From assembly GCA_027315365.1 (NCBI GenBank), contig DAHUYF010000209.1, positions 1 through 42,331 of the forward strand: a stretch of 42,331 nt of DNA. Direction: 5' to 3'. Origin of the DNA: Rhodospirillales bacterium (GTDB lineage Bacteria; Pseudomonadota; Alphaproteobacteria; ATCC43930; CGMCC-115725). The notes under the pieces were generated by a model. The model worked only from the letters and a program-made list of their open reading frames with translations, made no database searches and was not told the DNA's origin. Positions 1 to 42,331 of this stretch are shown here, piece by piece. The number at the start of each line of letters is the position of its first letter. Position 1 is the stretch's first letter. A program made the position numbers and the translations under genes.

Positions 1-278
1 CCTGGGCGCGCGGCGGCTACCTGCCGACGCACAACCCCAACTACCGCCAGCCGCAGGGCAAGGACCCGGCGTGGAACGCGGCCAATTGCCGCAATCGCCG
101 GATATTCAACGACCGCGCCGTGCAGAAGGTCGGCGCCAGCAGCAAGAAGTTTCTGATCCAAACCTACCGCCGCGACATGGGCGCGGGCAATTTCGTGCTG
201 ATGAAGGATTGCTCCGCGCCGATCTTCGTCCGCGGCCGCCATTGGGGCGCGTTCCGCATGGGCTATCGCCAGGCCTGA
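1..278 (+). CDS. Methyl-accepting chemotaxis protein, C-terminal fragment (cut by window edge)
   Basis: Reading frame 3 is open from the window edge to TGA at 276-278 and gives 91 residues. The fragment contains PTHN near its start, then CRNRRIFND, LIQTYRRDMG, SAPIFVRGRHWG and FRMGY at the end. This is the conserved tail found after the signalling domain in many alphaproteobacterial and betaproteobacterial chemoreceptors. It resembles a degenerate sensory module, and its function is not established. The ligand-binding, HAMP and methylation regions lie upstream of the window, so ligand and topology cannot be stated. An inverted repeat at 303-324 follows the stop codon and may end transcription. 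The family call rests on remembered family sequence, not on a search. Confidence 0.8.
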   Translation, partial: WARGGYLPTHNPNYRQPQGKDPAWNAANCRNRRIFNDRAVQKVGASSKKFLIQTYRRDMGAGNFVLMKDCSAPIFVRGRHWGAFRMGYRQA

Positions 279-302
279 CGGACGCCCCCCGCCATGAAGA
301 AA

Positions 303-324
303 GGGCCGGCGTCGCCGCCGGCCC
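303..324. terminator. Inverted repeat between convergent genes, putative bidirectional terminator
   Basis: GGGCCGGCG (303-311) pairs perfectly with CGCCGGCCC (316-324) around a TCGC loop. It lies between the chemoreceptor stop at 278 and the stop of the convergent gene at 367. There is no good T-run (only CCTTCCC follows on the plus strand), so termination is inferred from position and stem strength. Confidence 0.45.
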
Positions 325-366
325 CTTCCCTGTCGCTCGCTCCGAGGTAGAGCCGAGGTAGTGTCT

Positions 367-939
367 TCAGGCGACGCCGCGCGGGGTCAGCGCCTCGAGG
401 CGCACGTCGCGGCTCAGCGGCTGCACCGCCTCGCGCAGCGGCACCAGGATGAGTTCGCCGGCCTGATAATCGGGATCGGCGAGGTTGTCGTTCACCGTCA
501 GCAGGGTCATATGGATGGTATTGGCGTCGTGCTGGCCCAGCAGGCGCGCCACCACCGCCAGCTCGGTGACCAGCCGGTCCTGGATCGCCACGCCCGCCTG
601 GGTCATCGTATCGATCAGCGAATCGAGGCCGCTGATCAGGATTTCCGCCCCGTCCTCCACCGGACCCGCGATGGGCGAGCCGGCAAGCCGTAGCGGCGCC
701 GGCGCAAGCGCCTCGGCGATCTCCAGCGCCCAGGTGCGGACCGCCTCGAGATAGATCGCCTTGTGGCGCCGGTGATGCGTCGCGGCTGCGGCGGCGATCA
801 CCGTCGCGAGCGCCGCCAGCCGGTCCTCGTCGTCGAGCTTGAGCTCGCCGAACTCCGCCAGGAGCTCGCGCAGCCGCGCCTCCGTCGCCGGTCCGACTGC
901 GGCAAGCGCGCTGTTGATGGTTTTCACTAAGGAGCTCAT
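367..939 (-). CDS. Uncharacterised 190-residue helical protein
   Basis: I do not recognise this family. The product is 190 residues, rich in Ala, Leu and charged residues, with no signal peptide or obvious membrane segment. It looks mostly alpha-helical: residues 1-60 and 95-135 form long amphipathic stretches. The start is well supported by GGGAGG eight bases before ATG. It is divergent from the gene starting at 1207 across an AT-rich spacer, and convergent with the chemoreceptor. That context gives no firm clue to function. The high GC at third codon positions matches its neighbours, which supports real coding on this strand over the shorter plus-strand frames. Confidence 0.7.
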   Translation of the reverse strand: MSSLVKTINSALAAVGPATEARLRELLAEFGELKLDDEDRLAALATVIAAAAATHHRRHKAIYLEAVRTWALEIAEALAPAPLRLAGSPIAGPVEDGAEILISGLDSLIDTMTQAGVAIQDRLVTELAVVARLLGQHDANTIHMTLLTVNDNLADPDYQAGELILVPLREAVQPLSRDVRLEALTPRGVA

Positions 940-1206
940 GTTGCCGGCCTCCCGCGAGGATCAATGATCATCGCCGGCGAATCTTAAGATTTGGTTGCAA
1001 TTCTATTCATGTTCTTTCTTTCTTTTTACGATCACTTCGGCCTTCCAATCAAACTTATGCGATTATTAGACACCCCGACAATTCGCCACAAAATTTCGCA
1101 AATTCCGTGCAACCAGGGCGATCCCATGTTATCCAAACATTAACCAGGATCGGTGAGACTGGAGTTGCGACGCAGGCTAGGTTCACAAGCTTCGGTAAGG
1201 TTGGCG
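940..1206. promoter_or_regulatory. AT-rich divergent intergenic region with a 12-bp palindrome
   Basis: This 267-bp spacer separates two divergent genes and is visibly much richer in A+T than anything nearby (long T/C and A/T runs at 990-1135). It contains the perfect 12-bp palindrome AATCTTAAGATT at 980-991 and a TGATCA at 965-970. It must hold the promoters of both flanking genes. I could not pick out a convincing -35/-10 pair for either. Confidence 0.5.
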
Positions 1207-1812
1207 ATGATGGATCCCCAGAACGCACTTTCGGACCGTAACCTCGAGGCCAGCACGACCCTTTCATTGAAGCGCGAGCCCGCCTGCTTCGCCTTCCTGT
1301 CCAGCCGATCGACGACCGCGCCGCAGCCGATCGATTCGCTCAATCTCGATCTCGCCTCGGTGGATTATTTCGGCGGCCGGGCCTCGCTCTGGGCGACGCT
1401 CGAGATCCGCTCCGGCGCCAGCAACGACCAGCCGGTCGCAGTGCTGGGCTTCGACGAGACCTTCCTGCGCCCGTTCACCCGCGCCCTCATCGAGGCGGCG
1501 GCGAGCCGGCACCCCTATCGCATGACCATCCTGCGCGATGTCGGCGAGGCCGAGCGGCAGCGCGTGGTCGAATACGTCACCGGCCCCGGCACCACGCTGT
1601 GCGAGGTGATTCTGACGCCGCACGATTCGGTAGTGGTCGTCTCCGGCCGCACCGCCGACGAGGGCGAGGAGGAGACGCTGTTCCAGCTGCCGCGCAGCGA
1701 CAGCTTCCTGCGCGCCTTCGTCAAGATCACCTGCCAGGCCGACCAGGCGCTGCGCGACACGCTGACGGAGAGCGAGAAGCTCGCCCGCCGCCGCCTCGCC
1801 GAACAGCCCTGA
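1207..1812 (+). CDS. Uncharacterised 201-residue protein
   Basis: I do not recognise this family. The ATG at 1207 is preferred because AAGG lies about six bases upstream; the frame also allows GTG at 1153, adding 18 residues of poor quality. The product is soluble-looking, with no signal peptide or membrane segment. Residues from about 40 onward look like a compact alpha/beta domain (DLASVDYFGG, PVAVLGFDETFLRPF, YRMTILRDVGEAE, DSVVVVSGRTADEGEEE), followed by a charged helical tail rich in Arg and Glu (ESEKLARRRLAEQ). The gene stands alone, divergent from the 367-939 gene. A GC-rich hairpin at 1820-1839 follows the stop codon. Confidence 0.65.
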   Translation: MMDPQNALSDRNLEASTTLSLKREPACFAFLSSRSTTAPQPIDSLNLDLASVDYFGGRASLWATLEIRSGASNDQPVAVLGFDETFLRPFTRALIEAAASRHPYRMTILRDVGEAERQRVVEYVTGPGTTLCEVILTPHDSVVVVSGRTADEGEEETLFQLPRSDSFLRAFVKITCQADQALRDTLTESEKLARRRLAEQP

Positions 1813-1819
1813 GCCGCGG

Positions 1820-1839
1820 GCCGCGCCGCCGGGCGCGGC
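1820..1839. terminator. GC-rich hairpin between convergent genes
   Basis: GCCGCGCC (1820-1827) pairs perfectly with GGCGCGGC (1832-1839) around GCCG. It lies between the stop at 1812 and the convergent stop at 1858. No T-run follows on either strand, so this is a candidate bidirectional terminator only. Confidence 0.35.
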
Positions 1840-1857
1840 GCGGCGCTTCCCATCCGC

Positions 1858-2391
1858 CTAGAACAGGCTCGGCGCGCGATAGAGCAGGCTGCCGTCCGGC
1901 CGCACCACCGCCTCCGGCGTGAGCCGCGCCGGCTCGATGCGGCCGTCGAGAATGTGCGCCACCGCGATGCCGGCGGCCAGAAGATAGTCGGCGATGATGC
2001 GACGGTGACAGCGCCACCACACCGCTTCGGCGCACATGATCGCCAGCCGGCGCTGTTGCGCCAAGCGCAGCAGCGCCGCGAAGGCGGCGCGGAACTCGGG
2101 CGTCTCGGCATAATCGGCGTAGTTGCGGAACCCGGGCTCGCGCCACAGCGTGTGCGGCGACGGCTCGTTTCCCGCGCGTCCGCCACGCCGGCCGCCCAGC
2201 GCCGGGAAATGCCGGTACTCGATGCCGGCCGCGGCCAGCGAGCGGGCCAGCGCCTCGCCGTTGAACTGCGGCTGGCGGCGCGAGCCGGGAAAGCGGCGGA
2301 CATCGGCGAGGCAGCCGACCCCGGCGCCGGCCAGCAGGGTGATGAAATCCGCGATCGGCCGGGTCGAATGCCCGATGGTCAAGACGCTCAC
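1858..2391 (-). CDS. DUF488 domain protein
   Basis: The 177-residue product matches the DUF488 family. It opens with VSVLTIGHSTRP, followed by DVRRFPGSRRQPQFN, YRHFPALGGRR, and the Cys/His/Arg-containing core IMCAEAVWWRCHRRIIADYL near residue 130. DUF488 proteins are small cytosolic proteins of unknown biochemical role; the conserved Cys and Arg residues suggest an enzyme. The GTG at 2391 is chosen because it puts the family's N-terminal motif at the start and leaves a 34-base gap to the upstream alpha-glucosidase. An ATG at 2493 would overlap that gene and add an Arg-rich stretch with no family match. It is probably co-transcribed with the alpha-glucosidase. Confidence 0.85.
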   Translation of the reverse strand: MSVLTIGHSTRPIADFITLLAGAGVGCLADVRRFPGSRRQPQFNGEALARSLAAAGIEYRHFPALGGRRGGRAGNEPSPHTLWREPGFRNYADYAETPEFRAAFAALLRLAQQRRLAIMCAEAVWWRCHRRIIADYLLAAGIAVAHILDGRIEPARLTPEAVVRPDGSLLYRAPSLF

Positions 2392-2425
2392 GCCGCCCAG
2401 CCTACTCCGGCCGGGCGGCTTCCTT

Positions 2426-4090
2426 CTATGCCGTCGCCGCGCGCGGGTCGCGGTGCACCGTCGCCTGCTCCGTGGCGGCGATGAACGCGCCATAGGACGG
2501 CAGCACCGCCGTCGTGCCGTCGCGCATCGCCGGGAAGCCGTGATCTCCCAGCGGCGCGAGATCGCCGAAATCCGCGAGATCGAGGCGCGCGGCGTGGCTG
2601 GCGAGATTGAACACCAGCAGCAGCCGTTCCCCGGCGCAGGCGCGCTCGAATCCCAGCAGCGGCGCCGGCAGATCGAGCAGCGTCATGTCGCCGCAACGCA
2701 GCGCCGGATGCGCGTTGCGCCAGGCGATGAGCGCGCGCCAGGCGCGCAGCGGCGACGCCGGATCGGCTTCCTGCGCGGCAACGCTGACCGAACGGTGCGC
2801 CTCCGGCACCGGCAGCCAGGGCTTGCCGGTGGTGAAGCCGGCGTGCTCGGCGGCGTGATGCCAGGGGATCGGCGTGCGGCTGCCGTCGCGGCCGCGAAAT
2901 TCCGGGAAATAGGCGATGCCGAAGGGATCGCGTAGCTGCTCGAGCTCGAGCGCCGCCTCGCTCAGCCCGAGCTCTTCGCCCTGGTAGAGGCAGAGCGCGC
3001 CCTTGAGCGACAGCAGCAGCGCCATCAGCAGCCGGACGAAACCGGGATCGGGGGCCGCGCCCGAAGCCTCCGGCGCCGCCCAGCGGCTCGCCGCGCGCTC
3101 GACATCGTGGTTGCTGAACGCCCAGCACAGCCCCTCCCCCGCACCGGCCGCGGCGATCTCGCCGAGCGCGCGGCGCAGCGCGTCGACGGCGCTGCCGCCG
3201 CGCATCGGCCGCAGCGTATAGGCGAGATGCAGCCCGGCGCCGCCGGCGGTATAGCGCTCGATGCGGCGATAGGCGCCCTCCTGGCTCGAGACCTCGCCGA
3301 GGAGCACGGTGCCGGGACGCTCATCGGCGAGCGCGCGCAGCCGGGCGATGAGATCCGGCGGCTCCGGCTGCATCATGTCGTGGACGTGCCGCTGCAGGTT
3401 GAAGGGCTTGGCCGGCGCCGCCCCGCCCGCCGGCGCATGCGGCGGATTGTCGCGAAGCGCGTCGTCATGCAGCAGGAAGTCGATCGCATCGAGGCGAAAG
3501 CCGTCGATGCCGCGCGCCAGCCAGAAGCGCGCCGTCTCGACCAGCGCCTCGGTCACCGCGGGACGGCGCAGGTCGAGGCTCGGCTGGCTCGGCAGGAAAT
3601 GATGGAGATAGTACTGCCGCCGGCGCGGCTCCCAGGTCCAGGCGGCGCCGCCGAACACCGAGAGCCAGTTGTTGGGCGGCGTGCCGTCGGGCCTGGCATC
3701 GGCCCAGACGTACCAGTCCGAGCGCGCGCCGGCGCCGCTCGCCCGGCTGTCGCGGAACCACGGATGCTGATCGGAGGTGTGGCCGCAGACGAGGTCGATG
3801 ATGAGCTTCAACCCCAGCGCATGGGCACGCGCCACGACGCGATCGAAATCGGCGAGCGTGCCGAAGACGGGATCGACGGCGCAGTGATCGGCCACGTCGT
3901 AGCCGAAATCGCGCATCGGCGACAGGAAGAACGGCGACAGCCACACCGCATCGACACCGAGCGAGGCGACGTAGTCGAGCTTGGCCGCGACGCCGGGCAG
4001 ATCGCCGACGCCGTCGCCGTTGCTGTCATAGAAGCTGCGCGGATATATCTGATAGATGACGGCGCCGGGCCACCAATCGCGATTCTGCAT
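2426..4090 (-). CDS. GH13 alpha-glucosidase
   Basis: The 554-residue enzyme has the glycoside hydrolase family 13 layout. It starts with WWPGAVIYQIYPRSFYDSNGDGVGDL (given here as adjoining motifs WWPGAVIYQ and IYPRSF) and hydrolyses terminal alpha-glucosidic bonds in the cytosol. D201 in GFRLDA is the expected nucleophile, E266 in LLGEV the acid/base and D329 in SNHD the transition-state stabiliser. The first conserved region reads DLVCGHTSD at 99-107, so the usual Asn before His is Gly103. The C-terminal beta domain ends near residue 540. RBS AAGGAGG precedes the ATG closely. No sugar transporter or regulator is adjacent; DUF488 follows. Trehalose-active relatives share much of this sequence, so the substrate is not certain. 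Confidence 0.9.
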   Translation of the reverse strand: MQNRDWWPGAVIYQIYPRSFYDSNGDGVGDLPGVAAKLDYVASLGVDAVWLSPFFLSPMRDFGYDVADHCAVDPVFGTLADFDRVVARAHALGLKLIIDLVCGHTSDQHPWFRDSRASGAGARSDWYVWADARPDGTPPNNWLSVFGGAAWTWEPRRRQYYLHHFLPSQPSLDLRRPAVTEALVETARFWLARGIDGFRLDAIDFLLHDDALRDNPPHAPAGGAAPAKPFNLQRHVHDMMQPEPPDLIARLRALADERPGTVLLGEVSSQEGAYRRIERYTAGGAGLHLAYTLRPMRGGSAVDALRRALGEIAAAGAGEGLCWAFSNHDVERAASRWAAPEASGAAPDPGFVRLLMALLLSLKGALCLYQGEELGLSEAALELEQLRDPFGIAYFPEFRGRDGSRTPIPWHHAAEHAGFTTGKPWLPVPEAHRSVSVAAQEADPASPLRAWRALIAWRNAHPALRCGDMTLLDLPAPLLGFERACAGERLLLVFNLASHAARLDLADFGDLAPLGDHGFPAMRDGTTAVLPSYGAFIAATEQATVHRDPRAATA

Positions 4091-4268
4091 GCGCCTCCTT
4101 CGCTCTCCAGCTGATGCTCTGTCGCTCCCGAACCATCGGATATCGACCAGAAATCTTGCTGAAGGGTGAAGGGCGGCGCAATCGCGGCTAACGATCGGCG
4201 CGTCGCACGCCGGCGGCGCGGCGAAGCGCCCCGCGGTGACGCTTCGCCGCAGGGCGCCCGCCGGTGGG

Positions 4269-4739
4269 CTATTGCTGCGGCTGCTCCTTGCCGTGAGCGC
4301 CGGAGGTCACGGTGCCCGGCATCGAATTGGCGCCGGCATCGGGGAAGGGCGTGCCGTTGCTCGGCGCCGCGCCGGCGCCGCTGGGGTTCGCGGGCTCGCT
4401 CGTGCCGCTCCCCGGCATCGGCGCGGAATTCCGCTGCACCTTCTCCAGCTCCTCGCGGTTGAGCTGCTCGGCCATGTTGTCCGCAGGCGAGGTGTGGCGC
4501 TTTGCCATAGTCTTGTGCCGGGCGGCGTGCTTCTTGCCCTTGGCGGTGGTTTCTCCGCTCGTCGCGGCCGGCGTGGAGGTGCCGCTGCCCTGCCGGGAGC
4601 TCACCGCCGGCTTGTGCGGCGTCGCCGGCGCGGTCTGGTCGGAAGCGGCGGGCGGCGCCCCGCCAGCGGTCTGCGCCGCGGCGGGCAAGCCGGCGGCGAG
4701 CAGAGCGGCAAACGCGGCGCCGCCAAGAAGACGTCTCAT
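4269..4739 (-). CDS. Small secreted protein of unknown function
   Basis: The 156-residue product begins MRRLLGGAAFAALLAAGLPAAAQ, a clear Sec signal peptide with likely cleavage after AAAQ near residue 23. The mature part is low in complexity, rich in Pro, Ala, Ser, Gly and Thr, with a basic centre (KGKKHAARHKTMAKRH) and a short charged helix (NREELEKVQRN). It is probably an unstructured periplasmic or surface protein. I recognise no family. The ATG at 4739 is supported by AAAGGA seven bases upstream. The reading frame runs on upstream as a shadow of the amidohydrolase, but a start inside that gene would have no signal peptide. It is transcribed in the same direction as the M20 gene, 149 bases after that gene ends. 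Confidence 0.7.
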   Translation of the reverse strand: MRRLLGGAAFAALLAAGLPAAAQTAGGAPPAASDQTAPATPHKPAVSSRQGSGTSTPAATSGETTAKGKKHAARHKTMAKRHTSPADNMAEQLNREELEKVQRNSAPMPGSGTSEPANPSGAGAAPSNGTPFPDAGANSMPGTVTSGAHGKEQPQQ

Positions 4740-4888
4740 CGGGGGATCCTTTCCTGGTCGCATGGCTGAAGCCCCGCCAAGCGCGGGCCTGTCCTGTCTG
4801 AACGACGTAACCGCAGGTTTGTTCCGCCCCGGCCTGGCTTCAATCGACCCGCCGCAGCGCGCAGCCGGCGGCAGCCTGGGGCGCGGCG

Positions 4889-6061
4889 CTACGCCGCCTT
4901 GGCCAGCACGCGCTCGACCAGCCGCGCCCAGTAGGACGCGCCGATCGGCAGGATGTCGTCGTTGAAATCGTAATGCGGGTTGTGCAGGCCGGCGCCGTTG
5001 CCGGGGCCGTTGCCGATGAAGAGATAGGCCCCGGGCCGCGCCTGCAGCATGAAGGCGAAATCCTCCGAGCCCATGGTCGGCGTGATCGCGCGATCGACAT
5101 TGGCCTCGCCCGCCACCTCCGCGGCCGTCGCCGCGGCGATCTCGGCCTCGGCCGGGCTGTTGACGGTGGGCGGATAGCGGCGCTCGTAGCGCACTGCCGC
5201 GCTCGCCCCCATTGCGCCCGCCACGCCCTCGGCGATGCGGCGGATCGCCGCCTCCATCGCGTCCTGGAGCTCGGGCTTGAACGAGCGCGTGGTGCCGCGC
5301 AGTACCACCGCGTCGGGAATCACGTTCCAGGTGTCGCCGCCATGGATCTGCGTCACGCTGACCACGGTGCTCTCCAGCGGCGGCGTGTTGCGGCTGGCGA
5401 TAGTCTGGAGCCCCAGGACGAGCTGCGCCGCGGCGACCACCGGATCGATACCGAGATGCGGCAGCGCCGCATGCGTGCCCTTGCCGGTCACCGTGATCTC
5501 GAAAATGTCGAAGGACGCCATCATCGGCCCGGCGCGCAGCGCGAAGCGGCCGGCCGGCATGCCCGGCCAATTGTGCATGCCGAAGACCGCCTCGACCGGG
5601 AATTTCTCGAACAGCCCCTGCTCCACCATGACGCGGCCGCCGCCCTCGTTCTCTTCGGCGGGCTGGAAGATGAAATGCACGGTGCCGGCGAAGTTGCGCG
5701 TCTCGGCGAGATAGCGCGCCGCGCCCAGCAGCATGGTGGTGTGCCCGTCATGGCCGCAGGCATGCATCTTGCCGGGGTTCTGCGAGACGTAGTCGTGACC
5801 GTTGCGCTCGTGGATGTGGAGCGCGTCCATGTCGGCGCGCAGCGCGATGGCGCGGCCGCCGGGCCGCGCGCCGGTGAGCGTGCCGACGACGCCGGTGCCG
5901 GCCAGGCCGCGATGCACTGCGATGCCGAATTCCTGCAGCCGCGCGGCGACGAACTCGGCGGTGCGCCTCTCCTCGAAAGCGGTCTCGGGATGGGCATGGA
6001 TCTCGTGCCGCCAGGCGGCCAGGTCATGCTGGAAATCGGCGATGCGGTTGACGATGGGCAT
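4889..6061 (-). CDS. M20 family amidohydrolase (hippurate hydrolase / aminoacylase type)
   Basis: The 390-residue protein is an M20D metallo-aminoacylase that hydrolyses N-acyl amino acids or related amides in the cytosol. Visible metal ligands are C102 and H104 in HACGHDGHT, E136-E137 in QPAEEN, H163 in MHNWPG and the C-terminal His in LHNPHYDFND (360-363). The dimerisation lid domain lies at about 180-290 (FEITVTGKGTHAALPH onward). Length and motif order match the family. RBS AGGAGG lies four bases from the ATG. It is divergent from an MFS transporter across 130 bases, so the transporter may import the substrate or export the product. Hippurate, N-acetyl amino acids and auxin conjugates are all possible substrates. 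Confidence 0.9.
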   Translation of the reverse strand: MPIVNRIADFQHDLAAWRHEIHAHPETAFEERRTAEFVAARLQEFGIAVHRGLAGTGVVGTLTGARPGGRAIALRADMDALHIHERNGHDYVSQNPGKMHACGHDGHTTMLLGAARYLAETRNFAGTVHFIFQPAEENEGGGRVMVEQGLFEKFPVEAVFGMHNWPGMPAGRFALRAGPMMASFDIFEITVTGKGTHAALPHLGIDPVVAAAQLVLGLQTIASRNTPPLESTVVSVTQIHGGDTWNVIPDAVVLRGTTRSFKPELQDAMEAAIRRIAEGVAGAMGASAAVRYERRYPPTVNSPAEAEIAAATAAEVAGEANVDRAITPTMGSEDFAFMLQARPGAYLFIGNGPGNGAGLHNPHYDFNDDILPIGASYWARLVERVLAKAA

Positions 6062-6191
6062 GACGCCTCCTGGGCAGACCGCGATGCTAGCGGAGCGGGC
6101 GGCGGGGTTTCAACCATTGCTCCCGCGCAGCCCGCTTGACCGCGGCCGACCTGGCGCGGACGATGCTCGCAACGGACAAGAACAATCGGGC

Positions 6192-7433
6192 ATGTTGGAT
6201 TTCCCCGCGACGCCGGTCGAGCCTGCCAGCATCGAAAGCCGCACCTCCTGGGTGGTGGCCTTCGCCGCGCTCGCCGTCACCTGCGTCTCCTTCGGCGCGC
6301 CGCTGGTGGCGGTGGTCGGGCTGCGGCCGATCGCCGCCGATCTCGGCAGCGCGCGCTCGGTGCCGGCGCTCGCCTATTCGCTGGCCTGGCTCGGCATGGC
6401 GGTGGGCGGGCTCGCCATGGGGCGCATCGCCGAGCGCGTCGGCGTGCGCTGGACCGCGGCGTTCGGCGCGGCGATGATCGCCCTCGGCCTCGTCGTGTCG
6501 ACCGGCGGGTCGCCCTGGCAGCTCTATGTCGGCTACGGGCTGCTGATCGGGCTCCTCGGCAATGCCGGCATCAACGCGCCGCTCTACATCTATGTCAGCC
6601 ATTGGTTCGACCGCCGCCGCGGCACGGCGCTGGCGCTGATCTCGAGCGGGCAATACGTCGCCGGCGCGCTGTGGCCGCCACTGTTCGAGCGCGCCATCGC
6701 CGCGGTCGGCTGGCGGCACACCATGATGCTGTTCGCGATCGTCGTGGTCGCCGCCATCCTGCCGCTGGCGCTGCTGCTGCGCCGCCCGCCGCTGGCGGGA
6801 CACGTTGCCGCCGGCGCGCCGGCCGGCGCGGCCGCACGGGTGCTGGGCTGGCCGCCGGGGGTGGCGCTGGCGCTGCTCGCGCTGGCCTCGTTCTGCTGCT
6901 GCGTGCCGATGGCAATGCCGCAGGGCCATCTCGTGGCGCTGTGCGGCGATCTCGGCATCGCCCCGGCGCAGGGCGCCGCGATGCTGTCGCTGCTGCTCGG
7001 CAGCGCCTTCCTCAGCCGGCAGTTCTGGGGGTGGGTCGCCGATCGGATCGGCGGCCTGCGCACGATATTCTCCGCCTCGCTGTGCCAGGCGGCGGCGCTG
7101 GTGGCGCTGGCGCTGACCCAGGACGAGACCGGCCTGTTCATCGTCTCGGCCGCCTTCGGCTTCGGCTTCAGCGGCATCATCCCGGCCTATGTGCTCGCCA
7201 TCCGCGAGCTATTCCCGGCGGCCGAAGCCGCCTGGCGCGTGCCCGTCGTGCTGCTGTGCAGCGGCTCCGGCATGGCCGCCGGCGCCTGGCTCGCCGGCGC
7301 GATCTACGACCGCGTAGGATATTACGGCCCGGCCTTCGCCGCCGGCGTCGGATTCAACCTGCTGAACCTCGCGCTGATCGGTGCGCTGGCGCTGCGCCAG
7401 CGCGCCCGTCCGTTGCGCGCGCTGGCGGCGTAG
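6192..7433 (+). CDS. MFS transporter, about 12 membrane helices
   Basis: The 413-residue product is a major facilitator superfamily permease. About 12 hydrophobic helices are visible. The loop motif between helices 2 and 3 reads MGRIAERVG, a form of GxxxDRxGRR, and the equivalent in the second half reads WGWVADRIGG. The cytoplasmic loop has WFDRRRGTALAL, typical of the monocarboxylate/oxalate-formate-like branch. Substrate is unknown. The ATG at 6192 is used because it begins the first natural N-terminus; the frame is open far upstream only as antisense to the amidohydrolase. A TTGACC at 6136-6141 could be a -35 element but no good -10 follows. The divergent M20 amidohydrolase suggests transport of an N-acyl amino acid, amide or carboxylate (inference). 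Confidence 0.88.
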   Translation: MLDFPATPVEPASIESRTSWVVAFAALAVTCVSFGAPLVAVVGLRPIAADLGSARSVPALAYSLAWLGMAVGGLAMGRIAERVGVRWTAAFGAAMIALGLVVSTGGSPWQLYVGYGLLIGLLGNAGINAPLYIYVSHWFDRRRGTALALISSGQYVAGALWPPLFERAIAAVGWRHTMMLFAIVVVAAILPLALLLRRPPLAGHVAAGAPAGAAARVLGWPPGVALALLALASFCCCVPMAMPQGHLVALCGDLGIAPAQGAAMLSLLLGSAFLSRQFWGWVADRIGGLRTIFSASLCQAAALVALALTQDETGLFIVSAAFGFGFSGIIPAYVLAIRELFPAAEAAWRVPVVLLCSGSGMAAGAWLAGAIYDRVGYYGPAFAAGVGFNLLNLALIGALALRQRARPLRALAA

Positions 7434-7500
7434 GCCGCGGTCGAGTGCGCCCCGGCCACCGGCGAGGAAACGTGCCGGCCGGCTCCGCCGTTGACCCTCG

Positions 7501-7874
7501 ATGCCGCCCGCGCTCGTCATCACCGTCGCCGCGTCTGCGGCCTTCCTGCCGCCGGACGATCCCGGATTCGACCGCTGCCTCGACCCGCGCCTTGGGGTCC
7601 GCCTGGAATGGCCGCGGCCGGAGACTGGCGCGGCGACGACTTATCTGCTGGTCAAGCGGTTGGACGGCAGCGGCCGATGGCGCCCCTGGTTGAACCCCGG
7701 CACGCCAACCCGCCCTTCACGCTCGCCCTGCAGGCCCCGCTCGCGCGGCACAGTCGCTTCGCCTGGATGGTGTTCGATGTCGAAGGACGCCGGCTCGGCA
7801 AAGGCGCCTGGCATTACTTCTGCATCGAGGAGCCCGGGAGCGGCGGCACGCCGGAAAACGCACCCAGCGGTTAG
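7501..7874 (+). pseudogene. Small gene of unknown function interrupted by a -1 frameshift
   Basis: Two frames join into one plausible protein. From ATG 7501 the frame reads MPPALVITVAASAAFL, then DPRLGVRLEWPRP and TYLLVKRLDGSGRWRPW, up to about 7690. After that it turns into Arg/Pro/Ser-rich nonsense. The neighbouring frame from about 7700 reads ANPPFTLALQAPLARHSRFA, WMVFDVEGRRLGKGAW and HYFCIEEPG, and stops at 7874. A single missing base between about 7685 and 7710 would explain the break. It could be a true mutation or a sequencing or assembly error in a C-rich stretch. I do not recognise the family. The start has no good RBS and an in-frame stop lies just upstream at 7492. It follows the MFS gene by 67 bases. 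Confidence 0.5.
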
Positions 7875-8115
7875 ATTCCTACTCCATGAACGCGTGTCGG
7901 CCGGAGCTGCGACATCGGCCTGGTTCGGGCGGCCTGCGAGATATCGTCATGGTCGCCTATCGACCCGCATCGAAACTCGGCGCCGCCATCAACGGAAACG
8001 ACGTCACATGGTCGTCTTTTCCATGTCGTCCTTGCTAGATAGGCGGATCGGGGTCACTCTGACGGCCGGATTCCCCGAATCAACGCGGGAATGTCCGATC
8101 AGGGAGAGAACCTCG

Positions 8116-8580
8116 ATGAGGATGGTAATCGCATTCGCGACAGGCGTCGCGCTACTGCTGTGCGGGACGACGGCGCAGGCGGTCGAATCCAGTGCCACGG
8201 CCACCTCGAAACTGCCGGCCGACGCCCTGTGGGCGAAGATCGGCGATTTTTGCGGCATCGGCAAATGGCATCCCGCCATCGAGCAATGCAAGATCTCGGC
8301 GAACGGCGAGACACGCACCTTGTCCCTGAAGGGCGGCGGAACCCTTGTCGAGAAGTTGGTGAAGATGGATGCTGCTCACCACTCCTATACCTATTCGATC
8401 GTCAGCGGCCCGTTGCCCGTTGCCCACTACAGGTCGACCATCAGTGTCGCGGCCAAAGGCGCGGGCTCAGTGGTGAAATGGGTGGGCAAGTATGACGCCA
8501 AGGGCGTCAGCGACGCCGACGCAAAAAAAACCATCGACGGCATCTACGACTCGGGCCTGAAGGCGCTGACGACGAATTAG
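8116..8580 (+). CDS. Secreted SRPBCC (START-like) family protein
   Basis: The 154-residue product starts with a signal peptide, MRMVIAFATGVALLLCGTTAQA, with likely cleavage after AQA at residue 22. The mature domain resembles SRPBCC/polyketide-cyclase-like proteins: an early helix with DALWAKIGDFCGIGKWHPAI, then alternating strands (TRTLSLKGGGTLVEKLV, SYTYSIVSGPLPV, YRSTISVAAKG, SVVKWVGKYD) and a C-terminal helix. Such folds hold hydrophobic ligands in a deep cavity; the ligand here is unknown. The ATG at 8116 is chosen because AGGGAGA lies about nine bases upstream and it starts the signal peptide, although the frame is open further back. The gene has lower third-position GC than its neighbours and carries an A8 run at 8523-8530. 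It stands alone. Confidence 0.75.
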   Translation: MRMVIAFATGVALLLCGTTAQAVESSATATSKLPADALWAKIGDFCGIGKWHPAIEQCKISANGETRTLSLKGGGTLVEKLVKMDAAHHSYTYSIVSGPLPVAHYRSTISVAAKGAGSVVKWVGKYDAKGVSDADAKKTIDGIYDSGLKALTTN

Positions 8581-8685
8581 GGAGGCGGTGTCGGTCCCGG
8601 CACGTCGGCGACCTCACCGCCGCTTCGCCGGTAATCGGCATTCACGCGGATAGCCGACATCCCCGCCGGATCGCGCGGACGCGCC

Positions 8686-9702
8686 CTAAGCCGCCGGCAG
8701 TCTCCCCTCCTCGACCGCGTGGCAGGCCACGCGGCTCGGGCCGGCGGGGCGCAGCTCCGGGCGCTCGCGGCGGCAGCGCGCCTCGGCGAACGGGCAGCGC
8801 GGATGGAAGGCGCAGCCCGCGGGCGGGTCGATCGGGCTCGGCACGTCGCCAGCCACCGGCTCGCGTCGACGGCCGGAGAAGGCGATGTCGGGGATCGTCG
8901 CCAGCAGCAGGCGGGTATAGGGATGCCGCGGTGCGGCAAAAAGACTCGCGGTATCCGCCTGCTCGACCAGCCGGCCGAGATACATCACGCCAACCCGGGT
9001 CGCGACGTGGGAGACCACGGCGAGGTTGTGCGAGATGAAGAGATAAGTGAGGCCCAGCGCGCGCTGCAGATCCTGCATCAGGTTGAGGATCTGCGCCTGC
9101 ACCGACACGTCGAGCGCCGAGGTCGGCTCGTCGCAGACCAGGAAATCGGGGGTCGCCGCCAGCGCGCGGGCGATCGAGATGCGCTGGCGCTGGCCGCCGG
9201 AGAATTCGTGCGGGTATTTGTCGCCGTCGGCCGGCGCGAGCTGCACCTGCGCCAGCAGCGCCTCGACGCGGGCGCGGCGTTCGCCATGGCCGGCGCAGAG
9301 TCCATAGGTGCGCAGCGGCTCGGCGATGATGTCGCGCACCCGCCAGCGCGGGTTGAGGCTGGCATAGGGGTCCTGGAAGATCATCTGCAGCCGGCGGCGC
9401 AGCCTGCGCCGCTCGGCGCGCGGCATCGACCGCGCCAGATCGGCGCCGTCGAACAGCACCCGGCCGCGGGTCGGCGGATGGAGGCCGACGATGACCCGCG
9501 CCACCGTCGACTTGCCGCAGCCGCTCTCGCCGACCAGCGCGAAGGTCTCGCCGCGGCCGATGCTGAAATCGATGCCGTCCACCGCCTTCACCACCGCCCG
9601 GCCGCCGCCCTCGACCAAGCGGTTCAGCCAGGGCGGCGACACGTCGAAGGAGCGCGCCAGCCCCTCAACCTGCAGCAGCGGCGCGCCGGGCCGGTCAACC
9701 AT
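8686..9702 (-). CDS. Peptide-type ABC transporter ATP-binding protein (DppF/OppF-like)
   Basis: The 338-residue ATPase energises the inner-membrane importer encoded just upstream. Walker A is GESGCGKST near residue 58, the Q-loop is FQDPYASLNP, the signature is FSGGQRQR, Walker B is FLVCDEP and the switch His lies in FISHNLAVV. The C-terminal oligopeptide/dipeptide extension is present (HPRCPFAEARCRRERPEL), with cysteines that bind an iron-sulfur cluster in some relatives. I use ATG 9702: GAGGCGG precedes it and it overlaps the stop of the previous ATPase by eight bases, as expected for translational coupling. ATG 9717 is possible. It is the last gene of the operon. Substrate (peptides, nickel, glutathione or others) is not decided by sequence. 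Confidence 0.9.
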   Translation of the reverse strand: MVDRPGAPLLQVEGLARSFDVSPPWLNRLVEGGGRAVVKAVDGIDFSIGRGETFALVGESGCGKSTVARVIVGLHPPTRGRVLFDGADLARSMPRAERRRLRRRLQMIFQDPYASLNPRWRVRDIIAEPLRTYGLCAGHGERRARVEALLAQVQLAPADGDKYPHEFSGGQRQRISIARALAATPDFLVCDEPTSALDVSVQAQILNLMQDLQRALGLTYLFISHNLAVVSHVATRVGVMYLGRLVEQADTASLFAAPRHPYTRLLLATIPDIAFSGRRREPVAGDVPSPIDPPAGCAFHPRCPFAEARCRRERPELRPAGPSRVACHAVEEGRLPAA

Positions 9703-10672
9703 GATCCGCCTCGGCATGGAGCCAGCACGCCGCCGCGCTCGGCCCGGCCGGCAGCAGCTCCGGCCGCTCGCTGCGGCAGCGATCGAAGGCGTGCGCGCAG
9801 CGCGGATGGAAGGCGCAGCCCCCCGGTATCGCGCCGAGCCGCGGCATCGCGCCGTCGATCTGCAGCAGTCGCTCGCGCCGCGCGCCCAGCACCGGGATGG
9901 CGCCCATCAGCCCCGCGGTATAGGGATGCTGCGGGCGGAGCACGACGTCGCGCACCGCGCCGATCTCGACGATCCTGCCGGCATACATCACCGCGACCCG
10001 GTCGGCGGTCTCGGCGATGACCCCCATGTCATGCGTCACCAGCATCACCGCCGTGCCGTGCTCGCGCGTCAGACGCCGCAGCAGCGCGATGATCTGCGCC
10101 TGGATCGAGACGTCGAGCGCGGTGGTCGGCTCGTCGGCGATGACCAGGCGCGGATTGGCGGCGAGCGCCAGCGCGATGACCACGCGCTGGCGCATGCCGC
10201 CGGAGAATTGATGCGGGTACTGGTCGATGCGCCGCTCCGGCGCGGGGATGCCGACTTCGTTCAGCAGCTCCAGCGCGCGCCGGCGCGCGCCGGCGCGGCC
10301 GAGGCCGAGATGGACCCGGATGGTCTCGGCGAGCTGGCTGCCGATGGTATAGAGCGGATCAAGGCTGGTCAGCGGATCCTGGAAGATGGCGCCGATCTCC
10401 TTGCCGCGCAGCCGGCGCATGGCGGGATCGGCGAGATCGTCGATGCGCCGTCCGGCAAAGCCGATGCGGCCACCGGCGACGCGCGCCGGCGGCTCGAGCA
10501 ATCCGATCACCGCCGCACCGGTGAGCGACTTGCCGGCGCCGGACTCGCCGACCACGCCCAGCACCTCGCCCGGGGCGATGGCGAAGGAGACGTCGTCGAG
10601 GGCAGTGAGCACGCCGCGCCGCGTCGGGATTTCGACCCGCAGATGCTCGACCTCGAGCAGCGGCTGGCTCAT
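9695..10672 (-). CDS. Peptide-type ABC transporter ATP-binding protein (DppD/OppD-like)
   Basis: The 325-residue ATPase is the second nucleotide-binding subunit of the importer. Walker A is GESGAGKSL near residue 40, the Q-loop [15 protein letters not shown], the signature FSGGMRQR, Walker [13 protein letters not shown] and the switch LVTHDMGV. The C-terminal Oligo_HPY region ends [18 protein letters not shown]. The start ATG at 10670-10672 overlaps the TGA of the upstream permease by one base (TGATG), so translation is coupled. An upstream in-frame ATG inside the permease gene adds an Arg-rich stretch without family match and is rejected. The two ATPases are expected to form a heterodimer below the two permeases. 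Confidence 0.9.
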
Positions 10673-11619
10673 CAGCGGAGCTTCGGGTTGAGCGCGTCGC
10701 GCAGCCAGTCGCCGAGCAGGTTGATGGCGAGCGTCAGGCCGGCGAGGGCGATAGCGGGATAGAGCAGAATCCAGCGCCATTCGCCGGAGAAGATGAAGCC
10801 GTCGCCGATGCGGATGAGCGTGCCGAGCGAGGGCTGCGTCGCCGGCAGGCCCAATCCGAGAAAGGACAGCGACGCCTCGGTGAGGATGGCCAGCGCCAGG
10901 TTGATGGTGGCGATGACCAGCACCGGCCCCAGCGCGTTGGGCAGCACGTGGCGCCAGGCGATCGCCACCGGATGGACGCCGATGATGCGTGCCGCCTGGA
11001 CGTATTCCTTGGAGCGCTCGACCAGGGTCGAGCCGCGCACCGTGCGCGCGAACTGCACCCAGATCGAGCTGGCGATGGCGAGCGTGACGACATAGAGCGC
11101 GGTGTCGCCCTGCCGCTCGTGCGGCAGCAGGCTGCGCGCCACGCCGTCGACCAGCAGCGCCACCAGGATCGCGGGAAATGACAGCTGCACGTCGGCGATG
11201 CGCATGATCAGCATGTCGACCCAGCCGCCGGCATAGCCGGCGAGCAGCCCCAGCCCGACGCCGAGCGCCAGCGCGAGCAGCACCGAGGCGCCGCCAACGA
11301 ACAGCGACAGCCGCATGCCGTAGAGGATGGAAGAGAGCACGTCGCGGCCCTGATCGTCGGTGCCGAGCGGAAAGGACCAGTCGCCGCTCTCATCCCAGGC
11401 CGGCGGGTTGCGCGCGTCCAGCAGGTTAAGGCTGGCGAGGTCATAAGGGTTGTGCGGCGCCACCACCGGCGCCAGCACCGCACCCAGCACCAGCAGCAGC
11501 GTCACCGCGGCGGCGGCCACCGTCACCGGCGAGCGGCGGAAGCTCCAGAAGAGATCGCTGTCGGCGAGCCGGCGCAGTACGCCCGGCCGCCTGCCCTGCC
11601 CCGCCGCCTCAGAGGCCAT
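10672..11619 (-). CDS. Peptide-type ABC transporter permease (DppC/OppC-like)
   Basis: The 315-residue inner-membrane protein has an N-terminal OppC_N segment (FWSFRRSPVTV then a first helix at about 33-53), the recognisable periplasmic stretch PLGTDDQGRDVLSSILYG, and about five further helices. The cytoplasmic EAA-like loop is YVQAARIIGVHPVAIAWRHVLPNALGP (given as YVQAARIIG and RHVLPNALGP), which contacts the ATPases. It ends with the typical GDWLRDALNPKLR. It overlaps the upstream permease by 11 bases and the downstream ATPase by one base. It pairs with the permease at 11609-12598. Confidence 0.9.
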   Translation of the reverse strand: MASEAAGQGRRPGVLRRLADSDLFWSFRRSPVTVAAAAVTLLLVLGAVLAPVVAPHNPYDLASLNLLDARNPPAWDESGDWSFPLGTDDQGRDVLSSILYGMRLSLFVGGASVLLALALGVGLGLLAGYAGGWVDMLIMRIADVQLSFPAILVALLVDGVARSLLPHERQGDTALYVVTLAIASSIWVQFARTVRGSTLVERSKEYVQAARIIGVHPVAIAWRHVLPNALGPVLVIATINLALAILTEASLSFLGLGLPATQPSLGTLIRIGDGFIFSGEWRWILLYPAIALAGLTLAINLLGDWLRDALNPKLR

Positions 11620-12598
11620 ACGCGCCGCCGCCGCGCTCGATCCGCAGCCTCGGGTCGACCGCGTAATAGAGCAGGTCGACGATCAGATTGATCGCGACGA
11701 AGAAGAAGGCGACGAGCATGAGATAGGCGGCCATGACCGGGATGTCGGCGAAGCCGATCGCCTGCACGATGAGGAACCCCATCCCCGGCCACTGGAAGAC
11801 GGTCTCGGTGATGATCGCGAAGGCGATGATCGCGCCGAGCTGCAGCCCGGTGATGGTGATGACCGGCACCAGCGCGTTCTTGAGCGCATGGCCGAAATTG
11901 ACCAGCCGGTTGGGCAGGCCGCGCGCGCGGGCGAATTTTATGTAGTCGGTGCGCAGCACCTCGAGCATCTCGGCGCGCACCAGCCGCATGATCAGCGTCA
12001 TCTGGAAGAGCGCCAGCGTGATCGCCGGCAGGATCAGCGATTTCAGCCCCGATGCCGTCAGCAACCCGGTCGTCCACCAGCCCAGCGCCACCACCGCGCC
12101 GCGGCCGAAGGAAGGCAGCCAGCCCAGCTCGACCGAGAACACCACGATCAGCAGGATGCCGATGAGGAAGGTGGGCAGCGACACGCCGATCAGCGAGAAC
12201 GCCATGACGAGGCGCGACAGCAGGCCGGTGCGATGCAGCCCGGTATAGACGCCCATCGGCACGCCGACCGCCAGCGCCAGCAGCGCCGCCACGATGCTGA
12301 GCTCCAGCGTCGCCGGCAGGCGCTCGGCGATGATCTCGCCCACCGGCCGGGCATATTGGTAGGAGACGCCGAAATCGCCCTTGGCCGCGCGGCCGAGAAA
12401 GCGGGCGAACTGGAGCGCGGCGGGATCGGTGAGGCCGAGCTGCTGGCGCAGAAGGGCGCGGTCGGCGAGCGAGGTATCCTGGCCGACCATGTTGTTGACG
12501 GGATCGCCGACATAACGGAACAGCAGGAAGGCGATGCAGCCCACTGTCAGCATGACCGCGACGGATTGCACCAGCCGGCGAAGAATGAAGGCGATCAT
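11609..12598 (-). CDS. Peptide-type ABC transporter permease (DppB/OppB-like)
   Basis: The 329-residue protein is the first subunit of the importer. It starts MIAFILRRLVQSVAVMLTV with the first membrane helix at about 8-30. It has the DppB-type motif LGLTDPAALQFARFL, the ATPase-contacting loop YIKFARARGLPNRLV, and the C-terminal motif TETVFQWPGMGFL followed by VDPRLR. About six membrane helices are visible. No periplasmic substrate-binding protein gene is adjacent, which is unusual for this family; it may be elsewhere in the genome. A candidate promoter lies at 12701-12728. Confidence 0.9.
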   Translation of the reverse strand: MIAFILRRLVQSVAVMLTVGCIAFLLFRYVGDPVNNMVGQDTSLADRALLRQQLGLTDPAALQFARFLGRAAKGDFGVSYQYARPVGEIIAERLPATLELSIVAALLALAVGVPMGVYTGLHRTGLLSRLVMAFSLIGVSLPTFLIGILLIVVFSVELGWLPSFGRGAVVALGWWTTGLLTASGLKSLILPAITLALFQMTLIMRLVRAEMLEVLRTDYIKFARARGLPNRLVNFGHALKNALVPVITITGLQLGAIIAFAIITETVFQWPGMGFLIVQAIGFADIPVMAAYLMLVAFFFVAINLIVDLLYYAVDPRLRIERGGGAYGL

Positions 12599-12700
12599 CG
12601 GCCGCGCAACCCCTGAAGCCTTGCCGTCGGGCGCCGCTCCGCGCTCGCCGCTAGGCGATCAGCCGGTCGCGCCGCGGCATGCGCGCGCCATCGCGGGCGC

Positions 12701-12728
12701 AGGATATTGCCGCGACCGGTGCTGTCAA
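12701..12728 (-). promoter_or_regulatory. Candidate sigma-70 promoter for the ABC transporter operon
   Basis: On the minus strand a perfect TTGACA (12723-12728) is followed after 16 bases by TATCCT (12701-12706). The -35 overlaps the stop codon of the 55-residue gene (12725). Transcription would start near 12694, giving an untranslated leader of about 95 bases before the first permease. This would let the operon run independently of the small gene upstream. Confidence 0.5.
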
Positions 12729-12892
12729 TCGTCGAGGCCGGAGGGAGGCGCAGGCTCGCTTTCGTCCGGCGACGAGCGCGTCGCCGCTTCCGCGCGCAGC
12801 CGGTCGATGACGCGCCGCCGATAATCGGGATCGACGATCACCCGATCGAGATCAATGCCGTCGAACACCGGCTCGTCACCGAACTTGGCCAT
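12725..12892 (-). CDS. Small 55-residue protein of unknown function
   Basis: The product begins MAKFGDEPVFDGIDLDRVIV and continues with DPDYRRRVIDRLRAEAATR, then an acidic, Pro/Ser-rich tail. It is soluble and charged, with one likely amphipathic helix at about 20-40. I recognise no family with a known function. ATG 12892 is preferred: GAGGGGAGA lies about 11 bases upstream and the protein becomes a coherent unit. An upstream in-frame start at 12952 adds 20 residues with Cys and Trp that look non-coding. It precedes the ABC transporter operon in the same direction, with the candidate promoter of that operon overlapping its 3' end. Confidence 0.6.
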   Translation of the reverse strand: MAKFGDEPVFDGIDLDRVIVDPDYRRRVIDRLRAEAATRSSPDESEPAPPSGLDD

Positions 12893-13145
12893 GCCCACGT
12901 CCGTCTCCCCTCGCGGCACATAGAATGGCCAAGTTGCACCGCAACCGACCAAGAAAATCGGCGGTTATGCGGCGCGTCCTGGGGAAAAGCCTGTTGATAT
13001 CCCCTGTGGTTGCGCGGGCATGCGTTGCCGCGGACACTGGCCGGTCAACGGTTTAGAGCAGGCACTGCGACAGGTCGTCGCAGGCACGAAGGCGACCCGG
13101 CGCGACGCCGGCGCCGGCCGCGCGTCAGCCCCGCCCGCGCCGGGT

Positions 13146-13175
13146 TTGACTCGGTCGAGCCGGCGGGCGGATAGT
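13146..13175 (+). promoter_or_regulatory. Candidate sigma-70 promoter for the class III aminotransferase gene
   Basis: TTGACT (13146-13151, 5 of 6 to consensus) and GATAGT (13170-13175, 4 of 6) are separated by 18 bases. The aminotransferase ATG is at 13206, so the leader would be about 24 bases and carries the AAGGAAA ribosome site. Confidence 0.5.
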
Positions 13176-13205
13176 AGGCGGGCACCAATCAGCGAAGGAA
13201 AGCCC

Positions 13206-14594
13206 ATGCCGCGTGGCAATTCGGCGGCGAGCCGCGACATCGCCTATCACCTGCACCCCTACACCCATCTCAAGAAGCATGAGAGCGAGGGCCCGCTGGT
13301 CATCACCGAGGGCAAGGGCATCCACGTCTATGACGAGAACGGCAAGGAATACATCGAGGGGCTGGCGGGGCTGTGGTGCACCTCGCTGGGCTTCGGCGAG
13401 GAGCGGCTGGTCGAGGCGGCGACGCGGCAGATGCGGCGGCTGCCCTACTACCACATCTTCAATCACAAGACGCACGACGCGGCGGCCGAGCTGGCCGAGC
13501 GCATCATCGGCCTGCTGCCGGTGCCGATGTCGAAGGTCTTCTTCAACAATTCCGGCTCCGAGGCCAATGACAGCGCGATCAAGATGGTGTGGTACTACAA
13601 CAACGCGCGCGGCCGGCACCGCAAGAAGAAGATCATCGCGCGCATGAAGGGCTATCACGGCGTCACCGTCGCCTCGGCGAGCCTCACCGGACTGCCCAAC
13701 AATCACCGCGACTTCGACCTGCCGATCGCCCAGATCCGCCACGCCGACTGCCCGCATCACTACCGCTTCGCCAAGCCCGGCGAGAGCGAGGAGGATTTCG
13801 CCGCCCGGCTCGCCGACAGCCTCGAGGCGCAAATCCTGCGCGAGGATCCCGAGACGGTCGCCGCCTTCATCGCCGAGCCGGTGATGGGCGCCGGCGGCGT
13901 CATTCCCCCGCCCGCGACATATTTCGACAAGATCCAGAAGGTGCTGAGGAAATACGACGTGCTGCTGATCGCCGACGAGGTCATCTGCGGCTTCGGCCGG
14001 ACGGGCAAGATGTTCGGCACCGAGACCTACAGCTTGAAGCCCGACATCATGACCATGGCCAAGGCGCTGTCCTCGGCCTATCTGCCGATCTCCGCCACGG
14101 TGATCAGCGAGGAGCTCTATCAGGCCTTCGTGGCGCAGAGCGAGAAGATCGGCGTCTTCGCCCACGGCTTCACCTATTCCGCCCATCCCGTCTGCTGCGC
14201 CGTGGCGCTGGAGACGCTGAAGATCTACGAGGAGCGCGACATCCTCGGCCAGGTGCGGGCGGTGGCACCGGTCTTCCAGGAGGGCCTGCGCCGTTTTGCC
14301 GGCCGCAAGCTGGTGGGCGAGGTGCGCGGCGTCGGGCTGCTCGCCGGGGTCGAACTGGTCCAGGACAAGGCGAGCAAGGCGCCCTTCGACCCCAAGCTGG
14401 GTGCCGGACCGATGCTGGCCGCGTGCGCCCAGGAGCACGGGCTGATTTTGCGCGCCATGGGCGACACGGTGGCGCTCTGCCCGCCGCTGATCATCACCGC
14501 CGAGGAGGTCGGGGAGCTGCTGCGCCGCTTCGGCAAGGCGCTCGACGACACCGAGGCCGGCCTGGCCAAGGCGGGGCTCGCCTCGGTCGCCTGA
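13206..14594 (+). CDS. Class III (omega) aminotransferase, PLP-dependent
   Basis: The 462-residue enzyme belongs to the class III pyridoxal-phosphate aminotransferases that transfer an amino group from an omega-amine or beta-amino acid to pyruvate or a similar keto acid. Visible features are the cofactor-phosphate motif NNSGSEAND (114-122), YHGVTVASASLTG near 150, ADEVICGFGRTG with D257 contacting the pyridine ring, and the Schiff-base lysine K286 in MTMAKALSSAYLP. The N-terminal HLHPYTHL motif is typical of the putrescine/taurine-pyruvate branch. RBS AAGGAAA supports ATG 13206; longer in-frame starts upstream lack one. The likely substrate is a polyamine or omega-amino acid, but sequence alone does not settle it. 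hemA follows 78 bases later. Confidence 0.9.
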   Translation: MPRGNSAASRDIAYHLHPYTHLKKHESEGPLVITEGKGIHVYDENGKEYIEGLAGLWCTSLGFGEERLVEAATRQMRRLPYYHIFNHKTHDAAAELAERIIGLLPVPMSKVFFNNSGSEANDSAIKMVWYYNNARGRHRKKKIIARMKGYHGVTVASASLTGLPNNHRDFDLPIAQIRHADCPHHYRFAKPGESEEDFAARLADSLEAQILREDPETVAAFIAEPVMGAGGVIPPPATYFDKIQKVLRKYDVLLIADEVICGFGRTGKMFGTETYSLKPDIMTMAKALSSAYLPISATVISEELYQAFVAQSEKIGVFAHGFTYSAHPVCCAVALETLKIYEERDILGQVRAVAPVFQEGLRRFAGRKLVGEVRGVGLLAGVELVQDKASKAPFDPKLGAGPMLAACAQEHGLILRAMGDTVALCPPLIITAEEVGELLRRFGKALDDTEAGLAKAGLASVA

Positions 14595-14672
14595 CCCGGC
14601 TACACTCTTTGGCCGTACCCTGAACCGGCGCGGGCATGATTCCGGGTTCGCGAGAGATTACGGACGGAAGCG

Positions 14673-15878
14673 ATGGATTACGACAAGTTCTTCAAGACCC
14701 GCGTCGACGGCTTGCGCGCCGAAGGGCGCTACCGCGTCTTCGCCGATCTCGAGCGCCGCGCCGGGGCGTTCCCGCGCGCCTTCAACCACGATCTCGGCGC
14801 CGAGGTTACCGTCTGGTGCTCCAACGACTATCTCGGCATGGGGCAGCATCCCGCCGTGCTGGCGGCGATGCACGAAGCGATCGACCGCGTCGGCGCCGGC
14901 GCCGGCGGCACGCGCAACATCTCCGGCACGACGCATTATCACGTCGAGCTCGAGCGCGAGCTCGCCGCGCTGCACGGCATGGAGGCGGCACTCGCCTTCA
15001 CCTCGGGCTACGTCGCCAATGAGACGGCGCTCTCGACGCTGGCGCGCGAGCTCCCCGGCTGCATCGTCTTCTCCGACGCCCTCAACCACGCCTCGATGAT
15101 CCAGGGCATCCGCCACAGCAACGCCGAGAAGCACATCTTCGCCCATAACGACCCGGCCGATCTCGAGCGCCTGCTCGCCGCCGCCGATCCGGCCCGGCCG
15201 AAGCTCGTCGCCTTCGAGAGCGTCTATTCCATGGACGGCGATATCGCGCCCATCGCCGCACTGTGCGACGTGGCCGACCGCTACGCCGCCATGACCTATC
15301 TCGACGAGGTGCATGCGGTGGGCCTCTATGGCCCCAGCGGCGGCGGCATCGCCGAGCGCGACGGCATCAGCCACCGCCTCACCGTGATCCAGGGCACGCT
15401 GGCCAAGGCCTTCGGGCTGGTCGGCGGCTATGTCGCGGGCTCGGCTGCGCTCATCGATTTCATCCGCAGCTTCGCCGCCGGCTTCATCTTCACCACCTCG
15501 CTGCCGCCGGCGATCGCCGCCGGCGCCATCGCCTCGATCCGCCATGTCCGCGCCGGCACCGCGCTGCGCGAGCGGCATCAGGAGCGCGCGACGCGGCTGA
15601 AGCGGCGCCTGCTCGAGGCCGACCTGCCGGTGATGGCGAGCCCGAGCCATGTGGTGCCGGTGCTGGTCGGCGACGCCCGGCTGTGCAAGCAGGCCTCCGA
15701 CGATCTGCTGGAGCGCCACCGCATCTACGTCCAGCCGATCAACTACCCGACCGTGCCGCGCGGCGCCGAGCGCCTGCGCCTCACCCCTTCGCCGCAGCAC
15801 AGCGACGAGGATATCGAGCGGCTGGTGGCGGCACTGGGCGACGTCTGGGCGCGGCTCCCCATCCGACGGGTCGCCTGA
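14673..15878 (+). CDS. hemA: 5-aminolevulinate synthase
   Basis: The 401-residue enzyme condenses glycine with succinyl-CoA to give 5-aminolevulinate, the first step of heme and cobalamin synthesis in alphaproteobacteria. It starts [20 protein letters not shown]. Diagnostic motifs are [24 protein letters not shown] (78-90), [32 protein letters not shown] and [12 protein letters not shown] with D211 and H214. The PLP lysine is K245 in QGTLAKAFG; the usual GTLGKAFG has Gly where this has Ala. These motifs separate it from the related 2-amino-3-ketobutyrate CoA ligase and 8-amino-7-oxononanoate synthase. The next gene starts two bases after the stop codon, indicating an operon. A TACACT at 14601-14606 is a weak possible -10 site. 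Confidence 0.93.
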
Positions 15879-15880
15879 CC

Positions 15881-16408
15881 ATGTTCAAGGACAATTCCCT
15901 CATTCCCGCCGAAGCCATCCGTCTCGCCGCCCTCGGCCTCCTCGCCGAGGCGCCGCGGCACTATGGCGATCTCGCCGCCGAGATCCGCCATTTCACCAGC
16001 CGCATCGTCGGCCCCTCGCTCGACCTCATGGGCACCTCGCTTGAGCTGTTGCGCTATGAGGGGCTGATCGAGGCGGTCGACGGCGAGGGCATGAGCGACA
16101 ACGCCATGCTGCGCCTGACGAAAAGCGGCGGCGCGGCACTCGCCGGCCTGCTCAAGGCGCAGCTGCGCTCGCCCGCCGGCGACATGAACCGGCTGGCGCT
16201 GCTGATGAAGCTGCGCTTCCTGCACCATCTGCCGGAAGCCGAGCGCCAGGGCCAGCTGGCGCTGATGGCGGATTCGCTGACCAGCGAGCGAGCGCGGCTC
16301 GACGAACTGCGCCAGAAGGCCGCCCCCGGCCTGTTCCGTGACTGGCTGGAGCGCGACCTCGCCATGGTCGACGACCGCATCGCCTGGCTGCGCAGCCGCG
16401 GCGGCTGA
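15881..16408 (+). CDS. PadR-like transcriptional regulator
   Basis: The 175-residue protein looks like a PadR-family winged-helix regulator. The N-terminal half reads LAALGLLAEAPRHYGDLAAE, then LELLRYEGLIEAVDG and LRLTKSGGAALAGLL, matching the recognition helix, wing and following helix. The C-terminal part (LLMKLRFLHHLPEAERQGQL then ERARLDELRQK) resembles the PadR dimerisation helices. It starts two bases after the hemA stop and ends nine bases before the MBL gene, so the three are almost certainly co-transcribed. It could control heme synthesis or the operon itself; this is inference. The family call is moderate because PadR proteins vary strongly. Confidence 0.7.
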   Translation: MFKDNSLIPAEAIRLAALGLLAEAPRHYGDLAAEIRHFTSRIVGPSLDLMGTSLELLRYEGLIEAVDGEGMSDNAMLRLTKSGGAALAGLLKAQLRSPAGDMNRLALLMKLRFLHHLPEAERQGQLALMADSLTSERARLDELRQKAAPGLFRDWLERDLAMVDDRIAWLRSRGG

Positions 16409-16417
16409 GCGCGGCGC

Positions 16418-17152
16418 GTGCGGCTGCGGTTCCTCGGCTGCGGCGACGCCTTCGGCAGCGGCGGACGCTTCAACACCTGCTTCCATGTGACGACGGACGA
16501 GACCGCCTTCCTGATCGATTGCGGCGCCTCGTCGATGATCGCGCTGCGCAAGTTCGGCGTCGATCCCAACGCCGTCGCCAGCATCTTCATCAGTCATCTG
16601 CACGGCGATCATTTCGGCGGCCTGCCGTTTTTCATCCTCGACGCCCAACTGGTCAGCCGCCGCACCGCGCCGCTCGTCATCGCCGGGCCGCCCGGCCTCG
16701 AGCAGCGCCTCGCGGTGACCATGGAGGCGCTCTTTCCCGGCTCGACCACGGTCGAGCGCCGCTTCGCGCTGGAGCTGATCGAGCTCGCGCCCGGCGAGCG
16801 GCGGGCGGTCGGCGGCGTGACGGTGACGCCGCATCTGGTGCGCCACGCCTGCGGCGCGCCGCCTTTCGCGCTGCGCCTGGAAAGCGGCGGCAAGGTCGTG
16901 ACCTATACCGGCGACACCGAATGGACCGAGGCGCTGATCCCGGCGGCGCAGGATGCCGACCTCTTCATTGCCGAGGCCTATTTCCACGACCGCAAGATCC
17001 GCCATCACCTCGACTGGCAGAGCCTCGCGCCGCATCTGCCGGCGATCCGGGCAAAGCGCCTCATCCTCACCCATTTCAGCCCCGACATGCTGGGCCGCCT
17101 CGGCGATCTCCCGGTCGAAGCCGCCGAGGACGGCAAGATCGTCGAGGTCTGA
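16418..17152 (+). CDS. MBL-fold metal-dependent hydrolase (ElaC/RNase Z-like)
   Basis: The 244-residue product has the metallo-beta-lactamase fold. It begins (GTG start) MRLRFLGCGDAFGSGGRFNT, a form also seen in ribonuclease Z-like proteins. The metal site is SHLHGDHFGG with H60, H62, D64 and H65; later ligands are the His in VRHACGAPP, the Asp in TYTGDTEWTE and the His in LILTHFSPDM. The exosite arm of true RNase Z is not evident, so tRNA 3' processing is unlikely to be its job and a small-molecule hydrolase is more likely. It follows the PadR-like gene by nine bases, and its stop is only 10 bases from the stop of the convergent oxygenase gene. Confidence 0.88.
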   Translation: MRLRFLGCGDAFGSGGRFNTCFHVTTDETAFLIDCGASSMIALRKFGVDPNAVASIFISHLHGDHFGGLPFFILDAQLVSRRTAPLVIAGPPGLEQRLAVTMEALFPGSTTVERRFALELIELAPGERRAVGGVTVTPHLVRHACGAPPFALRLESGGKVVTYTGDTEWTEALIPAAQDADLFIAEAYFHDRKIRHHLDWQSLAPHLPAIRAKRLILTHFSPDMLGRLGDLPVEAAEDGKIVEV

Positions 17153-17162
17153 GGGACCGCCC

Positions 17163-17864
17163 CTACGCCGCGTCGTGAAAGATGACGCCGAGCGTCAGGC
17201 GCTCGCCCGAGCGCAGGCGGCTGACGCCGTGGCGCAGGCTGGCGCGGTAGACGCCGCGCGCGCCGCGCACCGGGCGGTGACGGACGGCGAAGATCACCGC
17301 CTCGCCCTGGCCGAGCCGCACCACCTCGGCCTTCGACTGGCGGCGCGGCCGCTGCTCGACCAGCAGGAACTCGCCGCCCTCGAATGCGCCGGGATCGCTC
17401 AGCAGCACCGTCATCTGCAGCGGGAAGACGCGCTCGCCGTAGAGATCCTGATGCAGGCAATTGTAGTCGCCGGCGCCGTATTTGAGCAGCAGCGGCGTCG
17501 GCCGCGTCTGGCCGGCGGCACGGCACTCGGCCAGATAGGCCGCGAGCGTCGGCGGAAAGCGTCCTGCCTCGCCCAGCATCTCGCGCCAGCGATCGGCGAT
17601 CGGCGCCAGATGCGGATATGCGCCCTGGCGCAGCGCCTCGACCGCGTCGGCCAGCGGGTAGCGGAAATATTTGTATTCGCCTTGCCCGAAGCCGTGGCGC
17701 GCCATGACCACGCGGCTGCGGAACGCCGCCTCCTCGGCATAGAGCGCCGCCAGCTCGCGGCACGCCGCCGGCGACAGCACGCCAGGCGCCGTGGCATAGC
17801 CCTGCGCGTCGAGCGCCGCGGCGATGGCCGCCCAGTCGAGGCGGGAAAGATCGGCCCTGCTCAT
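17163..17864 (-). CDS. 2-oxoglutarate/Fe(II)-dependent oxygenase
   Basis: The 233-residue protein is a 2OG-Fe(II) dioxygenase of the prolyl-4-hydroxylase-like superfamily. The iron facial triad is H138 and D140 in LHQDLYGE with H212 in SLRHGVSRL, and the 2-oxoglutarate salt-bridge residue is R222 in SGERLTLGVIFHD. The strand FPLQMTVLLSD and the GGEFLLVEQ turn are typical of the double-stranded beta-helix. It hydroxylates or demethylates an unknown substrate; the N-terminal helical part (1-110) resembles a family annotated simply as 2OG-Fe(II) oxygenase. It is divergent from the SBP56 gene across about 200 bases holding a tandem repeat. Confidence 0.85.
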   Translation of the reverse strand: MSRADLSRLDWAAIAAALDAQGYATAPGVLSPAACRELAALYAEEAAFRSRVVMARHGFGQGEYKYFRYPLADAVEALRQGAYPHLAPIADRWREMLGEAGRFPPTLAAYLAECRAAGQTRPTPLLLKYGAGDYNCLHQDLYGERVFPLQMTVLLSDPGAFEGGEFLLVEQRPRRQSKAEVVRLGQGEAVIFAVRHRPVRGARGVYRASLRHGVSRLRSGERLTLGVIFHDAA

Positions 17865-17913
17865 GGCGGCGACGATAGGGCGCCGCGGCGCCGCGATCTA
17901 TCCGGGACACGCG

Positions 17914-17946
17914 GCCATGAGCTGCCGCTGCCATGAGCTGCCGCTG
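17914..17946. repeat. Perfect 16-bp tandem duplication in a divergent promoter region
   Basis: CCATGAGCTGCCGCTG occurs twice without a gap at 17915-17930 and 17931-17946; the preceding G at 17914 also fits the period. It lies between the oxygenase start (17864) and the SBP56 start (18070). It could be a replication-slippage duplication or a pair of binding sites. Confidence 0.7.
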
Positions 17947-18069
17947 GCGGGGCGCGCGGTAAGGCGATATCCTTTTCGCCGGCACCACGTGTTGGAAATG
18001 CAGCACTAGGGGCACACCAGCCGTCGGACAAGAGCTGCTCTGCGCCTCGACACACAGGGAGGCATGCCG

Positions 18070-19470
18070 ATGACGACGAGGCCCGATCCGACCTTCCACG
18101 CATCGCCGAAGCTTGCGATGGAAGCTCCGCCGGAGAACTTCGCTTACACGCTGCTGCTTAGCCCGGATTTTTCCCAGCCCGACGCGCTGGCGGTGATCGA
18201 CGTGAAGCGCGGCTCGCCGCGCTTCGGTCAGATCGTCCACACCGTGACGATGCCCTACAAGGGCGACGAGTTCCACCATTTCGGCTGGAACGCCTGCTCC
18301 TCGGCGTTGTCGCCGCTCACCGGCCACGCCTTCTTCGAGCGGCGCTATCTGATCATCCCCGGCATCCGCTCCTCGCGCATCTATATCGTGGACACCAAGC
18401 CGGACCCCACCCAGGCGAGGATCCACAAGATCATCGAGCCCGAAGAGATCTTCAAGAAGACCGGCTATTCGCGGCCGCATACCGTCCATTGCGGGCCGGA
18501 AGGGATTTACGTCAGCACGCTGGGCGGCGGCGGCAAGGACGGCACCGACGGACCGCCCGGCATCTTCATCATGGACTGCGAGACCTTCGACATTCTCGGA
18601 CGCTGGGAGATCGACCGCGGGCCGCAGACGCTGCATTATGACTTCTGGTGGAACCTGCCGCGCAACTACATGGTGACGAGCGAGTGGGCGCTGCCGCCGC
18701 AATTCGAGAACGGCATCGTGCCGGAGGATCTGCTCTCGAACAAATACGGCCATCGCATCCACTTCTGGGATCTCGCGGCCCGGCGCAACGCGCAGACCAT
18801 CGATCTCGGCGCCAACCACCAGATGGCGCTCGAGGTGCGGCCGGCGCACGATCCGGTTCGCGAATACGGCTTTCTCGGCGTGGTGGTCGACACGACCAAC
18901 CTCGAAGGCTCGATCTGGACCTGGTGGCGCGAGGGCGGCACGTTCCGCATCGAGAAGACGGCGACGATCCCGCCCGAGCCGGCGCCCAAGGACCGGCTGC
19001 CGCCGCTGCTGCAGGGGTTCGGCGCCGTGCCGCCGCTGGTGACCGACATCGATCTCTCGCTGGATGACCGCTTCCTCTACGTCGCCTGCTGGGGAACCGG
19101 CGAGATGCGCCAATACGACGTCAGCGACCCCCGGAAGCCGACGCTCGCCGGCTCGGTCCGCCTCGGCGGCATCGCCCGCCGCACGCCCCACCCGGGCGGA
19201 AAGGCCTATGCCGGCGGTCCGCAGATGGTCGAGATCAGCCGCGACGGCAAGCGGGTCTACTGGACCAACTCGCTCTACTCGACCTGGGACGACCAGTTCT
19301 ATCCCGACGGCGTGCCCGGCACCGAGGTCATGGCGCATGCCGGCCCGAATGGCGGCCTCGCACTCGCCGAGGATTACTGCGTGAGCTTCCCCGAGGGCTA
19401 CCGGGCGCATCAGATCCGGCTCGAGGGCGGCGACTGCTCGACGGATTCTTTCTGCTACCCCTCGGTTTGA
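18070..19470 (+). CDS. Selenium-binding protein SBP56 / methanethiol oxidase family
   Basis: The 466-residue protein belongs to the SELENBP1/SBP56 family. Members form a seven-bladed beta-propeller, and characterised ones (MtoX, SELENBP1) oxidise methanethiol to formaldehyde, H2S and H2O2 using copper. Family motifs include FHHFGWNACSSALSP (the conserved Cys region), RYLIIPGIRSSRIYI, HTVHCGPEGIYVSTLGG, YDFWWNLPRNYMVTSEW and RVYWTNSLYSTWDDQFYPDG. The repeated blade sequences and the full length match the family. No signal peptide is visible, so unlike Hyphomicrobium MtoX this form looks cytosolic. GGGAGG at 18057-18062 favours ATG 18070 over ATG 18064, which is too close. Its TGA overlaps the TTG start of the next gene. 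Confidence 0.92.
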   Translation: MTTRPDPTFHASPKLAMEAPPENFAYTLLLSPDFSQPDALAVIDVKRGSPRFGQIVHTVTMPYKGDEFHHFGWNACSSALSPLTGHAFFERRYLIIPGIRSSRIYIVDTKPDPTQARIHKIIEPEEIFKKTGYSRPHTVHCGPEGIYVSTLGGGGKDGTDGPPGIFIMDCETFDILGRWEIDRGPQTLHYDFWWNLPRNYMVTSEWALPPQFENGIVPEDLLSNKYGHRIHFWDLAARRNAQTIDLGANHQMALEVRPAHDPVREYGFLGVVVDTTNLEGSIWTWWREGGTFRIEKTATIPPEPAPKDRLPPLLQGFGAVPPLVTDIDLSLDDRFLYVACWGTGEMRQYDVSDPRKPTLAGSVRLGGIARRTPHPGGKAYAGGPQMVEISRDGKRVYWTNSLYSTWDDQFYPDGVPGTEVMAHAGPNGGLALAEDYCVSFPEGYRAHQIRLEGGDCSTDSFCYPSV

Positions 19471-20144
19471 TCGCGAGCGGAGCGGATTGGACGCCGGCCG
19501 GGCTCTGGCTGGCGGTAGTCGCGAGCGGCCTCTATCACGGGGTGAACCCCGGGATGGGATGGCCGCTTGCTGTTTCCGCCGCGCTGATGGAACGGCGCTC
19601 GCGCGCGCTCCTGGGCGCACTGTGGCCACTCGCGCTCGGCCATCTGCTGGCGATCCTCCTGGTGATCCTTCCCTTCGCGCTGCTGGTCGCCCTGGTCGAC
19701 TGGCAGCAGCAGATCCGCATCGGCGCCAGCCTGCTGGTCATCGCCTTCGGCATCTTCCGGCTCGTCGACCGGCGCCATCCGCGGGCGCTGGCGCGGATAC
19801 CGCCGGCGCAGCTCGGACTCTGGTCCTTCGCCGTGGCGATCGCCCACGGCGCGGGATTGATGCTGGTGCCGATCTATCTCGGGCTCTGCCGGACCGCCGA
19901 TCTCGCCGCCGGCCACGCGGCGGCCGGCGCGCTCATCGATGCCGATCTCGGCATGGCGGTCCTGGTCTCCGTCGTCCACGCCGTCGCGATGATCGCCGCC
20001 GGCGGGGTCTTCGCGTGGCTGGTCTATCGCCATCTGGGGCTCGGGGCCGTGTCGCGCAGCTGGTTCAATCTGGAGGCGATCTGGGCGCTCAGCCTCATGC
20101 TGGTGGGCGCCGTCTCGCTCTCGATCGCCCTCGCGGGCCGCTGA
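19467..20144 (+). CDS. Six-helix membrane protein coupled to the SBP56 gene
   Basis: I do not recognise a functionally described family. The 225-residue product has about six membrane helices (roughly 12-30, 48-76, 85-100, 117-140, 160-186 and 200-222). Four histidines sit in or at the helices: H24 in LYHGVNPGMGW, H59 in LGHLLA, H127 in AHGAGLM and H171 in VVHAVAM. Buried histidines and the Asn-Pro motif suggest a metal or cofactor site. It starts with TTG at 19467 and overlaps the SBP56 stop by four bases (TTGA), so its translation is coupled to that gene. A role in supplying copper to, or moving the substrate or product of, the SBP56 enzyme is inference from context only. Confidence 0.75.
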   Translation: MIASGADWTPAGLWLAVVASGLYHGVNPGMGWPLAVSAALMERRSRALLGALWPLALGHLLAILLVILPFALLVALVDWQQQIRIGASLLVIAFGIFRLVDRRHPRALARIPPAQLGLWSFAVAIAHGAGLMLVPIYLGLCRTADLAAGHAAAGALIDADLGMAVLVSVVHAVAMIAAGGVFAWLVYRHLGLGAVSRSWFNLEAIWALSLMLVGAVSLSIALAGR

Positions 20145-20169
20145 GCTTCGGCGCAACAGGCGGCGCGGT

Positions 20170-20583
20170 TCAGCTGCGCGACCCGCGGCGTGCTCGCGGT
20201 GTCGCGGCGTCCGACGGATTCTGACCGTGGCCGCCGGGCCGGGACGCGGGATGCGCGGGAACCGCGAGCCATCGCCGGCCGGCGGCCTCGGGCGCTGCAT
20301 GCGGCGGCGTTGGCGTTGGCGCGGTCGCCGGCCGCGCCTCGGCATCCGTCGCCGGCGACACCCGCGCCCACGCCCGCTCGTGCAGGAGATACCAGACCAT
20401 TTTCGTCATCACCTCGATGCCGACGATCGAGCCCGCCAGTTTCAGGTTCTTGGTCACCAGCACGCCGATCAGGAAGGTGTCGAGCGTCGCGAACAGCCGC
20501 CAGGTCAGCGTCTTCGCCACGGCGCGCGGCCACGAGCGTGCCGGCATCCGTCGCGCGATCGGCAGGAAGCGGTCGATGATCAT
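20170..20583 (-). CDS. DUF2061 small membrane protein
   Basis: The 137-residue product carries the DUF2061 domain. KTLTWRLFATLDTFLIGVLV begins the first membrane helix near residue 24, and AGSIVGIEVMTKMVWYLLHE forms the second. The domain is of unknown function and often sits near sulfur-assimilation genes in other bacteria. The C-terminal third is a Pro/Ala/Arg-rich tail without clear structure. ATG 20583 is used; an upstream in-frame GTG at 20616 adds 11 residues. It is convergent with the membrane protein at 19467-20144, whose stop codon is 25 bases away. Confidence 0.85.
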   Translation of the reverse strand: MIIDRFLPIARRMPARSWPRAVAKTLTWRLFATLDTFLIGVLVTKNLKLAGSIVGIEVMTKMVWYLLHERAWARVSPATDAEARPATAPTPTPPHAAPEAAGRRWLAVPAHPASRPGGHGQNPSDAATPRARRGSRS

Positions 20584-20706
20584 CGGCCTCACAGGCGCTT
20601 GGTGCTCTCTACTCACAGGCGAGTAAAGGCTACTAACGGGATCGCCTCGTGCTATGTGTCAAAATTCGGCCGCATCAGGCATCGCGCCGCCGGCGAAGAC
20701 GGGACA

Positions 20707-21735
20707 TCAATCGACCGAACCGAGCTTGGCGTCGTCCTCGACGGCGATTTCCGGAAACGTCGGGTAGACCTTGGCGACGCGGCCCATCTGCTGCGCCAGC
20801 GCGAGCACCGTGTCGATGATCGGCGTGTCGACATCCACCAGGCGGCCGATCTCCTGCACCACGGTCAGCAGCGCGTCGAGTTCGAGCAGGCGGCCTTTTT
20901 CCAGATCCTGGAGCATCGAGGTGCGATGCGCGCCGACCGCCGCGGCGCCGTTGATGCGCCGCTCGATGTCGACGCGGAAATGCACGCCGATCCGCCGCGC
21001 GATCTTCTCCGCCTCTTCCATCATCTTGCGCGAGACCAGGCGGGTGCCGGGATCGGTGGCGACGACATCGAGCGTCGCATGGGTCAGTGCGGAAATCGGA
21101 TTGAAGCAGAGATTGCCCCACAGCTTGAGCCAGATGTCGTTGCGAATGTCGGGGTTGTCCTTGGCCTTGAGCCCGCCGGCGGTGAAGGCCTCGACCAGTC
21201 GCGCGACCCGCGCCGTTTCCTTGCGCGCCGGCTCGCCCAGGCCGAATCGGTCGCCATAGATGTGCTTGATCACCCCCGGCGCGACGATCTCCGTCGCCGG
21301 ATAGACGGTGCAGCCGATCGCCCGCTCCGGTCCGATGGCGTTCCACTGCCGTCCGTCGGGATCGACGCTGCGCAGCTGCAAATTAGCGAATTGCCCGGAA
21401 AACCCGTGGAAATACCACCACGGGATGCCGTTCTGCGCGGTAACCACCGCGGTCTCCGGTCCCAGCAGCGGCGCCATCTCGCCGGCGACCTCCCAGGCCT
21501 GATGCGCCTTCAAGGCGATGATCACATAATCCTGCGGTCCCAGTTCGGCCGGGTCGGACGCCGCCGGCATGCGCGCGACCTTTTCCTCGCCGCCGATGAG
21601 GAGCTTCAGTCCGTTGCGCTTGATCGCCTCGAGATGGGCGCCGCGGGCGATCAGCGACACCTCGGCGCCGCCTTGCTTGAGCAGCACGCCGAGATAGCCG
21701 CCGATTGCGCCGGCGCCATAGATGCAGATTTTCAT
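20707..21735 (-). CDS. panE: Ketopantoate reductase family protein (2-dehydropantoate 2-reductase)
   Basis: The 342-residue enzyme has the ApbA/PanE fold. The N-terminal NADPH site is MKICIYGAGAIGGYLGVLL, followed by SLIARGAHL and VIIALKAHQ. The C-terminal helical domain has the catalytic lysine in NDIWLKLWGNLCFNPISALT and the substrate-binding stretch RTSMLQDLEKGRLLELDAL. Family members reduce 2-dehydropantoate to pantoate for coenzyme A synthesis. This protein is about 40 residues longer than E. coli PanE, and no panB, panC or panD is nearby. It could therefore act on a related 2-keto acid. GGGGA precedes the ATG. It runs in the same direction as the 21847 gene, 111 bases after it. Confidence 0.85.
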   Translation of the reverse strand: MKICIYGAGAIGGYLGVLLKQGGAEVSLIARGAHLEAIKRNGLKLLIGGEEKVARMPAASDPAELGPQDYVIIALKAHQAWEVAGEMAPLLGPETAVVTAQNGIPWWYFHGFSGQFANLQLRSVDPDGRQWNAIGPERAIGCTVYPATEIVAPGVIKHIYGDRFGLGEPARKETARVARLVEAFTAGGLKAKDNPDIRNDIWLKLWGNLCFNPISALTHATLDVVATDPGTRLVSRKMMEEAEKIARRIGVHFRVDIERRINGAAAVGAHRTSMLQDLEKGRLLELDALLTVVQEIGRLVDVDTPIIDTVLALAQQMGRVAKVYPTFPEIAVEDDAKLGSVD

Positions 21736-21846
21736 CGTCGTCCCCGATCGTCACCGCCCCAGGCGCGCATGAAAGCCCGCCGATGACGGCCTGTCGACAG
21801 AAAAGCGCCCGCGGACCGCAAGCTCAGTCGCGGCGGTTGCCGACCG

Positions 21847-22542
21847 TCACCATCGCCACAGCGGCTTCAGCGGCCGCAAGGGCGGCAGCGAGACGAGTTC
21901 GGCCGCGAGGCGCTGCCAGGGCCAGACGGGGTAGAAGGCGTCCCCGCCCAGGCCGCGCGCCTCGGCTTCCAGATTGTGGCAGAGCCGGCGCAGCACCTCG
22001 AGGCCGTCATCCGCGTCCGCGCCGATCAGAAGCCGTTGCGCGTCCCACCGGCCGATTTCGTCCGCGCCTGAACTCTGCGCCGAGGCGATCTCCACGGCGA
22101 GCGCGGTGAAGCGACGATAGAGCGCGTCCTCGAGGCGCGCCTTTTCCGGGAACGAGAAGCCGAATTCGAGCGCGCCCGCCGCCGCCACCGCCGCGGCGAG
22201 ACATTCCGCCTCGGCAAGCAGCCCGCCGAAAATCGCCGCCACGCCGCCGCTGGCGCAGACCGTGATCACCAGGATCATCGCTCGATGGTAGCGATCGAGC
22301 CAGGCGCGGCGGCGCGCATGATAGCGCATGCTGACATGGACGCCGAAATCGATCTCATCGGCCGTGGGAGCGGTCCGCTCGCGCGGCGCGGCGGGCACGG
22401 CGGGCGCCGGAATCGTCTCTCGCATCTCGAGCGGGGCGCAAGCGCGGGCCTCGCGCACCTCGTCGCTCGACGACACCGCTGCGGCAAACGCGCGGCTCTG
22501 GACGGGCCGAAACCCGGGTGCTTCCGCACTCTCCATGCTCAT
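21847..22542 (-). CDS. Membrane protein with a SLATT-like two-helix core
   Basis: The 231-residue protein has a disordered N-terminus (1-60, Pro/Ala/Glu-rich), then VSMRYHARRRAWLDRYHRAM, then two hydrophobic helices (about 87-105 and 112-128), then a helical cytoplasmic tail to the C-terminus. The basic pre-helix region, paired helices and long helical tail resemble SLATT-domain proteins, which have been linked to nucleotide-dependent defence systems. The resemblance is structural and weak. No cyclase or effector gene is adjacent, so a defence role is not supported here. RBS GGGGAGG lies five bases from the ATG. It is divergent from apbE across 145 bases. Confidence 0.6.
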   Translation of the reverse strand: MSMESAEAPGFRPVQSRAFAAAVSSSDEVREARACAPLEMRETIPAPAVPAAPRERTAPTADEIDFGVHVSMRYHARRRAWLDRYHRAMILVITVCASGGVAAIFGGLLAEAECLAAAVAAAGALEFGFSFPEKARLEDALYRRFTALAVEIASAQSSGADEIGRWDAQRLLIGADADDGLEVLRRLCHNLEAEARGLGGDAFYPVWPWQRLAAELVSLPPLRPLKPLWRW

Positions 22543-22687
22543 AATATCCTCCCCACCCTGATGGCGCGGCTGCTCCGGCAGCGGGGTGCAGCATCAACGC
22601 CGGCCCCCCCGGACCGGTTCTCTCGGGACGCCTTTGCCATCAAGTTGACACGAAAGTTCATATGCATCTGCACCGTAGGGAGACCGG

Positions 22688-23659
22688 ATGATGCCGTCCG
22701 AGCCGGAATATCCGCACATGCCGCCTGGTCTTCTCTCGCTGCACAGCCATCGCTTTTCCGCGATGGGGACGGCGTGCATCCTGCACCTCTACGCCGCGGA
22801 CCAAGTCAGGGCGGCGAGCGGTTTTGCGGCGGCGACGGCCGAGATCGACCGCATCGAGCGGAAGTACTCGCGCTATGATTCCGACAGTCTTCTGTCGGCG
22901 ATCAATCGCGTGGGCGCGGCGAGCGGCGAGATCGAGGTAGACGACGAGACCGCGGCGCTTCTCGATTACGCCTTTGCCTGCCACGCCAAGAGCGGCGGCG
23001 CGTTCGACATCACCGCCGGAATCTTGAGGAAATGCTGGGACTTCTCCTCGGGGCGCCTGCCGGAAGCGGAAGCGGTGGCATCGCTCCTGCCCCGCATCGG
23101 CCTCGACAAGCTCGGCTGGCGCCGGCCGCGGCTCCGCTTCGACGTCGCCGGCATGGAGATCGACCTCGGCGGTATCGGCAAGGAATACGCCGTCGACCGC
23201 GCGGCGAGCGTATTGCGCGAGGCCGGCATCGACCAGGGCTTGGTCGATCTCGGCGGCGATATGGCGGTGCTCGGCCCCCACCCGGACGGGGAGCCGTGGC
23301 GGATCGGCCTGCGCCATCCGCGGCAGGCCGACGCGCTGGTCACGCAGGCGGCAGTCGGTTGCGGTGCGCTCGCCACCAGCGGCGACTATGAGCGCTGCAT
23401 CGAGATCGCCGGCCGGCGTTTCGGCCATATTCTCGATCCGCGCACGGGGTGGCCGGTCGAGGGCCTGGCGTCGGTGACGGTGCTGGGGGCGAGCTGCATG
23501 GTGGCCGGCAGCGCTGCCACCATCGCCATGCTCAAAGGCCGCGCCGGCGGCGCCTGGCTGCGCTCGCTGGACATTGCCCATCTCTGGGTGGACACCGACG
23601 GCCGGCAGGGCGGTGCCCTGCCGGCCGTCTTCGAGGCGGGTCCTACGCCACGACGTTGA
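22688..23659 (+). CDS. apbE: FAD:protein FMN transferase
   Basis: The 323-residue product matches ApbE, which attaches FMN to a Thr or Ser of target flavoproteins, using FAD and Mg2+. Motifs include FSAMGTACILHL, RYDSDSLLSAINR, GGAFDITAGILRKCWDF, DLGGIGKEYAVDRA, LVDLGGDMAVLG, ATSGDYERC and HILDPRTGWPVEG, all in the family order. No clear signal peptide or lipobox is seen, so it looks cytosolic unless it uses a start I have not identified. No nqr, rnf, nos or other known flavinylated partner is present in the window. A TTGACA at 22645-22650 may be a -35 element, but no good -10 follows. The gene's 3' end overlaps the convergent EF-hand gene by 17 bases. Confidence 0.92.
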   Translation: MMPSEPEYPHMPPGLLSLHSHRFSAMGTACILHLYAADQVRAASGFAAATAEIDRIERKYSRYDSDSLLSAINRVGAASGEIEVDDETAALLDYAFACHAKSGGAFDITAGILRKCWDFSSGRLPEAEAVASLLPRIGLDKLGWRRPRLRFDVAGMEIDLGGIGKEYAVDRAASVLREAGIDQGLVDLGGDMAVLGPHPDGEPWRIGLRHPRQADALVTQAAVGCGALATSGDYERCIEIAGRRFGHILDPRTGWPVEGLASVTVLGASCMVAGSAATIAMLKGRAGGAWLRSLDIAHLWVDTDGRQGGALPAVFEAGPTPRR

Positions 23660-24044
23660 CCGACTGGTTTCCCAGTGCAGCTAAGGCCTGCGTCGCACTC
23701 GCCGCGGTCTGCGACGGATCGGTCGATCCGCCCGAGCCGCCCCGGCGCAGCTGAACCATCAGCGACTTCATGCCACTGACGAAACCCTGCTGCGAGACCT
23801 GGCCGCTACCGCTCGGATCGAGCTGACTCCAGACCGCATCCGCACCCGCCCGCTGGAAGGCGGAGGGCGGATTCATCGTCTGGAACGCCTGGGTGAACTG
23901 GGCTTGGCTAATCGAGCCCCCACCGGACGTGTCGATCTGATTGTAGAGGTTGGTCATCTTCTCCTGAGGCGATGCTCGCATGCTCGCGCCGGATACCACC
24001 GAGGGCGTTGCCGGCGCACCAACGTTCGGGACAATCATGCTCAT
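23643..24044 (-). CDS. EF-hand-like small protein with incomplete calcium loops
   Basis: The 133-residue protein has two loops resembling EF-hands: D38-T-S-G-G-G-S-I near YNQIDTSGGGSISQAQF, and D76-P-S-G-S-G-Q-V near WSQLDPSGSGQVSQQGF. Both have the loop Asp, Ser, Gly-6 and hydrophobic residue 8, but position 12 is Gln49 in the first and Gly87 in the second instead of the usual Glu. Calcium binding may therefore be weak. The C-terminus is Ser/Thr/Ala-rich. No signal peptide is obvious. AAAGGTG upstream supports ATG 24044; the longer in-frame start lacks an RBS. It is convergent with apbE and overlaps it by 17 bases. The role is unknown; a similar small family occurs in other alphaproteobacteria. 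Confidence 0.7.
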   Translation of the reverse strand: MSMIVPNVGAPATPSVVSGASMRASPQEKMTNLYNQIDTSGGGSISQAQFTQAFQTMNPPSAFQRAGADAVWSQLDPSGSGQVSQQGFVSGMKSLMVQLRRGGSGGSTDPSQTAASATQALAALGNQSVNVVA

Positions 24045-24596
24045 CAAACACCTTTCCAATCCGAAGGGACGGCAGGAACCAGGCAACAGCGTCCCTTCTG
24101 ATCGGCCCCGAGCAACATCCGGGCCATGTTCCGTGCATTCGCGGCGCTCGCGGTGCGCGCCGATCCCCCCGCCCTGCCGCAGCAAGCGCGTTCGCCAGGG
24201 CCCGTTGCTGCCGAGTATTTTTTGCCGCGCCGGCAGTTTTGCCTCATCAGACGGGCAAAAACTGCCCGTGGTGACCGGCGACGCGCGGCTTCAGCGCGAT
24301 CGCCATCCGGTCCTTCGCAACACTGCTCGACGGGCAATGCACGCTTTTCATCTTGGCAAACTCGGCGTAAAGCGAAGCGAGCGATGCCGCGCTCGCCATG
24401 TCAGCCGCCGATACCTGCTCTGCCAGGTCACCGGTGGCGTCCTTGCCGAATGCACATCTTTCTGAGTGCTGAAAAATATTTCATGGCGTGAACGGGCGAG
24501 ATGGCGACGCGAAGGAGAACCGTGGCCGACACGCGCAGTTTGCGCGGTTGGCGACAGCGCCATTTTGTTCTCCGAGCCTGTTCGAGAAATGGATTC
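24045..24596. other. 552-bp intergenic region with no supported gene
   Basis: This stretch separates the EF-hand gene (promoter side) from the end of the iron-uptake operon. Base composition is lower in GC than the flanks, and no frame has a coherent product with an RBS. It contains a bulged hairpin (24232-24266) and a small perfect inverted repeat CGCGCA/TGCGCG at 24532-24546. It should hold the EF-hand gene promoter and the iron-operon terminator, but I could not assign either. Confidence 0.5.
24232..24266. repeat. Hairpin with 12-bp stem and one bulged base
   Basis: GGCAGTTTTGCC (24232-24243) pairs with GGCAAAAACTGCC (24254-24266), with one extra A, around a 10-base loop. A second, mutually exclusive hairpin uses ACGGGCA (24251-24257) and TGCCCGT (24263-24269). 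There is no T-run after it on either strand, so a terminator call is weak. It may be a regulatory or RNA structure. Confidence 0.45.
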
Positions 24597-25355
24597 TCAG
24601 AAATGGAATTCGTACTCGGCCTGCCAGCGCAGCATCTCGCGCGGTGCCGCCGGGGTGAGGCCGAAGAGCACGCCGCCGTTCCACACCAGGTCGCCCGGCC
24701 CGAGGTGAACGATGGTGCCGAAGAGCTGCGGCCCGATCCAGTGCTGCTGCTGACCCAGCGGGTCGAAGTGACCGGGCGGTCCCGGCTGGCCATAGGCCTG
24801 GAAGCCCGGTTCGATCGGCGTGCCGAGCGCGATGCGCGTCTCCCAGGCGTAGAGAAAGACGGGCCGGCCGGTAGCATAGGCGCCGAGATCCTTCTCGACG
24901 AAGAGATTGACGGTATTGATGGTGCCGGCGACTTCCTTGCGGAAGATCGGGCCGAAGGTGGTCTCGTTGGCCGTCCGGGAAACCATCGTCTGGCCGTATT
25001 CGGCGTAGAAGCCGGCGTCCATCCAGTACTCGCCGCGCTGGGTGAACTGGAAGACGTTCTCGGTGGTCACCTGGCTGAAGCTGGTCGCATAGCCGGTCCC
25101 GGGCGGCCGCGCCTGTTCCAGCTCCAGCTCGGTCTGCCAGAAGCTGTTGACCCCGTATTCGAGTTCCTCGGTATAGCTCTGCTCGCCGCTGCGCGCCCGC
25201 ACCGGGTCGTGGCCGTAATCGCCGAGGGTCTCAAGCGCCACCTCGCCCGGCTCGACATCGGGCTGCCACACCTTGAAGTCGGCGCGCGCCGGCCCCGCCG
25301 CCGCCGCGGCCAAGATCATCGCCGCGAGGCCGCCGCCGATCCTGCCTGCCGCCAT
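24597..25355 (-). CDS. Putative outer-membrane beta-barrel protein of the iron operon
   Basis: The 252-residue product starts with a signal peptide (MAAGRIGGGLAAMILAAAAA then GPARA, cleavage near residue 25). The mature part alternates polar and aromatic residues in strand-like runs (YTEELEYGVNSFWQTELELE as adjoining pieces, NVFQFTQRGEYWMDAGFYAEYG, GTINTVNLFVEKDLG) and ends WQAEYEFHF with a terminal Phe, the usual outer-membrane barrel signature. I recognise no named family. It lies nine bases downstream of the FTR1 permease stop and is the last gene of the operon. It may form a channel or binding site for iron at the outer membrane; this is inference from position and sequence style. Confidence 0.7.
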   Translation of the reverse strand: MAAGRIGGGLAAMILAAAAAGPARADFKVWQPDVEPGEVALETLGDYGHDPVRARSGEQSYTEELEYGVNSFWQTELELEQARPPGTGYATSFSQVTTENVFQFTQRGEYWMDAGFYAEYGQTMVSRTANETTFGPIFRKEVAGTINTVNLFVEKDLGAYATGRPVFLYAWETRIALGTPIEPGFQAYGQPGPPGHFDPLGQQQHWIGPQLFGTIVHLGPGDLVWNGGVLFGLTPAAPREMLRWQAEYEFHF

Positions 25356-25364
25356 CGCGCCCGC

Positions 25365-26204
25365 TCAGCGCTGCGACATCCGCGCGGCCGGCGCCGGGCG
25401 GCGGCGCTCGGGACGGCCGACGAGACGCATCAGCAGGCTGAGCACCAGCAGGGTCGCGCCATAGAACACCAGCTGGATGCCGGCCGGCTGCGCCGTGTAG
25501 CCGATCAGCGCGTGCAGCGCCTGGCCAAGCGGACTCTGGTCGCTGAGCAGCGAGGAGGTGTCCCAGACGGTATTGCCGAAGGCCGGCAGCAGATCGGCCT
25601 GGAGCAGGAAGGCCGCGCCCTGCGAAGCCATGCCGGCGGCCAGCAGCAGGATCAGCCAGGTCGTGACCGCGAATAGCCGGTGCACCGGGATCGCCAGCAG
25701 TCCCAGGTAGATCGCGGCGCCGGCCGCGGCGCCGGCGACCAGGCCGAGCGCCCCGCCCAGCACCATGCCGCCGCCACCCCCGGCCAGCGCGATGCCGTAG
25801 AGAAACAACACGATCTCCGAGCCTTCGCGAAGCACGGCGAGCCCGACCACCAGCGCAAGGGCATAGAGCGGTTGCGTCCCGGCGCGCACCGAGGTGCCGA
25901 GCCGGTTCGCCTGCGCCGCGATCTCGCGGCCGTGCCGGCTCATCCAGACGCTGTGCCAGCCGAGCATGGCGACGGCGGCGAACAGGATGGCGGCGTTGAA
26001 CAGCTCCTGGCCGATCCCGGCCACGGCCTGGGCGATCGCGTCCGCCGATGCCGCGACCAGCACCGCGCCGACCAGGCCGCCGCCGACCCCGGCCGCGATC
26101 CACGCCGCGCGCGCCGGCACGCCCCGGCTCGCCGCCAGCACGATGCCGATGACGAGGGCGGCTTCCAGCACTTCGCGAAAGACGATGATCGCGGTCGCCA
26201 GCAT
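25365..26204 (-). CDS. FTR1-family iron permease
   Basis: The 279-residue inner-membrane protein belongs to the FTR1/EfeU iron permease family. The two diagnostic REXXE motifs are visible: REVLE at 10-14 in helix 1 and REGSE at 126-130 in helix 4. They form the ferric iron pathway. About seven hydrophobic helices can be traced, and the C-terminus is a short Arg-rich tail. In relatives the permease works with a periplasmic iron oxidase or cupredoxin. Here the cupredoxin gene ends four bases upstream of this ATG and the outer-membrane-like gene follows. No EfeB-type heme peroxidase is present. Expression probably depends on iron through the operator at 26563-26583. Confidence 0.92.
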   Translation of the reverse strand: MLATAIIVFREVLEAALVIGIVLAASRGVPARAAWIAAGVGGGLVGAVLVAASADAIAQAVAGIGQELFNAAILFAAVAMLGWHSVWMSRHGREIAAQANRLGTSVRAGTQPLYALALVVGLAVLREGSEIVLFLYGIALAGGGGGMVLGGALGLVAGAAAGAAIYLGLLAIPVHRLFAVTTWLILLLAAGMASQGAAFLLQADLLPAFGNTVWDTSSLLSDQSPLGQALHALIGYTAQPAGIQLVFYGATLLVLSLLMRLVGRPERRRPAPAARMSQR

Positions 26205-26208
26205 GGGC

Positions 26209-26550
26209 CTATTTCACCACCAGATAGCCGCGGGTCTCGGGATGGAAATCGTCGAAGAACTCGTAGCGCCCCGGCGATAGCGGCCCGACGAAGACGCCTA
26301 CCTCGGCTCCGGGGGCGACCACCTTCTCGCGGTGCAGCTCGGTGCTCTCGAACTCCGATGCCGTCGCATTCTCGTTGCGCACCAGCAGCTTGACCTTGAC
26401 CCCGGCGGGCACCTGCACCTCGCTGGGGACGAAGTCGCGGCCTTTGATGGTGATCGTCGGCCCGGGCTCGGTGGCGCCGACCGGCGCCACGACCATCGCC
26501 AGTGCGACGATCGCCGCCAAGCCGCAGCAGTGCCGTTGGAAGGTTCGCAT
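26209..26550 (-). CDS. Periplasmic cupredoxin-domain protein (EfeO N-domain-like)
   Basis: The 113-residue protein has a signal peptide (MRTFQRHCCGLAAIVALAMV, cleavage near VGA) and one cupredoxin domain. The sequence TITIKGRDFVPSEVQVPAGV, then RNENATASEFESTELHREKV and PGRYEFFDDFHPETRGYLVVK (as GRYEFFDDFHPETRG) closely follows the cupredoxin_1 domain of EfeO and FTR1-linked proteins. Full type-1 copper ligands are not evident; the Glu-rich EFESTE and the FHPE motif may bind iron or copper. It is the first gene of the operon and probably hands iron to FTR1. ATG 26550 has AAGGA six bases upstream; a GTG just before it is less likely. Confidence 0.88.
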   Translation of the reverse strand: MRTFQRHCCGLAAIVALAMVVAPVGATEPGPTITIKGRDFVPSEVQVPAGVKVKLLVRNENATASEFESTELHREKVVAPGAEVGVFVGPLSPGRYEFFDDFHPETRGYLVVK

Positions 26551-26562
26551 CACGCGTCCTTA

Positions 26563-26583
26563 TGCAAATGCGAGGCGTTCGCA
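26563..26583. promoter_or_regulatory. Fur-like operator of the iron-uptake operon
   Basis: A 21-bp imperfect palindrome has left arm TGCAAATGC and right arm GCGTTCGCA around GAG. Seven of the nine arm positions pair. It resembles alphaproteobacterial Fur/Mur boxes (TGCAAAT... ...ATTTGCA). It sits between the -10 element and the ribosome site of the cupredoxin gene, where a bound repressor would block transcription. GCAAATG also recurs directly at 26581-26587. Confidence 0.6.
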
Positions 26584-26585
26584 AA

Positions 26586-26614
26586 TGTATAGCCGGGCGC
26601 CGGACCGGATGCAA
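26586..26614 (-). promoter_or_regulatory. Sigma-70 promoter of the iron-uptake operon
   Basis: On the minus strand TTGCAT (26609-26614) and TATACA (26586-26591) are separated by exactly 17 bases. Transcription would start around 26578, inside the Fur-like palindrome, and the first gene starts at 26550. Confidence 0.65.
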
Positions 26615-26741
26615 GCGGCTGATGCCTGAGGGACGCCCGGCGACGGCTCCGCGTCGTGTGGGACGCAGCAAGGCATCGCGCGTCGCCAGGAACGGAGATT
26701 TCGGCAGACGATCGCGAACGGCTCGCGCCGATCGGAACCTT

Positions 26742-27761
26742 CTACGCGCCGATCTTGAGCACGACGCGGAAGCGCGCCTTGCCGCTCATCATCCGGTCGT
26801 AGGCGGCCTGGGCCTGTTCCAGCGCAAACATCTCGTTCATCGAGGCGATGGCGTTGAGCTGGCTGAACCGGAGCGTATCCTCCGAATCGGCCGCGGTGCC
26901 TGAATACCAGCCCCGCACCGCAGCGCGTTTGCCGAGGAGATCCAGCGAATTGACGGTCAGGCCGCCGACCGCGCCGATGACCATCAGGGTGCCGTTGACG
27001 CCGAGGCCGCCCGAGATCGCCTGCATGGCTTCGGCGCTGGTGACCGTGGCGATGATCGCCTTGGCGCCGCCCATCGCCTGCAGCGCCTGGGCGGGATCGC
27101 CCGTCTGGCTGTCGATATAGGCGTGCGCGCCCAGCGACCGCGCCAGTTCCTCCTTATCGCGCCCGCGATTGACCGCCACGGTGCGGAACCCCTGCCGGGC
27201 GGCGAACTGAATGCCGAGGTGGCCAAGGCCGCCGACGCCGTGGATCGCCACCAGGTCGCCAGGCGCCGCGCCGCAGTTGCGCAGCGCATTGAAGGTGGTG
27301 ATGCCGGCGCAGAGCAGCGGCGCCGACGCCACCGGGTCCAAGGCCTCCGGCATGCGCGCCAGCGCCGAGGCGTGCGCCAGCATATGGGTGGCGTAGCCGC
27401 CGTCGCGAGTGACGCCGGTGGCGCCGTGAATGGTCTCGCAAGCGAAGCTGTCGCCGCGCCGGCAATTGCGGCAATAGCCACAGGAACCGCCGAACCAGCC
27501 CACCCCCACCCGCTCGCCCACCTGCCAGCCTTCGACGCTCGAGCCCAGCGCGTCGATCACGCCGATCACCTCATGGCCGGGAATGCGGGGATAGCCGAGC
27601 CCCGGCATGTGGCCTTCGACGGTGATGGCATCGCTGTGGCACACGCCGCAGGCGGCGACGCGCAGTCGCACCTCGTGCCGGCCGGGTTCGGGCAGCTCGC
27701 GCTCCTCCATCCGGAAGCGGCCGCCAGGATTGGGAACGACCATTGCACGCATCTTTGCCAT
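26742..27761 (-). CDS. Zinc-dependent alcohol dehydrogenase (AdhP-like)
   Basis: The 339-residue protein is a medium-chain zinc alcohol dehydrogenase. The catalytic zinc ligands are C41 in CGVCHSD and H63-E64 in PGHEVIG. Structural zinc cysteines are C94, C97, C100 and C108 in GGSCGYCRNCRRGDSFAC. The Rossmann motif is IHGVGGLGHLG. It oxidises alcohols or reduces aldehydes with NAD(H) or NADP(H); substrate range cannot be told. ATG 27761 is preferred, with GGAG seven bases upstream, over the in-frame ATG at 27773. The gene is followed on its 3' side by the divergent iron operon promoter region, and on its 5' side by the 56-residue gene, in the same direction, 73 bases away. Confidence 0.92.
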   Translation of the reverse strand: MAKMRAMVVPNPGGRFRMEERELPEPGRHEVRLRVAACGVCHSDAITVEGHMPGLGYPRIPGHEVIGVIDALGSSVEGWQVGERVGVGWFGGSCGYCRNCRRGDSFACETIHGATGVTRDGGYATHMLAHASALARMPEALDPVASAPLLCAGITTFNALRNCGAAPGDLVAIHGVGGLGHLGIQFAARQGFRTVAVNRGRDKEELARSLGAHAYIDSQTGDPAQALQAMGGAKAIIATVTSAEAMQAISGGLGVNGTLMVIGAVGGLTVNSLDLLGKRAAVRGWYSGTAADSEDTLRFSQLNAIASMNEMFALEQAQAAYDRMMSGKARFRVVLKIGA

Positions 27762-27834
27762 GTCAGGCTCCATCGTCAGTGTGACCTGCTATCGGGGCGG
27801 CGCCGTCGAGCCGCGCCCGCCGCCGGCGGATCGG

Positions 27835-28005
27835 CTAGCGATCCGGCGTGATCGCCACCGGATCGCTCGCCGGAAAGGTCTCCGCCAGCGCCGCATCCAG
27901 GCGCTCGTCGAGGCGCCGGTCGCTTTCCCTCCCGGGTGCATTCCCGGGCGGCCGTTCGTCCGCCTTGCGCGGCTCCCGAACCGGTGGTCTCGACATCGCC
28001 GTCAT
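27835..28005 (-). CDS. 56-residue protein with TFPASDP motif, downstream of dps
   Basis: This small gene encodes 56 residues. The first half is Pro/Arg/Glu-rich (MTAMSRPPVREPRKADERPP). The second half is DRRLDERLDAALAETFPASD followed by PVAITPDR. The strand of short acidic/basic residues leading to TFPASDP recurs in many small soil-bacterial proteins, which are still uncharacterised. An excellent GGAGGA site lies five bases from ATG 28005. It starts 17 bases after the dps stop, so it is likely co-transcribed with dps. A protein-interaction peptide is possible. The function is unknown. Confidence 0.75.
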   Translation of the reverse strand: MTAMSRPPVREPRKADERPPGNAPGRESDRRLDERLDAALAETFPASDPVAITPDR

Positions 28006-28022
28006 GACTGTCCTCCCGCCAT

Positions 28023-28547
28023 TCAGTCTCCGGAATGGCCGCGGCCGGCTTCGAAGAGAAACCAGGCGCGCCCCTCCGCTTCGTCGACCCAGGTCTCGAT
28101 CAGGCTGGCGCCGGCGACATCGCCATGCTCGTCACAGAGGCCGTGCGCTTCGCGCAGGCGCGCCGCGATCTGGAGATTGTCCTCCCGCAACTCCGCCAGC
28201 ATGTCGCGCGGCGTGACGTAATCCGCGTCGTTGTCCGCAATGCGTTGCAGGCGGGCGATATGCCCGACCGAGCGCAGGGTGGTTCCCCCGAGCTTGCGGA
28301 CGCGCTCGGCGATCGCGTCGGTGGCGGCAAAGATCTGCCCCGCCTGCTCATCCAACAGCAGATGATAGTCGCGAAAATGCGGCCCGGAGACGTGCCAATG
28401 GAAGTTCTTCGTCTTCAGGTAGAGCGCGTACATGTCAGCGAGCATCGCGGTGAGCGCCCCGGAAATGTCGCGCACGGCGTCGGTTGCGAGATTGGAATCC
28501 GCCTTGAGCGGCGCCGCCCGGCGGGCCTTTGCGTCCTTGACGTCCAT
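28023..28547 (-). CDS. dps: Dps-family ferroxidase / DNA-protection protein
   Basis: The 174-residue protein is a Dps-type dodecameric ferritin that binds DNA and oxidises iron with H2O2. The ferroxidase residues align with E. coli Dps: H50 in KTKNFHWHV, H62 in YHLLLDEQ, D66, D77 and E81 in ATDAIAERVRKLGG. The N-terminus (1-20) is Lys/Arg-containing, which in other Dps proteins helps DNA binding. The C-terminal helices end FEAGRGHSGD. AGGAGG lies five bases before the ATG. It would store iron and limit oxidative damage, fitting the nearby iron-uptake operon. No clear promoter or Fur-like site was found upstream. Confidence 0.92.
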   Translation of the reverse strand: MDVKDAKARRAAPLKADSNLATDAVRDISGALTAMLADMYALYLKTKNFHWHVSGPHFRDYHLLLDEQAGQIFAATDAIAERVRKLGGTTLRSVGHIARLQRIADNDADYVTPRDMLAELREDNLQIAARLREAHGLCDEHGDVAGASLIETWVDEAEGRAWFLFEAGRGHSGD

Positions 28548-28954
28548 GCTGGCCTCCTGTCTCGAGAAGCTGCGACGGCGGCGCGCTACGCGCCGGCGTG
28601 TTGCCGTTGATCTGCGGCGCGCCCTCGTCCTCCGGCAGGATCGACCTCGCCGAGGAACGTCAGGATGAGCCGGGCAATGTTCTCGGCATGAGCTTCTATC
28701 GTTGCCGCGGCGGCCCGATCACCGGGGACTGCGGCGAGGCGCATGGCGCAACTCGAGACTACGGCCTTTTACGACGGCTTGGCAGCCCCGATCCGCGAGG
28801 CCGTCCTGAAAAATTCTGAAATCCGCCTTGCGGACGCCGTCGGCGACGGCAATGACCTCGCGCCGGCAATCGGACGTTGAGCGTCAAGGCGCTCGGCGGG
28901 TGGGAGTGAGCTCGCGAACGACAGGGAGAAGCATCCAGTGGCGCCGCGCCTCCC
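28548..28954. other. 407-bp intergenic region: dps upstream sequence and upstream operon terminator
   Basis: No gene with an RBS is supported here. The right part holds a terminator-like structure (28808-28850). The left part should contain the dps promoter, but no clean -35/-10 pair was visible. A 52-codon minus-strand frame at 28586-28744 lacks a ribosome site and is not called. Confidence 0.5.
28808..28850 (-). terminator. Tandem hairpins followed by a T-rich tract: intrinsic terminator
   Basis: On the minus strand GCCGTC-GCC-GACGGC (28836-28850) is followed by TCCGC-AAG-GCGGA (28822-28834) and then a T-rich run TTTCAGAATTTTT (28809-28821). It lies about 105 bases after the ACT-protein stop, so it would end the pdxH-fieF-SDR-ACT transcript before dps. 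Confidence 0.45.
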
Positions 28955-29482
28955 CTACCGCGCCAGCTCCTCCGCCGTGTTCGCGAGGCCGAGGCTGCCG
29001 GCGGTATTCGCCACCGCGGCGAGGCAGAGCTCGACGCGATCGGGCGGCAGCCAGACCGAGAAGCGCGTGACGTACCGGCCGCCTTCGCTCTCCGGCAGCT
29101 TCTGCGCGTCGAGGCGCACGATGTTGGCGCCGTTCTGGGTGAAGATCTCGGCGAGGCGCGCGATCAGGCCGAGCTGGTCGCCGCCGCTCACCTCGATGCG
29201 GTGGGTGATGCGCCCCATCGGCCCCGGCCTGGGATCGAAGCCATAGGGCACCACGCGGATCTGGGCGCCGTCGAGTTCCGGCAACCGCGCCAGCTCGTCC
29301 TGCAGCCAGGACGCGCCGATGCCCTCGGGCAGTTCGCAGATCGAGGTGAACTCGGCGCCCTTGCCGAGCACCGCGAAGGTGGTGTCGCGCAGATTGATTC
29401 CGGCCGCGAACAGGCAGTCGGCGACCGCCGAGACCAGCCCGACGCGGTCGAGGCAGAGGATCGAAACCAGGGCTACCGCCAT
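28955..29482 (-). CDS. ACT-domain protein (GcvR-like)
   Basis: The 175-residue product has two ACT domains. The first begins MAVALVSILCLDRVGLVSAV and the second covers RITHRIEVSGGDQLGLIARL onward. Such proteins resemble the glycine-cleavage regulator GcvR and bind small ligands, usually amino acids. The Asp-Arg-x-Gly-Leu motif of the first and Asp-Gln-Leu-Gly-Leu of the second are the typical ligand-loop signatures. AAGGGAGA lies about seven bases upstream of ATG 29482; an upstream in-frame ATG at 29551 inside the SDR gene is less likely. It starts 19 bases after the SDR stop and is the last gene of the operon. The ligand and target are not known. Confidence 0.85.
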   Translation of the reverse strand: MAVALVSILCLDRVGLVSAVADCLFAAGINLRDTTFAVLGKGAEFTSICELPEGIGASWLQDELARLPELDGAQIRVVPYGFDPRPGPMGRITHRIEVSGGDQLGLIARLAEIFTQNGANIVRLDAQKLPESEGGRYVTRFSVWLPPDRVELCLAAVANTAGSLGLANTAEELAR

Positions 29483-29501
29483 CGCGCGTCTCCCTTCCGC
29501 G

Positions 29502-30242
29502 TCAATAGAGATGCTGGCCGCCGGTGACGAATATCTCGGTGCCGGTGACATATCCGGAATCGGCGCTGCAGAGATAGAAAATCGTCGACGCCACGTCGCC
29601 CGGCGAGCCCAGCCGGTGCAGCGGGATGCGCGGGATCAGCACCTCGGTCTCGGGCGACAGCATCGCCGTCTCGATCTCGCCCGGCGCCACCGCGTTGACG
29701 CGCACGCCGAGCTGTGCGAACTCCACCGCCATCTCGCGCGTCAGCGCCGAGAGCGCCGCCTTCGAGGTCGAATAGGCCGATCCCGCGAAGGGATGGACCG
29801 CGTGGCCGGCGATCGAGGTGACGTTCACGATGGCGCCCTTGCCGCGCGCCAGCGGCGCGGCGAAGCCGCGCGCCAGGCTCAGCGGCGTGAAGAAATTGAG
29901 CTGGAACACGTCGCGCCAGTCGCCGAGATCGCCGTTGAGGCAGCCGAGACGCTCCTTGAACGGCGTCTTGGGCGAGACGCCGGCATTGTTGACCAGCGCG
30001 TCGAGCGCGCCGTCACCGAGGATGGCGGTGACCTCGGCGATGAAGCGCTCGACCGCCGCGGGATCGGCGAGATCGGCGCTGACGTGATGCGTCCAGTTGG
30101 GGTCGCGCTTGCATTCGGCCGGCACGCCGTCGCGCGAGCTGGTGATCACCCGCCAGCCGGCGTCGCTGAAGCGCCGCACCGTGGCATGGCCGATGCCGCG
30201 GCTCGCGCCGGTGAGCAGGAGGGTCTTGCGTTCGGGGTTCAT
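29502..30242 (-). CDS. SDR family NAD(P)-dependent oxidoreductase
   Basis: The 246-residue enzyme is a classical short-chain dehydrogenase/reductase. The cofactor motif is TGASRGIGHATV (11-22), with NNAG in LVNNAGVSP and the catalytic residues Ser in NVTSIAGHA and Tyr-x-x-x-Lys in AYSTSKAAL. The C-terminus TGTEIFVTGGQHLY is typical of the family. The substrate is not determined; FabG-like ketoacyl reduction or sugar or sterol oxidation are possible. Its start overlaps the fieF stop by four bases. The preceding genes encode FieF and PdxH, so it may be a general housekeeping enzyme rather than part of a dedicated pathway. Confidence 0.9.
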   Translation of the reverse strand: MNPERKTLLLTGASRGIGHATVRRFSDAGWRVITSSRDGVPAECKRDPNWTHHVSADLADPAAVERFIAEVTAILGDGALDALVNNAGVSPKTPFKERLGCLNGDLGDWRDVFQLNFFTPLSLARGFAAPLARGKGAIVNVTSIAGHAVHPFAGSAYSTSKAALSALTREMAVEFAQLGVRVNAVAPGEIETAMLSPETEVLIPRIPLHRLGSPGDVASTIFYLCSADSGYVTGTEIFVTGGQHLY

Positions 30243-31180
30243 GACGCGAGCTTAGAAGACGCGGCGGCCGGCGGAAAGCTGTGGCGCGCCTCGTCGATGC
30301 CCTCGGGGTCCTGATGGATCATCACCTCGGCCTGCGGAAAGGCCGCGAGGATATCGGCCTCGACTGCGTCGGAGACGCGATGCGCCTCGTCGAGGGTGAG
30401 CCCGCCGTCCATCTCGAGATGGATCTGGATGAAGGCGTTGGGCCCGGCGGCGCGGGTGCGCAGATCGTGCGCCGCCTTGACCTGCGGATGCGCCGTGGCG
30501 ATGCCGCGGATCCGCGCGCGCGCCTCGTCGGGCAGCTCGCGGTCCATGAGCTGGACGATCGCCTTGTTGCCCACCTGCCAGGCGCCGTAGACGATCCAGA
30601 CGCCGATCGCCGCACCGAACAGCGGATCGAGATAGACCCAGCCGAGCAGATGCGTCGCCACCAGCGAGACGATGACGCTGCCGTTCAGCACCAGGTCGCT
30701 ACGGTAGTGGAACTCGTCGGCGCTGATGACCAGCGAGCCGGTGCGGCGCACCACCGAGCGCTGATAACCCACCAGCGCGAGCGTCACCGCGATGGCGAAG
30801 ATCATGACGCCGATGCCGAGGCCGGTGTTGCTCACCGGCTGCGGCGTCAACACATGCTGCAATGCCTGGATCAGCAGCAGCACCGCCGAACCGGTGATGA
30901 AGGCCGCCTGCCCCAAGCTCGCCAGCGGCTCGGCCTTGCCGTGGCCGAAGCGATGCTCGCGGTCGGCCGGCACCAGCGCCTGCTGCACCGCGACCAGATT
31001 GACCAGCGAGGCGGCCGCGTCGAGCAGCGAATCGAGCAGGCTCGACAGCATGCTCACCGAATCCGTCAGCAGCCAGGCGCCGAGCTTGACCAGGATCATC
31101 ACCGAGGCGACGGCGATCGAGGCGTAGGTCGCGCGCCGCATCAGCCGCCCGGCGCGGTCCCTCTCCGTGGCGACGCTCAT
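30239..31180 (-). CDS. fieF: Cation diffusion facilitator (FieF-like)
   Basis: The 313-residue protein exports divalent metals such as iron or zinc from the cytosol in exchange for protons. The YiiP/FieF-type metal site residues are visible: D50 and D54 in [16 protein letters not shown], and H158 and D162 in [23 protein letters not shown] (76-84) is the conserved loop after helix 2. Six membrane helices occupy residues 18-205, and the C-terminal cytoplasmic domain has [20 protein letters not shown] and the terminal MIHQDPEG. Start overlaps the pdxH stop by four bases (ATGA), and its stop overlaps the SDR start by four bases. Confidence 0.9.
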
Positions 31181-31767
31181 GGGAACAGCAGCTCCTGCCG
31201 CCAGCCCTCGCCCTCGCGGCTGTAGAGCACGCGGTCATGCAGCCGATACGGCCGGTCCTGCCAGAACTCGATGCGCTCGGGCAGCACGCGCCAGCCCGAC
31301 CAGCGCGGCGGCCGCGGAATGGGTCCCTCGCCGAAGCGCCGCGCGACCTCCGCGAAGCTGGCTTCCAGCGCCGCGCGGCTCGCCACCGGGCGCGACTGCG
31401 CCGACGCCCAAGCGCCGATCTGGCTCTGGCGCGGGCGGGTGGCGAAATAGGCGTCGGCCTCGGCCTCGCTCACCGCCTCGACCGCGCCGTCGATGCGCAC
31501 CTGGCGCAGCAGCGACTTCCAGTGGAAGCACAGCGCCGCGCGCGGATTGGCGGCGAGTTCGGCGCCCTTGCGGCTGTCGAGATTGCTGTAGAAGACGAAT
31601 CCCCGCTCGTCGACGCCCTTGAGCAGGATCATGCGCGCGGCGGGATCGCCGGCGGCGCTCGCCGTCGCCACCGTCATGGCATTGGCGTCGCGCGGCTCCT
31701 TCGCCTGGGCCTCGGCGAACCAGGCGGCGAACTCGTCGAAAGGCTGGCGATAGGGAATGCGGCTCAC
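31177..31767 (-). CDS. pdxH: Pyridoxamine 5'-phosphate oxidase
   Basis: The 196-residue flavoenzyme oxidises pyridoxamine or pyridoxine 5'-phosphate to PLP, with FMN and O2. Family motifs are [75 protein letters not shown], and the C-terminal [19 protein letters not shown] with LHDRVLYSR, ending LLFP. The length is slightly short of the E. coli protein because it lacks the N-terminal extension. The GTG at 31767 is supported by AGGAG six bases upstream. It is the first gene of the operon with fieF, SDR and ACT. PLP supply serves the aminotransferase and hemA in this window, though the genes are not linked. Confidence 0.93.
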
Positions 31768-31812
31768 GCGGACTCCTGGCGCTCGATCCGACGGCGATTC
31801 GCTTACCCTCGC

Positions 31813-31861
31813 GTCATGGCCGGGCTTGTCCCGGGCATGACGGCAGGAAAAACCTGCCGTC
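31813..31861. repeat. Alphaproteobacterial dispersed palindrome with two overlapping hairpins
   Basis: GTCATGGCCGGG (31813-31824) pairs with CCCGGGCATGAC (31830-31841) around CTTGT with one mismatch. This closely matches the GCCGGGCTTGTCCCGGC repeat spread through many alphaproteobacterial genomes. GACGGCAGG (31839-31847) then pairs perfectly with CCTGCCGTC (31853-31861) around five A. Both use bases 31839-31841, so they exclude each other. It lies between divergent pdxH and the DnaJ-like gene. Confidence 0.65.
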
Positions 31862-31985
31862 GAGGCGCCCTCCTACCATAGCCCGAAGCGCGGCGTTGTC
31901 GAAGCGCCGGGTTGCTCCCGGCAGGCGCAGCCGCCAAGATGGGTGCCGGCCGGGGCTGAGCGAGCGAGGCAGACGAATTTTGGCA

Positions 31986-32855
31986 ATGCGCGATCCCTAC
32001 GCCGTCCTCGGCGTCGAGCGTGGCGCCTCCGAGGAGGCGATCAAGAAGGCCTATCGGCGGCTGGCGAAGAAACTCCATCCCGACGTCAATCCGGGCAAGC
32101 TCGCCGTCGAGCAGCAGTTCAAGGAAGTGACCGCGGCCTACGACCTGCTCTCCGACCCGGCGAAGCGCGGGCGCTTCGATCGCGGCGAGATCGATGCGGG
32201 CGGCGCCGAGCGCGGCTTCCACGCCCAGGGCGCCCGCGCCTACCGCCGCGCCGAATCCGCCTTCTCCTTCGACGAGATCATCGCCGAGATACTCGGCCGC
32301 GGCCGGCGCGAAAGCGAGGAGCGACTCGGCGATGTCAGCCAGAAGCTGCACCTCTCCTTCGTCGAGGCGGCGCTCGGCGGCAAGCGGCGCGTCGCCTCGG
32401 CCGACGGCCGCAGCGTCGACATCGTCGTGCCCGCCGGCATCGAAAGCGGCCAGACGCTCCGCCTCAAGGGCCAGGGGCCGCGCGGGCCGCGCGGCGTGGC
32501 GCCAGGCGACCTCTATCTCGACATCGATGTGGCACCCCATCCCTTCTTCCAGCGCAAGGAATACGACATCCATGTCGAGCTGCCGGTGACGCTCCCCGAG
32601 GCGGTGCTGGGCGCGCGCGTCACCGTGCCGACGATCCACGGCCCGGTCTCGGTCAAGGTGCCGCGCGGCTCCAACAGCGGCGCCACGCTCCGCCTCAAGG
32701 GCAAGGGCATCGCCGCTTCCGGCGGCGCCGGCACCGGCGACCAGTACGTCAAGCTGCGCGTCATGCTGCCCGAGCAGCCCGACGCCGAGCTCACCGCCTT
32801 TCTCGAGCGCTGGGGCGCCAAGCATCCCTACAACCCCCGCCACGGCTTCGACTGA
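31986..32855 (+). CDS. DnaJ-like co-chaperone (CbpA type)
   Basis: The 289-residue protein has an N-terminal J-domain: MRDPYAVLGVERGASEEAIK, then YRRLAKKLHPDVNPGK with the HPD motif near residue 31, then FKEVTAAYDLLSDPAKRGRFDRG. There are no Cys-rich zinc repeats. Two C-terminal substrate-binding domains follow (LHLSFVEAALGGKRRV, QTLRLKGQGPRGPRG, PHPFFQRKEYDIHVELPVTL, VTVPTIHGPVSVKVP, DQYVKLRVMLPEQP). It stimulates the ATPase of an Hsp70 partner in the cytosol. ATG 31986 places the J-domain at the start. The gene ends six bases from the convergent YihY gene. Confidence 0.9.
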   Translation: MRDPYAVLGVERGASEEAIKKAYRRLAKKLHPDVNPGKLAVEQQFKEVTAAYDLLSDPAKRGRFDRGEIDAGGAERGFHAQGARAYRRAESAFSFDEIIAEILGRGRRESEERLGDVSQKLHLSFVEAALGGKRRVASADGRSVDIVVPAGIESGQTLRLKGQGPRGPRGVAPGDLYLDIDVAPHPFFQRKEYDIHVELPVTLPEAVLGARVTVPTIHGPVSVKVPRGSNSGATLRLKGKGIAASGGAGTGDQYVKLRVMLPEQPDAELTAFLERWGAKHPYNPRHGFD

Positions 32856-32861
32856 GCCGGC

Positions 32862-34142
32862 TCACGCCCGGCGATGGCGCAGCGGCTGCGGCAGGTCGGC
32901 GCCGACGAGCTCGCTCAGCGGCACCGACAGCGCCGCGCTCTCCGCGTCGGCGATTCGCGCGACGGCCGGCGCGATCCGCGCCTGCCACGGCGCCGCCGCC
33001 TCGCCTTCGAGGCTCGCCGCGAGCGGCAAGCCCAGCGCGCGATAGAGGTCGATCAGCGTAGCCGCCTCGAGCGCGCGCGCCAGCACCCAGCCGCCGCCCG
33101 CGGCCTGGGCGACGAATCCCGCCTCGCGCAGCGCGCCAAGCTCGTCATCGACTGCCGAGGCGGCGACGCCGAGCCGCCCGGCGAGTGCGCCGATCGACAG
33201 CGTGCCGCCCTGGCGCATCTGCGCGGCAAGCTCGGCGAGAAGCGCCAGGCCGAGCCCCAGACGGCGTGACGCCGCCGGCGCCGCGGTTGCCGGCCGGTCG
33301 AGCCGCCATTGCGGCAGCGCCGCCGCGACCACGGCGCCGAACAGCACCGCGCTCCAGACGACATAGAGCCATAGCAGGAAGATCGGAATCGCCGCCAGCG
33401 CGCCGTAGATCGCGCGATATGTGGAGAAATGGACGAGGTAGAGCGCGAAGCCGATCTTGAGCAGCTCGACCAGCGCCGCCGCGACCAGCCCGCCGACCAG
33501 CGCCTCGCGCCAGCGCACCGAGCAATTGGGGATGAGCGCGTAGAGCAGGCTGAAGGATACGGTCTCCAGCAGCAGCGGCAGCAGCCGCAGCAGCGGACGC
33601 ATATCCGCGCTGTGCGACAGCCCGGCGGCGTCGAGGCCGGTGTGGCGGGCGAGGAGATCAATATAGCCGGGCAGCGAGACGCTGGTGCCGAGCAGCAGCG
33701 GCCCCAGCGTCAGCACCGCCCAATAGGCCAGGATGCGCTGCAGCCACGGCCGCGGCGACTGCACCCGCCAGATGTGGTGAAGCTGATCCTCGATGGTGGC
33801 GAGCAGCAGCACCGCGGTGACGCCGAGCGCCATCACGCCGAGGCTGGTGGTGCGCACCGAATTACCGGCGAAATAGCGGAACCACCATTCGGCCTCGGCG
33901 CTGACCTCCGGCACGAAGCTGCGGAAGGCGAGCTCGATCAGCTGGTCGCGGGTATCGGCGAAGACCGGAAAGGCCGACAGCACTGCCAGCGCGATCGCCG
34001 TCAGCGGCACCATGGCGACCAGCGTCATATAGGCGAGCGCACCCGCGCCGGTGAAGCAGCCGTCACCGGCGAACCGCCGGACGGCATAGCCGGTGAAGTG
34101 CCGCAGGGTCGCGGCCTCGTCGATCACGGCGCTGAGGCGCAT
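32862..34142 (-). CDS. YihY/BrkB family membrane protein with C-terminal winged-helix-like tail
   Basis: The 426-residue protein is of the YihY/UPF0761 (formerly BrkB) family. FTGAGALAYMTLVAMVPLTA opens the first helices; about six membrane segments run to residue 300 (LAAIPIFLLWLYVVWSAVLFGAVVA as the last pair). Residues about 305-426 form a soluble domain: RRLGLGLALLAELAAQM, then LSIGALAGRLGVAASAVDDELGAL and AGFVAQAAGGGWVLARALEAATL, which looks like a winged helix. Long forms like this occur in many proteobacteria; E. coli YihY is about 290 residues. Function is unknown. ATG 34142 is used; upstream frames give an Arg/Pro-rich extension. Its RBS is weak. Confidence 0.88.
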   Translation of the reverse strand: MRLSAVIDEAATLRHFTGYAVRRFAGDGCFTGAGALAYMTLVAMVPLTAIALAVLSAFPVFADTRDQLIELAFRSFVPEVSAEAEWWFRYFAGNSVRTTSLGVMALGVTAVLLLATIEDQLHHIWRVQSPRPWLQRILAYWAVLTLGPLLLGTSVSLPGYIDLLARHTGLDAAGLSHSADMRPLLRLLPLLLETVSFSLLYALIPNCSVRWREALVGGLVAAALVELLKIGFALYLVHFSTYRAIYGALAAIPIFLLWLYVVWSAVLFGAVVAAALPQWRLDRPATAAPAASRRLGLGLALLAELAAQMRQGGTLSIGALAGRLGVAASAVDDELGALREAGFVAQAAGGGWVLARALEAATLIDLYRALGLPLAASLEGEAAAPWQARIAPAVARIADAESAALSVPLSELVGADLPQPLRHRRA

Positions 34143-34394
34143 GGCGACAGGTTTAGCACAAACGCGCCGTAAGCGCCCGGGCACGCGACCGAGGGGGCGA
34201 CCTTGGCATGGCGCGCGAGCCCGGTTTCCCGCCATCCCCGCGTCGCCGGCGCAGATATAATTCGGCGTCGGGCGCCGTACGCCGCCGGCATGGGATGCTC
34301 CCGGTCGGAACCGGCGCTTTCCGCCCCCCTCGCCCATCGTGTAGGATCGCCCCGCTCACCCGACCACTGAAACAATCGCGAGGACGGCACGCGT

Positions 34395-35207
34395 ATGACG
34401 GAAGCAAGAGCGCTCATGCAGGGAAAACGCGGTCTGGTCATGGGCGTCGCCAATGAGCGCTCGCTCGCCTGGGGCATCGCCAAGGCGGTGGCCGCGCAGG
34501 GCGCCGAGCTCGCCTTCACCTATCAGGGCGACGCGCTGGGCAAGCGCGTCCGTCCGCTGGCCGAAAGCGTCGGCGGCGACCTGGTGCTGGATTGCGACGT
34601 GACCAGCGAGGCGAGCCTCGACGCGGTCTTCGCCGCCGTCGACAAGCGCTGGGGCGGCCTCGACTTCGCCGTCCACGCCGTCGCCTTCGCCGATCCGAGC
34701 GAACTCAAGGGCCGCTATGTCGACACCAAGCGGGAGAACTTCCTGCGCAGCCTCGAGATCTCGTGCTTCTCCTTCACCGACCTCGCGCGCCGCGCCGCGG
34801 CGCGAATGAGCGCAGGGGGATCGCTGCTGACCTTGAGCTATATCGGCGCCGAGCGCGTCATGCCGCATTACAACCTGATGGGCGTCGCCAAGGCGGCACT
34901 GGAGGCGAGCGTGCAGTATCTTGCCGTCGATCTCGGCGGCCAGAACATCCGCGTCAACGCCATCTCGGCCGGGCCGATCAAGACGCTGGCGGCTTCCGGG
35001 ATCGGCGATTTCCGCTACATATTGAAGTGGAACCAGTACAATTCGCCGCTGAAACGCAACGTCACCATCGAGGACGTCGGCGGCGCCGGGCTCTACCTGC
35101 TCAGCGATCTCGGCTCCGGCGTCACCGGCGAGGTGCATCATGTCGATTGCGGCTACCACGTCGTCGGCATGAAATCGCCCGACGCACCCGACATCTCCAT
35201 CGTCTAG
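34395..35207 (+). CDS. fabI: Enoyl-[acyl-carrier-protein] reductase (NADH), FabI
   Basis: The 270-residue enzyme reduces trans-2-enoyl-ACP in the last step of each fatty-acid elongation cycle. Typical FabI features are the variant cofactor loop [17 protein letters not shown] (17-33), the triad-equivalents Y149, Y159 and K166 in [20 protein letters not shown], and [17 protein letters not shown]. Tyr and Lys positions correspond to E. coli Y146, Y156 and K163. FabI is the usual triclosan and isoniazid-type target. The start is ATG 34395. A TATAAT at 34256-34261 lies 134 bases upstream but has no -35 partner. aroC follows after 10 bases, so the two are an operon. Confidence 0.93.
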
Positions 35208-35217
35208 CGAGGGGAGC

Positions 35218-36288
35218 GTGGCGGGCAACAGCTTCGGCAACGCGTTCCGCTTCACCAGCTGGGGCGAGAGCCACGGTCCGGCGATCGGCTGCGTGCTCGA
35301 CGGCGTGCCGCCGCGCCTCGCTCTTGCCGAAGCCGACATCCAGCACTGGCTCGACCGGCGCAAGCCGGGACAATCGCGCTTCGCCAGCCAGCGCCGCGAG
35401 AGCGACCGGGTGCAGATCCTCTCCGGCGTGCTGGAGGGCAGGACCACCGGCACGCCGATCTCGCTGCTGATCGAGAACGAGGATCAGCGCTCCAAGGACT
35501 ACGCCGAGATCAAGGACAGCTTCCGACCCGGCCACGCCGACTACACCTACTGGAAGAAATACGGCATCCGCGATTACCGCGGCGGCGGCCGCGCCTCGGC
35601 GCGCGAGACCGCATCGCGCGTCGCCGCCGGCGCGGTGGCGCGCAAGATCCTGGGCGATGCCGTCGCCATCCGCGGCGCCCTCGTCCAGGTCGGGCCGCAC
35701 CCGATCGACCGCGCACGCTGGGACTGGGACGCGGTCGAGGACAATCCTTTCTGGTCGCCCGACCGGCAGGCGGCGCAGCTCTGGGAAGGCTTCCTCGACG
35801 GCGTGCGCAAGGCCGGTTCGTCGACCGGCGCGGTGATCGAGATAGTGGCGAGCGGCGCTCCCGCCGGCCTCGGCGAGCCGGTCTACGACAAGCTCGACGC
35901 CGATCTCGCGCGGGCGATGATGAGCATCAACGCGGTGAAAGCGGTGGAGATCGGCGCCGGCTTCGCCGCCGCCGCGCTCAGCGGCGAGGAAAACGCCGAC
36001 GAGATGCGCATGGCAGATGGCCAGGTGCGCTTCCTGTCGAACCAGGCCGGCGGCATTCTCGGCGGCATCTCCACCGGCCAGGACATCGTGCTGCGCTTCG
36101 CGGTGAAGCCCACCAGTTCGATCCTGACCAAGCGGCGCTCGATCGACATCCACGGCAACGAGGTCGAGGTCAGCACCAAGGGGCGCCACGACCCCTGCGT
36201 CGGCATCCGCGCGGTGCCGGTCGGGGAGGCGATGATGGCGGTGGTGCTCGCCGATCACCTGTTGCGCCACCGCGCCCAGTGCGGCTGA
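35218..36288 (+). CDS. aroC: Chorismate synthase
   Basis: The 356-residue enzyme converts 5-enolpyruvylshikimate 3-phosphate to chorismate with reduced FMN, the last common step for aromatic amino acids. Motifs are [20 protein letters not shown] (6-25), [60 protein letters not shown] and AEMRM-like [20 protein letters not shown], then [14 protein letters not shown]. All expected regions are present and in order. The GTG start is supported by GAGGGGAG just before it. It lies 10 bases after fabI and 16 bases before the AhpD-like gene. Confidence 0.94.
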
Positions 36289-36304
36289 GCCGCCAGGAGG
36301 AACC

Positions 36305-36877
36305 ATGCCGCAGCCCGACCACGTCTCGGCGCTTCCGCTCGCCGACCCCGCCGCGCTCGACGAGGACCTGAAGGCGGTGTTCGCCAAATGCGTCGAGAAG
36401 CTGGGCTTCGTGCCCAACGTGCTGCAGGCCTACAGCCTGCGGCCGCAGAAGCTGCGCAACTTCATGGCGATGTACAACGAGCTGATGCTCGGGCCCTCCG
36501 GCCTCAGCAAGCTCGAGCGCGAGATGGTGGCGGTGGTCGTCTCCGCCGCCAACCGCTGCTACTACTGCCTCGTCGCCCATGGCCAGGCGGTGCGCAAGCT
36601 GTCCGGCGACGCCGAGCTCGGCGAGATGATGGTGATGAACTATCGCGTGGCCAAGCTCGATCGCCGCCGGCGCGCCATGCTCGACTACGCCTGGAAGCTC
36701 ACCGTCACGCCGCATGATGTCGGCGAGGCCGACCGCGCCGCGCTCGGCGCGGCGGGATTGAGTGCCGAGGATATCTTCGACCTCGCCGAGACCATCGCCT
36801 TCTTCAATTTGTCGAACCGCATGGCCTACGCGGTCGACATGATGCCGAACCGCGAGTACCACCGCCTCGACCGTTAA
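36305..36877 (+). CDS. Peroxidase-related (AhpD/carboxymuconolactone decarboxylase-like) protein
   Basis: The 190-residue product belongs to the CMD/AhpD-like family, often annotated as 'peroxidase-related enzyme'. The catalytic Cys pair is in NRCYYCLVAHGQAVRKL (CYYC at about 81-84) with the conserved His nearby. The rest is helical: LGFVPNVLQAYSLRPQKLRNF, KLEREMVAVVVSAAN, then LDYAWKLTV and AFFNLSNRMAYAVD. Relatives in this group act as thiol peroxidases or decarboxylases; which applies here is not visible. CAGGAGGAACC precedes the ATG. It continues the fabI-aroC operon, 16 bases after aroC and 13 bases before sppA. Confidence 0.85.
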   Translation: MPQPDHVSALPLADPAALDEDLKAVFAKCVEKLGFVPNVLQAYSLRPQKLRNFMAMYNELMLGPSGLSKLEREMVAVVVSAANRCYYCLVAHGQAVRKLSGDAELGEMMVMNYRVAKLDRRRRAMLDYAWKLTVTPHDVGEADRAALGAAGLSAEDIFDLAETIAFFNLSNRMAYAVDMMPNREYHRLDR

Positions 36878-36890
36878 CCGGAGCTCGTCC

Positions 36891-38672
36891 ATGCGCCGCA
36901 TCATCGTCGGCTTCTTCGCCATCATCGGCTTTCTCGTCGTCGCCCTGCTGGCGCTCGGCATCGGCCTCTGGATGTTCGCCGCGCCGCGCGAGAAGCCGCT
37001 GGCCGAGCGCAACGTGCTGCTGGTCGATCTCACCCAGTCGCTGCCGGGAGGCGCACCCGAAGACGGCATCGAGCGGGTGCTGCTGGGCCAGCAGACCAGC
37101 CTGCGCGACGTGCTCGACGCCATCGAACGCGCCGGCAGCGACCCGCGCGTCGGCGGCATCCTCGCGCGGCTCGGCGCGGGCTCCCTCGGCACCGCCGAGA
37201 CGCAGGAGGTGCGCGACGCGCTGGCGGCCTTCCGCGCCAAGGGCAAGTTCGCCTTCGGCTATGCCGACAGCTTCGGCGAGCTCGGCTCCGGCATGCGCAG
37301 CTACTATCTCGCCACCGCCTTCGACGAGATCTGGCTGCAACCGGTGGGCGAGCTCGGAATCGCCGGCTTGCGCGTCGAGATGCCGTTCTTCCGCGGCACG
37401 CTCGACAAGCTCGGCGTCGCGCCGCGCTTCGATCATCGCGAGGAATTCAAGACCGCGATGAACACTCTGACCGAGACCAGGATGACGCCGGCGCATCGCG
37501 AGGAGACGGAGTCGTTGCTGCACTCGGTCTACGACCAGATGGTGGCCGGGATCGCGGCCGGGCGGCGCCTCGACCAGGTGGAGGTGCGCAAACTGATCGA
37601 CGACGGCCCCTACACGCCGCAGCAGGCGCTCGACGCGCATCTCATCGACCATGTGGGCTATCGCGACGACGCCGTCGGCGTGGCCCGGGTGCGCGCCGGC
37701 GAGAACGCGGCGCTGGTCTCGTTGCACCGCTATCTCGACGACGCCGGCCGGCCGCATCGCAGCGGCCCGACCATCGCCGTGATCTACGGCACCGGCCTCA
37801 TCACCAGCGGCGACGGCGACAACGGCCCGCTCTCGAGCTCCACCCTGATGGGCGCCGATGCCATGGTCCGCGCCTTCCGCCAGGCGTCGGAGGACGGCAG
37901 CGTCCGCGCCATCCTCTTCCGCATCGACAGCCCCGGCGGCTCCGCCACCGCCTCGGAGACGATCTGGCGCGCGGTGATGCGCGCCAAGGCCGCGGGCAAG
38001 CCGGTGGTGGTCAGCATGGGCGACGTGGCGGGCTCGGGCGGCTATTACGTCGCGGCCGGCGCCGACAAGATCGTCGCCGAGCCGGCGACGCTCACCGGCT
38101 CGATCGGCGTGGTCGGCGGCAAGGTGCTGATCGGCGGGCTCTCGGAGAAGCTCGGCGTCACCTGGGACGCCGCGCAGATCGGCCGCGACGCCGGCATCGA
38201 CAGCGCCGTCGAGGATTTCACGCCGCCCGAGCGCGAGCGCTTCGAGCGTTCGCTCGACTATGTCTATGGCGTCTTCAAGACACGCGTCGCCGACGGCCGC
38301 AAGCTCGGTGCCGATGCGGTGGAGGCGGTGGCCAAGGGCCGCGTCTGGAGCGGGGAGGACGCCAAGGCGCGCGGCCTGGTCGACGCGCTGGGCGGCTTCG
38401 ATGCGGCGCTGGCGCTCGCCAAGCGCGCGGCGGGCATCGCCGACAGCAGCGACGTCACGCTGAAGACCTTCCCGCCGCCGAGCGACCGGCCGGCGGCGGT
38501 GATCGCCCGCCTGCTCGGCCACGGCTCGTCGGACGATGCGGCGCGCAGCGCGGTGATGCGCCTCGCCGCCGTCGAGCGGATGCTGGCGATGCTCGAGCCG
38601 ATGGTGGAGCGCGTCACGCTCGCCGCCGCGCCCCCCGGCGCCCTCACCATGCCGCCGCTCGAGCTGCACTAG
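36891..38672 (+). CDS. sppA: Signal peptide peptidase SppA, 67-kDa type
   Basis: The 593-residue inner-membrane protease clears cleaved signal peptides. A single N-terminal membrane helix (about 5-28) anchors a periplasmic body with two tandem S49 domains. The Ser/Lys dyad is split between the halves: the catalytic Lys is K187 in HREEFKTAMN and the nucleophile is S382 in GDVAGSGGYYVAAG. Further family motifs are FRIDSPGGSATASETIW, AEPATLTGSIGVVGGKVL and GRVWSGEDAKARGLVDALGG. Length matches the E. coli double-domain form. It starts 13 bases after the AhpD-like gene. Downstream is the FNR-type box of the next gene. Confidence 0.92.
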   Translation: MRRIIVGFFAIIGFLVVALLALGIGLWMFAAPREKPLAERNVLLVDLTQSLPGGAPEDGIERVLLGQQTSLRDVLDAIERAGSDPRVGGILARLGAGSLGTAETQEVRDALAAFRAKGKFAFGYADSFGELGSGMRSYYLATAFDEIWLQPVGELGIAGLRVEMPFFRGTLDKLGVAPRFDHREEFKTAMNTLTETRMTPAHREETESLLHSVYDQMVAGIAAGRRLDQVEVRKLIDDGPYTPQQALDAHLIDHVGYRDDAVGVARVRAGENAALVSLHRYLDDAGRPHRSGPTIAVIYGTGLITSGDGDNGPLSSSTLMGADAMVRAFRQASEDGSVRAILFRIDSPGGSATASETIWRAVMRAKAAGKPVVVSMGDVAGSGGYYVAAGADKIVAEPATLTGSIGVVGGKVLIGGLSEKLGVTWDAAQIGRDAGIDSAVEDFTPPERERFERSLDYVYGVFKTRVADGRKLGADAVEAVAKGRVWSGEDAKARGLVDALGGFDAALALAKRAAGIADSSDVTLKTFPPPSDRPAAVIARLLGHGSSDDAARSAVMRLAAVERMLAMLEPMVERVTLAAAPPGALTMPPLELH

Positions 38673-38771
38673 GGGCGGCGGCGCGACAGCGCCCGGTTGA
38701 CGATGTTCGGCGTCATCGCCGTTTCTCTCCCGGGACACGTTCGCTCCTGCGTGGCGCCTCCGACCGCTTCC

Positions 38772-38785
38772 TTGACCTGGATCAA
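38772..38785. promoter_or_regulatory. FNR/FixK-type box upstream of the Met-rich protein gene
   Basis: TTGACCTGGATCAA matches the FNR/ANR/FixK consensus TTGAT-N4-ATCAA with one mismatch. Its centre is 72 bases before the ATG at 38850. A class II promoter at about -41.5 would start near 38820, leaving a 30-base leader that includes the AAGGA ribosome site. No strong -10 was visible. Confidence 0.6.
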
Positions 38786-38849
38786 GGTACGAGCGGCGGC
38801 AAGAGGGGATGATGCCGTCCATCCTCTCGCCACCGAAGGAGTACGAGCC

Positions 38850-39422
38850 ATGAGATCGATCAGGATCTTCGCTGCCGCCGCGGCGCTCGTGATCGCCGGA
38901 GCGACAATCGGCAGCGCCGGCGCCCAGGACCAGACGCCGCAGCAGAGCCCGTCGCCGGGATCGATGATGGGGAACGGTCCCCGTGGCATGATGGGCTATG
39001 GGCCGATGGGCCCCGGCATGATGGGCGGCGACGGCATGGGGCCGTCATGGATGATGGGCGGCGGCGGTTCGCGCCAGGCGATGTGCAGCGCGATGGCCGG
39101 CCACATCGACGGCCGTCTCGCCTATCTCAAGGCGGAGCTGAAGATCACCGCGGCGCAGGAGCCGCTATGGACCTCCTACGCCGCCGCTGCGCGCGACAAC
39201 GCGAAGACGATGCTCGCGCATTGCACCGCGATGATGAGCCGGCGCGGCGCGGCGACCGTGAGCCTGCCGGATCGGCTGGAGCAGCACGAACAGCTCATGG
39301 CCGCGCGGCTCGAGGCGTTGCGCGCCATGAACAAGACGCTGAAGCCGCTCTATGCCGCCTTGAGCGACGCGCAAAAGCAAGCCGCGGACCAGCTCTTCTG
39401 GGGCCCGATGGGCATGATGTGA
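38850..39422 (+). CDS. Met-rich secreted Spy/CpxP-like (LTXXQ) protein
   Basis: The 190-residue product has a signal peptide (MRSIRIFAAAAALVIAGATI then GSAGA, cleavage after AGA-Q near residue 25). Residues 38-70 are a Met/Gly-rich stretch (PGSMMGNGPRGMMGYGPMGP, GMMGGDGMGPSWMMGGGG) like copper-binding segments. The rest is helical with LKITAAQEPLW, the LTXXQ-type motif, and a Cys pair (CSAMAGH, HCTAMM). It ends FWGPMGMM. Spy/CpxP proteins are periplasmic chaperones; copper binding is suggested by the Met clusters. AAGGA lies nine bases upstream of ATG 38850. An FNR-type box lies upstream, suggesting oxygen-limited expression. Confidence 0.85.
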   Translation: MRSIRIFAAAAALVIAGATIGSAGAQDQTPQQSPSPGSMMGNGPRGMMGYGPMGPGMMGGDGMGPSWMMGGGGSRQAMCSAMAGHIDGRLAYLKAELKITAAQEPLWTSYAAAARDNAKTMLAHCTAMMSRRGAATVSLPDRLEQHEQLMAARLEALRAMNKTLKPLYAALSDAQKQAADQLFWGPMGMM

Positions 39423-39446
39423 CCGAAGCCTCATCTTCCGGCGGCG

Positions 39447-39477
39447 CCGGCCGCGCCAGCCCGGACCGAGCGGCCGG
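39447..39477. terminator. GC-rich inverted repeat between convergent genes
   Basis: CCGGCCGC (39447-39454) pairs with GCGGCCGG (39470-39477) around a 15-base loop, between the Spy-like stop (39422) and the acyl-CoA dehydrogenase stop (39499). No T-run follows. Confidence 0.3.
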
Positions 39478-39498
39478 GGCGGCGCGTCGGCGGACGGG

Positions 39499-40704
<1,206 letters not shown>

Positions 40705-40875
40705 GGCTTTTCTCCCTGTCCCGATTGGCTGGGCGCAGCTTATCCCGCGCCGATGCCCGCCACCAAGCCCGGCCTCATGCAAGCTACCGGGGGCGCCGCG
40801 GCGCACGGCTGATCCCGCTCGCCTGCCCCGGCAGTTCCATGCTACTTTGAAGCGTAGTTCCAAATCGCAAAACTC

Positions 40876-40891
40876 GTTAAGATAGCTTAAC
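40876..40891. promoter_or_regulatory. Inverted repeat with two TTAA sites upstream of the CheY-like gene
   Basis: GTTAAG and CTTAAC pair perfectly around ATAG. The two TTAA units are six bases apart; the CtrA consensus is TTAA-N7-TTAA, so this is close but not identical. It lies 110 bases before ATG 41001, in an AT-rich stretch between divergent genes. Confidence 0.35.
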
Positions 40892-41000
40892 AGAAGAGTG
40901 GCGGAACGCCGCAACGGGCGGGAGAGCATCCCCGGGGGCCTTGGACAGCGAGGAGTGAACTGATCCGCCGGCGGTGCCGGCGCGTGACGGGAGGCCGCCT

Positions 41001-41372
41001 ATGGCAGTACTTTTGGTAATCGACGATGACGCCGGCATGCGCAAGCTGATGGTGCGCACGCTGAGCGGCGGCAAACACCGCGTGCTCGAAGCCGAGAACG
41101 GCCAAGAGGGGCTGCGGATGATGGACGAGCACAAGCCCGATGTCGTCATCACCGACATCCTGATGCCGCAGAAAGAAGGCATCGAGACCATCCGCGAAGT
41201 GCAGGAGCGGGCGCCGGCAACCAAGATCATCGCCATTTCCGGCGGCGGCCTCTCGCACAATCTGATGTTCCTCGACGTGGCGCGCGCCTTCGGCGCCGAT
41301 GCGGTGCTGGCCAAGCCCTTCCGCCCGGCGCAGCTGGTGGAAACGGTCGAGCTGGTGCTCGGCGGCGGCTAA
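41001..41372 (+). CDS. Orphan single-domain response regulator (CheY-like)
   Basis: The 123-residue protein is a stand-alone receiver domain. The acidic pocket is D8-D9-D10 in VIDDDAG, the phospho-acceptor is D52 in DVVITDILMP, the switch Ser is S80 in IIAISGG and the conserved Lys is K105 in VLAKPF. No output domain follows and no histidine kinase lies nearby. It could act in motility, as CheY does, or in a phosphorelay. ATG 41001 is used; GAGG lies about six bases upstream. An inverted repeat with TTAA sites is found upstream. The chemoreceptor fragment at the left edge is too far away to link. Confidence 0.9.
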   Translation: MAVLLVIDDDAGMRKLMVRTLSGGKHRVLEAENGQEGLRMMDEHKPDVVITDILMPQKEGIETIREVQERAPATKIIAISGGGLSHNLMFLDVARAFGADAVLAKPFRPAQLVETVELVLGGG

Positions 41373-41462
41373 ATCGCGCCGCCGCGCTGGATCAGCGCCG
41401 GGGTTTGCAGCCCCCGCGCCCCGCGGCTAGGTTCCTCCGCGCAACAGACGAAAGCGAAGCCG

Positions 41463-41942
41463 ATGCAGGATCTGCTGCCGCTCGCCGAGGCGGTCGCCGA
41501 GCGGCTCAAGGCGCGCGGCGAAACCGTTGCCGTCGCGGAATCCTCGACCGGCGGGCTGATCGCGGCGGCGCTGCTGGCGGTGCCCGGCGCCTCCGCCTAT
41601 TTCATCGGCGGCGCGGTGGTCTACACCCGCCAGGCGCGACGCGTCCTGCTGGACATCCCGGATGCGGCGATGGCGGGCATGCGCGCCTCGACCGAGGCCT
41701 ATGCGCTGCTGCTGGCGCGCACGGCGCGCCAGCGCTTTCCCGCGAGCTGGGCGCTGGCCGAGACCGGCGCCGCCGGGCCGACGGGCAATCGCTACGGCGA
41801 TGCCGCCGGGCATAGCTGCCTCGCGCTGGCCGGACCGGTCGAGCGCAGCCTGACGCTCGAGACCGGCAGCGCCGACCGGCGCGCCAACATGCGCGCCTTC
41901 GCCGCCGCGGCGCTCGACCTGCTGCGTCGATCGCTGGACTGA
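41463..41942 (+). CDS. CinA-family nicotinamide-nucleotide amidase
   Basis: The 159-residue product is the CinA C-terminal domain alone, which in PncC removes the amide from nicotinamide mononucleotide to recycle NAD. Family motifs are VAVAESSTGGLIAAALLAVP, the glycine-rich GGAVVYTRQA and ALAETGAAGPTGNRYGDAAG. The catalytic Ser and conserved Lys/Glu region lie in the first motif (ESSTGG). It lacks the N-terminal MoaB-like domain of full CinA, as PncC does. ATG 41463 gives the family start. Its stop is 9 bases from the convergent gene at 41952. Confidence 0.88.
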   Translation: MQDLLPLAEAVAERLKARGETVAVAESSTGGLIAAALLAVPGASAYFIGGAVVYTRQARRVLLDIPDAAMAGMRASTEAYALLLARTARQRFPASWALAETGAAGPTGNRYGDAAGHSCLALAGPVERSLTLETGSADRRANMRAFAAAALDLLRRSLD

Positions 41943-41951
41943 GGCCGCGAG

Positions 41952-42317
41952 CTAACCGGTCTTCGGCTCCGGCACGGTTTCATCCGCGGCGAACGCGTCG
42001 GCGCGCTCGGCCAGCACGTCGTAGCCGCGCGCCAGAGTGAGATAGCTGTGCCGCGCCGCGGCGCTCTGGCACGCCTCCGAGATCACGCGATACTCTTGCG
42101 CCCGCACGCGCCAGCGATGCGCCTCCTGCGCAAGCGCGTCGCGCTCCTTGCCTTGCCGAGCAAGCACGTTTTCCGCGCTGGCGAGCATCGCCTCGTTGCG
42201 CGCCTCGGCCAGGAGGCCCAGCAGCGTGCGGCGTCGCGACGGGTCGCTTTCGATCGCGAGCTGCCGCTCGTATCGCTCGATGTTCCACCGGATGACCGTC
42301 GCACGCATCTCGTTCAT
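41952..42317 (-). CDS. Uncharacterised 121-residue helical protein
   Basis: I do not recognise this family. The product is almost entirely alpha-helical and charged: IRWNIERYERQLAIESD, RRRTLLGLLAEARNEAMLA, then ENVLARQGKERDALAQEAHR and SYLTLARGYDVLAERADAF. No signal peptide or membrane segment is seen. It may form helical bundles or coiled-coils. GGGGGAGA lies five bases before ATG 42317, at the right edge of the window, so the start is well supported; ATG 42308 is a less likely alternative. It is convergent with the CinA-family gene. Confidence 0.7.
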   Translation of the reverse strand: MNEMRATVIRWNIERYERQLAIESDPSRRRTLLGLLAEARNEAMLASAENVLARQGKERDALAQEAHRWRVRAQEYRVISEACQSAAARHSYLTLARGYDVLAERADAFAADETVPEPKTG

Positions 42318-42331
42318 CGCGGTCTCCCCCT

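Follow-up and report, generated by a model that had tools for sequence, protein, structure and literature searches.

The window analysed here, a stretch of 42,331 nucleotides from a Rhodospirillales bacterium, carries on its forward strand two genes that overlap by a few nucleotides. The upstream gene (18070..19470, + strand; start ATG at 18070, stop TGA at 19468-19470, with a second in-frame ATG upstream at 18064) encodes an SBP56-family protein (PF05694) of 466 residues, apparently cytosolic. The downstream gene (19467..20144, + strand) encodes a membrane protein of 225 residues and six predicted helices, a member of an unnamed family and a putative metal permease with a remote likeness to NicO. 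The TTG start of the membrane gene (19467-19469) and the SBP56 stop form a 4-nt overlap in the sequence (19467..19470, + strand), and both open reading frames lie where a sequence-only reading of this DNA had placed them. The genome yielded a single copy of each gene. Divergent to SBP56 is a PF09859 oxygenase gene (17163-17864, − strand), which did not turn up at any of the 106 loci of relatives in which it was sought.

The upstream protein matches PF05694 over residues 4-462 with E=1.4e-173 (578 bits against a cut-off of 34). It carries the copper/activity-type residues H69, H70, H137, H140, D191 and E255, all six of which are kept in 51 of 51 partner-linked SBP56 proteins, and H447 is also conserved. 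According to the accessible portion of a study of human SELENBP1 (PMC10362175), activity depends on the corresponding HH, HxxH, Asp and Glu residues, and mutation of four of these six lowered the copper content; the human residues were placed on bacterial SBP56 by motif and order, not by aligning the human sequence. The sequence-only reading had labelled the protein a methanethiol oxidase, a name that the profiles do not support: against the NCBIfam methanethiol-oxidase equivalog NF052453 the window SBP56 scores 95.6 bits, below the cut-off of 650, and judged by these profiles it is a member of the SBP56 family but not MtoX proper. No signal sequence was seen by eye at its N-terminus or in five N-termini of linked SBP56 that were inspected, unlike one MtoX-like copy (L164), on which a clear signal sequence is present; the linked SBP56 proteins look cytosolic.

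In a tree of 58 SBP56 rows, 51 of them partner-linked, the linked copies and the partnerless L130 form one group at a fork with support of 92/98, and outside this group lie two MtoX-like copies, one of them L164, together with a branch comprising L122-L125. L130 (from genome G421), although on the partner's side of the tree, stands without the membrane gene, and one of its six residues is changed to Arg. The L122-L125 branch, which looks most similar to human SELENBP1 at the N-terminus, has 2Fe-2S ferredoxin and CoA-binding genes as neighbours and no membrane gene where this was checked; these neighbours were assigned by Pfam for L156 and by eye for L154 (both genes) and L157 (the CoA-binding gene). 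Behind the SBP56 genes of L154, L156, L157 and L356, all of this SELENBP1-like branch, come genes for 2Fe-2S ferredoxin, for CoA-binding proteins or for both, the arrangement in L356, a Phaeobacter inhibens plasmid, being similar according to its annotation. This plasmid additionally has rhodanese and MBL-fold genes near SBP56, and the surroundings there look like a different thiol/persulfide module.

The association of the membrane gene with SBP56 is very regular. A scan of GTDB genome contigs confirmed 356 relatives of the membrane protein, and in all 80 kept loci (the best 80 of the 356) SBP56 lies immediately upstream on the same strand. Within a phylum sample of 398 genomes the membrane profile was found in 31, with the membrane gene directly behind SBP56 in 28 and not in three; counted from the side of the enzyme, with seven weak fragment rows (18-25 bits) excluded, 28 of 33 SBP56 copies above 500 bits had the membrane gene, and none of four low-scoring copies (127-150 bits, termed MtoX-like) did. 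A class sample of 385 genomes gave 15 membrane-profile matches, 14 of them behind SBP56, the fifteenth (L351) being rejected as a short spurious partial match in the murG region; five of the matching genomes are common to the phylum sample and one more to the family sample, so that the samples overlap in part. In the family sample (39 genomes, nine carriers) eight of the carriers have an SBP56-linked copy, and the ninth, G002 (L009/L010), holds decayed membrane-gene fragments beside which no SBP56 was found. The membrane gene also occurs in 58 plasmid records, with SBP56 directly upstream in 53, and these pairs span Alpha- and Betaproteobacteria, Deinococcus, Gemmatirosa and Nonomuraea, thus including Deinococcota, Gemmatimonadota and Actinomycetota; among the plasmid SBP56 rows listed (60 of 69), 53 have the membrane gene and seven lack it.

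The five plasmid exceptions are three Variovorax and two Agrobacterium larrymoorei records, of which two and one, respectively, were inspected. In the A. larrymoorei plasmid (L352, 2675-2971) an ISL3 transposase gene is followed by an SBP56 remnant (residues 368-466) and then by the membrane gene. Damage to SBP56 was seen elsewhere as well: in Loktanella (L354, 3501-4343) the gene is cut short beside an insertion sequence, leaving residues 1-282, with no membrane gene found in the fetched stretch, and in L073 it is split into two pieces.

When the five window genes flanking the pair were sought in the loci of 106 relatives, four were found in none and ketopantoate reductase in one. Because the flanking genes are reshuffled to this extent, neutral synteny does not explain the linkage, and the pair travels as a unit. 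Distances among SBP56 proteins correlate with those among their partners (r=0.957 over 51 pairs, a value reached in none of 2000 permutations), a correlation to which shared ancestry contributes. No third conserved gene beside the pair was apparent in the annotated plasmid contexts, and relatives of the membrane protein gave no match in phages and none that was confirmed among viral contigs. A record titled Mycobacterium sp. KBS0706 (L046) carries a pair 77% (membrane protein) and 87% (SBP56) identical to that of the window and grouping with Alpha- and Betaproteobacteria; the record may be misnamed, or a transfer may have occurred. The sequence-only reading had taken the coupling as a usual sign of a functional pair and had named homologues rarely beside SBP56 among the observations that would speak against it. 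The neighbour counts show the opposite (all of the best 80, 28 of 31 carriers in the phylum sample, 53 of 58 plasmid records), and judging from this gene-order evidence the two genes almost certainly form a functional pair. No description of the membrane partner was recognised among the titles and abstract beginnings covered by our literature search, a coverage that takes in few subscription journals.

The tightness of the junction varies. Among the best 80 of the 356 relatives, 29 offer a start codon that would give the identical 4-nt overlap, and 75 have one between -20 and +10 nt relative to the SBP56 stop. Intergenic stretches of 103-186 nt separate the two genes in some Bradyrhizobium and Afipia (L016, L020, L021), where the spacers look repeat-like by eye, and gaps reach 163 nt in remoter relatives. 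The overlap itself is not essential, given the spacers in Bradyrhizobium and Afipia, and the prevailing near-overlap leads us to expect co-expression of the two genes.

The membrane protein has six hydrophobic segments in its hydropathy profile. Positive charge is concentrated in loops 1, 3 and 5, which average 2.2, 4.1 and 2.4 K+R per row, whereas loops 2 and 4 average 0.5 and 0.7, and hydropathy and charge together suggest a topology of six helices with both termini outside (N-out/C-out). Four histidines are predicted to lie inside helices: H24 in TM1 (motif HGxNPxMGW; codon 19536..19538, + strand), H59 in TM2 (motif GH; codon 19641..19643, + strand), H127 in TM4 (motif HGAGLMLxP; codon 19845..19847, + strand) and H171 in TM5 (motif VH; codon 19977..19979, + strand). 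The six helices and the four histidines within them that had been read from the window sequence are thus borne out, and alignment finds the histidines to be conserved: all four are invariant in 17 of 17, 51 of 51 and 40 of 40 aligned rows, the last of these alignments being a diverse one from four phyla with 27-77% identity to the window protein. Sixteen residues are invariant over these 40 rows (G21, H24, G25, P28, G31, W32, A35, G58, H59, W119, S120, H127, G128, G130, P135 and H171).

Conventional searches did not place the family. Neither Pfam-A nor NCBIfam gave the window protein a match at E up to 1; with the limit relaxed to E=5, a scan of the 40 members returned only scattered weak matches, with no family in more than four members and the best match (E 7.5e-4) in one; and the 40-row profile found no sequence relatives in the PDB. 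CadD, matched once among the 40 members (E=0.008), was not relied on. AlphaFold models built from close relatives (51 and 62 rows) were poor, with pLDDT of 61 and 56 and no usable fold, and Foldseek with VIA-align on the first of them yielded nothing usable. An internal 3+3 repeat was sought and not detected, the reversed control scoring higher. The predicted outer loop between TM4 and TM5 contains HHHHMM in Gemmatirosa (L182), three His in Deinococcus (L172) and two in Nonomuraea (L171); a metal-catching role for this loop, possible in these three, was dropped since the histidines are absent from many rows.

Profile-profile comparison does bring out one remote kinship. Against a profile built from NicO proteins of the same phylum, the membrane family scored 39.1 in hhalign, with a probability of 69%, and 36.8 with gappy columns removed. 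None of 200 block-shuffled profiles reached the real score (mean 16.0, maximum 25.0), and reversed controls against the NicO sets gave at most 16.3. In this alignment the first and the last His of the NicO motif HAxDADH are matched by H24 and Met30, and the His of GH by H59, NicO histidines which we take to have a metal role; among the 40 rows the first His and the GH His are present in all, and the last His of HAxDADH is replaced by Met30 in most. For scale, pairs of families that we assume to be distant relatives gave 27.2 (NicO-LysE), 25.4 (NicO-DsbD_2) and 35.3 (RcnA-like-DsbD_2) in the same set-up. Kinship with HupE/UreJ, LysE or CopD was not supported, at whole-profile scores of only 13.6-19.9, nor was kinship with DsbD_2 at 26.2-27.0, where three of 200 shuffles reached 26.2. 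The search, for which a match to an unrelated transporter family had been anticipated as an unfavourable outcome, therefore returned no such family, NicO metal permeases being the sole remote kinship detected. The NicO link is weakened because the similarity is confined to the first half of the protein, with no signal in the second; because the scores drop to 30.2 and 18.2 (probabilities of 17% and 0.5%) when the NicO subfamilies are taken apart; and because no match to Pfam NicO (PF03824, cut-off 27.7 bits) was listed for any of the 40 members. We regard the membrane protein as a probable remote relative of the NicO nickel/cobalt permeases, as the first-half profile score suggests. To our knowledge NicO proteins carry nickel or cobalt, and not copper.

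Pairing is not exclusive to SBP56, contrary to what the sequence-only reading might have led one to expect, for a minority of the membrane genes are paired with DUF899 (PF05988). A DUF899 gene lies upstream in all five examined membrane-gene loci that have neither SBP56 nor a remnant of it, namely the three exceptions of the phylum sample (G208, G417 and G322) and two Variovorax plasmids. In four of these five copies, G322 being the exception, the membrane match ends before the last helix, and in the four aligned DUF899-linked rows of the five Met30 is replaced by Thr, Ser or Asn. DUF899 itself is over the cut-off in 64 of the 398 genomes, three of them with a membrane copy beside it, so that it is mostly partnerless. 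The DUF899 protein gave one weak AhpC-TSA match, and PF05988 presumably belongs to the thioredoxin clan; we know of no requirement of DUF899 for copper. With two unrelated soluble partners, a metal cargo is easier to square with the data than a substrate of a single enzyme. Small beta-propeller-like and HTH-type proteins precede the DUF899-membrane pair in L151 (7253-7939), L152 (6414-7109) and L180 (3530-4192), which places a beta-propeller once again near the membrane gene.

Another kind of exchange is seen in two Streptomyces plasmids, where an SBP56 gene whose product is 51% identical stands without the membrane gene and the next open reading frame encodes a ZIP-like protein with H-x3-E-G motifs, which we take to be of ZIP type, in two of its helices. 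The Pfam Zip family (PF02535) matches the two proteins below its cut-off (E=0.0011 and 0.0076), and a stop divides the gene in one of the two plasmids. The ZIP-like gene was found in six Streptomyces records, behind a whole SBP56 in two and behind an SBP56 fragment in one; of the other three, one has it beside a cation diffusion facilitator gene, another 2.4-3 kb from heavy-metal regulator/binding genes, and the third is unannotated. ZIP permeases are importer-type proteins of a different family, and here a ZIP-like gene occupies the same position behind SBP56 as the membrane gene.

The sequence-only reading had offered three roles for the membrane protein, a copper supplier, a redox partner and a thiol/sulfide transporter. 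The metal supplier fits best, given the NicO kinship and the invariant histidines, and the other two are kept as lower-rated alternatives. The protein is probably a metal permease, a reading based on the four invariant intramembrane histidines, the NicO score over its controls and the ZIP-like replacement. The need for copper in the cytosol is argued by the six residues kept in all 51 linked SBP56 proteins and by the lack of a signal sequence in the five N-termini. With modest confidence, we consider the best overall explanation to be a dedicated permease for a metal, probably copper, that metallates cytosolic SBP56. Import of copper for SBP56 in particular has, we estimate, slightly less than an even chance. 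Two points that count against the overall explanation are that DUF899 is not known to need copper and that Met30 is replaced in the DUF899-linked rows aligned.

Let us consider how such a self-contained two-gene module might work. The first gene would supply a cytosolic SBP56 beta-propeller with a His/Asp/Glu set that, in the available part of the human SELENBP1 report, the human enzyme requires to be active and, for some of the residues, to bind copper (PMC10362175). The second gene, probably translated from the same mRNA, would supply a six-helix, NicO-related permease that moves the metal cofactor, most likely copper, inward across the inner membrane by way of an intramembrane site made of the four histidines and Met30. 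The metal would then be released next to newly made SBP56, and the metallated enzyme would oxidise small thiols. We infer that a metal is transported, that it is copper, that it moves inward and passes to SBP56, and that the substrate is a thiol.

The four invariant histidines, spread over four helices, might instead bind haem, or hold a quinone between them, and take electrons from SBP56 or DUF899, both of which look like redox-type proteins. Human SELENBP1 makes H2O2, as far as the accessible portion of PMC10362175 goes, and there is then no evident need for an acceptor in the membrane; the matches listed for the 40 members include no cytochrome family, and the NicO and ZIP-like links favour metal, so that we consider a redox partner rather unlikely. 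Unlikely, too, is a thiol or sulfur transporter serving SBP56, bringing substrate in or taking sulfide or sulfane sulfur out. The pairing with an enzyme is tight, and transporters commonly lie beside catabolic enzymes; methanethiol, however, passes membranes unaided, a different protein, DUF899, is also paired, and invariant histidines suit metal better. H2S likewise passes membranes unaided according to the part of PMC10936201 that was available, which also describes sulfane sulfur as not membrane-permeant, and an exporter of the latter would not be idle.

Two further alternatives appear much less probable. The expected co-expression would also suit a protein that anchors or stabilises SBP56 at the membrane with no transport at all, yet 16 invariant residues, four bilayer-buried histidines among them, would be superfluous for anchoring, and DUF899 is an unrelated partner; this seems most improbable to us. 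RcnA-type NicO proteins are exporters, and RcnA-like rows are included in the NicO profile, which speaks for export of excess metal rather than import. Against it stand the placement with an enzyme that needs copper, the importer-type ZIP-like gene in its place in Streptomyces, and the fact that no copper-resistance gene is found among the five window neighbours scanned, and we regard export as very unlikely.

Almost no free copper is thought to be present in the bacterial cytosol, which raises the question of how copper reaches a cytosolic enzyme such as SBP56 or its human relative SELENBP1. The favoured metal-permease reading, if true, could explain how cytosolic SBP56 obtains its copper. 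It would also provide a candidate function for a membrane family that lacks annotation, and the same reasoning suggests that some DUF899 proteins may need this cargo as well. As the membrane gene is fixed behind the SBP56 gene in four phyla, SBP56 metallation is directly testable. More tentatively, these proteins might be a previously undescribed group of NicO-related His/Met importers that bring in copper solely for one or two cytosolic proteins (SBP56 and DUF899). They would then be for copper what dedicated nickel permeases are for nickel, and would provide the missing route for metallating a cytosolic copper thiol oxidase in bacteria, with a ZIP-like protein in their place in some Streptomyces.

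Finally, the module needs to be set against the systems already described. NicO/NiCoT/RcnA proteins (PF03824) are alike in having histidines of HAxDADH and GH where H24 and H59 align, and the score lies far beyond those of the shuffled and reversed controls; the window family differs in having no Pfam match, Met30 at the third signature His and a second half in which no similarity was detected. DUF899, unrelated to SBP56, is the other protein found to be encoded upstream of this membrane family. Human SELENBP1, in the accessible part of PMC10362175, is a cytosolic copper-dependent thiol oxidase with the same HH, HxxH, Asp and Glu, whereas the most SELENBP1-like bacterial branch (L122-L125) has ferredoxin/CoA-binding neighbours and not the membrane gene. 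For secreted MtoX of Hyphomicrobium and Ruegeria, copper has been proposed to come via SCO1/SenC encoded next door, as stated in the available portion of PMC5739008; the mtoX-SCO1/SenC-mauG operon likewise co-encodes an SBP56-family enzyme and a proposed copper-delivery protein. In contrast to secreted MtoX, the window SBP56 looks cytosolic and is paired with an integral membrane protein, and SCO1 and MauG are absent among the five window neighbours scanned. A periplasmic chaperone, as MtoX has, could presumably not be used by a cytosolic SBP56, and the membrane gene occupies the place that the SCO1/SenC chaperone gene holds beside an SBP56-family enzyme.
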